A stretch of 64,000 nt of DNA from Methylacidiphilales bacterium. GTDB lineage: Bacteria; Verrucomicrobiota; Verrucomicrobiia; Methylacidiphilales; UBA1321. The position numbers were made by a program, and so were the translations under genes. Shown here one piece after another: positions 1-64,000 of this stretch. The notes beneath the pieces were generated by a model. That model saw only the letters and a list, made by a program, of their open reading frames with translations, was not told where the DNA came from and did no database searches. Numbering within the stretch: position 1 is the stretch's first letter; each line of letters starts with the position of its first letter. The stretch lies in NCBI GenBank assembly GCA_021272315.1, contig JAJSLI010000060.1:1-64000 (forward strand), read 5' to 3'.

Positions 1-3
1 CCC

Positions 4-885
4 ATGCCACTGAAAAAACCCCTCCGTTTTGGACTGCCCAAGGGCAGCCTGGAAGAGTCGACCATCGAGTTGCTGGGCCGGGCCGGGTTCAAGGTCCAGG
101 TGTCGAGCCGCGGCTACAAGCCCTACATCAACGACCCGGAACTCGACGGGCGTCTGGTGCGCCCTCAGGAGATCTGCCGTTACGTGGCCCAAGGGTTCCT
201 CGATTTCGGGATCACGGGCAAGGACTGGATCCAGGAGAGCGGCGATGACGTGAAGGTGCTCTGCGATCTGGCCTACAGCAAGGCGACAAGCCTGCCCGCG
301 CGCTGGGTGGTGGCGGTGCCGGAAAATTCCGCGATCAAGAGCGTGAAGGATTTGCAGGGCAAGCGGATCGCGACGGAACTGGTCGCGACGGTGAAGCGCT
401 ACCTGGCCGAGCACAACGTGACGGCCGAGATCGAATTTTCCTGGGGCGCGACAGAAGTGAAGGTACCGGAATTGGTCGATGCGATTGTCGACCTGACGGA
501 AACCGGTTCCTCGCTGCGGGCAAACAAGCTGCGGATCGTCGACACGATCGTGGACAGCTACCCGCAACTGATCGCGAATCCGGCGGTCTACGCCGATGCC
601 GAAAAGCGGCAGAAGCTCGACAACCTGAAGCTGCTGCTCACGGGTGCGTTGAACGCCCGCGACAAAGTGGGCCTGAAGATGAATGTGCCGAGGACGGTGC
701 TGGAAAAACTGGCGCTGACCCTGCCCGCCCTGCGCAACCCGACCATTTCCCCCCTCGCCGATCCGGAGTGGACGGCGGTGGAAATCATCATCGACGAGTC
801 CGTGGTGCGCGACCTGATCCCCCGGCTCAAGGAGTTGGGCGCGGAAGGAATTATCGAATATCCGCTGAATAAGGTTGTCTATTAG
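4..885 (+). CDS. hisG: ATP phosphoribosyltransferase
   Basis: Protein begins [23 protein letters not shown] and contains [11 protein letters not shown] and [18 protein letters not shown], characteristic of HisG; 293 aa fits the long form. Confidence 0.95.
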
Positions 886-921
886 CCCGAAGGGCACTAC
901 AACGACCAACTCAACTTTCCT

Positions 922-1026
922 ATGGGTTCCATCAAAAAACGCCGCAAAGCCAAAATCGCCAAGCACAAGCGCCGCAAGCGCATGAAGGCGAACCGGCATA
1001 AGAAGCGGTTGCGTTACAAGGCTTAG
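922..1026 (+). CDS. 34-aa AURKAIP1/COX24-domain (bS22/mS38-like) small basic ribosomal protein
   Basis: Read directly from the DNA (too short for the ORF track): MGSIKKRRKAKIAKHKRRKRMKANRHKKRLRYKA, with the K/R-rich KIAKHKRRKRMKxNRHKK pattern of the COX24 family. Confidence 0.75.
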   Translation: MGSIKKRRKAKIAKHKRRKRMKANRHKKRLRYKA

Positions 1027-1043
1027 TTTTTTAATTTTCCGGG

Positions 1044-2939
1044 GTGCCTGGAAGATTTTCTGAACAACGGTATTGCGCCGCGACCGGCCATACGGCTGGA
1101 GCGCTGGCTTCGTGCCTTTTTCTGGCGGGTGCAATCGGCCTGCAGGCCGATCCTTTGATCGGACAGGCGTCGCCCGTGATTCCCACGCCCACCATTCATC
1201 TGACGGACGGTCAGGACCGGCCCATGACCGGACACATGGAACCTGCCGCGGAAGCCAAGAGCCGGGCCAACGCGCTCTACGCCGAGGCGTTGCTTGCGCT
1301 GGACGGGCTGAACGATGATCCGTCGCGAGTACTGGAGGAACTGCGCCAAGTGGTGGCGCTCGATCCCCATTTTCCCGCGGCGCAGGTGAAAATCGCCGAC
1401 CTCCTGATTCAGTCGGGGCAGGCGGAAGCGGCCTGCGCGGAACTTGAATCGGCACGGGCCACGAATCCTGGCTCGTCGGAGATCGAAGCCGAATTGAGCT
1501 ACGTGCAAAAAACGCGCGGCCAGACCGAGATTGCCCTGCGCTTGGCGCGAGACGCGCTGATCCGGGACCCGGAACAGGTCATGGCCCTGCGCACGATACT
1601 GGAAATCGCCGACGATCAGAACGATCTCGCGGGCGGCCTGCTCCATGTTGAGGACATTTTCAAATCGGGCGGCTCCGGCGCGCCGGCTTCGGCGTGGCTG
1701 GCACTGGGCCGCCGTTACATCGAGCTGTCCCGGGGGGATGCGAAACCGCCAACCGGCGATGTCATGCTGCGGACGCTCCTGCCCATCTACGAGCAGGCCG
1801 CGGCCAAGCCGCCGCCGGACATGGAGACACTGACGCTGCTGGCCGATACTTACAAGGAACTGGGGAGACAGCGGGACGCGCTGCGGACTTTGCGCGAGGC
1901 GGCAGCGCTTGCGCCATCGAATGTCGACATCATTCTGCGTTGCGTCGAACTGGAAAACGATCTTGGTTGGCAAACCGACGCGCTGAAGGACTGCGAGGCA
2001 GCTTACGCACTGAATCCGGAACTAGCAGGACTGCGCCAAATGCTGGGCCAGCTTGACCTCAAAAGCGGACGTTTCGAGGAGGCGCAGCGGCTGTTGCAAG
2101 CGGCGCTGACCGACACCCCGAATGATCCGGAGTTGACGATCGATCTGGGCCTCGCCTGCGAGGGATTGGGCCAGCAAGATAAGGCCAAGGCCTGCTTTCA
2201 GCGAGTTTTCGCGTCCGGTTCCTGCGTGCCCGAAGCCTACCTGAAGCTGGCGGTCTTCCAACTCTCGGACAAGCAGGTGAAGGAGGCGGGCGAGACGCTG
2301 GCGGCAGCCCGAGCCCGTTTCCCCAAGTCGGCCAAGGTACGGCTCTACGAGGCGATCCAAAGCCGGTACGCGAAGGATTATGCCAGGGCGATGACCCGAC
2401 TGAACGAGGTGCGTGAGCTTGCCGCCGACCCCGAGGCCGGTGCGATGGAACCTGATTTTTACCTCGAATCCACGCTGACAATGGGGCTGGCCGGAAAGAA
2501 AGACCTGATCGAACCAATGCTCCAGGAGGGGCTGGCCCGATTCCCCGACAATGCGGACCTGATGAACGAACTAGCCTACTTCTGGGCCGATGCGGGCCGG
2601 CATTTAAGCGAAGCGCTGGCCTTGAGCCGCCGGGCTTCGGAACTTGATCCCGACAATGGACTGATCGCCGATACCTGCGGCTGGGTTTATTTCCGGTTGA
2701 ACCGGACTGCGGACGCATTACCGTACTTGCAAGAAGCAGCCCTTCTGACCAACAATGATCCTGTGGTTTTACAACACCTTGGAGACACTTACCTGAAACT
2801 GGACCGCAGGCGCGATGCGATCGCCACTTGGCGCCGCGCCCTGGAACAAGACCCCGGCAACCGCGATCTTGCCGCACGCATAGACGCCGCCCTGGCGCAA
2901 GCGACCGATGCTCACTTACGCTACGCGCCGACCAAGTAA
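1044..2939 (+). CDS. Tetratricopeptide repeat protein, exported (GTG start)
   Basis: 631-aa ORF with a hydrophobic N-terminus and many TPR-like helices (e.g. DALRTLREAAALAPSNVDIIL, LGDTYLKLDRRRDAIATWRRALEQDPGN). Confidence 0.8.
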   Translation: MPGRFSEQRYCAATGHTAGALASCLFLAGAIGLQADPLIGQASPVIPTPTIHLTDGQDRPMTGHMEPAAEAKSRANALYAEALLALDGLNDDPSRVLEELRQVVALDPHFPAAQVKIADLLIQSGQAEAACAELESARATNPGSSEIEAELSYVQKTRGQTEIALRLARDALIRDPEQVMALRTILEIADDQNDLAGGLLHVEDIFKSGGSGAPASAWLALGRRYIELSRGDAKPPTGDVMLRTLLPIYEQAAAKPPPDMETLTLLADTYKELGRQRDALRTLREAAALAPSNVDIILRCVELENDLGWQTDALKDCEAAYALNPELAGLRQMLGQLDLKSGRFEEAQRLLQAALTDTPNDPELTIDLGLACEGLGQQDKAKACFQRVFASGSCVPEAYLKLAVFQLSDKQVKEAGETLAAARARFPKSAKVRLYEAIQSRYAKDYARAMTRLNEVRELAADPEAGAMEPDFYLESTLTMGLAGKKDLIEPMLQEGLARFPDNADLMNELAYFWADAGRHLSEALALSRRASELDPDNGLIADTCGWVYFRLNRTADALPYLQEAALLTNNDPVVLQHLGDTYLKLDRRRDAIATWRRALEQDPGNRDLAARIDAALAQATDAHLRYAPTK

Positions 2940-3843
2940 CGCCACACCCTCCATCGTCCTCGCGGCCCTCGCCTTCCTGCTGGGGCCGCTTTGCTGGACG
3001 GGAGCGGCCCGGGCGCAATTTCATTTCCGGGACTACGAAGGCGCGCATTCCGAACTCACGCCGCCCGACGAAATCAGGGCGAAGGCGGTGCTGCTGGAAG
3101 ACGCCAGGACGGGCGAAGTGCTTTACGCGCGCAACCCCGACGAAAGGCTCCTCCCCGCCAGCACGACCAAGCTGATGACAGCCCTTATCGTCCGCGAAAA
3201 ACTCGGAGGCCTCAACGGCGAGATGACCATCACCGACGAAGACCGCGCCGAGCCAAGCAATGTGCCGCTCGTGCCCGGGGAAACAATCTCGGTGAACAAG
3301 CTTTTCCACGCGCTCCTCATCGAATCGGCCAACGACGCGGCACGCGCTCTCGGGCGCGACGTGGCGGGCAGCAATGAGGCCTTCGTCGAGATGATGAACG
3401 AGCGCGCGCTGGCCCTGGGCTGTTTTAACACCCACTTTTACAACCCCAATGGTCTACCCGCTCCCTACGGCACCCATTACACAAGCTGCGCCGACTTGAT
3501 GAGGATTTTCAAGGCCGTCATCGCCTACCCCGAACTGCGCCAAATCTGCGAGACCAAGGAGTACGTCATGCACTCCGCATCCGGGACCCACGTTTTCCGT
3601 AATCACAACCTGCTGCTCGGTGTTTATCCAGGCATGGGGCCGGCCAAAACCGGATGGACCGTCGCCTCGCTCCATACCTACGCCGCGGCGGTCACGCGCG
3701 GCAATCGCGAAATCCTCCTCACGCTGCTCGATAGTCCAAACAAGTGGAGCGACGCCCAAATCCTTTTCAACTGGGGCTTCGCCCAAGCACCCTCGGCCTC
3801 GGCCTCCAATGCCGGCTCCCCCGCCGAGACTTCATCGCAGTAG
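2908..3843 (+). CDS. D-alanyl-D-alanine carboxypeptidase (peptidase S11)
   Basis: SxxK motif in LLPASTTKLMTALIV, SAN motif in LIESANDAARAL, KTG motif in GPAKTGWT; signal peptide present. Confidence 0.9.
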   Translation: MLTYATRRPSNATPSIVLAALAFLLGPLCWTGAARAQFHFRDYEGAHSELTPPDEIRAKAVLLEDARTGEVLYARNPDERLLPASTTKLMTALIVREKLGGLNGEMTITDEDRAEPSNVPLVPGETISVNKLFHALLIESANDAARALGRDVAGSNEAFVEMMNERALALGCFNTHFYNPNGLPAPYGTHYTSCADLMRIFKAVIAYPELRQICETKEYVMHSASGTHVFRNHNLLLGVYPGMGPAKTGWTVASLHTYAAAVTRGNREILLTLLDSPNKWSDAQILFNWGFAQAPSASASNAGSPAETSSQ

Positions 3844-3852
3844 AGGGCCGCT

Positions 3853-4797
3853 CTATTCCACCGCGCCGCCGCCGCCGAGCAGGTGAAGCGCCGCCATTCG
3901 GATGGCCAGGCCATTTTGCACCTGGTCGAGCACGGTCGAATTCGGCCCGTCGGCCAGCTCGCTGGCGATTTCGACGCCGCGATTGATCGGTCCGGGATGC
4001 ATGATGAGCACCTCCGGCTTGCACCGCTTGAATCGTTCCAAACTCAGGCCAAAGAGCGATACATACTCGGCCACCGACGGGAAGAAACTCTGCCGTTGCC
4101 GCTCGTGCTGGATGCGCAGCAGCATGATCACGTCGGCTTCGGGCAGCACCGCGTCGAAATCGTGCGCCACGGCGACGCCCAGTTCCGAAAATTGCTGCGG
4201 CACCAGCGTGGTCGGCCCGACCAGCGTCACCCGCGCCCCCAGCTTCGTCAGCGCCCAGACGTTCGACCGCGCCACCCGGCTGAACAGAATGTCGCCGCAA
4301 ATCACCACATGCAGGTCCTTCCAGTCGAGTTTGCCACCCAGCCGCTCCCGCATCGTGAAGGCATCAAGCAGCGCCTGGGTTGGGTGTTCGTGCGCGCCGT
4401 CGCCGGCGTTGATCAGGTGCGCTTTCAACCGTTCGGCCAGGAACTGCGGCGCGCCCGCGGCCGAGTGGCGCAAGATCACAAAATCGGCGTTCATGGCCTG
4501 AAGGACCTGCCCCGTGTCCTTCAACGTCTCGCCCTTGCGGAAGGAACTCGAGGCACTATCGATCAAGACCACGTCGGCCCCGAGCCGCGTTGCCGCCAGC
4601 GCGAAGGAGGTCCGCGTCCGCGTACTGGGCTCAACGAAAAGATTCACCACCGTGCGCCCTTCGAGTGAGGCCGCCCGTTTCACCGGACGCGCCAGCACGT
4701 CCTTGAAAATCCGCGCCGTATCGAGAATCAATTCGATCTCCGCCCGGTCCAGTTCACGGATCGTCAGCAGGTCTTTGCGCGTCCACGCGGTGCTCAT
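3853..4797 (-). CDS. pyrB: Aspartate carbamoyltransferase catalytic subunit
   Basis: FVEPSTRTRTSFALAATRLGADVV, HPTQALLDAFTMRE and MHPGPINRGVEI motifs. Confidence 0.95.
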   Translation of the reverse strand: MSTAWTRKDLLTIRELDRAEIELILDTARIFKDVLARPVKRAASLEGRTVVNLFVEPSTRTRTSFALAATRLGADVVLIDSASSSFRKGETLKDTGQVLQAMNADFVILRHSAAGAPQFLAERLKAHLINAGDGAHEHPTQALLDAFTMRERLGGKLDWKDLHVVICGDILFSRVARSNVWALTKLGARVTLVGPTTLVPQQFSELGVAVAHDFDAVLPEADVIMLLRIQHERQRQSFFPSVAEYVSLFGLSLERFKRCKPEVLIMHPGPINRGVEIASELADGPNSTVLDQVQNGLAIRMAALHLLGGGGAVE

Positions 4798-4851
4798 TAA
4801 AAAGCGAACTTACCGCGACTCGAGGCGCGACACACGCTATTTCTGGGCGCC

Positions 4852-5877
4852 TCAACCCTTTTTGAGACTCTCCGCCACGGCCTTGGCAAAATAGGTGAGG
4901 ATGATGTCGGCCCCGGCCCGTTTGATCGCCAGCAGCGCCTCGTCGCGGGCCTTCTCGAGGTCGAGCCAGCCCGCCCGCGCCGCCGCCTGAATCTGCGCGT
5001 ATTCCCCCGAAACCTGATAGGCCGCCACCGGCAGCGTCGTGGCGGACCGCACCGCCGAAATCACGTCGAGATAAAGCCCCGCCGGTTTCACCATCAAAAT
5101 ATCGGCACCCTGGTCCTCATCGAGCCGTGCCTCCATGAGCGCCTCCCGGATATTCGCCGGGTCGAGCTGGTAGGTACGCTTGTCGAGCGCGGGGGCCTGC
5201 GGCGATTTCGCGCTCCCGATCGCGTCGCGAAACGGGCCGTAGTAGGCCGAGGCAAATTTCACGGCGTAGGCCAGAATCGACGTCTGGGTAAAGCCTTCCC
5301 GGTCAAGTTCGTCCCGGATCGCACCGATCCGTCCGTCCATCATGTCGGACGGCGCGACGATATCGGCGCCCGCCTCGGCCAGCCGCGTCGCGTAGTGGGT
5401 CAGGACATGCACCGTCTCGTCATTGGCCACGTCGCCGGAGACCGGATCGATCACGCCGTCGTGGCCGTGGTCCGTGTAGGGATCGAGCGCCACGTCGGCG
5501 ACGATCAGCACGTCCGGAAACTCACCCTTCAACCGCCGGACCAACCCGAAAAACCAGTTCTTCTCCGAGATCGCATACTTCCCCCGCGCGTCCTTCAGCG
5601 CCGGATCGATCTGCGGAAAGAGCGCGACCGCGCGCACGCCCAGCGCCGACAACTGCGCCACCTCGGCGAACAACCCCTTCAGCCCGACCCGCTCGATGCC
5701 CGGCATGCTCCCCACCGGTTCCGCGCCCCCCGGGCCTTCCTTCACGAAAATCGGCTGGATCAGGTCGTCGGCGTGGAGCCGCACCTCGCGCACCAGGGCG
5801 CGGATGGCCGGCGTCTGCCGGTTGCGGCGCGGACGCCGGATCAGGTCCAGCGGCGGCGTGTAGGCGGAGTTGATCAT
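4852..5877 (-). CDS. hemB: Delta-aminolevulinic acid dehydratase (porphobilinogen synthase)
   Basis: RRPRRNRQTPAIRALVRE, DVALDPYTDHGHDG, MMDGRIGAIRDELD and MVKPAGLYLDVI motifs. Confidence 0.95.
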   Translation of the reverse strand: MINSAYTPPLDLIRRPRRNRQTPAIRALVREVRLHADDLIQPIFVKEGPGGAEPVGSMPGIERVGLKGLFAEVAQLSALGVRAVALFPQIDPALKDARGKYAISEKNWFFGLVRRLKGEFPDVLIVADVALDPYTDHGHDGVIDPVSGDVANDETVHVLTHYATRLAEAGADIVAPSDMMDGRIGAIRDELDREGFTQTSILAYAVKFASAYYGPFRDAIGSAKSPQAPALDKRTYQLDPANIREALMEARLDEDQGADILMVKPAGLYLDVISAVRSATTLPVAAYQVSGEYAQIQAAARAGWLDLEKARDEALLAIKRAGADIILTYFAKAVAESLKKG

Positions 5878-5902
5878 GGGCGGTTTATCATTTTGCCACA
5901 GG

Positions 5903-6595
5903 CTACTTGTCGATGGAATTCATTTTGTCCGCCGCCTGCGACTTCATCTTCTCCGCTTCGTTCTCCAACTGCTGCGCCGCCACCTTGGCCGCCGGGAAAA
6001 AATAGAATTTTGCCGCGTAATAATAAATCGCCACCGCCTCCCGAGCGATCCGCTCCGCGTCCTCCTTCTGCAGTTTTCCAACGTGCGACTGGGAGATCTT
6101 CGAAATTCCCGCGTGCTTCAACGCCAGTTTCACGCGCGTGATGTGATAATACTGGCTCACCACCAGCACCGAATCGATGTCGCGGGCCTTCATGAACCCC
6201 GCCACATGCCGCGCCTCCAGATCGGTCGTCGCGCCCTGGTGGTCCTCCACAATCGCGCTCCCCGGCACACCCCCGGCCTGCAGGTACTGCCCCATGACCG
6301 CCGCTTCGTCGGTGCCGTCCGGCGCCGTTGAACCACAGACGACGATCAACGGAAAGTTTCCCTGCTGATAAAGCTGGGTCACCCGGTCCAGCCGGTCTTT
6401 CAGCGCCGGGTTGGGTTGGCCGCCGTCCAATTCCCCGTGCCCCGGCACCATCGCCACATCGGCGTGGACCACCAAGTCCGACAAACCATCGCAAATCAGC
6501 CACGCCGACATCCCGGCCACCGCAAAAATGGCCAGAACCACCAGATAGAAAATCAGCTTGATAAGTCCACGCATCGTCTTTTTAGCCTGCCTCAA
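5903..6595 (-). CDS. SanA/ElyC/YdcF (DUF218) family membrane protein
   Basis: N-terminal TM helix followed by VVCGSTAPDGTDEAAVMGQYLQAGGVP...QGATTDLEARHVAGFM and VVSQYYHITRVKLALKHAGI. Confidence 0.8.
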   Translation of the reverse strand: MRQAKKTMRGLIKLIFYLVVLAIFAVAGMSAWLICDGLSDLVVHADVAMVPGHGELDGGQPNPALKDRLDRVTQLYQQGNFPLIVVCGSTAPDGTDEAAVMGQYLQAGGVPGSAIVEDHQGATTDLEARHVAGFMKARDIDSVLVVSQYYHITRVKLALKHAGISKISQSHVGKLQKEDAERIAREAVAIYYYAAKFYFFPAAKVAAQQLENEAEKMKSQAADKMNSIDK

Positions 6596-6674
6596 ACCCG
6601 CCTTCTGCGCCAGCCGAGATTGCGGCGATGATCAAATCGAGCCTCTGCTTGATGTCATCCGCCGTAGAACCCCC

Positions 6675-7454
6675 TCACTTCGGTAAAGAATAGAGAAGCG
6701 ACTTGGCCCGGCTGAGCCAGACCGCGTCGCGCTTGCGGGAAAACTTGGCCGCGTAGGGCGCGTCGGCGATGACCTCCTCAAGATTCTTCCGCGCCTCGGC
6801 ATACTCTTTTTTCTGGATCAGCAACTCCGCGAACTGCACCCGGGCCCGGGAATAGGAATAGAGCGCCAGCACCTGCCGCCACGTCGCCAGCGCCCGGTCC
6901 ACCTGCCCCGTGGCCGCCTGCGTCTCGGCCAGCGTCATCAGCGTGTAGCCGTAATCGTGTTTCGGGTTCGCCGCGCAGACCCCCTCCAACAGCGGCAGCG
7001 CCTCCTGCGGCTTGTCGCGCCGGGCGAGACAGTTGCCCAGGTGGGCACGGATGTCCTCATCGTTCGGGTCCCTCTCGTAAGCGGCCCGGTAACTCTCCTC
7101 GGCCTTGTCCAATTTGCCCTGGCTGAAATAGATATCGGCCAGTTGGAGATGATGGTGCGGCTTGTCGAGATGATGAATATCAGCCAGCAGCGACTTGATC
7201 CGCCGCCGGTCCGCCGCGCCCGGCAGCTCGAACCCCGTCAGCGCCCCTCCCCCCGATGCCCGGTAGACGAGGAAGAAATAGAGGATTGCGGTCAGCCCAT
7301 ATCCGATAAAAATAAATACCGCCCAAATATATTCCCCCCGCCTTATGGCATCGACAAACATCCAAATCTGGAAAAGAAAGATCAGGAAAGCGATGATCGG
7401 TGCAATCCACCCGGTCGGATCCCAGCTAAAAAGTTGGTACAGAAAGCTCGTCAT
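6675..7454 (-). CDS. Membrane protein with C-terminal TPR repeats
   Basis: Two N-terminal TM segments followed by TPR-like LADIYFSQGKLDKAEESYRAAYERDPNDEDIRAHLGNCL; start MTSFLYQLF chosen inside the longer ORF. Confidence 0.75.
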   Translation of the reverse strand: MTSFLYQLFSWDPTGWIAPIIAFLIFLFQIWMFVDAIRRGEYIWAVFIFIGYGLTAILYFFLVYRASGGGALTGFELPGAADRRRIKSLLADIHHLDKPHHHLQLADIYFSQGKLDKAEESYRAAYERDPNDEDIRAHLGNCLARRDKPQEALPLLEGVCAANPKHDYGYTLMTLAETQAATGQVDRALATWRQVLALYSYSRARVQFAELLIQKKEYAEARKNLEEVIADAPYAAKFSRKRDAVWLSRAKSLLYSLPK

Positions 7455-7620
7455 GACGATCCCCCAACTCCTCCCAGACTCTTTGCCCCGCGTCAACCGC
7501 GATCATGGCTACTTTCGATAAGAATTCCAGCGCAACCAACCGCCAAACGTCATTCTTGACATCCCCGCCGCCTGACGTAGGCTCACCCGCTTAACAAAAC
7601 CTGCTCCACCACCACAAATT

Positions 7621-8625
7621 ATGGTTCCCATCTCTCAAGCCTGGACGGTCGCCTCGTACGTCCTCTCCCAGAAGCTCAAGGGCCGCAAGCGTTACCCGCT
7701 CGTTTTGATGCTAGAGCCCCTCTTTCGCTGCAATCTCGCCTGCGCCGGCTGCGGTAAAATTCAATATCCCGATCACGTTCTCAATAAAAGACTTACGCCT
7801 CAACAGTGCTGGGATGCCGTCGAAGAATGCGGCGCCCCGATGGTCAGCATCCCCGGCGGCGAACCGCTAATCCACCCCGAAATCGATCAAATCGTCAACG
7901 GTCTGGTCGAACGCAAGAAGTATATCTACCTCTGCACCAACGCCTTGCTTCTCAAGCGCAAGCTCGATCTCTTCAAGCCTTCCACCTATTTGACCTTCTC
8001 GGTCCACATGGACGGCCTGAAGGAAGACCACGACACGGCTGTCTGCCGCGACGGCACCTTCGACATCGCCGTCGAGGCGATCAAGGAAGCCGTCAAACGG
8101 GGCTTCCGGGTCACGACCAACACTACCCTCTTCCATGGCGCCGATCCCGCGCACGTCCGCGAGTTCTTCGACCAGATGATGGGCCTCGGCGTCGAGGGCA
8201 TGATGCTTTCCCCCGGTTACACGTACGAGAAGGCCCCCGACCAGGAAAACTTCCTCCATCGCGACCAGACCAAGGCCCTCTTCAAGCAGATCCTCCAGAA
8301 CCCCAAGAAGAGCTGGAAATTCAACCTCTCCCCCCTCTTCCTCAAGTTCCTCCAGGGCGACCTCGATTTCGCGTGCACCCCGTGGGGCAGCCCCGCCTAC
8401 AACATCTTCGGCTGGCAGAAACCATGCTATCTCCTGCAGGACTGCTACGTGAAGACCTTCAAGGAATATCTCGAACTCACCGATTGGGACAACTACGGCA
8501 ACAAGAGCGACAATCCGAAGTGCCAGGACTGCATGGTCCATTGCGGCTTCGAGCCCTCCGCCGTCGACGCCACGTTCGGCTCGTTCTCCGGTTTCCTCCA
8601 GACCGCCAAGGCCACCATCGGTTAG
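7621..8625 (+). CDS. hpnH: Adenosyl-hopene transferase HpnH (radical SAM)
   Basis: [50 protein letters not shown] with CxxxCxxC; the whole protein matches the recognisable HpnH pattern. Confidence 0.93.
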
Positions 8626-8633
8626 CCTCCTTT

Positions 8634-9026
8634 ATGCCTGCCGAAGTCAAAACGCATCCCGCCAACCGCCACGCCTCCCTCCAAGGCGCGACGTTTTCCT
8701 TCCAGAGTGAAACCGACCGGGTGGAAGGCATCGACAAAGCCTTCGATTATCGCGGCGACGTCACGCTCACCCTCAGCAACGAGCAGATCGAGGGCTACAT
8801 TTTCAATCGCGACGCCAAGGCCCGCCCGCCCCGCATCGAGGTCTTTGTCAAGGGCAGCGAAGAGCCCCGCATCATTCCCTACGCCGACATCATGGCCATC
8901 GCCTTCACCGGGAAGGACACCGCCGACGGCAAATCGTGGGAAGCGTGGGTCAGCAAAAAAGAATCCGAACGCAAAGCCGAAGCCGAACGTATCAAGGCCG
9001 AAGCCGAGGCGCAGGGGCATCTTTAG
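8634..9026 (+). CDS. Hypothetical protein
   Basis: ATG at 8634 in the frame of the 7806..9026 ORF, 9 nt after the hpnH stop: MPAEVKTHPANRHASLQGATFSFQSETDRVEG...; plausible cotranscription with hpnH. Confidence 0.65.
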   Translation: MPAEVKTHPANRHASLQGATFSFQSETDRVEGIDKAFDYRGDVTLTLSNEQIEGYIFNRDAKARPPRIEVFVKGSEEPRIIPYADIMAIAFTGKDTADGKSWEAWVSKKESERKAEAERIKAEAEAQGHL

Positions 9027-9030
9027 CACC

Positions 9031-9057
9031 CTGTCATCCCGAGCCAGTCGAGGGATC
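9031..9057. repeat. Dispersed CTGTCATCCCGAGC...GAGGGATC-type intergenic repeat
   Basis: ctgtcatcccgagccagtcgagggatc just after a stop codon; translates as the familiar spurious HPEPVEGS peptide. Confidence 0.5.
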
Positions 9058-9138
9058 AGTTCGACCTTTCAAGGCCGTCGCGTGCCAGTCCCCTGCTTTT
9101 TACATGGATTCCAATCCAAGTGATCAATAGAATGTCAT

Positions 9139-9393
9139 ATGATTTACTGGTTGCTTTACTTAATCGCTGCCTACATTGGATTGGTAGCATTTCCTGACCT
9201 TACTGAATCGGATGAAGGCATGCTTGCTTGTTCTATCTATGGAGTAATACTTACGACTATCGTTATGATTTTTATTAGATGGAAGAAAACACCGTTTATT
9301 TATCAACTTACATTTGCTTGCGCTGTGGGTTTTTTCGCTCCTTTAATCGGTGGGCGTTTTTTTGTATGGCTCAATGACGTTTTTGGAATTTAA
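9139..9393 (+). CDS. Small hypothetical membrane protein
   Basis: 84-aa ORF with three hydrophobic stretches (MIYWLLYLIAAYIGLVAF..., MLACSIYGVILTTIVMIFI, FACAVGFFAPLIGG); AT-rich relative to its neighbours. Confidence 0.5.
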   Translation: MIYWLLYLIAAYIGLVAFPDLTESDEGMLACSIYGVILTTIVMIFIRWKKTPFIYQLTFACAVGFFAPLIGGRFFVWLNDVFGI

Positions 9394-9527
9394 CAATAAA
9401 CAACGTAAAGGGGTCAGACCTTACTATTGACACAAAAAAGGGAAAAAAGGGGCCAGGCACCCGGACAGTTTGAAAAGCAGTGACGATTTGCTCTTACGCG
9501 CGCGTTCTTATTAAATAGAGGGCGCCT

Positions 9528-9821
9528 ATGAACCTCGCGGAATTTCAACTCTCGCAAAACCAATCAACTCCTCCCTCCGGGTTGTCACTCGCTCTCCAGT
9601 CTCTTTGGTACGATGCCAAAGGAGACTGGGACAAGGCCCACGACCTCGCCCAAAAGGAGGGTGAATCCTCCGGCGCCTGGGTTCATGCTTATTTGCATCG
9701 CAAGGAAGGCGACGCCTCCAATGCCCGGTATTGGTATGGCCGGGCGGGAAAACCCGTTTGCTCCGGCTCGCTCGAAGAGGAATGGGCGGCGATCAGTGAA
9801 GCGTTGCTGGCGAAGCGTTGA
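9528..9821 (+). CDS. Hypothetical protein, 97 aa
   Basis: Well-formed ORF: LALQSLWYDAKGDWDKAHDLAQKEGESSGAWVHAYLHRKEGDASNARYWYGRAGKP; looks like a conserved small protein of unknown function. Confidence 0.7.
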   Translation: MNLAEFQLSQNQSTPPSGLSLALQSLWYDAKGDWDKAHDLAQKEGESSGAWVHAYLHRKEGDASNARYWYGRAGKPVCSGSLEEEWAAISEALLAKR

Positions 9822-9833
9822 GGCGAACGGCCC

Positions 9834-10988
9834 ATGAGCTTTCTCCGTTCCTTCATCGCGGGCCTTATCTGCCTGACCGCAACCGTTCCTTCCCTGGCGC
9901 AGAACCCGGATCACCGGATGATCCGCGCAGACGACGCCAAACTCAAGGAGATGGAAGCGATTTGGGAAAAGCACATCCTCGACGACGCCCGGAACCGCTA
10001 TTGCGACAAAGCCATGGGCGAGGAGATCGGCTGGTTGATGGCCCCTTTTCTCCAGGGATTTTATTACGGGTACCTGGCCAACGGTGACACCAAGTGGGTG
10101 GATGAGGAGGTGGATTGGCTCGACTCGTGGATCAAACGCGAGGTCATCGAGCCCGACGGCTATCCCGGCTGGCCAAAATTCGGAGCGGCGGGAACCGATG
10201 TCGACCAGCTCAACGGCTACGACGCCGACAGCCTGCTCGGCGAGGCGATGGTCCTACGTAGCGCCGTGCTGATATCCAACGCCATCCTCAAGAGCCCCTC
10301 ACTGACCGCAAAATATGGCGCCAAGGCCCAAGGCTACCTCAGGCTCTCGGAACTGATCTACGAAAAATGGGACAAGCGCGGCGCCTGGCGCGACACGGAG
10401 GGAGGCGGGACCATTTCCGTCGTGCTGCCCTTCGGGATCGACCCGAAGAGCGGGAAGTGGACCGGAGGCTACGAAACGAGAAACGATCCCGGCGAGGGCT
10501 TTTCCCACCCGGAGAACAAGGCCAACCTCACCGCGTGCTGGCTCCTGGCGATGTTTGACGCGACTCAAAACACGGTCTACCGTGATCGGGCGGAAAGGTG
10601 GTTCAAGTTGATGAAATCACGGATGAAGCTGAACGAGAACGGTACTTACGACATCTGGGACTACTGGCAACCGGCGGGTCCATGGGATTACAAGCCCGAT
10701 GGCGCGCCCAAGCACTGGATCGGCGTTCATCCCAATGGGGGCTACTACGAGATCGACCTCGCAGCCATCGTCGAGGCTTACCAGCATGGCTTGGTCTTCG
10801 ACAAAAACGATATCGACCGTTTGATCGCAACAGCCAAGGTTGAAAAGCGGTACTGGGAAGCCTTGGTACCCTACGACGACACCATCCAACAACAATTCGA
10901 AAGCCATCTTAAACCGGATAGCTGGGGCGGACTCGCATCGACACCGAGATATTTGCTGCAGCAGGCGCAGTTACGCCAGGCGCCCTAA
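9834..10988 (+). CDS. Secreted hypothetical protein, possibly alpha/alpha-toroid (glycosidase-like) fold
   Basis: Signal peptide MSFLRSFIAGLICLTATVPSLAQ; aromatic/acidic helical pattern such as WDKRGAWRDTEGGG, YRDRAERWFKLMKSRM. The fold call is only suggestive. Confidence 0.6.
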   Translation: MSFLRSFIAGLICLTATVPSLAQNPDHRMIRADDAKLKEMEAIWEKHILDDARNRYCDKAMGEEIGWLMAPFLQGFYYGYLANGDTKWVDEEVDWLDSWIKREVIEPDGYPGWPKFGAAGTDVDQLNGYDADSLLGEAMVLRSAVLISNAILKSPSLTAKYGAKAQGYLRLSELIYEKWDKRGAWRDTEGGGTISVVLPFGIDPKSGKWTGGYETRNDPGEGFSHPENKANLTACWLLAMFDATQNTVYRDRAERWFKLMKSRMKLNENGTYDIWDYWQPAGPWDYKPDGAPKHWIGVHPNGGYYEIDLAAIVEAYQHGLVFDKNDIDRLIATAKVEKRYWEALVPYDDTIQQQFESHLKPDSWGGLASTPRYLLQQAQLRQAP

Positions 10989-11761
10989 CTCCGATTTTCG
11001 ACCTCTTTCACAAACTCCGTCGCGGCGGCGCGAATCGCCCCGGCCACATCCGCCTTGGCCACGGCGAATTTCGGGCGAAACCACGGAAACGCGCCGACCA
11101 GATCGTGCGTCACCAAAATCTGCCCGTCACAGTGCTTGCCTGAGCCGATCCCAATGGTTGGAATCTTTACCCGCGACGTGATTTCACCGGCGAACTCCGG
11201 CTCCACCAATTCCAGCACCAGTGCAAACACGCCTGCCTCCTCCACCGCCAGCGCATCGGCCATGAGCTGTTCCTTCTGTTCCGCTGAGCGCCCCTTGACC
11301 TTGTAGCCCCCATCCTCTTTCACATGTTGTGGCAGCATGCCAACGTGCCCCATGACTGCGATGCCCGCCTCGCGCAGCGCCTTAATCTCCGGCACGACGG
11401 CCACGCCACCCTCGAGCTTGACCGCCTCCGCGCCCGCCTGGGTCAAAACATGGGCGTTGGCCACCGCGTTCTGCGCGGTCTCGTAGGTGTGGTAAGAGAG
11501 GTCGGCCACGACCAGGGCGCGCGGCTTCGCCCGTGCCACGGCAGCCACATGATGCCTCATTTCGGCCAGGGTCACCTGCGTCGTATCGGGATATCCGAGC
11601 ACCACCATGCCGAGCGAATCACCGACCAGGATGAGCGGCACGCCCGCCTCGTCGAGCAGCCGCGCCGTCGGGTAATCGTAGGCCGTGAGCGCCGCGATCC
11701 GTTCCCCGCGCGCCTTCGCGCCGCGAATTGAATCCGGGGTGATTTTTGGGCTTGGCTCCAT
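10985..11761 (-). CDS. panB: 3-methyl-2-oxobutanoate hydroxymethyltransferase
   Basis: ALTAYDYPTARLLDEAGVPLILVGDSLGMVVLGYPDTTQVTLAEM and IGIGSGKHCDGQILVTHDLVG. Confidence 0.95.
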   Translation of the reverse strand: MEPSPKITPDSIRGAKARGERIAALTAYDYPTARLLDEAGVPLILVGDSLGMVVLGYPDTTQVTLAEMRHHVAAVARAKPRALVVADLSYHTYETAQNAVANAHVLTQAGAEAVKLEGGVAVVPEIKALREAGIAVMGHVGMLPQHVKEDGGYKVKGRSAEQKEQLMADALAVEEAGVFALVLELVEPEFAGEITSRVKIPTIGIGSGKHCDGQILVTHDLVGAFPWFRPKFAVAKADVAGAIRAAATEFVKEVENRS

Positions 11762-11979
11762 GGCTTTAAATTATCACAGCAAACATCAAAACCACTCAAC
11801 AAAAAGCCTATCACCTCCAAAGGCAAAGACTGTGGCAAAAAATGAGCCGTTGCTTTACCACTCGCATCAAATGATAGTTTCAGCGATTTAATAAATGGCA
11901 CTTGCCAAACAAGCTCGGGACTTTAAACCAAGCTCAATCGTCAGCGGACAGGCCCCACCTCTAATCCAAAGGAACTACG

Positions 11980-12336
11980 ATGAACAAACTTGATATTGGC
12001 TTTCTACTCTTCTCGTTTAAAGGTCGGATCGGTCGCGGAGCTTTTTGGGCCGTGCAACTCACTTGGGGTGTTATTTATATCATCCTCTTCGCAATCGCCG
12101 AACTTAGTTCCAGTTCCCCCGGCAGCCCCAATTTGGTCGTCAGCCTGTTCTTCTTGCTTTTCGTCCTGGCCAGCATCTGGCCCATGCTTGCCGTCCAGAT
12201 CAAGAGATGGCACGACCGGAATAAATCCGGTTGGTGGTGCCTGATCGGTTTAGTTCCCTTTATTGGGGGTCTCTGGGTTCTGATCGAGTGTGGATGCCTC
12301 CCCGGTGTGGATGAGGGCAACCGCTTCAACGGCTGA
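11980..12336 (+). CDS. DUF805 family membrane protein
   Basis: FSFKGRIGRGAFWAVQL...VQIKRWHDRNKSGWWCLIGLVPFIGGLWVLIECGCLPGVDEGNRFN. Confidence 0.85.
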   Translation: MNKLDIGFLLFSFKGRIGRGAFWAVQLTWGVIYIILFAIAELSSSSPGSPNLVVSLFFLLFVLASIWPMLAVQIKRWHDRNKSGWWCLIGLVPFIGGLWVLIECGCLPGVDEGNRFNG

Positions 12337-12360
12337 TTTCGAAGTGGCGGCGGCGAGAAG

Positions 12361-12840
12361 CTACCTCAGAAGCTCCAATAGTTCCCGCACGGTCTTGGTC
12401 TGTCGCGGCAAGACCAGCTCGGGCCGCAAATCGGCCAGCGGTTCCAACACAAACCGCCGCAAATGCGCCCGCGGATGGGGGATCATCAGTCCCGGCTCGT
12501 CGATGGTCAGGCAGGCGTAATAGATGATATCGAGATCGAGCGGACGCGGGGCGTTGACTTCGCTGGAGCCGACCCGGCCCCGGCTTGCTTCAAATGCCTT
12601 CAGCTTCTCGAGCAGGACCAGCGGCGGCAGTGTCTCGGTATCGATTCGTATTTCAGCGACGGCGTTCAGAAACGACGGGGAGCCGGGCGGGCAATCGACC
12701 GGGGCTGTTTCCAGAATGGAGGAAACCCGCGCCCTATCATCCACCGCCAGGGAACGGAGAAACGCCACAGCCACGTTGAGTTCGGCGGCGCGGTCTCCTT
12801 GATTCGATCCGAGGGCGATGCCGGCGGGAACAAGGGACAT
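12361..12840 (-). CDS. folK: 2-amino-4-hydroxy-6-hydroxymethyldihydropteridine pyrophosphokinase
   Basis: IALGSNQGDRAAEL...RPLDLDIIYY...MIPHPRAHLRRFVLEPLADL. Confidence 0.9.
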   Translation of the reverse strand: MSLVPAGIALGSNQGDRAAELNVAVAFLRSLAVDDRARVSSILETAPVDCPPGSPSFLNAVAEIRIDTETLPPLVLLEKLKAFEASRGRVGSSEVNAPRPLDLDIIYYACLTIDEPGLMIPHPRAHLRRFVLEPLADLRPELVLPRQTKTVRELLELLR

Positions 12841-12850
12841 GGTTTCCGTT

Positions 12851-12903
12851 GGTAGCCGCCGTCGGCTCGACGGCGGTCCGTCGCGGAGCCCGCGACGGCT
12901 ACC
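12851..12903. repeat. Palindromic element bounded by GGTAGCC...GGCTACC, foldable as a three-way junction
   Basis: Outer stem ggtagcc (12851-12857)/ggctacc (12897-12903); arm 1 ccgccgtcg-gct-cgacggcgg; arm 2 gtcgcgg-agc-ccgcgac. Lies between rplT and folK. Confidence 0.7.
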
Positions 12904-12909
12904 CTCAAA

Positions 12910-13260
12910 CTAGGCTTTCTTGAGGCTCTGGACGATCGCGGCGAAAGCCTGCGGTTCGTTCACGGCCAAGTCGGCCAGCACCTTGCGATCGATTTCAATC
13001 TTGGCCTTGGCCAGCGCCTCGATGAAGCGGCTGTAGGTCAGGTCAAAACCGCGCACGGCAGCATTAAGACGAACCACCCAGAGATTGCGGAAATTGCGCT
13101 TGCGGGTCTTGCGATCGCGGTAGGACCAGTATTGGCCCTTCATCGTCGCGTCCTTGGCGTAACGGAAGAGTTTGCTGCGGCGGCCGCGATATCCCTTGGC
13201 TTTCTGGATGACTCGTTTACGGCGCTCGCGTGAGGCGGGGGCATTGGTGGCGCGTGGCAT
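12910..13260 (-). CDS. rplT: 50S ribosomal protein L20
   Basis: MPRATNAPASRERRKRVIQKAKGYRGRRSKLFRYAKDATMKGQYWSYRDRKTRKRNFRNLWVVRLNAA. Confidence 0.97.
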   Translation of the reverse strand: MPRATNAPASRERRKRVIQKAKGYRGRRSKLFRYAKDATMKGQYWSYRDRKTRKRNFRNLWVVRLNAAVRGFDLTYSRFIEALAKAKIEIDRKVLADLAVNEPQAFAAIVQSLKKA

Positions 13261-13297
13261 GGTGGTTTCCTATTTTAAAAGATTTCTTTCGAAGGGC

Positions 13298-13507
13298 TTA
13301 GGCGAAAGGGAGGTTCGCCTTGATCCGGTACTCGTCGGTGTGGTGGACCTGCTTCATCTTGGCCAGATGACGCTTGCGCTTGCGGTTTTTGCTGCCGGCG
13401 AGGTGGCGGCGGTGCGACTGAGCCGAGAGGATCTTGCCGGTGGCGGTCACTTTAAAGCGCTTGGCCACGGCTTTCTTGGTTTTACGGCGTGCAATGGGTT
13501 TGGGCAT
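13298..13507 (-). CDS. rpmI: 50S ribosomal protein L35
   Basis: MPKPIARRKTKKAVAKRFKVTATGKILSAQSHRRHLAGSKNRKRKRHL. Confidence 0.95.
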   Translation of the reverse strand: MPKPIARRKTKKAVAKRFKVTATGKILSAQSHRRHLAGSKNRKRKRHLAKMKQVHHTDEYRIKANLPFA

Positions 13508-13512
13508 AACGA

Positions 13513-14163
13513 TTATTTCTTGCCGTTCAAAGCGGGCGCGGGCTCCTGCGGAGCCTCGGCGGGCGAAGCAGCCTGAGCGGCTTCGTCACCACCATCTTGA
13601 TCTTCGTCTTGAGCGACGGAAAACTTGCGCACCCTTTTACGAGCGGGCAGCGGTGATAGCATCAAATTGATGCTTTTGCCAATTAATTTCGGTTCGTTGT
13701 CGGCGATGGCGATGTGGGCGAGGTCGGTGCGCATCCGGCGGACCAGGTTCATTCCGATGTCCTGATGGATCATTTCACGGCCGCGGAACTTGAGCTGCAG
13801 CTTCACTTTCATTCCCTTCCACATGAATTCCTCGGCATGGCGCATCTTTACGCCGTAGTCGTGTTCATCGATGTTCATGTGGAAATTGAGTTCCTTCAGC
13901 TTAGTCGCCGACGCATTCTTGCGTGTGTCGCGCTCCCGCTTGGAAAGATCGTAAAGATACTTCCCGTAATTGATGACTTTGCAGACCGGCGGGTTGGCTG
14001 CCGGGTTTACCTCGACGAGATCGAGTTCGCGGCGGCGCGCAACGGTCATCGCTTCGGCCAGGCCGAGGACGCCGAGAGACTTGCCGTCGGCGTCGATAAC
14101 GAGGACTTCGCGGGCGCGAATCTTGTTGTTCGCGCGGATGAATGCTTTGTTGATGGAGATAAT
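13513..14163 (-). CDS. infC: Translation initiation factor IF-3, non-canonical (ATT/ATC) start
   Basis: The ORF-track ATG (14049) lacks the N-domain. Upstream in frame the DNA reads ISINKAFIRANNKIRAREVLVIDADGKSLGVLGLAEA-MTVARRREL, preceded by gagagg; only ATT/ATC start candidates (14163, 14160, 14154) are present. Confidence 0.88.
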   Translation of the reverse strand: MISINKAFIRANNKIRAREVLVIDADGKSLGVLGLAEAMTVARRRELDLVEVNPAANPPVCKVINYGKYLYDLSKRERDTRKNASATKLKELNFHMNIDEHDYGVKMRHAEEFMWKGMKVKLQLKFRGREMIHQDIGMNLVRRMRTDLAHIAIADNEPKLIGKSINLMLSPLPARKRVRKFSVAQDEDQDGGDEAAQAASPAEAPQEPAPALNGKK

Positions 14164-14209
14164 ACCTCTCAGGTTATGGGTTCGAACAGTGCAGCCGGCT
14201 CACAGGACA

Positions 14210-16072
14210 TTACAGCGAACGATTCGCTATTTCGCCGAGCAACTGATGAAAGAAGTCAGGCCACGGCCGGGCTTCGGGAGCGGTTAATTTTCGGCTGCGC
14301 ACAGATACTTGTTCACTCGTGGATTCTCTTTCACCTAGGGTAAGTATGTAGGGCACCTTGGCCAGTTCCGCAAGCCGAATTTTGGCGCCAAGCTTCTCCC
14401 GCGAATCGTCCAGGGTCACCCGGACGTCCTTTTCCTTCAACTCTCCTTCCAATCTCCGGGCATAGTCGTTCTGCGCCTCCGTCACGGTCAGGAGCCGCAC
14501 CTGCTCTGGCGCCAGCCAAACCGGGAAGGCCCCCGCAAAATGCTCGATCAGGCAGCCGATGAACCGTTCCATGCTGCCAAACGGCGCCCGGTGAACCATG
14601 ACGGGCCGGTGTTCCTTGCCGTCCGAGCCGGTGTAGCTCAGGTCGAACCGGATCGGCAGGTTGTAATCGACCTGCACCGTCCCGAGCTGCCATTCGCGGC
14701 CCAGCACGTCTTTGACCACGAAATCGATCTTCGGTCCGTAGAAAGCGGCCTCGCCCGGCTCTTCCGAAAACGGCACACCGAGGCTGGCGGCGGCATCGCG
14801 ACACGCCTTTTCCGCCTTGTCCCAGTTCGCCGGATCGCCCGTGTACTTGGCGCTGTCGGGATTACGCAGACCGACCCGGACGCGGTAATCTTTCATGCCC
14901 AGAAGGTTGAACACGGTCTTGACGAGGTTCAGGCAACCCAGCACCTCGGCCGGGAGTTGCTCTTCCGTGCAGAAAAGATGCGCGTCGTCCTGGGTGAAGG
15001 AACGCACGCGGGTCATGCCGCCCAGTTCGCCCGACTGTTCCCAGCGATAGACCGTGCCGAATTCGGCCAGCCGGACCGGCAGGTCGCGGTAGGAGTGCTT
15101 CTGGCTGGCAAAAATCTTGATGTGATGCGGGCAGTTCATCGGCTTGAGCAGGTAGCCGTTGATTTCGCCGCTATCGAGCTTGTTGGACAGCTCGGCGCAC
15201 GTGCAGCCTTCCCGGGCCAGCGCGTCGAGCGTCTCCCGCTCGACGATCGGCGGGTACTGCGATTCCTTGTAGTAGGGGAAATGGCCGCTGGTGCGGTAGA
15301 GACCGAGCTTGCCGATGTGGGGCGTGAAGACCTGGCTGTAACCCTGCCGGGTCAACTCACGGCCGATGAAATTCTGGAGTTCCTGCCGGATGATCGCGCC
15401 GGCGGGTGTCCAGAGCACGAGCCCCTGCCCGACTTCGTCGTCGATGTGGAACAGGTGCAGGTCGCGGCCCAGCTTGCGGTGGTCGCGCTTCTTCGCCTCT
15501 TCGAGCAGGTTGAAGTGGGCCTCCATCTCGGTCTTGTTCTTGAAAGCGGTGCCGTAAATGCGCTGAAGCTGCGGGTTCTTTTCGTCGCCGAGGTAATAGG
15601 TGCTCGAAACGTGGGTGAGCTTGAACGCGCCGACGTTGCCGGTGCGCATGACGTGCGGCCCGGCGCAGAGATCGACGAAATCGCCGTTGGTGTAGAGTGA
15701 AATCTCTTCGCCCTCGGGAATGCGGTTGAGGATATCGAGCTTGAACTTGCTCGGCGCCGGGCGCTCCGAGAGCGCGGCGAGCCGGCCCGCCTGACCGAGC
15801 CGGATCGCCTCCTCGCGTGAGACGCTCGAGCGGACAAACGACTGGTTGGCCTTCGTCACCGCCTTCATCTCCGCCTCGATCCGCTCGAAATCGGCGGGGC
15901 TGATCCGGTGCGGCAAATCGACATCGTAATAAAAGCCGGTTTCCACCGGCGGCCCGGCGGCCAGTTGCGCCTCGGGCCAGATCTTGAGCAGCGCGGTCGC
16001 CAGCACATGCGCGGCGGAATGGCGGACGCGTTCCAGGTCGGTCATCTTCGGGGCAACGGGTTCTTCAGGCAT
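14210..16072 (-). CDS. thrS: Threonyl-tRNA synthetase
   Basis: HSAAHVLATALLKIWPEAQLAAGPPVETGFYYD, MNCPHHIKIF, RVRSFTQDDAHLFC and HRAPFGSMERFIGCLIEH. Confidence 0.97.
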   Translation of the reverse strand: MPEEPVAPKMTDLERVRHSAAHVLATALLKIWPEAQLAAGPPVETGFYYDVDLPHRISPADFERIEAEMKAVTKANQSFVRSSVSREEAIRLGQAGRLAALSERPAPSKFKLDILNRIPEGEEISLYTNGDFVDLCAGPHVMRTGNVGAFKLTHVSSTYYLGDEKNPQLQRIYGTAFKNKTEMEAHFNLLEEAKKRDHRKLGRDLHLFHIDDEVGQGLVLWTPAGAIIRQELQNFIGRELTRQGYSQVFTPHIGKLGLYRTSGHFPYYKESQYPPIVERETLDALAREGCTCAELSNKLDSGEINGYLLKPMNCPHHIKIFASQKHSYRDLPVRLAEFGTVYRWEQSGELGGMTRVRSFTQDDAHLFCTEEQLPAEVLGCLNLVKTVFNLLGMKDYRVRVGLRNPDSAKYTGDPANWDKAEKACRDAAASLGVPFSEEPGEAAFYGPKIDFVVKDVLGREWQLGTVQVDYNLPIRFDLSYTGSDGKEHRPVMVHRAPFGSMERFIGCLIEHFAGAFPVWLAPEQVRLLTVTEAQNDYARRLEGELKEKDVRVTLDDSREKLGAKIRLAELAKVPYILTLGERESTSEQVSVRSRKLTAPEARPWPDFFHQLLGEIANRSL

Positions 16073-16137
16073 AAGGGGAAGTTCATCTTAGATTGCGTTT
16101 CCCAATAGGACAAGGGCGTGTTGCGACCGTCACGCTT

Positions 16138-16638
16138 CTACGCCTCCCCTGCCCTGGCCAGGCGTTGGAAATCCTCCAGCAACTGGTCATCCGTCCTGGA
16201 AATATCGAGGACGATGGCGTCCTTCGGCTCTTCCAAGTCGGCGAACTGACTTTCGAGCAGGCTGGCCGGCATGAAGTGATGGCTGCGGTGGACCAGCCGC
16301 GAGTGGATCAGTTCGAACGAGCCCTTGAGATAGACGAATCTGGCCCGGGGCAATCCGGCGACCAGGCGGTCCCGATATTTTTGCTTGAGCGCCGAGCAGG
16401 CGAGAAATACCGGCCTGGTTTCGCCGGCGGCGCTGCGAAGTTTGGCATTGAGCAGGTCGAGCCACGGCCAGCGGTCGTCATCGGTCAGGGGAACGCCCGC
16501 GCTCATTTTGGCTTTGTTTTCAGCCGGATGAAAATCGTCGGCATCCAGCCAATCGCCTCCGGTGGCGCGGGCCAGCATGTGGGCCACCGTGGTTTTCCCG
16601 GAACCGGAGACACCCATGACGATGAAGACGCCGTTCAT
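16138..16638 (-). CDS. gntK: Gluconokinase
   Basis: MNGVFIVMGVSGSGKTTVAHMLA P-loop, DADDFHPAENKAKMSAGVPLTDDDRWPWL, ACSALKQKYRDRL. Confidence 0.92.
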   Translation of the reverse strand: MNGVFIVMGVSGSGKTTVAHMLARATGGDWLDADDFHPAENKAKMSAGVPLTDDDRWPWLDLLNAKLRSAAGETRPVFLACSALKQKYRDRLVAGLPRARFVYLKGSFELIHSRLVHRSHHFMPASLLESQFADLEEPKDAIVLDISRTDDQLLEDFQRLARAGEA

Positions 16639-16780
16639 GGTTTTGAAGTTAGGAAAGAGACCGGCAGGTTGACGACTTCCATTTTGCATCCTGAATGATT
16701 GGCCCCGTATTGCTTGATTTGCCTTGATCTGCCTTGATTTCGTTGGAAATGAAGCGGTTGCACATGCGCCAAAATGGCCC

Positions 16781-16870
16781 GGTAGCCGTCACGATGGGAC
16801 GTGTTCCTCCCGGCGTTGGATATCCACGGTGCCAAGGGAAACATCCGCCGCTGGGACAGCGGCGGCTACC
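16781..16870. repeat. Interspersed palindromic element with GGTAGCC...GGCTACC ends
   Basis: ggtagccg (16781-16788) pairs with cggctacc (16863-16870); internal hairpin ccgccgctg-gga-cagcggcgg (16845-16865). Its first 35 nt recur as the reverse complement at 28272-28306 with 2 mismatches. Confidence 0.7.
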
Positions 16871-17046
16871 CCGCGAAACGAGATCACAAAAGGCAGCCCG
16901 GAAGTTTTCACGAATGCCGAGCCTGCCTCAACCCGTTCCGCCTGTCTTGGCGTCCTGCGCGAAAAGCGCGATCAATTGCTCCGTCTTCTCATTTCTCTGG
17001 GAAACCGTGCGTAGCCTCGTTTTTCTCGCGCATGGCTTTTGAGAAT

Positions 17047-17817
17047 TTATTTTCCTTGCCACCACAGACCGGATACCGGCCCACCCTTTTGACGAGCCGC
17101 CACGCGATACCATCTTGCTGCTTGCCGTTTATTTACCCGAATCCCCCATCCATTATAGACACAATCACCAAGGCATAATTCGGCGGAATAATCAGTTTTG
17201 TCTTTCTGCTTAGCCAACTTCTTCAACTCGGGAATGATAGCTTTGAATTCTTTCTGTGCCTGGCTTCGCAACCCTGAGCGCATTTTAAGGCGTGCCAGGT
17301 TGTATTTAGCGATGAAATCGCCTTGTCTTGCCGCAGCTTGATAAAGTTTCTTTGCCAATTGAATATTTTTCCTGACCCCCAATCCTTCTTCGAGCGCCTT
17401 GCCAAGATTAACCTGCGCTTCTTGGTAGCTTTGATCGGCTGCCTTACGCCACCATTTTACAGCGAGTTTGAGGTTTTTACTTACTCCTTGACCCTCAGCG
17501 TAAGATTGTCCCACGCAATATTGGCCGTTTGCGTATCCTTGAAGTGCCGCCTTTTTGTACCATTTGAAAGACTTCGTAAGCGATCTTCTCAAGATCGACC
17601 CCCGATCCAGAGCCCACCCCATCCAACTTTGAGAATAAGCTTCGCCGTTTTCGGCTGCGAGCTTGTGCCACTTGAGTGCTTGTGCGAGATCGATTTTAAC
17701 TCCTAGTCCCAAATCAAAGGCGTTACCAATCCAAGATTGAGCGTACGAGTCACCCTCACGCGCATCTTTCAAGTGGAGTTGAAATTCCTCTTTGCTGGCT
17801 TTTATTGCTGTGGTCAT
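17047..17817 (-). CDS. Sel1-repeat (SLR/TPR-like) protein
   Basis: Repeats such as ALKWHKLAAENGEAYSQSWMGWALDRG, AVKWWRKAADQSYQEAQVNLGKALEEGLGV, ARWYRVAARQKG. Confidence 0.85.
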   Translation of the reverse strand: MTTAIKASKEEFQLHLKDAREGDSYAQSWIGNAFDLGLGVKIDLAQALKWHKLAAENGEAYSQSWMGWALDRGSILRRSLTKSFKWYKKAALQGYANGQYCVGQSYAEGQGVSKNLKLAVKWWRKAADQSYQEAQVNLGKALEEGLGVRKNIQLAKKLYQAAARQGDFIAKYNLARLKMRSGLRSQAQKEFKAIIPELKKLAKQKDKTDYSAELCLGDCVYNGWGIRVNKRQAARWYRVAARQKGGPVSGLWWQGK

Positions 17818-17888
17818 ATGATGTCTCTCAAGGAAAAAAGGGGACGGGTACAATCCGGTGATCACCTCGTTGGATGCTTTCGGTCAGG

Positions 17889-18287
17889 TCACCAGCGCAA
17901 AAGCTGCAAGCCGGTGATGTGGCCAAAGTGGGCGTCGCAGGTGGCCAGCGGTAAATTGGATTGCACTGCGATGGCCGCGATCCAGATGTCGTTCTGCGGG
18001 ATGGGAGTGCCCGCCTGGGCCAGTTGCGCGGAGATGCGGCCATAAAGCTCCGGGGTGGATTCATCAGGGAGCAGCACGTCGACGGCCTCAAGGAAGAGCT
18101 TGATTTGCTGAAGATTTTTCTCGGGACGAGCGGAGCGGAACGCGCCCGCGTAGAGTTCCGCCAAAGCGGCTTGCGGCAGGTAAAGTTCCTCGAAGGCGGC
18201 GAAGCGCGAGGCCAAGGCGTTGGCATCGCGGAAGTGGCGAATGACCACGCTGGTGTCCAGCAAAACACTTTTACCAGGAGTCGCCAT
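17889..18287 (-). CDS. PIN-domain toxin (VapC-like)
   Basis: MATPGKSVLLDTSVVIRHFRDAN...LPQAALAELYAGAF...PIPQNDIWIAAIAVQSNLPLATCDAHFGHITGLQLLRW: acidic PIN residues at the expected spacing; ATG at 18287 overlaps the upstream gene's stop. Confidence 0.85.
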   Translation of the reverse strand: MATPGKSVLLDTSVVIRHFRDANALASRFAAFEELYLPQAALAELYAGAFRSARPEKNLQQIKLFLEAVDVLLPDESTPELYGRISAQLAQAGTPIPQNDIWIAAIAVQSNLPLATCDAHFGHITGLQLLRW

Positions 18288-18573
18288 CGATCCGGTCCGC
18301 TTCCGCCCTGACGGCGCGCTCAAAGTCCTCTCCCTCTTCGCCAACCATGCAACCCGCTGTGGCCAGCAAGGCGGCGCGGCGGCGTTCGTGGCTCTTGGGA
18401 TTGAGGCCGTGGACATAGCGGGCCACTTCCACGAGTTTGGGCGTGGGGAGGTCTTGCAGGTCTTTGAGAATGGATTCGATAACGCTCACTTCTCCAACGA
18501 TAGCATCTTTTGCCGACCGGAAGCAAGCCGACCGAGAGGTAGCGGCACAGCTTCCTTTCTCAAGAAAAGACAC
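18271..18573 (-). CDS. Putative antitoxin partner of the PIN toxin
   Basis: Small ORF immediately upstream, overlapping the toxin start by 17 nt; ESILKDLQDLPTPKLVEVARYVHGL resembles antitoxin N-termini. A GTG at VSVIESILKDL is a plausible true start. Confidence 0.65.
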   Translation of the reverse strand: MSFLEKGSCAATSRSACFRSAKDAIVGEVSVIESILKDLQDLPTPKLVEVARYVHGLNPKSHERRRAALLATAGCMVGEEGEDFERAVRAEADRIDGDSW

Positions 18574-18663
18574 CCTCCCCTTTTTACCCTTTAAAACCTA
18601 ACGCCACATTTGCCCCGTTTAGGCACGTGACAGGAAAATGGAGCACAGCCTAAGCTGTCGGAC

Positions 18664-19743
18664 ATGGCCTCGCTTTTGCGCCAATCGACAGTCTGTCATG
18701 AACTGGCCAGCGGTTGGATGCATCGGGGCATCGATTTGTTGAACGCAAATGCCCCGGTCAGCCTGGAGGAGGCCGTGCGGTGTTTCGACAAGGCGATTGC
18801 CCTGCGCCGCACGTTGCCGCTGGCCGAAGATCCGCGCCATCGTTATCTCCTGGCCGGGGGCTGGATGAACCGGGGCGACGCGCTGGCGCGGCTCGGAGCG
18901 AAAGAGCACTTGGCCGAATCGGTGAAATCGTACGACGAAGCGCTCGGGCTGTTGCGCACGTTGCCCCTCGACGAAGATTCGCTTTATCCGCGACGGCTGG
19001 CCATTGCGTGGATCAACCGGGGTTTTGCCCGGCAAAAGGGCGACTCCCCGGCCGACGTGACGGAAGCCATCCGCTGTTTTCGGGAAGCCCTCGCGGTGCT
19101 GGAAGATTCCCCGGCGGCGGCCATCGCCGATCCCGGTTTGTTGCGGGCGGGGGCGTTGATCAACCTGGCCGAAGCCTTGCTGAAGACCTCCAATCAACCG
19201 GTCGCGGAAGCGCTGAGCCCGGCACGGCAGGCGCTGGCGTTGATCAAAATAACGGAGCGGACCGACGCCACCTCCGCCGAGGCGGGTTTCAAGGCCCGGC
19301 ATGTTTTGTGCCGCGCCATCGCCGCGAAATCGAGCGATGGGAAATCGATTCCGCCGGAGTTGACCGAGGAGGCGACCCACGCGGTGGATGAAGGCCTCGC
19401 CCTGGCCCGGCATTGGGAAGAGCGGGGCGAGGGCCGCTTTCGCGAGCTGGCGGAGGACCTTTTCCGTTTCGGCTGCCGCATCTATCCGACCGGCCAGCCA
19501 CGCTTTCTGGCCGAGTTCATCCTGGAGAATCTCGATCCGAAGAAGGCGGGTTCCATTCTGCCGCTCAATCGGGACATGCACGAGGCCGCCGTGGCCGCGC
19601 TTTGGAATGCGCTGAGGGAAATTCAGCGGGCCGGATTTCCTTTGCCCTCCACGCCGCGCTTCGAGCAGTTGCTGGAAAATCTGCAGCGCCTGCGCGTGAC
19701 CGAGGAGCGGCTGGAGGAGTTGCGCCAAGCCGCCTTGGTTTGA
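18664..19743 (+). CDS. TPR-like repeat protein of unknown function
   Basis: Repeats around [37 protein letters not shown] and [32 protein letters not shown]. Confidence 0.7.
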
Positions 19744-19849
19744 GGAGACTGAGATTTCGCACGGAGGACTGCAGAGAGCGGAAGAGGAATTTGAGACAAA
19801 AGAGTTCGAGCCACAACTATTCACTCAAAATCAGGTTAGAAAGCATGTC

Positions 19850-20542
19850 ATGTTGATCACCATTCCCGATGTCCTTAACTCCGAGCAAGTGGCGGAGGCA
19901 CGCAAACTCCTCGACGCCGCCGAGTGGGTCGACGGCCGTGTGACGGCTGGGCACCAGTCGGCGCGGGCCAAGGACAACCTCCAGGTTCCCGAAGGCCATC
20001 CGATAGCGCGGCAGGTCGGCGCAACGATCCTGCAGGCGCTGGGCAAGAATCTGCTTTTCCTGTCGGCGGCGCTGCCGCTGCACGTTTTTCCGCCGTTGTT
20101 CAACCGCTACTCCGGCGGCCAGTCCTTCGGCACGCATGTCGACAACTCGATCCGGCAGATTCCGGGCACGCCGCACCGCATCCGCACCGATCTCTCGGCG
20201 ACGCTTTTTTTCGCCGCGCCCGACGAATACGACGGCGGCGAACTGGTGATGGAAGACACTTACGGCGTCAAGAGCGTGAAACTACCGCCGGGGCACCTGG
20301 TGCTTTACCCGTCGACGAGCCTGCACCGCGTCAATCCGGTGACCCGAGGCGCGCGCCTCTGCGCTTTCTTCTGGGTTCAGAGCATGGTGCGGGATGACGG
20401 CAAGAGGTCGCTACTGTTCGATCTTGATCAAGGCATCCAGCGGCTGGGCCGCGACCTGCCCGAGCAACCGGCGGCGGCACAGACGGCGGTGCAACTCACC
20501 GGGGTCTATCATAATTTGCTGCGACAGTGGGCGGAGGTTTGA
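19850..20542 (+). CDS. PKHD-type Fe(II)/2-oxoglutarate dioxygenase (PiuC/YbiX-like)
   Basis: [19 protein letters not shown]...[58 protein letters not shown]: HxD...H facial triad. Confidence 0.9.
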
Positions 20543-20564
20543 TTCAGCCGACCACCAGGGCGGG

Positions 20565-21728
20565 TCAAACCCGAGAGTGGATAATCTCCATCGTCCGCAC
20601 CGCGTAGGAGGTGACGAGGGTGGGGTCCTTTTCCCACCAGCGCCCGGCGGAATTGACCCATGAGCCGTCCGTTTGTTGGAGGTTGATGAGCTTCAAGGCG
20701 AGTTCGCTGGCCCAGGCAACCTCTTTGCCGTCGGCCATGGCCAGCGTCTCCGAGCCGTGGGCCGAAAGGGCCTTGGACATCATGTGATAATAATAGTAGA
20801 GGCCGTCGAGACCCATGCCGGGGTTTTCCTCCAGCGTATAATTGTGGCGCAGCCAGTCGAAGACGGCGGTGACGCGCGGGTCGTCCTTTTTCAAATCGGC
20901 ATGAATGTAACTGAGCAAGCCCGCGTAACTCATGCTGCCATAGGAAAGCAGGCCCTTTTTATTCAGCGGATCGTAGACGAAGCCACCGAGGTTCTTCGGG
21001 TCACCCTTGACCCAGCTTTCGTGATTCGTGCCGGGCAGGTTCTGGCACCGCTCAAGAAAAGCGACCGCGGCGCCCCAATCCAGGTCCTTGGCCCCGGTCA
21101 CATTACTTTCGGCGCGATAGTGGCTCTCGCTCGCGCGCAGCGCTTCAAGGGCAAACGAGGTGTTGGAGACGTCGAAGTGGAGGCTCTTGTCGCCATAGCC
21201 GATACCGCCGTCATAAGGTTCGCCTTCCGATCCGGGCGGAAAATGGCCCTGCTGGTTGATGAGAAACGTCCGGGCGCGCTTGAGCACGGGCTCATAATCG
21301 GCGGAATCCAGGGCCACCAAAGCCAGGACGCAGACTGATGTGCAGTAATTGGCCAGGCCCTTGAGGTAAATACCCCCATCGGGTTGCTGGGATTGAAGGA
21401 GGTAATCGTAACCTTTCTGGACGAAATCTGGCCGGTCGGCCTTGATGGCGCCGGTCGGTTCCTTGACGAAAGCGGTCAGCACCAGTCCGGTGAGTCCCGG
21501 GGTTTCGGGGGTGGACCAATAACCGGCGGGATTCTGTTTGCTTTGCAGGAAGTAGAGGCCCCGGTCGATGGCGTGCTCGATTTCCAATTGGAGCGAGCGA
21601 TCCTTGGCCGGCGGCGGAGGATTCACCGGTGCGGCTATCTTGGGCATTTGCGCCCGCACCGGGCGAATCGCGGCTCCGATTGCGCCCACCCCGCCCAAGA
21701 GCAACCGCAGAAAAGTGGATCGTTTCAT
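20565..21728 (-). CDS. Secreted protein with terpenoid-cyclase/prenyltransferase-like alpha-toroid repeats
   Basis: Signal-like MKRSTFLRLLLGGVGAIGAAIRPVRAQ; repeats GLYFLQSKQNPAGYWSTPETPGLTGLVLTAF, GYDYLLQSQQPDGGIY, ALKLINLQQTDGSWVNSAGRWWEKDPTLVTSYAVRTM. Confidence 0.8.
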   Translation of the reverse strand: MKRSTFLRLLLGGVGAIGAAIRPVRAQMPKIAAPVNPPPPAKDRSLQLEIEHAIDRGLYFLQSKQNPAGYWSTPETPGLTGLVLTAFVKEPTGAIKADRPDFVQKGYDYLLQSQQPDGGIYLKGLANYCTSVCVLALVALDSADYEPVLKRARTFLINQQGHFPPGSEGEPYDGGIGYGDKSLHFDVSNTSFALEALRASESHYRAESNVTGAKDLDWGAAVAFLERCQNLPGTNHESWVKGDPKNLGGFVYDPLNKKGLLSYGSMSYAGLLSYIHADLKKDDPRVTAVFDWLRHNYTLEENPGMGLDGLYYYYHMMSKALSAHGSETLAMADGKEVAWASELALKLINLQQTDGSWVNSAGRWWEKDPTLVTSYAVRTMEIIHSRV

Positions 21729-22033
21729 AGAGGGGTCCTTGCCGGGATGATTTGAGGATGATCGGCCCGCACTTCCGCGTCGAGACTCATTTTCCCAAGC
21801 CGAAAAAGAGGGGGCTTCCTTTGTTAAACGACGCCAAAAGGGAAAAGTTGCGGCGCCATAGCGTTGCACAACGAATCCTGAATCAACCCCCTACGACCGC
21901 CAATTTTTCCGCAACTTTATTGAAACTTTTATGGGAATTTGAAGTTATGCGTTACAACCTTGGCACTCCGATGGACCTATCGCGTCACCCTTTTTTTCCG
22001 AACGCAAAGAGTGGTCCGTTGAATCATGGGTCG

Positions 22034-24367
22034 ATGATGAGGCGATCTTCGCCGAAGACCCTGCGTTACGGTTCGATGTCAATCCTGGCTCTGGTCAACG
22101 CGATCATGTTGGCGGGGACCGCGAAGGCGGCCGATGCCGCGGGCGCAAATCCAAACCCATCCACCGACACCGGCACAAATACGTCGACTCCGTTGAAGAC
22201 CAACCCGGCCAAACCTGCGGGCACGGCGGCGAAACCGGCGACGACCGAGAACGCAAAGACGACCGGTGCGGTGCCCAAGCTGAAAACCATCGTCGTTACG
22301 GCGCAACATAATGGTTCCTATCAGGGCACGCGGGCTTCCTCGCCGCTCTACACGGAGCCGTTGCTCGACACGCCGGAGACGATCACCATCGTGCCCCAGG
22401 CGGTGATCAAGGACCAGAACGCGACGACGCTGCGCGACATTCTGCGTAATGTCCCCGGCATTTCTTTCCAGGCCGGGGAAGGCATGAGCACGGTGGCGGG
22501 TGACAATCTTTCAATCCGCGGCTTCAACGCGCGCGATGATATGTTCATCGACGGAATTCGCGACACCGGCATCTACACCCGCGATCCGTTCAATACCGAG
22601 GCGGTCGAAGTGGTGAAGGGACCGGCCTCCGCCTACGAGGGCTACGGGGAGACCGGGGGCTCGGTCAACCTGGTGAGCAAGGCGCCGGAACTCACGCCCT
22701 TTTACGATTTCACGGGCGGGGTCGGGACGAATGCCTACAACCGCGAGACCCTCGACATCAACCAGCCGATCACGGAATTCGGCGATACGGGCATGGCTTT
22801 TCGCCTCAACGCCTTTCAGCAGTACAACGAAGTCGCCGACCGCGATTTCGTCTACGACAGCCGCTGGGGTTTCGCGCCGTCGCTGGCGTTCGGCCTCGGC
22901 ACGCCGACCCGCGTGACCCTGAGTTACCTCCACATGCGCGAGGACGATCTTCCCGATTACGGCTTCCCGTTTGTTAACCAGGCCGCAATTAATGCCGGTA
23001 GCTTTCCGCAGAGCGAGCTTAACCATCTCGCCCCGCTTCCCTACAGCAATTGGTACGGCCTTCTGGGCTATGACCAGGAAACGTCCATCAACGACCTGGC
23101 GACGCTCAAAATCGAGCATGACTTCGATAACGGCATCAAGCTCGTCAACCAGACGCGCTTCGACCGGACCTCGTTCGGCGCCTTCAACACGTCCGCACGT
23201 TTCGACAATTCACCCCCGGCCACCACGCCGCTGACCCTGGACATGATCACACTCGAGGTCAGTTCCCGCCGCGATGTCGACACGCTCTGGGACAACAAGA
23301 CCTTCGTGACTCTTCCGTTCGAGACCTGGAACATCCCGCACACGCTGGTGACCAGCCTTGAGTTGAGCCGCGAGACCGACGTCTTCAGCACGGGGATCGG
23401 GCCCTACGTCGACACCGGCCTCTTCGACCCGGATGCCTTTGCCTCCTATAATGAGCCCATAACCTGGGCCGACCAGGAAACGAATACGCTCGATGACGTG
23501 GCGGCGTCAGCCTTCGACACGATCAAGTTCACGCCGCAATGGGAATTGACCGGCGGCGTCCGCTTCGACCACCTCAATTCGAATTACGACGATCCGGGAC
23601 CGCTGACACCCTCCTATTTTGCCCGGGTCGACGATCTGTTCAGCTACCGCGCGGCGCTGGTCTACAAGCCCCTGCCCTTCGGCAGCATCTATGCCGGGTA
23701 CGGTACCTCATTCAATCCCTCGATTCAGGGCGTCAGCGACGGCGCCAGCAACGACGCGCTCACCGCCAACACGGCCAACCTGCCGCCTGAAGAGGACATC
23801 AGTTACGAGATCGGCACGAAGTGGGACCTCCTCGACGAAAAACTCTCGCTCAACCTCGCTTTTTTCCGCACCGATAAAACCAATGCCCGCGTGGAAGACC
23901 CGACCGACACAACGGTCTATGAACTGGCGGGAAAAGAACGGGTCCAAGGCATCGAATTCGACACGGCGGGAAACCTCACCCATGACTGGAAGGTTTTCGG
24001 CGGCTACGTTTACATGCAAAGCGAGGTTTTGAATGGACCGTCCACATCGGACCCCGGAGACACGCTGCCCAACACACCCAACCAATCGGCCAATCTCTGG
24101 ACCACCTACGATTTGCCCTGGCGTTTCACGATTGGAACCGGTGCCCAGTTTGTCGATCAGCGTTATTCTCTGGTCAACGATCTCAATTCGACTCCCGGCT
24201 ATTGGACGCAGCAGGCCATGGTAGCCTATCACGCCACCAAGAACGTCGATCTCCAGCTCAATGTTTATAATCTCTGGGACAAGGAATACATCGATCTGGT
24301 CGGTGCGCACCAGGACGTTCCCGGTGCAGGGCGGACGGTGATTTTCACCACCAGCTTTAAATTCTGA
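22034..24367 (+). CDS. TonB-dependent siderophore receptor
   Basis: Plug: LLDTPETITIVPQAVIKDQNATTLRDILRNVPGISFQAGEG...FIDGIRDTGIYTRDPFNTEAVEVVKGPASAYEGYGETGGSVNLVSK; terminates in F. Start placed at ATG 22034 before the signal peptide. Confidence 0.93.
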   Translation: MMRRSSPKTLRYGSMSILALVNAIMLAGTAKAADAAGANPNPSTDTGTNTSTPLKTNPAKPAGTAAKPATTENAKTTGAVPKLKTIVVTAQHNGSYQGTRASSPLYTEPLLDTPETITIVPQAVIKDQNATTLRDILRNVPGISFQAGEGMSTVAGDNLSIRGFNARDDMFIDGIRDTGIYTRDPFNTEAVEVVKGPASAYEGYGETGGSVNLVSKAPELTPFYDFTGGVGTNAYNRETLDINQPITEFGDTGMAFRLNAFQQYNEVADRDFVYDSRWGFAPSLAFGLGTPTRVTLSYLHMREDDLPDYGFPFVNQAAINAGSFPQSELNHLAPLPYSNWYGLLGYDQETSINDLATLKIEHDFDNGIKLVNQTRFDRTSFGAFNTSARFDNSPPATTPLTLDMITLEVSSRRDVDTLWDNKTFVTLPFETWNIPHTLVTSLELSRETDVFSTGIGPYVDTGLFDPDAFASYNEPITWADQETNTLDDVAASAFDTIKFTPQWELTGGVRFDHLNSNYDDPGPLTPSYFARVDDLFSYRAALVYKPLPFGSIYAGYGTSFNPSIQGVSDGASNDALTANTANLPPEEDISYEIGTKWDLLDEKLSLNLAFFRTDKTNARVEDPTDTTVYELAGKERVQGIEFDTAGNLTHDWKVFGGYVYMQSEVLNGPSTSDPGDTLPNTPNQSANLWTTYDLPWRFTIGTGAQFVDQRYSLVNDLNSTPGYWTQQAMVAYHATKNVDLQLNVYNLWDKEYIDLVGAHQDVPGAGRTVIFTTSFKF

Positions 24368-24624
24368 CAGGGCTCTGGTTGAACCCGAGAGCTGTCACCA
24401 ACTGTCAAGTAGGCCAGGGTGTGTCACTGGCTCACGCTTCTTCTTCCAATAGCCTGCACGTTTTCAATATGCCTTAAATGGTCCCGTTAACAAAAAGTCC
24501 AGGGGAAAAGGAACCATGCCTGTTCACGCTCCCAGCTTGGCATCCTCAATTCTGCCGTCCCCACCTTCCCGCCCGCGCCCCCAGATTGTTGCCGATGCGC
24601 CAAAGGGGTGGGATAGTGCGGGGT

Positions 24625-24996
24625 ATGGTTACGATCCGGACCTGCTTTTCTCTGCCGGAGGCCCAGGTGATCCAATCTCAATTGGGAGGCTCGGGGATCA
24701 AGGCTTTTATTCCGGACGAGTCCACGGTGCTCTGGGAAAATGCCATCGGCGGGATTCGCGTGCAGGTCTTGGAGGAGGATGCCGAGCGGGCCGCCGAAGT
24801 TTTGGACGAGACCGGCGCGGTTCATCCAAAAGAAGCCGCGAAATTCTGCCCTCGTTGCGGCGCACCTTTGCGGGAGTCCTACGGGTTAGGCCTCTATCTT
24901 AAGCTCGCGATCATGCTTTTGTTTTCGATGCCGATCCGCTCGAAGCCGAACTGGCGTTGTCCGAAATGCGGAATCATTTTCTCATCCCCGAGTTGA
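24625..24996 (+). CDS. DUF2007-like protein with C-terminal zinc ribbon
   Basis: MVTIRTCFSLPEAQVIQSQLGGSGIKAFIPDE...IRVQVLEEDAERAAEVLDE and CPRCGAPL...CPKCGIIF. Confidence 0.75.
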   Translation: MVTIRTCFSLPEAQVIQSQLGGSGIKAFIPDESTVLWENAIGGIRVQVLEEDAERAAEVLDETGAVHPKEAAKFCPRCGAPLRESYGLGLYLKLAIMLLFSMPIRSKPNWRCPKCGIIFSSPS

Positions 24997-25033
24997 ACTT
25001 GGGAACGAGGGGAAGAAACCCTGCCGCAAAGCT

Positions 25034-27427
25034 CTAAAAATTCTTCGGCACCCACTTCACGTCCTTCATCGGGCCGGTGCCGTGGTACTCGAAGATTTTG
25101 CTGATGGGATAGAGAAGGATGCCGAAGAGGGCATTGGCGTTGACGCGCATGTCGAGGTCGACCCTGTCCTTCATGAAGTTGTAGTTGCCGTTACCGATGA
25201 GGGCGAGGGTCTCGCTGCTGATGTTCATGTCGTCAGTGTGGACGAGTCCCTTGGCGACGGTGAAATGGCCGTGGGCGGCGTCGGCGGCGGAGAAGCCGGG
25301 AATGAGGGGCGTGAGCGAGCCGAGAAAGGGAATCTGGGTGATATCGCCGTTCTCGACCTTGATTTCACCTCCGCCGGTCATCGTCTCCATCTGGCCGATT
25401 TCGCCGGTGAAGTGGGCCTGGGTGTTGAGCTGGCCCGTCGATTTGTCATAGGAAAAGGCGCGGGCGGTGAATTTTTTGAAGTTCACCTTGCTCAAGTTGA
25501 GGTCGAGGGTGTAGGCGGCGGGATTTTCACGCAGGTCCATGTCGAGCACGCCGGTGAGGCCGCCGTCGTAGAAGCCGCACTTCTTCATGTCGACGGTCAG
25601 GCGGCGGTTCTTGAAGGTGAGCGTGCCGTTGGGTTCGTCGAAATTGAAAGGGATGCTGAAAAGGGTCCATCCCATCGGCGATTTCCCCTCCACTTCGACG
25701 AGCAGGTCGGTGTCGAGGTCCTTCTTGTCGCTCTGGAGATCGACCAGGCCGTTGGCGCGGACGGTGGGCGGACGGGAAAAATGATAGGGGGCGGTGTATT
25801 CGATGAACTTGGGCCCCATGACGGGGGCGACGGCCTGGACGTCGACCTGGGCGACGAAATTATTCAGCGCAACGGAGCGGTTCTTGAAATCGTAGACGAT
25901 GCCGCCCGTGCCCGCGCCCTCGGGGCGATGGACTTCGAGATTGGGCAGGTTGAGCTTCGAGTCGGCGAACGTGAAATCGGACGCGGCGGTGTCGAAGCCG
26001 GCGTTTTTATAGACGAATTTGTCGGCGGTGACCTTGCCCTTGACGGTCCAGACGCCGGGGTTCAACGCGGTGCCGGTGGCGGTGGCATCAATTTTTGGGC
26101 CGCCGTCCTGGAAGCTGCAACTGCCGAGGAAATTGTCCATCCCCTCCCCGAAAACGCCCTTGAGCACGGTGGGGGCGAGGTTGGAACTGATCCTGGCGTT
26201 GAGGCTGGGGACGTCCTGTGTGCTGTCGAAGGAGAATTCCAGGTCGACGTCCCCGGCCTGGCCCGCGATCTTGAGGCCTGAAATGAGCAGGCGCTTGCCG
26301 TCGTAGTGGACGGGGACGCTGAAGCGCGAGAAGGGAACGCCGTTGAAGGTGAAGTCGCGCCAGTCGAGATCGGCCTCGACATCGGCGTAGAAGCCCTGCC
26401 GCAGGTCAACGCGGACCAGCCCGGTCATGGCGGGCGAGGTGTTGGGGAAATCGAGCCGGCCCAGGGCCTGTCCGAGCGGTCCCGGAAACGCGGGCGCGAG
26501 CGTGGTGAAATCCATCGAGGAGGTGAACTGAAGTTCGGCGGAGTGCTCCGCGAGGTCCCACTCGCCGAAGGCGGTCAGCTCGCCGCGATCGAGGCCGATT
26601 TTGAAATCGTCGAGCGTGACGATGCCGTCGCTGAGGCTGCCGTGAATGGAAATTTCATCGACGGGCGCGGAACGCCAGGTGAGGCGGCGTCCGTTGAGGA
26701 CGAAGTTGGCGCGCCCGCCGCCGAGATCGCTGGTGGAGGTCTCGAAGTCGAGCTCGGCGTCGATGGGGTTCTCGGTGCCGATGTCGTCCATGGCGTCGCG
26801 CACGGCATGCCAGATGTCGACGTGCGCCTTGACTTGTTCTTCCCTCGAAAGCGGCGGCGGAGCGCCGGGGGGAGGCTTGGCCGGCGCCGACGGAAAGCCA
26901 TCGTTATGAATGATGCCACGGAGATAAAGCGCCATGTTGAGAAAGCGCGCCTGGGCATTTTGGATCTTGATGTCGCGCCCGTCGAAGGCGACGTCGGCGT
27001 TGACCTCGGTGAAATCGGCGGTGTCCTCCGGCCCGATGGGATAGCGGACGTCGGCGTTGGCGATGGCGGCGCCGTCGATGAAGCCGCGCCCCTGCCACCA
27101 GCTCAGCCACGCGATGCCGATGCGGATGCGGTCGATCAGCAGCATGACGCTCTGGCGGTTGGCATCGCGGTAAACGGTGACCCGTTCCGCGATGATGGCG
27201 CCGGTGGGACTGAGCAGCAGGCGATCGACGGCGAACGGAAACGGAAAGATGTGGCGCCGCTGGATTTCGTTCAGGACGTAATCTTTCGCCACCGGAGGCA
27301 GACCGAGAAAGCGCAGCCAGAGAACGACGACAAGCAGCGGCACGGAGACCGTGACGAGGGCGAGAAGACCCAGACGCGCCAGCAGACGCTTGAAGTAATC
27401 GCGGTAAGACGGCATGCCTCCACCCAT
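25034..27427 (-). CDS. AsmA-like large exported/membrane-anchored protein
   Basis: N-terminal TM (LLALVTVSVPLLVVVLWLRFLGL) then a long beta-rich region; AsmA-like C-terminus (GGGEIKVENGDITQIPFLGSLTPLIPGFSAADAAHGHFTVAKGLVHTDDMNISSETLALIGNGNYNFMKDRVDLDMRVNA). Confidence 0.75.
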   Translation of the reverse strand: MGGGMPSYRDYFKRLLARLGLLALVTVSVPLLVVVLWLRFLGLPPVAKDYVLNEIQRRHIFPFPFAVDRLLLSPTGAIIAERVTVYRDANRQSVMLLIDRIRIGIAWLSWWQGRGFIDGAAIANADVRYPIGPEDTADFTEVNADVAFDGRDIKIQNAQARFLNMALYLRGIIHNDGFPSAPAKPPPGAPPPLSREEQVKAHVDIWHAVRDAMDDIGTENPIDAELDFETSTSDLGGGRANFVLNGRRLTWRSAPVDEISIHGSLSDGIVTLDDFKIGLDRGELTAFGEWDLAEHSAELQFTSSMDFTTLAPAFPGPLGQALGRLDFPNTSPAMTGLVRVDLRQGFYADVEADLDWRDFTFNGVPFSRFSVPVHYDGKRLLISGLKIAGQAGDVDLEFSFDSTQDVPSLNARISSNLAPTVLKGVFGEGMDNFLGSCSFQDGGPKIDATATGTALNPGVWTVKGKVTADKFVYKNAGFDTAASDFTFADSKLNLPNLEVHRPEGAGTGGIVYDFKNRSVALNNFVAQVDVQAVAPVMGPKFIEYTAPYHFSRPPTVRANGLVDLQSDKKDLDTDLLVEVEGKSPMGWTLFSIPFNFDEPNGTLTFKNRRLTVDMKKCGFYDGGLTGVLDMDLRENPAAYTLDLNLSKVNFKKFTARAFSYDKSTGQLNTQAHFTGEIGQMETMTGGGEIKVENGDITQIPFLGSLTPLIPGFSAADAAHGHFTVAKGLVHTDDMNISSETLALIGNGNYNFMKDRVDLDMRVNANALFGILLYPISKIFEYHGTGPMKDVKWVPKNF

Positions 27428-27576
27428 GATGAACGATTCGGGGCCGAAAGGCGATTTTTTCGAGATGGGAGCGGGCGGGCTGGGGGTTTTTGGGGTAATG
27501 GTACAGTTTCGATCAAGTTTAGAACTTGGAAGAAGTGATTGCTCTTCTAAAATAGTAGTCCGATGATGGTTTCGCT

Positions 27577-27864
27577 TTGAAGGCTTTCCGTCGCACGCTG
27601 TTTGTCCTGCTCTGCCTTGGTATTATCGTCACCTGCTTTTTGAGGTGGCCCACTCCGCCTCACGATTTGCAATGGTACAAATACCATACTCATGAGGCAA
27701 ATGAGGCCTCAGATCGTCAATGCCTCATAGGACTCTGCTCAGGATTTGGGATGTTGGTTTGGTGTTTGGTCTTTAGAAAAGAAGAGAGAGTACTCGGGCG
27801 ATTTGCGTTGTACCTTGGGCTCTTTGGGATTCTCTTGGCTTTTTATGTTCCCCTTGTCGACTGA
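27577..27864 (+). CDS. Small hypothetical membrane protein (TTG start)
   Basis: MKAFRRTLFVLLCLGIIVTCFLRW... with further hydrophobic segments GLCSGFGMLVWCLVF and FALYLGLFGILLAFYVPL. Confidence 0.5.
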   Translation: MKAFRRTLFVLLCLGIIVTCFLRWPTPPHDLQWYKYHTHEANEASDRQCLIGLCSGFGMLVWCLVFRKEERVLGRFALYLGLFGILLAFYVPLVD

Positions 27865-27966
27865 CTCAAACTTTACCACTACCGGTTTTTGGCGGAATTG
27901 ACGGAACTTTTTCGGGGTGGGACTGTGGAAGCTTCCTGTGAAACAAATGCCGCGCTTTTTTTCCCT

Positions 27967-28006
27967 CGTTCCCAAGCTCCTGCGGAGGGCGGTAAACTTG
28001 GGAACG
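27967..28006. repeat. Hairpin repeat cgttcccaag...cttgggaacg
   Basis: 10-bp perfect inverted repeat (27967-27976/27997-28006); one arm recurs as cttgggaacgagg at 24998-25010. Confidence 0.7.
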
Positions 28007-28042
28007 TGGGCAACCAGAATGACCGCAACGCTGTCTTTTCTG

Positions 28043-28266
28043 CCAACCCCAACGGGGTTGGAATCCTATAGCCCAGGGTTGGCGCAGCAGCGCCTACCCT
28101 GGGTAAGCTCCCAAGCACCCAACCCTGAAAGGGTTGAAGCCAATTCAAACCAAACCCGTTGGGACATTGTTTCAACCCCTACAGGGTTGAAACGCTTTTT
28201 GCAGTTACCCAGGGTAGCGGCTTCGCCGCAACCCTGGGCTGAATGCTCACAACCCTTTCAGGGTTG
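28043..28266. repeat. Array of six hairpins with shared stem families (CAACCCT.../CCCAGGGT...)
   Basis: Hairpins at 28043-28061, 28072-28103, 28120-28136, 28170-28192, 28208-28238, 28250-28266; the two long ones share the outer stem cccagggt/accctggg. Confidence 0.9.
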
Positions 28267-28271
28267 TCCGT

Positions 28272-28306
28272 CGCCGGGAGGAACACGTCCCATCGCGACG
28301 GTTACC
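28272..28306. repeat. 35-nt interspersed repeat, second copy (inverted relative to 16781-16815)
   Basis: cgccgggaggaacacgtcccatcgcgacggttacc versus reverse complement of 16781-16815: 33/35 identical. Confidence 0.85.
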
Positions 28307-28345
28307 GCTGCACGCCGCAAGCGGCTGGGAATTTACCTGCAGAGA

Positions 28346-29710
28346 TTGAAATTTTGCCTGCGGCAGGCACACCGGCTTTTTTTATCGTGCTCCTTCGTCT
28401 GGTTCGCGGCCCTGTCGGCGGGCGCGGACGAAAACGAGGTCGTGGTCATCTCGCCCCATTGGGACGGGATCAAGGAAGAAACGGCGCGAGCGTTCCGTGC
28501 CTGGCATGAAAAGATGTACGGGCAGCCGGCGACGGTCCGCTGGCGCGAAGCGGGCGGCGGCGGGTCGCGCATCGTCAAATTGCTCGGCGCGGAATACGCC
28601 GCCCATCCCGACATCGGCATCGACGTGCTTTACGGGGGCGGCTTCGAGCCGTTCCAGGAACTGGAGAAAGCCGGCCTGCTGACGCCGTACGAGCCGCCCG
28701 AGGAAACGCTGGCGCAGATTCCGGCGGAGTTGAACGGGGCCCCGATCATCGACCCGAACCACGAGTGGTTCGGCGCGTGCCTGTCGGGATTCGGGATCAT
28801 CACCAACGAGCGGGCGCGGCAGGCGGCGGGGCTGCCGGTGGCGCGGACGTGGGCGGACCTGGCCGATCCGCGGCTGGCGGGTTGGATTTCAGCGTGCGAT
28901 CCGCGCGAGTCGAGCAGCGTGATGCAGATCGACGAGATCATCCTGCAATCGTGCGGCTGGGACAAGGGCTGGGGCGTTTTGATGGGGATGAGCGGCAACA
29001 CGCGCAATTTTCTTTCGTCGGCGCCGGCTTCGGCGGTGGAGGTGGGGATGGGCGACGCGGCCTACGGCGTCAACATCGATATGTACGGACAGGCGCAGGC
29101 CGGTTATTACGGAAGCGACAACGTCAACTTCGTGCTGCCCGAGGGGCAGACGGTGATCACGCCCGACGCCATCGCGATCCTCAAGAATCCGCCCCACCCG
29201 GAACTGGCGCGGCACTTCGTGCAATTCGTGCTGTCGCGCGAGGGGCAGACGCTCTGGATGGCCCCGTTGGGAGCGCCAGGCGGGGCGAAGCGTTACGCGA
29301 TCAACCGGATGAGCGTGTGGCCCGCGCTTTACGACGAACTGGCTGGCGTGACACCGATCCTGACGAATCCGTTCAAGGGCCCGCCCGCGTTCGTGATCTC
29401 GGACCAGCTCGGCTCCAAGCGGCGCACGATCCTGATGGCGCTGATCGCGGCGTGGATGATCGACACGCACGATGTCCTGGCCCGGGCGTGGAAGGCGCTG
29501 AACTCGCCCGCCGCGGAGAGGCTGCCTCCCGGTCGGCGGGAGGAGCTCCTGGCCCAATTTTTGGCTGCGCCGTGTTCAGAGGAGGAACTGCTCCGGCTCG
29601 TCGACACCGACTGGAAAGACCCGGTCAAGCGGACCGCCCTGGTGAACCAGTGGCAAGCCGAGGCGCTCGACCGGTACGAAAATTTGATCGCACAACTTGC
29701 GTCCCGGTGA
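28346..29710 (+). CDS. ABC transporter extracellular solute-binding protein (iron/AfuA-FbpA-like)
   Basis: Signal peptide followed by NEVVVISPHWDGIKEETARAFRAWHEKMYGQPATVRWREAGGGGSRIV...GVNIDMYGQAQAGYYGSDNVNFVLPEGQTVITPDAIAILKNPPHPELARHFVQFVLSREGQ. Probable TTG start near 28346; start uncertain. Confidence 0.85.
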   Translation: MKFCLRQAHRLFLSCSFVWFAALSAGADENEVVVISPHWDGIKEETARAFRAWHEKMYGQPATVRWREAGGGGSRIVKLLGAEYAAHPDIGIDVLYGGGFEPFQELEKAGLLTPYEPPEETLAQIPAELNGAPIIDPNHEWFGACLSGFGIITNERARQAAGLPVARTWADLADPRLAGWISACDPRESSSVMQIDEIILQSCGWDKGWGVLMGMSGNTRNFLSSAPASAVEVGMGDAAYGVNIDMYGQAQAGYYGSDNVNFVLPEGQTVITPDAIAILKNPPHPELARHFVQFVLSREGQTLWMAPLGAPGGAKRYAINRMSVWPALYDELAGVTPILTNPFKGPPAFVISDQLGSKRRTILMALIAAWMIDTHDVLARAWKALNSPAAERLPPGRREELLAQFLAAPCSEEELLRLVDTDWKDPVKRTALVNQWQAEALDRYENLIAQLASR

Positions 29711-29732
29711 AACCGTCCGCACCCTTTCTCCC

Positions 29733-30713
29733 ATGACCGTAACGACGAACCATCTCGTGAAGTCGTTTTCCCGCGAACCCGGGGCGCGGGTGGTGGATGA
29801 CGTGTCGTTCCAGATCGAGCCGGGCGAGATGTTTTTCCTGCTCGGGCCGTCGGGGTGCGGCAAGACGACGGTGCTGCGGATGCTGGCCGGGTTTATCGAC
29901 CCGGACGGCGGGGACATTCTCTTCGACGGGAAGCGGATGAACGAGGTGGCGCCACGCCACCGGAACACGGCGATGGTTTTTCAAAATTACGCGATCTGGC
30001 CGCACCTGACGGTCTACGAAAACGTCGCCTACGGGCCGCGGGCGCGGAAGCTCGACGCGGACTCGATCCGCCAACGGGTGGGCCGCGCGCTGGAGATCGT
30101 GCGGATGGAGGAGCTGGCCCGGCGCAAGCCGGCGCAGCTTTCGGGCGGGCAGCAGCAGCGGGTGGCCCTGGCGCGGGCGCTGGCGGTGGAACCGGGCCTG
30201 GTCCTGCTGGACGAGCCTCTGTCGAACCTCGACGCGCGGCTGCGGCTCGACCTGCGGGAGGAGTTGCGGCGCATCCACCGCGAGACGCGCACAACGTGCC
30301 TCTACGTGACGCACGACCAGGAGGAAGCGCTTTCCATGGCCGACCGTCTCGCCCTGATGAACCGGGGGCGGATCGAACAGATCGGCACGCCGGAGGAGGT
30401 TTACCGGAAGCCGGTGAACGAGTTCACGGCGCGGTTCCTGGGCGAGATCAACGTGGTCGCGCCGGGGAGTCCCCTCGCCCTCTCCCTGAACGCGCCCGCG
30501 GACCGGAAAGCCGCTTTTCGCCCGGAGGCGGCGGAGCTTGTTTCCGATGGGATCGTGGCGGTGGTGAAGCAGGCCGTCTACCTGGGCAGCAAGGCGGAAC
30601 TGGCCGTCGAAACGGCGGCGGGCGAGCGGGTCAAACTCTGGACCCGCAAACTTGTCCCGCCGGGGGAGACGGTCCATTTCCGGGTCGACCGGGAAGCCCT
30701 TATCCTCTTTTAA
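29733..30713 (+). CDS. ABC transporter ATP-binding protein (FbpC/PotA-like)
   Basis: Walker A GPSGCGKTT, signature LSGGQQQRVALARAL, Walker B LVLLDEPLSNLDARLR, H-loop YVTHDQEEALSMADR; C-terminal TOBE-like region. Confidence 0.95.
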   Translation: MTVTTNHLVKSFSREPGARVVDDVSFQIEPGEMFFLLGPSGCGKTTVLRMLAGFIDPDGGDILFDGKRMNEVAPRHRNTAMVFQNYAIWPHLTVYENVAYGPRARKLDADSIRQRVGRALEIVRMEELARRKPAQLSGGQQQRVALARALAVEPGLVLLDEPLSNLDARLRLDLREELRRIHRETRTTCLYVTHDQEEALSMADRLALMNRGRIEQIGTPEEVYRKPVNEFTARFLGEINVVAPGSPLALSLNAPADRKAAFRPEAAELVSDGIVAVVKQAVYLGSKAELAVETAAGERVKLWTRKLVPPGETVHFRVDREALILF

Positions 30714-30826
30714 ACTAAATCTCGCAGCGTGTTGACCGGAGACCGGCCGAAAATTTTCCTTTCTCTTTGACCAACGCGTCAAAATGAGCTTTGGTTTCGA
30801 ACGAGGTCGTTCTACGGGATTGGGGG

Positions 30827-31663
30827 ATGCAGGCCATGGATCTAGTGACAAGAGAATCGCTTCGGATCTTTCATATTGAGGACGAAGACCAATTCGCCCA
30901 ACTAACCGATGTCTTCCTGAAACGGGCCGGATTTAACGAACCAATCACGCGCTTCAGTTGCGGCGCCGCAGCGCTTGATGATCTGTCGAGCATCGGGGTG
31001 GAACGCGCCCCGCACGTCATCCTGCTCGATCTCCGCATGCCCGATATGGAGGGCTTGGAGTTGCTCCGCTGGTTGCGCAAAGATTATCATGCGCGCGACG
31101 TGGCGGTTTACCTGCTGACCGCCACGGACGACCCGGAAGAGGTGCGCCAGGCGGCGAACGCCGGAGCAACAAAAATCTTCTTCAAGACCGCCTTGTTCGA
31201 TGAACTCCTTCAGGAACTCGATGATCTGATTGTCGTGATCAATCACAAGCTTTTGCAGGGATGGAACCCCACCCTGCGGGGCGCCATGGCGGAACTCACT
31301 TCGATGGGCAAGTACGCCACGGAAATGGTTGTGTTGACCGACGCCGAGGGCCGGATCGAGTGGGCAAACAAGCTATTTGTCCGAAGGACCGGCTACTCGT
31401 TGCAGGAATTGCGCGGCAAGATACCGGGCAAAGTGCTGCAGGGGCCCAACTCCGATCCGGCGGTGATCAAACTGCTCCATGATGCGATCCAGTCGCGGAG
31501 TTCATGCGAGTGCCGCATCGTCAATTACAGGAAAAACGGGACGCCTTATCCCGTCCTCATTTCGCTTGGCCCGGTGTATAGCAACGGCAAGATCGAGGGG
31601 TTTCTCGCCATCGAGAGAGACCTGAGTGAAGAAGAGAAGCAACTCCCAACCGTAGCGGCCTGA
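30827..31663 (+). CDS. Response-regulator receiver domain fused to a PAS (LOV-like) domain
   Basis: Receiver: IFHIEDEDQFAQL...VILLDLRMPDMEGLELLRWLR...YLLTATDDPEEVRQAANAGATKIFFK; PAS: LTDAEGRIEWANKLFVRRTGYSLQELRGKIPGKVLQGPNSDPAVI...NYRKNGTPYPVLISLGPVYSNGKIEGFLAIERDLSEEE. Confidence 0.88.
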   Translation: MQAMDLVTRESLRIFHIEDEDQFAQLTDVFLKRAGFNEPITRFSCGAAALDDLSSIGVERAPHVILLDLRMPDMEGLELLRWLRKDYHARDVAVYLLTATDDPEEVRQAANAGATKIFFKTALFDELLQELDDLIVVINHKLLQGWNPTLRGAMAELTSMGKYATEMVVLTDAEGRIEWANKLFVRRTGYSLQELRGKIPGKVLQGPNSDPAVIKLLHDAIQSRSSCECRIVNYRKNGTPYPVLISLGPVYSNGKIEGFLAIERDLSEEEKQLPTVAA

Positions 31664-31844
31664 AACACGATCAGGTCGAAAGCCCCTTCGACGTCTTCAG
31701 GTACAAAAAGAAGATCCGGTCGTTGCACAAAAGCAACCCCTGCCCGATTTGCGGAGGATGAATGAAGCTAATGCCCAGATAATCAGCGTTTTAATAAACA
31801 TCATTTGATTTGTACACGCTCCCAAAACACGTTAGCCATATTCT

Positions 31845-32927
31845 GTGCACCGCTTGCGTATTGGAGTTTTGACAAGTGGCGCGGATTGTCCCGGATCGAA
31901 CGCGGTTCTTCGCGCGACGGTGGCGTCGGCGCATACCCTTGGGTGGGAGGTTCTCGGTTTCATTGGTGGTTACGAGGGGCTTCTTTTCCCCATCAACTAC
32001 ATGCCTCTCACTCTCGAAAATACCGAGGGGATCACCGCCACGGGCGGAACAATCATTGGAACGACCAACAAGGGTCATTTCGGCGCTACATCGGAGTCGG
32101 GCGAAAAAGTGCAGATTCCCCAGAGAATCCTCGACGCGGCGAAAAAAACGGTTCTGGATCTTGGCCTGCACGCCTTGATCTGTATCGGCGGCGATAACAC
32201 CCTTAGGGCCGCCGACCAGCTTTTTGCAAGCGGCGTGCCAGTTATCGGAGTCCCGAAGACGATCGACAATGATCTCTCCGCGACCGCCTGGACCTTCGGT
32301 TTCGATTCCGCCGTCCAGTGCGTGGTTGATGCGCTTGACCGCCTTCGCACCACCGCCGCGAGCCACAAGCGGGTGATGGTTCTCGAAGTGATGGGGCGGC
32401 ATTCCGGGTGGATCGCCCTCTACGGAGGTTTTGCCGGTGGAGCCGATGTGATTCTGATTCCGGAAATTCCCTTTTCCTACGAGCACCTCTGCGCCCACGT
32501 GGCCAAGCGGATGTCAGGTGGCGCGGATTCGACCCTGATCGTGGTGGCCGAAGGCGCGGCACCGAAGGGTGGCGAGGTTTTGACCGTCCAAAGCACAACC
32601 CACGGCGAGATTCGCCTGGGAGGGATTGGCGCACGGGTCGCCCAGGAAATCATGGAGCGCACGGGACACGAAACGCGCACGGTGGTTCTCGGCCATCTGC
32701 AACGAGGCGGAGCCCCAACCACCCAGGACCGTATTCTCGGCATTCGTTTTGGCGTGGGCGCCGTGCAATTGATTCAGGAAAAGAAATTCGGGAACATGGT
32801 CAGCTATCTCAACTACGAGATCGGGAGCGTTCCGATCAAGGAGGCGATCGGCCGCATCAAACATGTCCCGCCAGAAGGCCAGATCGTCAAGACCGCCCAA
32901 GCGGTGGGAATCAGCTTCGGCGTTTAG
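31845..32927 (+). CDS. 6-phosphofructokinase family protein (GTG start)
   Basis: RIGVLTSGADCPGSNAVLRATV, CIGGDNTLRAADQL, GVPKTIDNDLSATAWTFGFDSAVQCVVDALDRLRTTAASHKRVMVLEVMGRHSGWIAL. Confidence 0.92.
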   Translation: MHRLRIGVLTSGADCPGSNAVLRATVASAHTLGWEVLGFIGGYEGLLFPINYMPLTLENTEGITATGGTIIGTTNKGHFGATSESGEKVQIPQRILDAAKKTVLDLGLHALICIGGDNTLRAADQLFASGVPVIGVPKTIDNDLSATAWTFGFDSAVQCVVDALDRLRTTAASHKRVMVLEVMGRHSGWIALYGGFAGGADVILIPEIPFSYEHLCAHVAKRMSGGADSTLIVVAEGAAPKGGEVLTVQSTTHGEIRLGGIGARVAQEIMERTGHETRTVVLGHLQRGGAPTTQDRILGIRFGVGAVQLIQEKKFGNMVSYLNYEIGSVPIKEAIGRIKHVPPEGQIVKTAQAVGISFGV

Positions 32928-33262
32928 CCTTCGATTTGCTCTTCAAGGAAGATAAACGTCCCGCAGTTGTCACAGACATCCAATTCACCTGATTTATGCA
33001 TATGCAGAACGTGATTTTGGGGGATGCGCAGGTGACAGGCGGTGCAAACGGCATGACGGACTGGAGCGATGGGCTTCTTGCCGCGAAGTCTCATGCGATC
33101 AAAATGATCCAACACAGGCTGAGGAATTCTTTTTCGGATCAACTCAGCCTTTCGGTTGGTTTTGGGGGAAGCAGCCTGATCGGACAGTCCCTTGTTTGAA
33201 GCGTTTAACAGGTCTTGGAGTTCTTGGAGGTCTTTGGTGAGTAGTTGATTGACAGTATTCAT
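32924..33262 (-). CDS. C4-type zinc-ribbon protein
   Basis: CTACHLRIPQNHVLHMHKSGELDVCDNCGTFIFLEE following a short helical region. Confidence 0.75.
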   Translation of the reverse strand: MNTVNQLLTKDLQELQDLLNASNKGLSDQAASPKTNRKAELIRKRIPQPVLDHFDRMRLRGKKPIAPVRHAVCTACHLRIPQNHVLHMHKSGELDVCDNCGTFIFLEEQIEG

Positions 33263-33551
33263 TGTTGGAAGAGGCCCGACCGAACCGATTTGCATCTCTT
33301 AAAACAAAGAAGATGAGCGGAAGGGACTCTGATCACGTTAACTTACATCGATTCTCAAAGTTCAACTACGCCTCCTTTGGCGAAAACTTGACGAAATTTG
33401 CGGTCAGGGTGTGTTGATAAGGACCGGGCAGTCCCGAGCCCCCCTGCAGGTCGATCACCTTGGAAGACAGGAGGAACAGTTAACCGTTGCCAAGCCAACT
33501 TTATCGTCCTAAAAAACGTCCAGGCATTAATCACATTAATCAGGTAAAAAA

Positions 33552-34379
33552 ATGAATAAGTGTTTTTTAATGGCGGCGGTTCTTTCGACAATAATCGCGT
33601 TCCCAGCCCACGCCTATGCCGACACCGGAACGGATGCCAAAGACATGAAGGAACTGAAAATGACGCCTGAAATCCGTCCCACGGACGCCGGCTTTTACGT
33701 GGCGCTTGATGGGGGATCGAACTTCGCCCAAGTCACCGATACCAAGAAGGTTGTCCAGAGCGATAGCGCTGCCGGTGTTGGCACGGCAACCAGTTACGGC
33801 ACGGGTTCCGGCGGCGTGGGCTGGGTCGGCGGCCTCAAGGTCGGCTACAATTTTGAATCCTACGATCTGGGGAACGGCTTTGGCTTGCAGCCTGCCGTGG
33901 AGGCGGAGGCCTATTATCTTAACTCCTACACCAAGCAAAACTACTCCACCGCAGGGAACTATCCCGCCAACGGTTTCCGGGCCCAGTACAATGATGGCGC
34001 CTTCATGCTCAACGGCCTCGTCCGTCTCAAGACGGGGACGCTCTTCACGCCCTATCTCGGAGCGGGCGTTGGCGGCGAGTATATCACCAACACCTCCGTG
34101 ACCCTCTACGATCCTTCGGCCAACGCAAAATTCCCTCTTTCAGGAGCCGATGATTTCGACTTTGCCGTCCAAGGCATCGCGGGCTTCGATATTGAAGTGG
34201 CCAAGCACTGGGACTTCTTCACCGAATATAAGTTCATCGCGGCCATTGACCCCACCTTGAGCAATAGCGTGAATGTGCATGGCGTTCCTGACGTTGCCAA
34301 CGGCACCTATAGCGCGAAATACGAACCGGGCTACATCGGCCAGCATCTGATCACTGCGGGTTTGAAATATAATTTCTAG
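33552..34379 (+). CDS. Outer-membrane beta-barrel protein
   Basis: Signal peptide; GFYVALDGGSNFAQV start, alternating beta pattern, FTPYLGAGVGGEYI, terminal ITAGLKYNF. Confidence 0.8.
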   Translation: MNKCFLMAAVLSTIIAFPAHAYADTGTDAKDMKELKMTPEIRPTDAGFYVALDGGSNFAQVTDTKKVVQSDSAAGVGTATSYGTGSGGVGWVGGLKVGYNFESYDLGNGFGLQPAVEAEAYYLNSYTKQNYSTAGNYPANGFRAQYNDGAFMLNGLVRLKTGTLFTPYLGAGVGGEYITNTSVTLYDPSANAKFPLSGADDFDFAVQGIAGFDIEVAKHWDFFTEYKFIAAIDPTLSNSVNVHGVPDVANGTYSAKYEPGYIGQHLITAGLKYNF

Positions 34380-34409
34380 GCCGTTTATCGTTTGCCGGAC
34401 GGCTTTGGT

Positions 34410-34892
34410 TTAATGATGCCAGCCGTGGCCGCCGCCATGGTAATAGCCGCCATGGTAATAGCCGCCATGGTACCAGCCGCCGCCATAGAATCCGCCGTAA
34501 AAGAAGGGGCCGCCCCAGTAGGGATCATACGCGCCATAATATGGGTAGGGCCCCGGACCCCACCAGCCGCCCTGCGCGGTCTGCAGCATATAATCGACGA
34601 TACTGGGGTCGACGCCCGCCTTCTCCATCTGTTTCACATCGGCCGCGCTCAGGTAGTAGACCGTGCCATGGTCGCGCAGGTAACGGAGAATGATGCCGCT
34701 GTTCACATGGGCGCGGGAAAGCGATTCGATGTCGGAAATGCTCAAGGGGTCGCCATGCACCATTTTGTCGTAGATGGCCGGGGAGACGCCAGCCCGCTCC
34801 ACCCGAGCGTAATCGGCTTGTTGCTGGGCAGTGGGTCCGCAGGCGGCCAAAAAAAGCGGAAGAGCGAGAATCAACAGGCGAAAGGGCTTCAT
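34410..34892 (-). CDS. Lipoprotein with Tyr/His/Gly-rich C-terminal tandem repeats
   Basis: Lipobox LILALPLFLAACG; C-terminus YYGAYDPYWGGPFFYGGFYGGGWYHGGYYHGGYYHGGGHGWHH. Confidence 0.75.
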   Translation of the reverse strand: MKPFRLLILALPLFLAACGPTAQQQADYARVERAGVSPAIYDKMVHGDPLSISDIESLSRAHVNSGIILRYLRDHGTVYYLSAADVKQMEKAGVDPSIVDYMLQTAQGGWWGPGPYPYYGAYDPYWGGPFFYGGFYGGGWYHGGYYHGGYYHGGGHGWHH

Positions 34893-35115
34893 GTCTGAAG
34901 TTACATCGGCGCGGCTGTTTTCAAAACGAAATTGTGCTCGCGCTGGTTTGGGACTGGAACAGTCGTTGGACGACCAAGCTGCGGACGGGATTGATCGGGG
35001 ATTTCAGGGTTTCTTACCCACCCATCCTTCTGGAACGAGACCATCAGTGGAAAATGACGTTGGGTCGAGAATGTGGTAATGATTGGAAAATTTCCAACCT
35101 CACTTTTTATTGCCC

Positions 35116-36144
35116 ATGAAAATAAAGCGAATCCTTTCTCTGGCCTGCTGTGCCATTTTATCAACCGTCCATTCACCCGGCGCACCCACCCCGTGGTCCA
35201 TCACCAGCCGCATTCACATCGGCGGCGATGGCGGCTGGGATTATCTGACGATTGACCCTGAAACCAGCCGCCTTTTTGTCAGCCACGCCAAACAAGTCGT
35301 GGTGGTGGACCTGAAGACAAAATCGATCATCGGTTCCATTGCCGCGAACGGAGTTCATGGTATTGCCCTGGCCCCCGACCTACAGCGAGGTTTCATCAGC
35401 AACGGAGCTGACGGTACCGTGACGATTTTTGATCTTACTGCGCTGAAAACTCTCACCACGCTTCCCGCCGGTAAGAATCCGGACGCCATTTGTTACGAAC
35501 CCACCACACATCGCGTCTTTGCCTTTAATGGCGGGAGCGGAACAGCCACGGTAATCGACGCGGCCAAACAAAAGGTCATTGGCGAAATTCCACTCGAAGG
35601 CAAACCCGAATTCGCCGCAGCGGATGGTCACGGTTCAGTCTTTAATGCCCTGGAAGACAAAAGCCAGATTTTGAAAATCAACGCCGACACGTTGACCATT
35701 GATGAACGTTGGAACCTGCCCGAGGGAAGCGATCCCTCGGGAGTAGCCATTGATCCGGAGCATGAACGTCTTTTCATCGGCTGCCGGAACCGAACCCTGG
35801 TTGTCCTCGACGGTTCCTCGGGTAAAGCCATTGCCAGCCTGCCCATCGGCGAAGGCGTGGACGCGTGCGTTTATGACGCTGTGGGCAAACGCGCTTTTGC
35901 TTCGTGCGGCGACGGCACCATGACGGTGGTTCAACAAAGCGACAAGGACGCTTATGTTGTCGCGGAGAAGGTGATCACGGAACCGCGCGCCCGAACCATG
36001 GCCTTTGATTCGAAGACCGGCACTGCCTATCTACCCATAGCCAAGCTTGGCCCAATGCCGCCAGCTACTGCCGAGCAGCCCAAGCCTCGCCCTACAATCC
36101 TGCCTGATACCCTGGAACTTCTCGTGCTCACGGCCAAGCCGTAA
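35116..36144 (+). CDS. Secreted YncE-like beta-propeller protein
   Basis: GGDGGWDYLTIDPETSRLFVSHAKQVVVVDLKTKSIIGSI...GIALAPDLQRGFISNGADGTVTIFDL, repeated blades. Confidence 0.85.
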   Translation: MKIKRILSLACCAILSTVHSPGAPTPWSITSRIHIGGDGGWDYLTIDPETSRLFVSHAKQVVVVDLKTKSIIGSIAANGVHGIALAPDLQRGFISNGADGTVTIFDLTALKTLTTLPAGKNPDAICYEPTTHRVFAFNGGSGTATVIDAAKQKVIGEIPLEGKPEFAAADGHGSVFNALEDKSQILKINADTLTIDERWNLPEGSDPSGVAIDPEHERLFIGCRNRTLVVLDGSSGKAIASLPIGEGVDACVYDAVGKRAFASCGDGTMTVVQQSDKDAYVVAEKVITEPRARTMAFDSKTGTAYLPIAKLGPMPPATAEQPKPRPTILPDTLELLVLTAKP

Positions 36145-36294
36145 CAATCTTGGAAGAGACCTTGCTGCTCAAGCTTCGCTATCGTCTCGAAGTAATCAGG
36201 AATCTTTCCCTAGAGTGCTTCCCATGACAATACGAGCCAGTGGATAGCGGCTTCATTGCCTTTTGCCACCCCTCGTGCATCATCAGAGGACACA

Positions 36295-37032
36295 ATGCAG
36301 CCACCATTCGCTCTTACCCTAGACCATGCAGCGGATATAGCTCAGGTAGTAACCGCGATTATAGCTTTTGTCGGCGTTATTGTGACTTTACGGATCGCAA
36401 TTTCGACGATTCGAGAAATGCGACACGATAGGGTGTTGCGTCACAGGCCATATCTAGCGTTCAATCAAGGTGGTTATCGATACACGGTCGCATTTGTGGA
36501 AGCTGGCAAGCGAATACCGGGTGTAAATCCGCGCTACGTCGAAAAGCTTTTTCCATTGCTTCCAGATACTGCCTTATCTGTTCATCTTGTCGACCCACCC
36601 AATAGCGTAGTTGAAGTCGGTCACCTGACCAACTATGGGGTTGGGCCAGCACTGCACACCGAAGTTACCTGGGTTCCACATGAGATTCGGATTGGTGACG
36701 AGAAGTTCAAAATCGACAATGCCAAACTTTCAGAACCTTGCTATTGCCGTGAGCTGAATACAATGCCGTCTTACGTGGCTCATATCTCTCCAGGAGGAAA
36801 TACTTTCTTGACGCGGCTGCCAACTTTCATTGACAAAGACACAGAACGCAAGATCAAAGAAGTACACGGACACCTCCACATTTCGTGCCTTGATATTTTT
36901 CATAACCGTCTGACTAGCTGCCAAGAATTCTCAATTTTCACTTATTACAGAGAGACCCCGCCCAAAGTTCATATTACTTTCGGGAACTTGATTACAGATA
37001 AAGGAATTACCACACAAAAACTGCTACAGTGA
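36295..37032 (+). CDS. Hypothetical protein with N-terminal TM helix
   Basis: ADIAQVVTAIIAFVGVIVTLRIAISTIREMRHDRVLRHRPYLAFNQGG; AT-richer than its neighbours. Confidence 0.6.
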   Translation: MQPPFALTLDHAADIAQVVTAIIAFVGVIVTLRIAISTIREMRHDRVLRHRPYLAFNQGGYRYTVAFVEAGKRIPGVNPRYVEKLFPLLPDTALSVHLVDPPNSVVEVGHLTNYGVGPALHTEVTWVPHEIRIGDEKFKIDNAKLSEPCYCRELNTMPSYVAHISPGGNTFLTRLPTFIDKDTERKIKEVHGHLHISCLDIFHNRLTSCQEFSIFTYYRETPPKVHITFGNLITDKGITTQKLLQ

Positions 37033-37061
37033 ATAAAAGGGGTAGATAAATCACCTCTTTA

Positions 37062-37143
37062 GGGCTTGTGGCGAAATTGGCAGACGCGCCAGATTTAGGT
37101 TCTGGTTCCGCAAGGAGTGGGGGTTCAAGTCCCTCCAAGCCCA
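37062..37143 (+). tRNA. tRNA-Leu(UAG)
   Basis: Acceptor gggcttg/caagccc, anticodon stem ccaga-tttaggt-tctgg giving anticodon TAG, long variable arm, T-arm ggggttcaagtccct, discriminator A. Confidence 0.93.
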
Positions 37144-37201
37144 CTTCCACCGCGAGTCCCCGGCTTGACCCTTCCCCCTGAATTGGTATTCTCTCCGTTC
37201 C

Positions 37202-38491
37202 ATGCCCCGACTGCGCCCGCTTCTTTATTGCCTGCTTGCGATTTCGCTGACCGTGCCCGCCCAAGCCACGCTGACCTGGCGTCCGGGCGAAGGCTGGTCG
37301 GACGACAGCGCCGGGTCCGATACCACGGCGTCCAGTTCGCGCGACCAACTTGAAGTGGCCCACAAGCTGGAAGCCGAGGGACGCCGCGACGACGCGCTCA
37401 AGGCCTACAGGTCGCTGTTGCGCCGATGGCCGCTTTCGTTTTTTGCGCCGGAAGCGCAATTCCGGGTGGGCAAAATCCTCGAGGATGAGGCCGATTTTGC
37501 CGGAGCCTTCAAGGCCTTCCAGAAAATGGTGGAAAAGTATCCCTCGAGCGACTATTTCGAGCAGGCGCTGGGCGAGCAGTACCGGATCGCCAACCTTTAC
37601 CTGGCGGGCGAGCCGCAGCGCATCTGGAAAATCCCGGTGGGTCCGTCGATGGACCGGACGGTGGAAATGTACCAGCGGATTATCAAGAACGCGCCCTTCG
37701 GCACCTACGCCCCGCAGTGCCAGTTCAAGATCGGCCTGGCCGACGAACAGGAGCGCAAGTACACCGACGCGGTCGACGCCTATCAGCTCGTGATCGACAA
37801 TTACCCGACCAATTCGGTCGCGGCCGACGCTCAGTACCAGATCGGCTACGCCTGGATGCACGCCTCCATCGCGGGCGACTACGACCTGGGCGCGGCGAGG
37901 AAGGCGGTAGAAGCCTTCCAGGATTTCCTCGTCCGCTATCCGGACAGCGACAAAGCCGTGCAGGCGCAGGAAAACATCCAAAAACTCGGCCTGCGCCAGA
38001 CCCAGGGCGCCTTTGCCATAGCCAAGTTTTATGAAGCATCGCACCCGCCCCAGCCACGCGCGGCATTCATCTATTACAATGAAGTGATCCGCGAGGACCC
38101 GAACGGCGCGGAAGCGCAGGTGGCCAAGAAGCGGATTCAGGCGCTCAAACCGGTCCTCGATGCGCTGCCGGGCGGCGTGGGGCCCGATGGGACGCCGCTG
38201 GTGGCCCAGCAGCAAACCGTGGCGAGCGGACCGAACGCGCCCCTGCCGACGTCCGATTCGAACCCCGGTACGCCTTCGCCCAATGCGGGGCCGCCCGATA
38301 CCACACCGGGAGCAGGCACGCTGCCGACTGATCCGAACGCGCCCGTGACGAGTTCCTCGCCAGGCGCCACCGCAGTCGGCGCCGCCCCCGCGACACCGGT
38401 GCCCTCCGACAATGGCGGCACGCCCGCCAATTCATCGACCAACGCGGCCCCGGTCACCACGCCGCCCGACCATACCCCGCTGCCTCAATGA
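37202..38491 (+). CDS. BamD-like outer membrane assembly TPR protein with Pro/Thr-rich C-terminal tail
   Basis: Signal peptide; AYRSLLRRWPLSFFAPEAQFRVGKILEDEADFAGAFKAFQKMVEKYPSSDYFEQAL and AVDAYQLVIDNYPTNSVAADAQYQIGYAW. Confidence 0.8.
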   Translation: MPRLRPLLYCLLAISLTVPAQATLTWRPGEGWSDDSAGSDTTASSSRDQLEVAHKLEAEGRRDDALKAYRSLLRRWPLSFFAPEAQFRVGKILEDEADFAGAFKAFQKMVEKYPSSDYFEQALGEQYRIANLYLAGEPQRIWKIPVGPSMDRTVEMYQRIIKNAPFGTYAPQCQFKIGLADEQERKYTDAVDAYQLVIDNYPTNSVAADAQYQIGYAWMHASIAGDYDLGAARKAVEAFQDFLVRYPDSDKAVQAQENIQKLGLRQTQGAFAIAKFYEASHPPQPRAAFIYYNEVIREDPNGAEAQVAKKRIQALKPVLDALPGGVGPDGTPLVAQQQTVASGPNAPLPTSDSNPGTPSPNAGPPDTTPGAGTLPTDPNAPVTSSSPGATAVGAAPATPVPSDNGGTPANSSTNAAPVTTPPDHTPLPQ

Positions 38492-39018
38492 AACGAGGGG
38501 CGGCTTACAAGCGCGGGACCCTCCTGGTTCTGCTGGTGGCGCTGGCCTGCAGCGGTTGCGCCGGCTATCGGGTGGGCAACGTCTCCGGGCGAAACGTCCA
38601 GGGCGTACGCAGCGTTTACGTGCCGGTGGTCAGAAACACCAGCCTGCAGCCCGATCTCCAAGTCACGGTCACAAACGCGATCATCCGCCGCTTCAACGAC
38701 GACGGCACCCTGGAGGTAAACCAGGATCCCAATGCCGACTCAGAACTTGATGTGACGATCACCGACGTACACAACACCGCCGTTGCCAGCAGCACGACCG
38801 ATCTCTATGTGACCGCGCAGTACCAGGTGACCATCACGGGGATCGCGACCTTCGTGAATCGCAAACTGGGCCGCAAGATTTTCGAAAACGTGACCGTGAC
38901 CGGCAGTACGAATTTTTTCACCCAAGCCGACATCCAGGAAGGCGAGCGGCAGGCGCTCCCCCTTGCGGCGCAGGACCTGGCGCAAAACGCGGTCAAACTG
39001 GTGACCGAGGGCTGGTAG
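38488..39018 (+). CDS. LptE-like lipoprotein
   Basis: LVALACSGCAGYRVGNVSGRNVQGVRSVYVPVVRNTSLQPDLQVTVTNAIIRRFNDDGTLEV; overlaps the preceding CDS (ATGA). Confidence 0.8.
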   Translation: MKRGAAYKRGTLLVLLVALACSGCAGYRVGNVSGRNVQGVRSVYVPVVRNTSLQPDLQVTVTNAIIRRFNDDGTLEVNQDPNADSELDVTITDVHNTAVASSTTDLYVTAQYQVTITGIATFVNRKLGRKIFENVTVTGSTNFFTQADIQEGERQALPLAAQDLAQNAVKLVTEGW

Positions 39019-39097
39019 AAGCCGCCGACCGTGCGCAAATCTTTGCGTCACGCCGACAAACCCATTTGCCAAACGTCCTCAAGACGGGTATGAGATT

Positions 39098-39634
39098 GTG
39101 ATGGCAGCGGCAAAAAGGGCGCGGAAAAGGACTGGTCCCATCATCACCATCGAGCCTGAGGAATTGGCGCGGGAATTTCCCGGGTGCAAAAATGTTTCCT
39201 ACGCCGCGGGCGCAACGATTTTCAAGGAAGATTCCAAGGCGGAGAGTTGCTACCTCATCACCCAGGGCAAAGTGCAGATTCTCAAGAAAACGCACCGGAG
39301 CGGAAACGCCCTGCTGGCCGAGGTTAAAGCCGGCGAATTTCTTGGCGAAATGGCCATGCTTTCCGGTGAAAAGCGAAGCGCGAGCGCCGTGGCTCTGACC
39401 CGGGTGAAGGCCATCGTGGTCCAATTCGACGAGTTTGAAACGCTGTTGAAACAGCAGCATCCCTTTGCCGGACGCCTCTCGCTTCATCTATCGAGCCTGC
39501 TGGCAACCCGCTGCCACCGCCTGCTGCGTCTCATCGCCCGCCAGCCCGAAATTGTGCCGCTGGGCGGGAAAAAAGCGCCCCCGATTGATGTTCGAGCCGT
39601 CCTCAACCGCGTCTATACTCTCTGGGCCGTTTGA
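39098..39634 (+). CDS. Cyclic-nucleotide-binding domain protein (no HTH seen)
   Basis: AAGATIFKEDSKAESCYLITQGKVQILKKTHRSGNALLAEVKAGEFLGEMAMLSGEKRSASAVALT. Confidence 0.85.
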   Translation: MMAAAKRARKRTGPIITIEPEELAREFPGCKNVSYAAGATIFKEDSKAESCYLITQGKVQILKKTHRSGNALLAEVKAGEFLGEMAMLSGEKRSASAVALTRVKAIVVQFDEFETLLKQQHPFAGRLSLHLSSLLATRCHRLLRLIARQPEIVPLGGKKAPPIDVRAVLNRVYTLWAV

Positions 39635-40403
39635 TCGGCCCGCGGTATTCGCATCCGGACCTGAAACTCCCGGCGCGAAGTCTTTGGCCCTTGTGCTCAT
39701 CCCTGCCCGCAACGAAGCGGCTTCCATCGGCGGGGTGGTGCGCGGATGCCGCCGTGCCGGCTTCGCCGTCCGCGTCATGGACGACGCCAGCAACGACGAC
39801 ACGGCGCTCCTTGCCGGGCGGGCGGGTGCGGAAGTCGTGACCCTGGCCGGGCCGCACCACGGGAAGACAGCGGCGCTTCGCCACGCCATGGCCCGGCTCC
39901 CGAAAGAGACGGAGTGGCTTTTCTTCCTCGACGGGGACGGTCAGCACGATCCGTGCGATCTCGAACGCTTCTGGGAAATGCGGCACCGGGCCGATCTCGT
40001 CGTCGGCAACCGCCTGCCCGATGCGGCGCGCATGCCGCGGCTGCGGCGCTGGGCCAATCACGCCATGTCGGCCCTGCTGCGACGCAGCGGCCTGGTCGAC
40101 AGCCAGTGCGGCTACCGCCTGGTGCGGCGCTCCTGGCTCGGCTCGTGGCAGCCTTCGGGACGGCACTTTCAATTCGAGACGGAAATGGCGCTTTTGGCGG
40201 CAAACCGCCGTTGCCGCGCGCTCAACCTGCCCATCCCAGCCACCTATGGCCACGAAAAATCGAAGATCGTTCCCTGGCGGGACGCGTTGAATTTTGCGCG
40301 CTGCCTGCTGCTCAACCGCCCAGCAGCCCAAGAACGGCAACGAAACGGGCAAGGACTGTTGGAGTTTCTCTCCAAAGCGATATTCTTTTCAGGCGAAACA
40401 TAA
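39588..40403 (+). CDS. Family 2 glycosyltransferase (start uncertain: ATG 39588 or TTG 39684)
   Basis: LALVLIPARNEAASIGGVVRGCRRAGFAVRVMDDASNDDTALLAGRAGAEVV...FFLDGDGQHDPCDLERFWEM...DLVVGNRL...SQCGYRLVRR. Confidence 0.88.
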   Translation: MFEPSSTASILSGPFDRPAVFASGPETPGAKSLALVLIPARNEAASIGGVVRGCRRAGFAVRVMDDASNDDTALLAGRAGAEVVTLAGPHHGKTAALRHAMARLPKETEWLFFLDGDGQHDPCDLERFWEMRHRADLVVGNRLPDAARMPRLRRWANHAMSALLRRSGLVDSQCGYRLVRRSWLGSWQPSGRHFQFETEMALLAANRRCRALNLPIPATYGHEKSKIVPWRDALNFARCLLLNRPAAQERQRNGQGLLEFLSKAIFFSGET

Positions 40404-40467
40404 CTGCCGTCCGCCAGGACCGCTTTCCACTGGCCAGAGCGGATGACGCGTGGCATGATTTTTTCAA

Positions 40468-41556
40468 ATGGACGCACCGTATGAGCTTAGCGGCTTGCTG
40501 ACCTTAGTTGTTGAGCGCCAAGCTTCCGATTTGCACCTCCACTTCGGTACACCGCCGCTGTTGCGCATCCACGGGGAAATCACCCCGTTCTACGGTCCGC
40601 CTCTCGACGCCGATACCTGCCATAACCTCGTTTTCAGCGGCCTGACCGAAACGCAGCGGGCCCGTTTGCAGCAGGACCTGGAACTCGATTTCGTCCTCGA
40701 TGTTCACGAGCTCGGACGCTTCCGGTGCAATGCCCATTACTCGCGCGGCTGCGTCGAGGGGGTTTACCGCCATATCCCCCGCGTCGTGCCCGATCTTCAG
40801 ACCCTGGGGCACCGGCCCATCGTTACGGAGCTATGCCGGCGCACCGAGGGGCTGATCCTGTTGACGGGCCACTCCGGGGCGGGCAAGACGACGACCATGG
40901 CCTCGATGGTCGAATGCATCGGCCAATCCCGCTCGGCCGTGATCATCACCATCGAAGACCCGATCGAATACAATTTTGACAACGCGCTTGGCATCGTCAA
41001 ACAACGCGAAGTCGGCACCGATACAAAATCGTTTGCGGGAGGCCTGCGGCAGACTTCCCGGCAGGACCCCGATGTGATCGTCATCGGCGAAATGCGCGAC
41101 ACCGAGACGATGCAGGCGGCGCTCATCGCCGCCGAGACGGGCCACCTCGTCATCGGCACGCTCCACACCATCGACGCCGCCAAGACGGTCGACCGCATCG
41201 TCAACGCTTTCCCAGGCGAGCAGCAGAACCAGGTCACCACACAACTGGGCAACACTCTTCTGGCGATAATCTCCCAGCGACTACTGCCTCGCGCCGACGG
41301 CCAGGGCCGCGTGCTGGCCGTCGAGACGGTGATCGTCAACGCCGCCGTCCGCGCCTGCATCCGGGACCACAAGCCGCACTTGATCATCGGCCAGATCGAG
41401 ATTGGAGGCCATGAGGGCATGAATACGCTCGACGAGAGCCTCGCCCAACTGACCGAGAAAGGCCTGATCACCTACGAGGAAGCGATCATGAATGCGCGCG
41501 ACCCGGACCGCATTCCCAAGCCGGAGGTGAAGAAAAAGAAGGGCCTTTTCGGTTAG
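40468..41556 (+). CDS. pilT: PilT-like type IV pilus retraction ATPase
   Basis: ASDLHLHFGTPPLLRIHGEI, LILLTGHSGAGKTTTMASMVE, IEDPIEYNF, QTSRQDPDVIVIGEMRDTETMQAALIAAETGHLVIGTLHT. Confidence 0.92.
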   Translation: MDAPYELSGLLTLVVERQASDLHLHFGTPPLLRIHGEITPFYGPPLDADTCHNLVFSGLTETQRARLQQDLELDFVLDVHELGRFRCNAHYSRGCVEGVYRHIPRVVPDLQTLGHRPIVTELCRRTEGLILLTGHSGAGKTTTMASMVECIGQSRSAVIITIEDPIEYNFDNALGIVKQREVGTDTKSFAGGLRQTSRQDPDVIVIGEMRDTETMQAALIAAETGHLVIGTLHTIDAAKTVDRIVNAFPGEQQNQVTTQLGNTLLAIISQRLLPRADGQGRVLAVETVIVNAAVRACIRDHKPHLIIGQIEIGGHEGMNTLDESLAQLTEKGLITYEEAIMNARDPDRIPKPEVKKKKGLFG

Positions 41557-41586
41557 GGTGTGCTTTCACACCCCAGGCATGCCTCC

Positions 41587-41949
41587 ATGAACGCCGGGAC
41601 GGTGACGACGCTCCTGCAGACGGCGGTCAATTCGCTCGGCCAGCCGATCGAGTATCCGCGCGGCGGCACGCCCGAGGTCACCGCGTTCCTGGTTGAGATG
41701 GCGCCGGGCGAGGAGACCGGCTGGCACCAGCACCCGGTGCCGCTGCTCGGCTACATTCTCGAGGGACAGATCACGGTCCACCAGGCCGGTGGCGAAAAGC
41801 GGACGGTGTACGCGGGCGGGGTGTCGCTTGAAAGCGTTGGTGTGCTCCACAACGGCGTCAACGACGGACCGGTCCCGGTGAAGATGATTGTCTTCGCCGC
41901 CGGGCTCAAGGACGTGCCGATTACTATTGAGAAAAGAGATCGGCCTTGA
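41587..41949 (+). CDS. Cupin-domain protein
   Basis: GEETGWHQHPVPLLGYILEGQITVHQAGGEKRTVYAGGVSLESVGVLHNGVN. Confidence 0.88.
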   Translation: MNAGTVTTLLQTAVNSLGQPIEYPRGGTPEVTAFLVEMAPGEETGWHQHPVPLLGYILEGQITVHQAGGEKRTVYAGGVSLESVGVLHNGVNDGPVPVKMIVFAAGLKDVPITIEKRDRP

Positions 41950-42082
41950 ACTCGTTCCCTATTCCCCTCTCCTTTTGAAAGTCCGGCGCGGCATCGCGCG
42001 TTAGTCGGACGACTTTTTACGAAAAAAACGGGATAGCGCAGGTTCTTCTCGCCGCTCGCCGATTCGGCATTAAATTAGGAGC

Positions 42083-45000
42083 GTGCCCGCGCCGGAAACC
42101 TTTGTCCATCTTCACGTCCACTCCGAGTACAGCCTGCTCGACGGGGCGTGCCGCATCCCGGAACTGGCCAAGCGCGCGGCGGAACTGAAGATGCCCGCGC
42201 TGGCGCTGAGCGACCACGGCAATCTCTTTGGCGCGATCGAGTTTTACAAGGAATGCCGCGCCAACGGCGTGAAACCGATCATCGGGTGCGAGGTCTACCT
42301 CGCGCCGGGCGACCTGGAGGACAAAAAGGCCAACAGCGCCAAGGAAGCCTCCACCCATTTCCTCCTCCTGGCCAAGAACGAGACGGGCTACAGGAACCTG
42401 GTCAAACTCGTCTCGATTGCCCACCTCGAGGGGATGTACTACAAGCCGCGCATCGATAAAAAAAGACTCGAGCAGCACAAGGAAGGCCTCATCGGCACGA
42501 GCGCCTGCCTGGCCGGCGAGGTGGCCCGCCACATCCTGGCCGGCCGGGCAAAGGACGCCGAGAAATCGATCGATGATTTCCGGAACATATTTGCGCCGGG
42601 CGATTTTTATCTCGAGATCGCCGACCACGGCATCCCGCAGCAAAAGACGGTGGCGGCGGAGCTGCTCCGGTACGGACGGAAGTTCGGGCTGAAAATCGTG
42701 GCGACGAACGACGTCCATTACCTGCGCAAGGAGCACGCCGAGGCGCATGACGTCCTGCTCTGCATCCAGACCGGCGCGAAAATCACCGACGAAAACCGGA
42801 TGCGCTACAGCTCGGCCGAGTTTTACCTGAAGACGCCCGAGGAAATGGCGGCCCTCTTCCGGGAAACGCCGGAGGCGCTGGCCGCGACGATCGAGATCGC
42901 CGAAAAGTGCGACGTGACGATCGAGCTGGGCAAAGACAAGTTTCCAGACTACGCGGTGCCGCAAGGCGAGACAAGCGAGGGCTATCTGCGGCGCCTATGC
43001 GAGAAGGGCCTCGAGCGGCGGTTCGGCGGGCGGGCGAAGGACCCGGAGTTGCGCCAACGGCTGGACTACGAACTGGACGTCCTGGGCAAGACCGGCTTCA
43101 CGAGCTACGTCCTCATCGTCTGGGACTTCATCGACTACGCCAAACGCAACGGCATTCCGGTCGGGCCGGGCCGCGGCAGCGCGGCGGGGAGTCTGGTCGC
43201 GTATGTGCTGGGGATCACCGATCTGGACCCGCTGGCGTACGGGCTTTTCTTCGAGCGGTTCCTCAATCTCGAACGCATTTCACCACCCGATATCGACGTC
43301 GACTTCTGCTACAACCGGCGGGGCGAGGTGATTGAGTACGTCCGGAAAAAATACGGGGAAAAATCGGTGGCTCAGATCATCACCTTCGGAACGCTCGGCG
43401 CGAAAATGGCCATCCGCGACGTGGGCCGCGTGATGGGGCTGAGCTATGGCGAGGCTGATCGGCTAGCCAAGATGATCCCGTTCGACCCGAAAATGACGCT
43501 GGAGAAGGCGTTGGCCGAGAACCCCGAATTCAAACGGGCCTACGACGAGGAAGAGATCAGCCGGGCGGTAATCGATTCAGCCAAAACACTCGAGGGGGTA
43601 TCGCGCCAAGCGGGCGTACACGCCGCGGGCGTGGTGATTTCGGACCACGACCTGACCGATTACGTGCCGCTGACGAAGGACGATCACGACGGCATCGTAA
43701 CGCAGTACTCGATGGAACCACTGGGCGAACTCGGCCTGCTCAAGATGGACTTCCTCGGCCTGAAAACACTGACCGTGATCCAGGACGCACTCAAGCTGAT
43801 CGAGCAGACGACGGGACAGAAAATCGACCCACTCGAAATTCCCCTCGACGATCCGGAAGCCTTCGAGCTACTGAGCCGCGCGCAGAATGTCGGCCTGTTC
43901 CAGGTGGAATCACCCGGCATGTGCGATCTCTGCCGCCGCCTCAAGCCGCGGCACATCGAGGACATCATCGCGCTGGTGGCCCTCTACCGGCCCGGCCCGA
44001 TGGAAAACATTCCGGCCTATTCCGAGCGGAAACTGGGTACGGTCGAAATCAAATACGACCATCCGTTGCTCGAACCGATCCTGAAAAACACCTACGGGGT
44101 GATGATCTACCAGGAACAGGTGATGCAGGCCGCCCAGGTGCTGGCCGGGTACACGCTGGGCAGCGCCGACATTTTGCGCCGCGCCATGGGCAAGAAAAAG
44201 CCGGAGGAGATGGCCAAGCAGCGGGCGATTTTTGTCGAGGGCTGCGCGAAAACGAACGGGATTCCAGAGGAGAAGGCAAACCAGCTATTCGACGTACTGG
44301 ACAAGTTCGCCGGGTACGGTTTCAACAAGGCGCACAGCGCCTGCTACGGCATTCTGGCCTACCAGACGGCGTGGTTGAAGGCGCGCCACCCGGTCGAGTT
44401 CATGGCCGCGTTGCTTTCCAACGAACTCGACAACACCGACAAAATTTCGCTGTTCGTGGCTGAGGCGAAGTCCCTGGGCATTGCAGTGCTGCCGCCAAGC
44501 GTAAACGAAAGCGGAAGCGTCTTCACGGTGAAGGAAAAGTCGATCCGGTTCGGCCTTTCGGCGGTGAAGAACGTGGGCGAGGCGGCGGTGAAGCTCATCA
44601 TCGATGCGCGCGACAAGGGCGGCCCATTCCGCGACCTGCACGATCTCTGTTCGCGGGTGGAATCACGCGCTTTCAACAAGAAGCTGCTGGAGAGCCTGGT
44701 GAAGTGCGGCGCCTGCGATGATTTCGGGCCGAACCGCGCCGAACTGGCCGCACAAGTCGACGGGGCGCTGGCCCAGGCGAGCGCACAGGCCCGCGACCGG
44801 GACGCCGGGCAGTCGTCGCTGCTCGACCTGCTCGGGCCGATGGAACCGGCGGCGAAAAAAACCAACGGCGCGGCCAAGGCAACCGCGCTGCCCGAGTGGT
44901 CCCCGCGGGAACGGCTCGGCTACGAGAAGGAACTCCTCGGCTTTTACATCACGGGGCATCCACTCGATGAATATCGCGCCGAATTGGAGGCTTTTCAGGT

Positions 45001-45601
45001 CCACACCATCGCGCAACTGAAGGAAATTGCCGAGGAGATCGACACGCGGGTATGCGGGCTCATCACGAAGGTCGAAGTCCGCGTGACCAAGGAAGGTAAA
45101 AAGCCATGGGCCCGGGTGACCTTCGAGGACCAGACCTCCGCGATGGAGGCGATGGTATTCCCAGACAACTACGCCGCGCTGCCGCGTCCGCTCAGCCTGG
45201 GCGACGTGGTGGTGATTTCGGGCCAGCTTGACCGGCGCGACGAGCAGCCCAAGCTCCGCGTTGCACAGGTATTGTGGCAGACGGAGGCAGGCGAGCAACT
45301 TTTGCGCGAGCTGGTGCTGCATCTGCCGCTGGAGGACTGGCCCGAGCCGGCCCGCTGGGTCCAGTTGCGCGAGCTGGTCATGGATGCGCCGGGGCCGGTG
45401 AAATTGCGGCTGATCTGCTCAAAAGTAAACGGCGGCGATGAACGATCCAGCATCGAACTCGCGCCAGCCGACCACTACGGTGTGGCGTGGTCACCCGAGT
45501 TCAAGACGCGCCTAGAGAATTTCCTCGACGGCGCTCGGTACGAGCTGCGCGCCGATCCCCGCATCACACGGCAGAAGCGGAAGCCTTGGCAGAAGAAGTG
45601 A
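42083..45601 (+). CDS. dnaE: DNA polymerase III subunit alpha
   Basis: PHP domain FVHLHVHSEYSLLDGACRI, polymerase PGRGSAAGSLVAYVLGITDLDPL...PPDIDVDFCYNRRGEVIEYV, YGFNKAHSACYGILAYQTAWLKA; 1172 aa (GTG start). Confidence 0.97.
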   Translation: MPAPETFVHLHVHSEYSLLDGACRIPELAKRAAELKMPALALSDHGNLFGAIEFYKECRANGVKPIIGCEVYLAPGDLEDKKANSAKEASTHFLLLAKNETGYRNLVKLVSIAHLEGMYYKPRIDKKRLEQHKEGLIGTSACLAGEVARHILAGRAKDAEKSIDDFRNIFAPGDFYLEIADHGIPQQKTVAAELLRYGRKFGLKIVATNDVHYLRKEHAEAHDVLLCIQTGAKITDENRMRYSSAEFYLKTPEEMAALFRETPEALAATIEIAEKCDVTIELGKDKFPDYAVPQGETSEGYLRRLCEKGLERRFGGRAKDPELRQRLDYELDVLGKTGFTSYVLIVWDFIDYAKRNGIPVGPGRGSAAGSLVAYVLGITDLDPLAYGLFFERFLNLERISPPDIDVDFCYNRRGEVIEYVRKKYGEKSVAQIITFGTLGAKMAIRDVGRVMGLSYGEADRLAKMIPFDPKMTLEKALAENPEFKRAYDEEEISRAVIDSAKTLEGVSRQAGVHAAGVVISDHDLTDYVPLTKDDHDGIVTQYSMEPLGELGLLKMDFLGLKTLTVIQDALKLIEQTTGQKIDPLEIPLDDPEAFELLSRAQNVGLFQVESPGMCDLCRRLKPRHIEDIIALVALYRPGPMENIPAYSERKLGTVEIKYDHPLLEPILKNTYGVMIYQEQVMQAAQVLAGYTLGSADILRRAMGKKKPEEMAKQRAIFVEGCAKTNGIPEEKANQLFDVLDKFAGYGFNKAHSACYGILAYQTAWLKARHPVEFMAALLSNELDNTDKISLFVAEAKSLGIAVLPPSVNESGSVFTVKEKSIRFGLSAVKNVGEAAVKLIIDARDKGGPFRDLHDLCSRVESRAFNKKLLESLVKCGACDDFGPNRAELAAQVDGALAQASAQARDRDAGQSSLLDLLGPMEPAAKKTNGAAKATALPEWSPRERLGYEKELLGFYITGHPLDEYRAELEAFQVHTIAQLKEIAEEIDTRVCGLITKVEVRVTKEGKKPWARVTFEDQTSAMEAMVFPDNYAALPRPLSLGDVVVISGQLDRRDEQPKLRVAQVLWQTEAGEQLLRELVLHLPLEDWPEPARWVQLRELVMDAPGPVKLRLICSKVNGGDERSSIELAPADHYGVAWSPEFKTRLENFLDGARYELRADPRITRQKRKPWQKK

Positions 45602-45657
45602 ATTCGGCGCGGGCGAATGGCCTGCTGGTGAGCGATGAAGGTAGGTTTCGATCGCCG

Positions 45658-46644
45658 CTACGACTTGAGAATCCTGTCGATTTCAGCGAGTTCGGCAGGT
45701 GAGAAATTGAGATTGTCGAGGGCCATAAGGTTGGCGTCGAGTTGAGCGGTGGAGCTGGCGCCGATGAGCGCGCTCGTCACGGCGGGGAGCCGCAGGACCC
45801 AGGCGAGGGCCATCTCCGCGAGCGATTGCCTGCGCTTTTCGGCAAGAGTGTTGAGGGCACGGATGCGGGGAAGGTTTTTTTCGACCTCAGGCTTTTTGAG
45901 AAAACCGTCGCGACCGACACGGGAATCTTTCGGGAAATCCTTGAGGTAGCGGTCAGTGAGCTGGCCCTGGGCCAAGGGCGAAAAGGGAATGCAGCCGATG
46001 CCTTCCTGTTCGAGGACCCGGGTGAGGCCATCCTCGATCCAGCGGTTAAACATGCTGTACTTGGGCTGGTGGATGAGGCAGGGGGTGCCGAGCCGGCGCA
46101 GGATGTCGGCGGCGCGCTTGGTTTCCTCTGCATTGTAGTTGGAGATACCGGCATAAAGGGCCTTGCCCTGGCGTACGGCGTGGTCGAGCGCGCCCAAGGT
46201 CTCCTCCAGCGGCGTCTGCGGGTCGGGCCGGTGATGGTAGAAGATGTCTACGTAATCGAGACCCATGCGCTTGAGGCTCTGGTCGAGGCTGGCGAGGAGA
46301 TACTTGCGGGAACCCCACTCGCCGTAGGGGCCCGGATACATGTAATAGCCGGCCTTGGTGGAAATGATGAGTTCGTCGCGATAAGGGGCGAGATCCTCAC
46401 GCAGGACGCGGCCAAAGTTGCTCTCTGCGGAGCCGGGCGGTGGGCCGTAGTTGTTGGCGAGATCGAAATGGGTGATGCCGAGGTAGAAGGCATGGAGGAT
46501 GAGATCGCGAGCCGTGCGGGCGGAGTCGGCATCGCCGAAGTTATGCCAGAGACCGAGGGATAGCCGGGGCAGGAGCAGGCCGCTGCGCCCGCAGCGCTGA
46601 TACTTCATCTTGTCATAACGAGTAGAGTTGGGCTGATATTCCAT
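45658..46644 (-). CDS. Aldo/keto reductase (YghZ/Kv-beta-like)
   Basis: MKYQRCGRSGLLLPRLSLGLWHNFG...ITHFDLANNYGPPPGSAESNFGRVL...YVDIFYHHRPDPQTPLEETLGALDHAVRQGKALYAGISNY. Confidence 0.93.
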   Translation of the reverse strand: MEYQPNSTRYDKMKYQRCGRSGLLLPRLSLGLWHNFGDADSARTARDLILHAFYLGITHFDLANNYGPPPGSAESNFGRVLREDLAPYRDELIISTKAGYYMYPGPYGEWGSRKYLLASLDQSLKRMGLDYVDIFYHHRPDPQTPLEETLGALDHAVRQGKALYAGISNYNAEETKRAADILRRLGTPCLIHQPKYSMFNRWIEDGLTRVLEQEGIGCIPFSPLAQGQLTDRYLKDFPKDSRVGRDGFLKKPEVEKNLPRIRALNTLAEKRRQSLAEMALAWVLRLPAVTSALIGASSTAQLDANLMALDNLNFSPAELAEIDRILKS

Positions 46645-46933
46645 GACCCCATAAACTGGTAGGCCCGAGCGGCAAGGTCAACATTAGAACTTGTCTCAAA
46701 ATGGCAGTGACCTCGGAAGAGATCATCCGTCTTACATTAGTGGGAGATTAAGAATTGGTTAGGATTATCTCGCTGACTAAATCAATAACATGAAAACCTT
46801 GCGGTATTTTATCGAGACAGAGCCGATTATTCGCGCTTTGGCTTCGAAAGCACGGCGGCATAGCCCGTCGCTTCCAGATAATTGTTTAAATCTCGTGTTG
46901 CACGAATCTACCAGCGGCTAAGATGAATACGGC

Positions 46934-47512
46934 ATGGATCAACCAATCGACGTCGCCCGATGTTTGCAGCGATGGCAAAGGGGCGACCAAAGCGCGGCCG
47001 AGGAGCTTATCGCCCACCTTTACCCCGTCATCTCAAGGATCGTGCGGATTCACCTGCCGCGCCGCGAACATGAGGACGACCTGATCCAGGAAATTTTGAT
47101 GAAGACGTTTGCAAAACTGCACCAATACAAGGGCGACGCGCCGCTGACCCACTGGGTCTCGCGGCTGTCACTGACAACGTGCCTGGACAAGTTGCGGGCG
47201 CAGAAAATCCGCCCGGAAATCCGCTGGACCGACCTGACGCCGGAGGAGTCTGACGTTTTCGACGCGACCTGGTTCGAAGGCAGCACCCGCGACGCGACGG
47301 ACGTGATCCATGCGCGCGACCTGGTGGACAAACTGCTCTCAACCCTGGAGGCGGAAGACCGCAGCCTGATTCTGATGGTCGACCTGGAAGGACACTCGCT
47401 CGAGGAAATTTCCGAGACAACCGGCTGGGGCGTCTCCAAGATTAAGATGCGGCTGTTCCGCATCCGCAACCAACTTCGCAAAACGATTCAAACCCTGGAA
47501 CAACGACCATGA
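46934..47512 (+). CDS. ECF-family RNA polymerase sigma factor
   Basis: Region 2 REHEDDLIQEILMKTFAKLHQYKGDAPLTHWVSRLSLTTCLDKLR; region 4 LEAEDRSLILMVDLEGHSLEEISETTGWGVSKIKMRLFRIRNQLRK. Confidence 0.92.
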   Translation: MDQPIDVARCLQRWQRGDQSAAEELIAHLYPVISRIVRIHLPRREHEDDLIQEILMKTFAKLHQYKGDAPLTHWVSRLSLTTCLDKLRAQKIRPEIRWTDLTPEESDVFDATWFEGSTRDATDVIHARDLVDKLLSTLEAEDRSLILMVDLEGHSLEEISETTGWGVSKIKMRLFRIRNQLRKTIQTLEQRP

Positions 47513-47808
47513 ACACGAGCCAAGATAACAAATGGCAGGCCCTCCTCGCGCTGAGCGCGCCAACCTTCGCCGGAGAGATCTCTCCGCCCTACGGATTTAT
47601 GACCAGCATGCTGGCCCAACTGCGCCAGGAGCGGCAGGACGAGCAGCAACTGGTACGGCTCTGCTGGCGGGCGATCTTTGCCTCGCTGGCCGCTCTGGTG
47701 GTAGCCGCCGGTGTAACAGTAAGCGTCCATGGTCATTTCAACCGCGGGAACGACTTCGATCCGGGCATGAGGGGGCTGATACAGATGGAAAATATTCAGG
47801 CTTCATGA
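47509..47808 (+). CDS. Small single-TM protein, putative anti-sigma factor
   Basis: ATGA overlap with the sigma gene; 99 aa with one TM segment (AIFASLAALVVAAGVTVSVHG). Confidence 0.6.
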   Translation: MNTSQDNKWQALLALSAPTFAGEISPPYGFMTSMLAQLRQERQDEQQLVRLCWRAIFASLAALVVAAGVTVSVHGHFNRGNDFDPGMRGLIQMENIQAS

Positions 47809-47819
47809 TATGAAGCTTC

Positions 47820-48254
47820 ATGCCCATGCTTCCGTCCGGTAAGATTGGAACCGCCTTTGCGGGGGTGTTTTTGATCGGGGCCCTGAGCGGGGGCTTGGTC
47901 ACATGGGGATTCACGGACAGACAGCTTTCGACGTTCATGAGCCATACGAACGATCCGGAGGCGGTCATGGTCGAGCGCATCAACAAAAAAAATGCCCACG
48001 ATTATAATCTCAGTCCCGAGGAATCGGCGAGAATCCAGCCGCTGATCAAGGCCATGGCCCAACAGACAATCCAGATACGGCATCAGTTCGCCTTGGACTT
48101 CATCACCTCATATGAGGAGTATCATGCCCAAATCGCGGCCCAACTGGATCCTGCCCATCGTGACGCTTACCAAGCAGCCACCGCCAAACGTGATAAGGAG
48201 TTGCGCTCCCTCCTGTTGATCGATGCCGGAACGCCCGATACGGGGCAAAAATAA
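47820..48254 (+). CDS. Membrane-anchored helical periplasmic protein, putative CnrX/Spy-like sensor
   Basis: N-terminal TM IGTAFAGVFLIGALSGGLVTWGF and helical hairpin YNLSPEESARIQPLIKAMAQQTIQIRHQFALDFITSYEEYHAQIAAQLDPAHRDAYQAATAKRDKEL. Confidence 0.6.
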   Translation: MPMLPSGKIGTAFAGVFLIGALSGGLVTWGFTDRQLSTFMSHTNDPEAVMVERINKKNAHDYNLSPEESARIQPLIKAMAQQTIQIRHQFALDFITSYEEYHAQIAAQLDPAHRDAYQAATAKRDKELRSLLLIDAGTPDTGQK

Positions 48255-48284
48255 GGGTTGCCGCCGCTAGAATGAACTTTTGAC

Positions 48285-49610
48285 ATGGCCCAGGAAACCA
48301 CTTCGCGAATCATTCCCCAGCCCAAGCCCGCCGCCCATAACGGGCTCGGCGCTCCGGCAGGCAGAACCATGCTTTCACCCAAGGCAAGGCGGCGCTCGGG
48401 CGTGGGACTTTGGCTGTGGCTGGTGCTGATTCTCGCGCTGGCGGGCGTGGGCTACTACTATTTTTATTACCAGCCGAAGTCGGCCCAGACGACGGCTTCC
48501 GCGGGCAGCGCCGCGGCCGCCGGGAACGCGGTTCGGGTGGTCACAGCCACAGCCGCCAAAGGGGATATCGGGGTCTATCTGACCGGACTTGGCGCGGTCA
48601 CCCCGCTCTATACCGACACAATTCAAAGCCGCATCAGCGGACAACTCATGAAGGTTCTCTTTACAGAAGGACAGATGGTCAAGGCCGGCGATTTGCTGGT
48701 GCAGATCGACAGCCGTCCCTACGAGGCCCAACTCGCGCAATACGTTGCGCAAAAGGAGCACGATCAAGCCCTGCTCGACAATGCGAACATCGATTTGCAG
48801 CGGTACCAAACCCTTTGGAAGCAGGATTCCATTTCCGAACAGACGCTGGCCGCGCAGATCGCGCTGGTAAAGGAGGACCAGGGGACGGTCGATAGCGACC
48901 AAGCCCAGATCGACGCGACCAAGCTTAATATCACCTACTGCAACATCACCGAGCCGATCGACGGCCGGGTGGGCCTGCGTCTGGTCGATCCGGGCAATTA
49001 TGTGCAATCCACCTCGACCACGGGACTGCTGGTCATCGTGCAGGTCCAACCGATTACGGTGATCTTCACCATTGCGGAAGACAGTGTTCCCGCGGTGATG
49101 GCCAAGCTCAATGCCGGCCAGACTCTGACCGTCGAGGCCTACGAGCGCAGCGGATTTACCAAGAAGCTGGCCACGGGCCAATTGCTGACCACGGACAACC
49201 AGATCGATCCGTCAACCGGCACGCTGAAACTCAGGGCTGTCTTTCAAAACACCGACAATGCGCTCTTTCCGAATCAGTTCGTCAACGTCAAGCTGCTCGT
49301 CGACACAAAGACCAATGTCGTTCTCGTGCCGATGGCAGCGATCCAGCACGGCAACCAGGGCGCCTTCATCTACGTGGTCGACCCGGACAGCAACTCGGTC
49401 AGCATGAAAAGCGTGACCGTCGGGACCACGGCGCTCGACGGAAGCAATGCCGAAATCACCAGCGGCGTTTCGGAAGGAGACATCGTGGTCACCAACGGTG
49501 TTGATAAACTTCAAGACGGCAGCAAGGTCATCGTAACGCAACCCGGCGCCGCGGGCTCCACCAACGCGCCGGCTGCCACTCCACCCGCCAGCATTGGCGG
49601 CGGCAGTTAA
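48285..49610 (+). CDS. RND efflux periplasmic adaptor (MdtA-like)
   Basis: [52 protein letters not shown] and [46 protein letters not shown]. Confidence 0.93.
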
Positions 49611-49631
49611 GCCGCTTTCGCCCAGAGCCTC

Positions 49632-52600
49632 ATGAGTCCTTCCCGGACGTTTATCCTGCGGCCTATCGCCACGATGCTTTTCATGGCGGCCATTTTGCTG
49701 GCCGGCTTCGTCGGCTATCAACAACTGCCGATCTCGGCGCTGCCTGAGGTCGATTATCCGACGATGCAAATCGTCACCTTTTATCCGGGCGCAAGCCCCG
49801 AAGTCATGGCGACGTCCGTCACCGCTCCGCTGGAGCGGCAGTTCGGCCAAGTGCCCGGATTACAACAGATGACCTCGACCAGTTCGGACGGCAGCTCCGT
49901 CATCACGCTCCAGTTCAGCCTCTCTCTTAATATCGATATTGCCGAGCAGGAGGTCCAGCAGGCCATCAACGCTTCGGGCACCTATCTCCCCGCCGACCTG
50001 CCGAATCCGCCGATCTATAGCAAAACAAATCCGGCCGACGCTCCGATCATGACCCTGGCTCTCACGTCGAAGACGCTGCCCTTGTCCCAAATCGAGGACT
50101 TGGCCGATACGCGGCTGGCGCAAAAGATCTCCCAGGTTTCGGGCGTCGGCCTGGTCAGCATCAACGGCGGCCAGAAGCCCGCCGTTCGCATCCAGGCCAA
50201 CCCGACCGCCCTCTCTTCCTACGGCATCAACCTGGAAGACATTCGCAATGCCATTGCCGCCGCCAACGTCAATCAGGCCAAGGGAAACTTTGACGGTCCG
50301 GCGCAGGATTATCAGGTCGGCGCCAACGATCAGCTGCTGGACAGCACCGGATACGCCAATCTCATCGTGGCATACTCCAACGGCGCGCCGGTGCGGCTCT
50401 CCGATGTCGCCGTGGTCAAGGACGCCACGGAGAACAACCTCCAGGCGGCATGGAAAAACACCACACCCGCCATCATTCTCAATGTGCAGCGGCAGCCCGG
50501 CGCGAATACCATCGCCGTGGTCGATGGCATCACCAAACTGCTGCCCAGGCTGCGCCAGTCGCTGCCTTCCTCTGTGGAACTCACCACCCTGACCGACCTC
50601 ACCGGCACCATCCGTGCTTCCGTGGACGACGTGAAATTCGAGTTGATGCTGACCATCGCGCTGGTCGTCGGCGTGATCTTCGTCTTTCTCCGCACCTTCG
50701 CCGCGACCTTCATCGCGGGCGTGGCCGTTCCCCTCTCGTTGGTCGGCGCCTTCGCCGCCATGTACCTGTGCGGCTTCAGCCTCGACAATCTTTCGCTTAT
50801 GGCTCTGACCATCTCGACCGGATTCGTGGTTGACGATGCCATCGTCATGATCGAGAACATCGTCCGCTACATCGAAAAGGGCGAGAAACCGCTCGACGCC
50901 GCTTTAAAGGGCGCGGGGCAGATCGGCTTCACGATCGTGGCGCTGACCATCTCCCTCATCGCGGTGCTCATTCCGCTGCTTTTTATGAGTGACATCGTGG
51001 GCCGTCTCTTTCGCGAGTTCGCCATCACGCTCAGTTTCACCATCCTGATCTCAGCCGTGGTTTCGCTGACGCTGACGCCCATGCTCTGCTCGCGACTGAT
51101 CAAGTCGAAGGAGGAAAGGAAGCCCGGACGTTTGTTTCAGCTCTCCGAAGATATCTTCAACGGCATCATTTCGTTTTACGGCGAAACGCTGAAAGTCGTT
51201 TTGCGCGTGCAGCCCCTCGTCCTGCTCATCGCCCTGGGCACCCTGGCACTGACCATCTTTCTCTATATTGAAATCCCCAAGGGCCTTTTTCCGATCCAAG
51301 ACACGGGCGTCATTCAGGGCGTATCCCAGGCCGATCAGAGCGTCTCCTTCGCGGCGATGTCGGAGCGTCAGCAGGCCCTGGCCGCCATCATTTTGCAGGA
51401 CCCCGCGGTCGAAAGCCTTTCGTCCTTTATCGGCGTGGATGGCACGAACCTGACGCTCAACAACGGACGCATCCAAATTAACCTCAAGCCGCTGGGCCAG
51501 CGCAAAATCAGCGCGAACGATCTCATCCCGCGGCTGCAGGCGGAACTGGCCAAGGTGCCGGGCATCACGCTTTACATGCAGCCGGTCCAGGATTTGACCG
51601 TGGATGATCGCGTCAGCCTCACCCAATACCAATACACGCTCGAGGACCCGAACCAGGACGAATTGAACACCTGGACATCGCAATTGCTGGCGAAATTGAA
51701 GACGCTGCCGCAACTGCGCGATGTGGCCAGCGACCAGCAAAATTCCGGGCTGCGCAGCAACCTTACCCTGGACCGCGACACCGCGTCGCGTCTTGGGCTG
51801 ACCACCTCGGTGATCGACAACACCCTCTACGATGCCTTCGGTCAGCGCCAGGTCTCGACCATCTTTACGCAGCTCAATCAGTATCACGTGATCCTCGAAG
51901 TCGATCCCGCCTACCAACAGGATCCCGGCGCCCTCGACCACATCTACATCACTCCGTCCGGCTCCACGACCGCGGCGGCCACCGCTTCCACGTCCAGCGG
52001 CGGCCCGAGTTTCGTCTCGAGCGGTGCAGCCTCGACCACCTCCGTTTCAACGGGTTCAAACGCCCCGATCGCCGCGCCGCTGAGCGCTTTTGCGCATTGG
52101 GACACCGAAGCCGGCGCGCTCACGGTGAACCATCAGGGGCAGTTTCCCGTGGTCACGATTTCGTTCAATCTGGCGCCAGGCGCTTCGCTCAGCGGCGCGG
52201 TCGATGCCATCAATCAAGCGAAGAAGGACCTGCATATGCCCGCGGGCATCAATGCCGCGTTCCAGGGAGAAACCCAGGCTTTTCAGGCTTCGCTGAGCAG
52301 CGAGCCGCTGCTGATCCTGGCAGCGGTGGTCACCGTTTACATCATTCTCGGTGTGCTCTACGAGAGTTTCATCCATCCCATTACGATTCTATCCACGCTT
52401 CCCTCCGCCGGGGTGGGCGCCCTGCTGGCGCTCATGCTTTTTCGCATCGACCTGACGGTTGTCGCGATCATCGGCATTATTCTGCTCATCGGCATCGTGC
52501 AAAAGAACGCGATCATGATGGTCGATTTCGCGCTGGCGGCGGAACGCGAGGAGGGCTTGGAACCGCAGGAGGCGATCTTTCAGGCGTGTCTCCTGCGCTT

Positions 52601-52880
52601 TCGTCCCATCCTGATGACCACCCTGGCCGCGATGTTCGGCGGCCTTCCACTGGCGCTTGGCACGGGTACCGGGGCGGAGCTTCGCCGTCCCTTGGGAGTC
52701 GCCATCGTCGGAGGCTTGATCCTCAGCCAGTTGCTGACGCTTTACACCACACCCGTCATCTATCTCGCCTTCGACCGACTCGGGCGCTGGTCTATTTTTG
52801 GCCGCATCAAGCTACACCCCGAGACTGAAACCGCGGGAGAGATGCCGGAGCCTCCACCCATGGGAGCCGAGAGCCCATGA
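49632..52880 (+). CDS. RND multidrug efflux permease (MdtB-like)
   Basis: [92 protein letters not shown]; 1082 aa. Confidence 0.95.
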
Positions 52881-55800
52881 ACATTTCGGAGCCGTTTGTC
52901 CGACGCCCCATCGGCACCATGCTTCTGACCGCCGCCATCGCTCTGGCCGGAGGCGTGGCGTATTATCTCCTGCCCGTTGCGCCCCTTCCCCAGGTTGATT
53001 ATCCCACGATTTCGGTCGGCGCCAGCCTGCCCGGCGCCAGCCCGCAGACCATGGCCGCCTCGGTGGCAACGCCGCTGGAGCGCTCGTTCGGACGGATCGC
53101 GGGCGTTACGGAGATGACGTCTTCGAGCGGTCTGGGCTCAACCAGCGTCACCATGCAATTCGACCTGAGCCGGGACATTGACGGAGCGGCCCGCGACGTT
53201 GAAGCCGCCATCAACGCGGCGCGGGGCAATCTGCCTTCCGATCTCCCGAGCAATCCAAGCTACCGGAAAGTCAACCCGGCCGACTCGCCCATCATGATTG
53301 TGGCGCTGACCTCCGATACCTACTCCAAGGGCCAGATGTACGACTCGGCCTCGACCGTTCTGGCCCAAAAGCTCTCGCAAATCAACGGCGTGGGGCAGGT
53401 CACCGTCGGCGGGAGTTCGCTGCCCGCCGTGCGGGTGGAATTAAATCCGTTGGCGCTGAACAAGTACGGGATCGGCCTTGAGACTGTGCGCACCGCGCTC
53501 TCCGGCGCGAACGCCAACGTGCCCAAGGGCCACTTCGCCAACGACAGCCATACCTGGACCATCCAGGACAACGACCAGCTTTTCAAGGCGGTCGACTACG
53601 CGCCGCTGATTATAGCTTATCACAATTCCGCCCCGGTTAAGGTCGGGGACGTAGCGCAGGTCGTCGACTCGGTGGCCGACGTCCGCAATGCCGGCTATGC
53701 CAACGGCAAGCCTTCGGTCCTCCTGATTATTTTTCGCCAACCCGGCGCCAACATCATCGGGACGGTGGGCCGCATCAAGGCCATCCTGCCCCTGCTGCAG
53801 GCGGAAATCCCCCAGGGTATAAAACTCACCGTGATGATGGACCAGACGACGACGATCACAGCCTCCATCCGGGACGTGGAGCGCACTCTGCTTATCGCCG
53901 TGGCCCTGGTCATCCTGGTGGTCTTCGTCTTTCTGCGCGATGTCCGCACCATGCTCATCCCCGGCATCGCAGTCCCGGTCTCCCTCATCGGCACCTTTGG
54001 CGTGATGTACCTGTGCGGCTTCAGCCTCGACAATCTCTCGCTCATGGCCCTGACGATCTCGACCGGCTTCGTCGTCGATGACGCCATCGTCGTTACGGAA
54101 AACATCACCCGCTATCTGGAAAAGGGCATGGCACCGCTGGAGGCGGCTTTGCGGGGCTCCCGGGAGATCGGCTTCACCGTTCTTTCCATCAGCCTTTCGC
54201 TCATTGCCGTCTTCACGCCGATCCTGCTCATGGGCGGCCTCATTGGGCGGCTCTTTCGCGAATTTGCCGTCACCCTTTCGGCGGCCATCCTGATTTCGAT
54301 GGTAATTTCGCTCACCACGACCCCGATGATGTGCGCCCTGCTGCTGAAACCTGAAAAGGAGCATTCCCACGGAAAAATTTTTCACCTATCGGAATCGATT
54401 TTCAACTGGGTGCTGCGATTCTACGAGATTACCCTGCGCCGGGTGCTGCTCCATCCGGCGATCACGCTGCTGGTTCTCATCGCCCTGGTTGTCCTCAACG
54501 GCTATCTCTTTTGCATAGCGTCCTACGGACTTTTCCCGCAGCAGGACACGGGGCGTCTCAACGGCAACGTTACCGCCGACCAGGACACCTCCTTCCAAGC
54601 CATGAATGTCCAGATGCAGCAGATGATCAAGATCGTCCAGGCCGATCCCGGCGTCGCCAACGTGGTGGGATTCACCGGCGGGAGCTCGACGAACACCGCG
54701 CGGTTCTTCATCACCTTGAAGCCGTTGGGCCAGCGTGGAGGGCAGATTGGGTTTTGGCAGAGGATCAAGAATGACGTTCAATCGCTGTTCCAGACCCGCT
54801 CAGCTCCTTCGTCCGCTACTCCGTCGACTGGGCCATCGCCTTCGACTGCCTCCGGCGACGACAGCGCCGATGTCATCATCGGCCGGCTCCGGCCCAAGCT
54901 GGCTCACATCCCCGGGGCGACGCTCATTTTGCAGTCCTCCCAGGATCTTCGCACCGGCGGCCGGATGAGCAGCGCTCAGTATCAGTACACGCTGCAGAGT
55001 GATGACTATAATGACGTGTTGGAGTGGGGGCCGAAACTTCTGGCTGCCTTGCAGAAGGACCCCATCCTTACCGACGTCAACAGTGACCAACAGAACAATG
55101 GAAAGCAGGCGTTGCTGACCTATGACCGGGACACCGCGGCGCGTTTCGGCATCACCGCGGAACTGCTCGATAACACCCTTTATGATGCCTTTGGCCAAAG
55201 ACCGGTGGCGGTGATGTACACGGCATTCAACCAATACCAGGTGATCATGGAGGCGGCGCCACAGTACTGGCAGAATCCCTCGGGGCTGCGCGACATTTAT
55301 GTCCTCTCCGCCGGCGGGACGGAAGTTCCGCTCAGTGCGCTGAGCCACTATGCGACCACCACCGCTCCACTGACGATCAATCACCAGGGCCAGTTCCCCT
55401 GTGTAACTCTTTCCTTCAACCTGACGCCGGGGAAGGCTCTGGGCGACGCGGTCAACGCGATCAACCAGGCCCAACAGCAGATCGGCATGCCGGCGACAGT
55501 CCGGGGCGGCTTTGCGGGGACGGCCCAGGTCTTTCAGGCATCGCTGGCCAACGAGCCGATCCTGATCGGGACGGCCCTTTTGGCCGTCTATATCATTCTG
55601 GGAATTTTATACGAAAGTTTCATTCACCCGATCACGATCCTTTCGACCATCCCCTCGGCGAGCGTGGGTGCATTACTGGCCCTGAAGCTGACCGGAACCG
55701 AAGTGAGCATGCTCGCGGTCATTGGCTTGATTCTGCTCATCGGCATTGTGAAGAAGAACGCGATCATGATGATCGATTTCGCCCTGGCGGCGGAACGGAC

Positions 55801-56116
55801 GGAGGGGAAGAATCCCCGGGAGGCGATATTCGAGGCATGCCAACTGCGCTTCCGACCGATCATGATGACGACCATGGCGGCAATGTTTGGCGCCCTTCCC
55901 CTGGCGCTCGACACCGGCACCGGAGCCGAACTTCGCCGTCCGCTCGGCATCGCCATCATCGGCGGCCTGATCATGAGCCAGGCGCTGACGCTCTACACCA
56001 CGCCGGTGGTTTATCTCTACTGGGAACGCCTAGGCCTCTGGTTCAGACGCCTCTTCTTCAGACAGGCCCCGGAAAAAGAGCGGGACGAGGGATTGCCTCT
56101 GGGCCAGGAAACATAG
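52877..56116 (+). CDS. RND multidrug efflux permease (MdtC-like)
   Basis: [85 protein letters not shown] overlap with the preceding gene. Confidence 0.95.
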
Positions 56117-56135
56117 AATATTCAGCCTCCCGATC

Positions 56136-57698
56136 ATGACCCGCACCGTCCCTTCTCAAATTTTGTTTGTCGCGCTGATCGCCTCGCCGCTTCTTTTCAG
56201 CAGCTGCATGGTCGGCCCCGATTACCAGCAGCCGACGACGCCCGCTCCCGCCGCCAACTACAAGGAACTGAAAGACTGGGAACCGGCGCAGCCCAAGGAT
56301 GATGAAATTCGCGGAAAATGGTGGGAAATCTATCACGATCCGGAGCTGAACCGGCTGGAGGAGCAGGTTAATATCTCGAACCAGAACGTGCTGCAGGCCG
56401 AGGCGCAATTCCGCGAGGCGGCGGCGGCGGTCAAGGTGGCGCGGGCCGGACTTTTTCCCACAATCACGGCCAATCCCTCGTTCACCGAATCGCGGCCATC
56501 GGTAGATCTGACTTCAAGCGGTGGTGGCGGTTCAAGATCTGGCGGCGGGGGCTCGGGTTCGAGCGGAGGTCATCCCGCCCAACCAACCCAAAGCCTCTAC
56601 AACCTGCCGGTGGAGGCGAGCTACATGGTCGACGTGTGGGGCAGCGTGCGGCGCACCATCGAGGCCAACACGGCGACGGCGCAGTATTCCTTCGCCAACT
56701 TGGAGAACATGCGGCTTTCCTATCAGGCCACACTGGCCCAGGACTATTTCAGCCTGCACGGGCTGGATGCGCAGGCGGAGTTGCTCGGGACGACGGTCCA
56801 GCTATACCAGAAATATCTCGACCTGACGACCAACCAGTACAACAGCGGAGTCGCCTCCCAGGGCGACGTGGCGCTGGCCAAAACTCAGCTCGATACGACC
56901 AAGGCGCAGCTTATCGCCCTTGGCGTGCAGCGCGCGCAGTACGAGCACGCCATCGCCGTTCTGATCGGCAAGCCGGCCTCGCTCTTTTCCATCGAAGAGA
57001 AATCGCTGACCGGCACACCACCGCATATTCCGGTGGGCGTGCCCTCGACGCTGCTGGAACGGCGGCCCGACATCGCCGGGGCGGAGCGGCAGGTTGCCTC
57101 GGCCAATGCCTCGATCGGCGTTGCGGTAGCCGCCTACTACCCCTCGCTCACGCTGACCGGCTCAATGGGGGTCGAGTCGATCCACTTCTCGGATCTCTTT
57201 ACTGGGCCGAGCTTTCTCTGGTCGGTAGGCCCGGCCCTTGCGCAGACGCTTTTCGACGCGGGCAGAATCCACGGCGAGGTGCAGGAGGCGCAAGCCAACT
57301 ACGACGCCACGGTGGCCGCCTACCGGCAGACGGTCCTCACCGCCTTCCAACAGGTGGAAGACGACCTGGCCGGGCTGCGCATCCTGGAGCAGGAGGCCAC
57401 CGCGCAGGCCGACGCGGTGAAAGCGGCGCAGCAGTCGCTCGACATCGCGACCAACGAGTACAAAGCGGGAACGGTGGCTTACTTGACCGTGATTACAACG
57501 CAAACGACGGCGCTCAGCGACGAAGTCACCGAGGTCACCATCCGCACAAGCAGGATGACCACAAGCGTCCTGCTCGTTGAGGCGTTAGGCGGGGGCTGGG
57601 ACAAGTCGAAGCTCGTTTCGAAGCACGGTGTGAGCGACGTGCCGCAGGCCCAAACCGCGATCGACAAGACCAAGACGCAGGACCCACCACCGAAGTAG
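56136..57698 (+). CDS. NodT/TolC-family outer membrane efflux lipoprotein
   Basis: Lipobox LLFSSCMVGPDYQQP; WWEIYHDPELNRLEEQVNISNQNVLQAEAQFREAAAAVKVARAGLFPTI; RRPDIAGAERQVASANASIGVAVAAYYPSLTLTGSMG. Confidence 0.95.
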   Translation: MTRTVPSQILFVALIASPLLFSSCMVGPDYQQPTTPAPAANYKELKDWEPAQPKDDEIRGKWWEIYHDPELNRLEEQVNISNQNVLQAEAQFREAAAAVKVARAGLFPTITANPSFTESRPSVDLTSSGGGGSRSGGGGSGSSGGHPAQPTQSLYNLPVEASYMVDVWGSVRRTIEANTATAQYSFANLENMRLSYQATLAQDYFSLHGLDAQAELLGTTVQLYQKYLDLTTNQYNSGVASQGDVALAKTQLDTTKAQLIALGVQRAQYEHAIAVLIGKPASLFSIEEKSLTGTPPHIPVGVPSTLLERRPDIAGAERQVASANASIGVAVAAYYPSLTLTGSMGVESIHFSDLFTGPSFLWSVGPALAQTLFDAGRIHGEVQEAQANYDATVAAYRQTVLTAFQQVEDDLAGLRILEQEATAQADAVKAAQQSLDIATNEYKAGTVAYLTVITTQTTALSDEVTEVTIRTSRMTTSVLLVEALGGGWDKSKLVSKHGVSDVPQAQTAIDKTKTQDPPPK

Positions 57699-57742
57699 AC
57701 TCAGGCCCTTGCATTCCGAGCCAAACGGGATTTATTTTAGGT

Positions 57743-57964
57743 ATGAACGATAGAGCCATACTTATGCGGGTAAAGGATCTGGCGAGATCCAAAATGCTGG
57801 AACTCCAACCCTTCGCCGGAGAGGAAATGACCCTGCTGCAGAACGATCCGCACCGGGCCGGGTTCATCGACGGTGAACGTACTCTTGCAACACAGATTCT
57901 TGCCCTGATCGACGGTGAAGAAAGCGTCACGCACATCGAAGAAGAAATGGTGATGGGGCGCTAG
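57743..57964 (+). CDS. Small hypothetical protein (73 aa)
   Basis: Well-formed short ORF MNDRAILMRVKDLARSKMLELQPFAGEEMTLLQNDPHRAGFIDGERTLATQILALIDGEESVTHIEEEMVMGR. Confidence 0.5.
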   Translation: MNDRAILMRVKDLARSKMLELQPFAGEEMTLLQNDPHRAGFIDGERTLATQILALIDGEESVTHIEEEMVMGR

Positions 57965-58145
57965 ATCCCGCGGACGGTAGTAACGGCTTCGCTCGAAAAG
58001 GCGAGTGCCTCGCGCGAGTGCTATGCAACCAGCGGATAGCGCGCTTCACCCTGATTTTTTAGGGCGAAGCGAACCACCGCACCGGGAAGCGAATTGAGTT
58101 GTGCCAGACTAAGAGTGGGCGTATTTTAAAACCCAAGGAAAATTC

Positions 58146-58421
58146 ATGCAGCCTCACATCTTTGCTTTTGGCCTTCCCCATGGCGCGGAATGGTTTTGGA
58201 TCTTTCTTGGTATCGTGGTTCTTTTCGGAGCGGACAAAATACCCAAGCTGGCGCGCGGTCTCGGCAAGAGCGTGGGTGAGTTCAAGAAGGCAAAAGAGGA
58301 GTTCGAGAAAGAAGTGAACGCCGCCGCCGCTGAAACCGAAGCGAAAAAGATCGAAGACAAGCCGGTTACACCGGCGGATTCGACAGCTTCGACTAGCGCC
58401 GAGTTGACCAAAAAGACCTGA
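58146..58421 (+). CDS. tatA: Sec-independent protein translocase TatA/E
   Basis: EWFWIFLGIVVLFGADKIPKLARGLGKSVGEFKKAKEEFEKEV: TM helix, FG hinge and amphipathic helix of TatA. Confidence 0.92.
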   Translation: MQPHIFAFGLPHGAEWFWIFLGIVVLFGADKIPKLARGLGKSVGEFKKAKEEFEKEVNAAAAETEAKKIEDKPVTPADSTASTSAELTKKT

Positions 58422-59733
58422 GCGTCGAGGCGTTAAGCAGCGCCAGCCCAATCGCCAGCACGATCGCCGTGAAACCGATGTCCTGAATCAGGGCTGCGGG
58501 CCCGATTTTTTTCAGGAGGCCTCCATTCAAGTTGACGGCGAGACCGATAAGAAAACTCGTCGTGGTGCAAAGATTTCGCAGGGCAAAAAGTCGGCCGCGG
58601 CGCGCGTCGTCCACGTCGTTTTGAAGCCGCGCCTCGATGGGAATGAGAATGAACGCCGAGAGGACGCCGAGGAAGGCCGCGCCAGCCACGGCGGGCAGGT
58701 ACTCTGTGAGCCGGGAAAAGCCGACGAGCGCCAGCCCGAGCAGCACCAGGGCGAGATAGGGCAGCGCTTTGCTGCGGCTCCAGCGCTTCGACGTGCCACA
58801 GAGGCCGACGCCAAGGCCAAGACCCAGCCCGATCCCGGCCATTAGCAGACCAAAGGCAAGAGTTTTGATTTCGAAGACGGGCGGCTTGGGCGCAAACAGA
58901 CTGAAGACCCGAGCAAGAAAACCAGCCAGGGCACGGACGGAGGAGAGGTCGACCGTTACGACAATCTGCTGCAAAATGGTGATGAGGACCATCGCGCTGA
59001 TGAAAGAGAAGGCGGAATTGACCAGAAAAAGCGCACCTAGTTCCCGCTGTTCGCGCAACACGTTCCAGCCTCCGAGCAGACCGCGCCAAGTGCTGATTTC
59101 GCCGCCGGCGGCGGAGCCGCCGCGGACGGGCGAGAGATCGGCCTTGATGCGGTAAACGCACCAAGCCGAGATGAGAAACCCAAGCGCGTTAAAATAAAAA
59201 CTGCTGTGCGCCCCGAAGATCGAGACGACAAGGCTGGCGATGGGGATACCTATGAAATTGGCGATGACACCGATGAGCGAGATGAGCGCGTTGGCGGCGA
59301 CGAGCTGCCGCCCCGTGACGATCTGGGGCAGCGCGGCCTGCCGGGCGGGAATGAAAAGGCCGTTGAACGCACCCATGAAGAAGATGACCGTGAAAACGGC
59401 GAATACGTTGTGGGCGACGAACCACCAGTAGAGCAGCGAGAGGGTCATGACCGCGCGCGCGACATCGGACCAGAACATGACCCAGCGGCGAGAGAAGCGG
59501 TCAACGATCCAGCCGTAGAGCGGCGCCAGCAGCAGACCGGGCAGCATGGCGCAAAAGGTGACCTGCGCGCTGTCCTTGCCCGCGTCGATGCCCTGCTTGA
59601 TGCCGAGGATAACGTAGAGGATGGCGAACTGATAAAAGCGATCACCCAGACTGCTGATGATCTGGCCGTACCAGAGCCGGGCGAAATTCTTTTCCGCCAG
59701 GATGCCGAGGAAGGTGGCGGTGGCGGGCTTCAT
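58393..59733 (-). CDS. MFS transporter
   Basis: Twelve-TM-like ORF; FARLWYGQIISSLGDRFYQFAILYVI, GAFNGLFIPARQAALPQIVTGRQLVAANALISLIGVIANFIG. Confidence 0.9.
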   Translation of the reverse strand: MKPATATFLGILAEKNFARLWYGQIISSLGDRFYQFAILYVILGIKQGIDAGKDSAQVTFCAMLPGLLLAPLYGWIVDRFSRRWVMFWSDVARAVMTLSLLYWWFVAHNVFAVFTVIFFMGAFNGLFIPARQAALPQIVTGRQLVAANALISLIGVIANFIGIPIASLVVSIFGAHSSFYFNALGFLISAWCVYRIKADLSPVRGGSAAGGEISTWRGLLGGWNVLREQRELGALFLVNSAFSFISAMVLITILQQIVVTVDLSSVRALAGFLARVFSLFAPKPPVFEIKTLAFGLLMAGIGLGLGLGVGLCGTSKRWSRSKALPYLALVLLGLALVGFSRLTEYLPAVAGAAFLGVLSAFILIPIEARLQNDVDDARRGRLFALRNLCTTTSFLIGLAVNLNGGLLKKIGPAALIQDIGFTAIVLAIGLALLNASTLRSFWSTRR

Positions 59734-59802
59734 GCGAAGCCGCTAATACAGCATAATCGACGTGCAAAAGCCGCAGAATTTCGCACGCCGGACGAAAGAG
59801 GC

Positions 59803-60372
59803 TTACTGCCGCCGGGCGCTGATCAGCAGAATTTGCTGCGTGGGCGGGCCGTCACCCGGTCCCGCCAGCGCTTCCATCTTATCGAGCACGTCCATCCCCT
59901 TGATGATCTTGCCGAAGACGGCATACCCATCGGGGCTGAAGCCGCCCGGGTCCAATTTGCCTGTGCTGTTATCGACGAAGTTCAGGAAAAACTGCGACGT
60001 CGCGCTATCGGGATCGTTGGTGCGCGCCATCGAAATGGTGCCTCGAACATTATGCAGCCCGTTGGACGCCTCGTTCTTGATCGGTGCGTTGGTCGGCTTT
60101 TCCGTGCCGTCCGCTGTAAACCCGCCCCCCTGTGCGACAAAGCCGCGAACCACTCGGTGAAAAACCGTGCCGTCGTAGAATTTGCCATCGACATAAGCGA
60201 GGAAGTTGGCCGTGCTGATGGGCGCGTGGGTTGGGTCGAGTTGGATGTCGATTTCGCCCAAGTTGGTCTTAAGAATGACGACGGGATCGGCAGCCCTGGC
60301 CGGCTGGGCGTAAGCCAGGGAAAGGGCAAAAACGAAGAAAGCGACGAGAGGATAAAGAAAGGATCGGTTCAC
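59803..60372 (-). CDS. Cyclophilin-type peptidylprolyl isomerase, exported
   Basis: Signal peptide; VVILKTNLGEIDIQLDPTHAPISTANFLAYVDGKFYDGTVFHRVVRGFVAQGGGF...RGTISMARTNDPDSATSQFFLNFVDN. GTG start at 60372. Confidence 0.93.
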   Translation of the reverse strand: MNRSFLYPLVAFFVFALSLAYAQPARAADPVVILKTNLGEIDIQLDPTHAPISTANFLAYVDGKFYDGTVFHRVVRGFVAQGGGFTADGTEKPTNAPIKNEASNGLHNVRGTISMARTNDPDSATSQFFLNFVDNSTGKLDPGGFSPDGYAVFGKIIKGMDVLDKMEALAGPGDGPPTQQILLISARRQ

Positions 60373-60476
60373 GCTGCTTATTTCAGGGTACGGCAGGCCG
60401 ATGTCACGCGAAAATTGTCGCCTTGTTCGCTGCCATCGCTGGGCTAGCCGGAGAAACGACTGCCTGCGCAAGCACC

Positions 60477-61169
60477 TCAGGGAACGACGTCCACCGGCGT
60501 GCCGACGGAGACGTTGGAAAAGAGCAACTCCGCGAAGGCGTGCGGGAGTCGAATGCACCCATGCGAGGCGGGGTAACCGGGAAGGTAGCCTGCGTGGAGA
60601 CCGACTCCATCGTCGCGGATGCGGAGGTAATAGGGCATGTCGGCGGCATCATAGACGGTACCGGGCGGGGCTTTTTCCCCGACCTCGGCGTTGCCGTCGA
60701 CGATGTAGCCATTGGAATCAAGGAAATCACCGTAGAGATTGGATTTATGGTCGATGTCCTTGAGCAGGATGGTGTAATGGCCGGTCGGGGTATCGTGACC
60801 GGGCTTGCCGGTCGTGATGGGACTGACCCCGGCGATGTCATCATCCTGATAGACGTAAACTTTCTGCTCGCCGAGGCGGACTTCGATCCGCGTGATCGGT
60901 TTGTCGAGATCGGGTTTCCAAGTATAATCCCACAATTGGTAACGAACGCGGTCCTCAACGCTGTAGTTGCGCGTGATTGCGCCCTTGGAAGAGTAGGTGA
61001 CCGATCTGTGGATGTAGTGGGACGAATCGGATGAAGACGAAGTTGACGAGGAGTCGTTGTCCTGGGCGCGCAAGGCCGTCAGAAGAGCAAGAAACGCAAG
61101 GGCGACCAGGAGCCTGAGCCAGGATTTTTTGAGGCGCATGAGATTGAGTCTTACTAATCGGAGGGTCAT
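60477..61169 (-). CDS. L,D-transpeptidase (YkuD/ErfK)
   Basis: RIEVRLGEQKVYVYQDDDIAGVSPITTGKPGHDTPTGHYTILLKD...LHAGYLPGYPASHGCIRLPHAFAELLF: HGxxG...SHGCIRL catalytic motif. Confidence 0.92.
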   Translation of the reverse strand: MTLRLVRLNLMRLKKSWLRLLVALAFLALLTALRAQDNDSSSTSSSSDSSHYIHRSVTYSSKGAITRNYSVEDRVRYQLWDYTWKPDLDKPITRIEVRLGEQKVYVYQDDDIAGVSPITTGKPGHDTPTGHYTILLKDIDHKSNLYGDFLDSNGYIVDGNAEVGEKAPPGTVYDAADMPYYLRIRDDGVGLHAGYLPGYPASHGCIRLPHAFAELLFSNVSVGTPVDVVP

Positions 61170-61519
61170 GGGGTGATTGCTGTCGTTGTCTGGGAAGTTA
61201 TGAAGATCTTTCCTCACTGCAAGCTCTGTTCCAAAAAGGACTAGCTTGAACCAAGAGGAGAAGACCGGCAAACAAGCCGGGATTTATACCAAGTTTGAGG
61301 TAGTAATCCACAAGAAACGACGCTCTTGACAGATTATCCGGCAAGAGGCACGAAAAGCCGGAGAAGCCGGCACCCCATGAACTGAAAAACGTTTTTCTGC
61401 AGCGGCGCGCTGGCGACAGCGCTGGTTTTCAAGTTCTGGCTGATCGCCGGGATGAAAATCGAGGACCCCGAGGACGATCCGGAGAATTATATGAGCCAGA
61501 TCCCCTTTAACGCGGAACT

Positions 61520-61912
61520 CTAGTGGGGAGGAGGCGTTTCGCTTCGAAGATGATTCACTGAGGCGGCGATGCGGATGTGACCCCAAGCATACCCGCGTTG
61601 CAATTCGTGTGGGTCAGGCAGAATGCGCCCGGCACTCAGGTTAATGCGATGACGCGACTGCCAGCGGTCAAACTCGGTCTTCGTCACGCCGGCGAACTCG
61701 TGCGGCTGCAGAGAAAAATCACTGAAGCACCATTCTCGAATTTTCTGGAAAATTTGAGCATCACGCGCTCCGGACCGGCTCTCGACAATATGCTCGTAGA
61801 CTTCGAAGAGGGAGGAATCGCCGATACTGGGGGGAAGCGGGATCTTCTGGGCCGGGGCCAAACGGGGTTCTTCTGCGGGGGTTAAGGATCGGGGTTCAAT
61901 TTCGGTTGCCAT
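61520..61912 (-). CDS. Hypothetical protein
   Basis: MATEIEPRSLTPAEEPRLAPAQKIPLPPSIGDSSLFEVYEHIVESRSGARDAQIFQKIREWCFSDFSLQPHEFAGVTKTEFDRWQSRHRINLSAGRI. Confidence 0.5.
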   Translation of the reverse strand: MATEIEPRSLTPAEEPRLAPAQKIPLPPSIGDSSLFEVYEHIVESRSGARDAQIFQKIREWCFSDFSLQPHEFAGVTKTEFDRWQSRHRINLSAGRILPDPHELQRGYAWGHIRIAASVNHLRSETPPPH

Positions 61913-62063
61913 GTGTACCTCAATTAAGCTGGATGCGTGCCAAAATGTCATATGATTTTTTTTCCTAAAGCGATGGCCTTGCTATTAGATCGACAGGTTT
62001 TCAAATTTCACTGACAACAAAATCGCGGTGGACAGTCCCGGCGCATTTAACCTAAAACGCGGC

Positions 62064-62747
62064 ATGAAGATCAGCGTTCTCCAGCATGCGGCCAGCGAAG
62101 GCCCGGGCGAAATCGGCGCGTGGGCCGAACGGGGCGGTCACGCCGTGCGAGAACATCATCTGTATCGCGGAGACGCGCTGCCCGCCACCGATTCCTTCGA
62201 TCTTCTTGTTGTCATGGGCGGCGAAATGAACATTTACCAGTACCGCGATTATCCGTGGCTGAAACCGGAACGACAGCTTATCGAGGTGGCGCTGGCCGGC
62301 GGCAAACGGGTCATCGGCATCTGTCTCGGCGCACAACTCATCGCCGACGCACTCGGCGCGCGCGTGGCGCAGAACTTCGAGCACGAACTCGGCTGGTTTC
62401 CGGTCACCTTTTCGGGCGAGGGCCGCGCGGTCTATCCGGAACTGCCCGCCTCGGCCTCGGTACTCCACTGGCACGGCGACACGTTCGATCTGCCGCGCGG
62501 AGCAACGCGGCTGGCCTCGAGCCCGGCCTGTCTGGAGCAGGGCTTCGTAATCCCCGGAAAGTGTCTCGGGATGCAGTTTCACATCGAGGTTGATCCGCCG
62601 CTGGTAAAGCAATTCGTCACCAGTCAGGGAGACTGGCCGGCGGGGCCATGGGTACAAAAGCCCGAGGCGATCCTGCACGAAGCGTCCGCCCACTGCGAAA
62701 CGAACAAGCGCTTTCTTTGCGCGATGCTCGACCGGTTTTTACTATAG
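62064..62747 (+). CDS. Class I glutamine amidotransferase (GATase1, GuaA-like)
   Basis: FDLLVVMGGEMNIYQYRDYPWLKPERQLIEVALAGGKRVIGICLGAQLIADALGARV...LHWHGDTFDLPRGATRLASS...GMQFHIE: Cys-His-Glu triad. Confidence 0.9.
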   Translation: MKISVLQHAASEGPGEIGAWAERGGHAVREHHLYRGDALPATDSFDLLVVMGGEMNIYQYRDYPWLKPERQLIEVALAGGKRVIGICLGAQLIADALGARVAQNFEHELGWFPVTFSGEGRAVYPELPASASVLHWHGDTFDLPRGATRLASSPACLEQGFVIPGKCLGMQFHIEVDPPLVKQFVTSQGDWPAGPWVQKPEAILHEASAHCETNKRFLCAMLDRFLL

Positions 62748-62751
62748 CCAG

Positions 62752-63654
62752 TTAGCTCACCAGCATCGCCGCACCGAAGACGCCTGCGCTGTCGCCGAGG
62801 GCCGGCTTGAGCAGCGCGGCTTCGAAGCGCGAATTGAAAATCGAGGCGGATATCTTTTCCCTCATCTCTTTTGCGTAAAGCGCATCGATGTTGCCCACCC
62901 CACCGCCGAGGACGATGGCATGAGGGTCCAGCACGTCGATGATGATGCCAAGAGCCTGGGCGAGTTTGTCGGTCAGTCGCCCGATTGTCGCCGCGGCATG
63001 AGGATCATTCCCCGCCGCAGCCCGCTCCGCGATCTCCTTGAGCAACCGGCGCTGCCCGGCGCGCTCCGCGTAAAAACGCTCGAGCGCCGGTCCCGCCACC
63101 AGCGCCTCCAAGGTCCCGTGCGTACCATAATTCGACAGAGGACCTTCCGGGTCGAGAACGAGCTGGCCCCATTCTCCGGCGATGCCGTGGCAGCCTTCGA
63201 GCACTTTTCCGTCGACGACAATGCCGCCACCCACGCCGGTGCCGAGAATCACACCGAATACCGTCGGGTAGCCACGCGCCACGCCCATGGTCGCCTCGGC
63301 CAGCGCGAGGCAGTTCGCATCATTGGCGGTGACAAAATGAAGGCCGTGAACGGATTCGAGATCGGCCTTCAACCGGTGGCCGTTGAGACATTGCGTATTG
63401 GAATTTTTGATTTTGCCGGTCTGCGGATCGATGATGCCCGGCGTACCCATGCCCATTCGTTCCGGCACGGACAGTCCGGTCTCCCGGCTGATCTGGCGGC
63501 ATAGATCGGCGATCCGGGCGAGGATGTGGTCGTAGCCCTTTTCCGCCTCGGTCGGAATGCGACGCCGGCAGAGCGGCTTGTCGGGATGGCCGGGGTCGAG
63601 CACCACGCCTTCAATTTTGGTTCCGCCAAGATCGATCCCCCAACGATGGGCCAT
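62752..63654 (-). CDS. ROK-family sugar kinase
   Basis: GIDLGGTKIEGVVLDPG, VTANDANCLALAE, GVILGTGVGGGIVVDGKVLEGCHGIAGEWGQLVLDPEGPLSNYGTHGTLEALVAGPAL. Confidence 0.92.
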   Translation of the reverse strand: MAHRWGIDLGGTKIEGVVLDPGHPDKPLCRRRIPTEAEKGYDHILARIADLCRQISRETGLSVPERMGMGTPGIIDPQTGKIKNSNTQCLNGHRLKADLESVHGLHFVTANDANCLALAEATMGVARGYPTVFGVILGTGVGGGIVVDGKVLEGCHGIAGEWGQLVLDPEGPLSNYGTHGTLEALVAGPALERFYAERAGQRRLLKEIAERAAAGNDPHAAATIGRLTDKLAQALGIIIDVLDPHAIVLGGGVGNIDALYAKEMREKISASIFNSRFEAALLKPALGDSAGVFGAAMLVS

Positions 63655-63757
63655 AATAGTCCTGCGAATGGCAGCTATGCTTCGCCATGAGAGACGTTGC
63701 CTCGCACAGAGAGGCAGCCGTCAACTTCTTCAAGTAACTTGTCTGATACCATACTGG

Positions 63758-64000
63758 CTAAGCGGCTTCCTTGTCCTGCTTGCGGCGAATCAGCGGTGAC
63801 TTCTTGCCGTCGATGGCGGCGCGATTGATCGTGACTTCGAGGATGTCCTCGCGCGACGGCAGGTCGTACATCAGGTCGAGCATAATTTTTTCGAGGATGG
63901 CGCGCAGGGCGCGGGCGCCGGTGCCTTTGCGGGCAGCCTCCTGAGCAAGGGCGCGCAGGGCGTCCTTGGTAAAAGTCAGCCCGACGTTATCCATGGCAAA
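63758..64000 (-). CDS. clpX: ATP-dependent Clp protease ATP-binding subunit ClpX, C-terminal end (truncated by window)
   Basis: VGLTFTKDALRALAQEAARKGTGARALRAILEKIMLDLMYDLPSREDILEVTINRAAID; open beyond the window edge. Confidence 0.85.
   Translation of the reverse strand, partial: FAMDNVGLTFTKDALRALAQEAARKGTGARALRAILEKIMLDLMYDLPSREDILEVTINRAAIDGKKSPLIRRKQDKEAA

Follow-up and report, generated by a model that had tools for sequence, protein, structure and literature searches.

REP and REPIN families are recognised by a GTAG (GT[AG]G) foot and usually exceed 100 copies per genome. The ends of IS200/IS605 elements are also hairpins, with a guide sequence on their 5' side (PMC8266576). Within the TnpA_Y1 transposases, subclass 1.2 is tabulated by Quentin et al. 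(2018) with the motifs DH[IV]H, WQ and Y---Q--HH and a "no" under REP; its members generally lack IS200 terminal structures and come mostly from Cyanobacteria and Bacteroidetes (PMC6006769). The described TIRYTs are class 2 enzymes (2.1, 2.2 and 2.5), not 1.2, according to the same authors (PMC6006769). A search of the open-access REPIN, RAYT and IS200 literature found nothing on the partner DNA of subclass 1.2, nor any relevant paper on the hairpin sequences described here, and the novelty of the pairing proposed below is judged against that same literature.

The window analysed in this study is a stretch of 64 kb (contig JAJSLI010000060.1, positions 1 to 64,000, assembly GCA_021272315.1) from a 3.83-Mb host genome in 169 contigs that is 91% complete. 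Between an AsmA-like gene (25034-27427, - strand; its label rests on the sequence itself rather than on a family search) and an ABC solute-binding gene lies a compact array of hairpins (Table 1). All six hairpins of the initial annotation were found where it had placed them, within 28043-28267, and the order that it gave, short-long-short twice over, is correct; covariance-model matches on the + and - strands refine it to one unit followed by an inverted copy of itself. Each of the two units is ~97 nt long and consists of an S1 hairpin, a (T/C)AG foot, a long hairpin L, in which a T.T mismatch is conserved, and an S2 hairpin. In unit A, a 10-base link with TATAG at its end separates S1 from L, and a short link joins L to S2. 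Neither stem family had a further match in the 64-kb window, and an Rfam search for CRISPR or other RNA families gave best matches to the array far under the gathering scores.

We interpret the array, with a probability of roughly 0.87, as a non-autonomous REPIN/MITE-like mobile element made of the ends of a subclass 1.2 Y1 transposon without its tnpA. The full transposon would have the form [S1-nAG-L-S2]-tnpA-[inverted S2-L-nAG-S1], and the array would represent both inverted three-hairpin ends, with the HUH/Y1 transposase gene tnpA missing.

Table 1. Features of the hairpin array in window coordinates.
Feature	Position	Strand	Basis
Unit A (S1 - TATAG - L - S2)	28043..28139	+	Covariance-model match, 100.1 bits, E 1.6e-18
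S1 hairpin, unit A: CCAACCCC-AAC-GGGGTTGG	28043..28061	+	Sequence; S1 stems covary over 82 distinct units
TATAG foot directly 5' of L, unit A	28067..28071	+	(T/C)AG in 79/82 units, mostly TATAG
L hairpin, unit A: CCCAGGGT-T-GGCGC-AGCA-GCGCC-T-ACCCTGGG, 1x1 T.T mismatch	28072..28103	+	T.T mismatch kept in 79/81 parsable units
S2 hairpin, unit A: CAACCCT-GAA-AGGGTTG	28120..28136	+	Sequence and covariation
Spacer between units A and B, 30 nt; related elements have the transposase gene here	28140..28169	.	
Unit B, inverted copy	28170..28267	-	Covariance-model match, 92.5 bits, E 7.5e-17
S2 hairpin, unit B (S2')	28169..28193	-	Sequence, fold
L hairpin, unit B (L'), - strand CCCAGGGTTGCGGCGAAGCCGCTACCCTGGG	28208..28238	-	Sequence
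Foot, unit B, TTCAG on the - strand	28239..28243	-	Sequence
S1 hairpin, unit B (S1')	28249..28267	-	Sequence

The 231-nt array stretch folds far more stably than shuffled sequence, both as DNA (-78.9 vs -35.3 kcal/mol, z -12.2) and as RNA (-126.2 vs -75.8 kcal/mol, z -9.9); for both, no shuffle out of 200 reached the value of the real sequence. Across 82 distinct units, aligned by fitting to the covariance model and thus in a manner that favours structure, the covariation score was 0.281, against 0.106 in shuffled alignments and at most 0.060 with the partners slid; 97.0% of cells were paired and 12 pairs had changed on both sides. S1 alone occurred as 42 distinct sequences, nearly all of them still palindromic (97.3% of S1 cells paired). 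Pairing-preserving stem variation had been noticed in the array itself, and copies elsewhere do have compensatory pairs. Part of this covariation could have arisen without selection if imperfect palindromes are corrected during replication.

The array is not unique. A DNA search together with the covariance model gave 14 good units in the host genome, the array's two included, mostly as inverted pairs; this is a low number for a REP family. An additional copy on contig C73 is interrupted by an insertion, which splits the long hairpin (L016/L058, C73:34142-34297) and brings in another repeat-like stretch, CATTCTGAGCGAGCGCAGCGATGTCGAAGAATG. Unit matches were present in 14 of 60 relatives: the same-genus genomes G002, G007 and G006 had 64, 50 and 10 model matches, and a genome from a different genus in the family and one from a different family had ~30 each, some antisense double matches being included in all of these counts. 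At the 52 loci examined for arrangement there were 32 foot-outside (HH) dimers, one TT dimer and 20 apparently single units. Four host-genome dimers have a single S2 common to both units, and the spacers of most other dimers measure 17-30 nt. Model matches on C13, C56, C8 and at C135:62375 were rejected as array-type units, as their long stem, CCGGTGG, is that of a second sub-family with dispersed copies in the host genome (C13:24796, C56:13611, C8:25569, C135:62375) and a tnpA at C2:12502-12942.

The link to a transposase comes from two same-genus genomes. At G007:C7, G007:C60, G002:C14 and G002:C40 an inverted unit pair brackets an intact 151-aa transposase ORF, which starts ~30 nt after S2 and ends at S2'; the units of these four pairs are 484-489 nt apart, compared with ~20 nt in others. 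Two of the 151-aa proteins scored 57.8 and 63.6 bits against the IS200 transposase model (cut-off 55), and the same two had no match to the RAYT model (≤19.5 bits, cut-off 80). The family profile also matches solved IS200/IS605-type transposases, including ISHp608 TnpA, and the motifs DHVH, WQ and YIxxQxxHH are invariant across eight aligned transposases. By motifs and length, the predicted array-type transposase matches TnpA_Y1 subclass 1.2 and is IS200-like. The array, which has no adjacent tnpA, would belong to this group as a non-autonomous derivative of the G002 and G007 elements. The sole subclass 1.2 transposase of the host genome is that on C2, with its own CCGGTGG ends, and no tnpA matching the array's units was found in the 91% of the genome that is present; the cognate gene may have been lost or may lie in the missing 9%. 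Since the C2 ends are of a different sub-family and no array-type tnpA was found, trans-mobilisation within the host genome is only putative, which counts against the main reading.

The same arrangement recurs in other phyla. A genome-collection scan yielded at least 570 relatives, of which the best 80 formed the homologue set. These 80 come foremost from Verrucomicrobia subdivision 3/Limisphaerales and next from Planctomycetes, followed by Hydrogenedentota, Armatimonadetes, Acidobacteria, Lentisphaerae, Sumerlaeota, Bacteroidales and others; as most are metagenome-assembled genomes, individual taxon assignments may be wrong. DHxH is present in 77 of the 80 and YIxxQxxHH in 75, YxxxNP in none, and WQ was prescribed by the search pattern. 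In an automated test, 64 of the 80 loci showed an AG-footed L accompanied by one or more short hairpins and 50 showed the complete triple, which occurred in 0/800 shuffles and 0/70 far flanks. Where the foot was not prescribed, AG stood directly before 82 of 104 long hairpins, against a background of 5.7%. The flanks of the homologue loci are inverted repeats: upstream and reverse-complemented downstream flanks aligned with scores of mostly 40-158, compared with a median of 22 and a 99th percentile of 58 for mispaired flanks. As a control, 18 Y1 transposases that lack the 1.2 motif were taken from the same order; their flanks were not inverted (scores 14-23), and four 1.2-motif members in this comparison scored 54-110. 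Within a set of 61 genomes, unit matches occurred in all eight with a full-length 1.2 transposase vs 6 of the 53 others (hypergeometric p ~1e-6, calculated by hand and ignoring phylogeny). Plasmid records contained only two distant homologues.

It is very unlikely that the array belongs to a classical GTAG REP/BIME family moved by a class 2 RAYT (TnpA-REP). The hairpin with its 5' nTAG foot and central mismatch, the inverted dimers and two candidate RAYT-type Y1 genes in the host genome (C8, C165) would all suit such a family. However, the covariance model placed no unit within 1.5 kb of either gene, whereas units directly abut subclass 1.2 transposases; the flanked transposase is recognised by the IS200 model, fails the RAYT model and lacks YxxxNP, and the foot is YAG, not GTAG. 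The initial annotation had called the array REP/BIME-like and had proposed looking for a linked RAYT or Y1 transposase. The likeness holds for the dispersed copies, the inverted dimers, the pairing-preserving variation and the Y1 link, which was found in relatives, but the enzyme is IS200-like and not a RAYT.

A GTAG-type repeat may nonetheless be present next to the array. The 35-nt repeat at 28271-28306 has only one other good copy in the host genome (16780-16815), with no array beside it, indicating that it is a separate element; its supposed fusion to the array is thus not a conserved feature. Its reverse complement reads GTAA (28271-28306) or GTAG (16780-16815), followed by CCGTC(G/A)CGATGGGACGTGTTCCTCCCGGCG, and it is possibly a minor GTAG-type REP. 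No convincing copy was found at the RAYT genes on C8 and C165, and with just two good copies its assignment to these RAYTs is tentative.

That the array is a cis-acting RNA element of the ABC solute-binding gene, be it mRNA stabiliser, terminator or leader, is most improbable, despite its strong RNA fold and the short distance, ~80 nt, from its end to the probable start codon (near 28349). The one terminator-like match (a GC-rich hairpin with a T-run, 28168-28194) is weak, and such matches are no commoner than in shuffles, where 1.6 are expected. Unit copies adjoin unrelated genes. In five same-genus genomes the AsmA-like and ABC solute-binding genes are apparently adjacent with no unit present, and where both starts are readable the intergenic gap is ~90-130 bp, compared with ~920 bp here. 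The array is missing from this orthologous region in relatives that retain the gene pair with a short gap, which indicates that the array and other repeats were inserted in this lineage and are not a conserved leader; neither an exact empty site nor the junction of the insertion was recovered. A leader RNA of the ABC gene was rejected on the same orthologues, and the proximity to the transporter gene mentioned by the initial annotation is incidental. The array could still have a secondary effect on transcripts, and the terminator-like match speaks neither for nor against a role in termination.

Other features of the region deserve mention. An ORF at 27917-29710 is open right across the array, so that automatic calling may wrongly lengthen the ABC solute-binding gene into the hairpins. 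Another repeat, CCCTCGTTCCCAAGCTCC..., occurs at 27956-28013, just upstream of the array and part of the enlarged intergenic region, at 24995-25018 and also at L010. Further along the window, 50653-55823 contains two pairs of 300-nt direct repeats with 73% identity and a spacing of ~3.25 kb, which are probably two paralogous neighbouring genes.

It is hardly credible that the units are passive cargo of a MITE with IS5-like ends (CTAGGG.CTGTTNACACTA) and not mobile themselves, as such ends enclose six G007 dimers or units and one host-genome dimer among the fetched loci but are not found around most dimers, including the array at 28043-28267, and units flank tnpA in many phyla. The enclosed loci (L220-L223, L225 and L226 in G007, L002 in the host genome) lie within a larger IS5-like MITE, whose ends resemble CTAGGGNCTGTTNACACTA...TAGTGTNAACAGGCCCTAG and which has the hairpin dimer as content, and some of the spread of the dimers may therefore be hitch-hiking.

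For a subclass 1.2 transposon that has lost its tnpA, we infer mobility and cleavage by analogy with IS608 and TnpA-REP (PMC8266576). The transposase would attach to L in its folded single-stranded form, and the foot would position cleavage. The YAG foot and the T.T asymmetry may serve it as recognition signals, a role much like that of GTAG and a bulge for TnpA-REP; it may cut and rejoin single strands and so move dimers in trans. Because the ends are inverted, each strand carries one of them in sense orientation, which is also the case in REPINs. More broadly, we lean towards the view that subclass 1.2 Y1 transposases are not solitary genes but the enzymes of widespread, largely unrecognised single-strand transposons. 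These would have inverted ends of three hairpins with a YAG foot, occur in several phyla and also seed non-autonomous dimers, forming a third Y1-hairpin pairing beside IS200/IS605 and RAYT/REPIN. Such a pairing would at once offer a testable substrate for subclass 1.2, suggest a route from an IS200-like ancestor to inverted REPIN-like dimers, and account for hairpin repeats in Verrucomicrobia and Planctomycetes that are otherwise easily taken for regulatory RNA or something CRISPR-like.

Like REP/REPIN/BIME repeats with TnpA-REP (RAYT), and like REPtrons, array-type units are short imperfect palindromes with a 5' nTAG foot and a mismatch, dispersed as inverted dimers, and their cognate Y1 transposase is flanked by the same repeats. 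They differ in having three hairpins, a YAG foot (a literal GTAG foot is confined to some related sub-families, e.g. L282), modest copy numbers that stay below 100 even in the relative with most model matches (64), and a transposase of IS200-like subclass 1.2, not class 2 (Y---NP). The transposase is homologous to that of IS200/IS605 elements (IS608, ISDra2); unlike the ends of those elements, array-type ends are inverted repeats of three hairpins each, and the 18 non-1.2 control loci had no inverted flanks. TIRtrons/TIRYTs (Di Nocera et al., 2013; PMC3733652) likewise have a Y1 transposase between long TIRs, sometimes double-palindromic, that also occur as dispersed repeats; the text examined describes no triple S1-YAG-L-S2 layout for them. 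With TnpA_Y1 subclass 1.2 (PMC6006769) the enzyme shares DHxH, WQ, YIxxQxxHH, a length of ~150 aa and few copies per genome; unlike the published members, those described here have inverted triple-hairpin ends and their best matches in Verrucomicrobia and other phyla.
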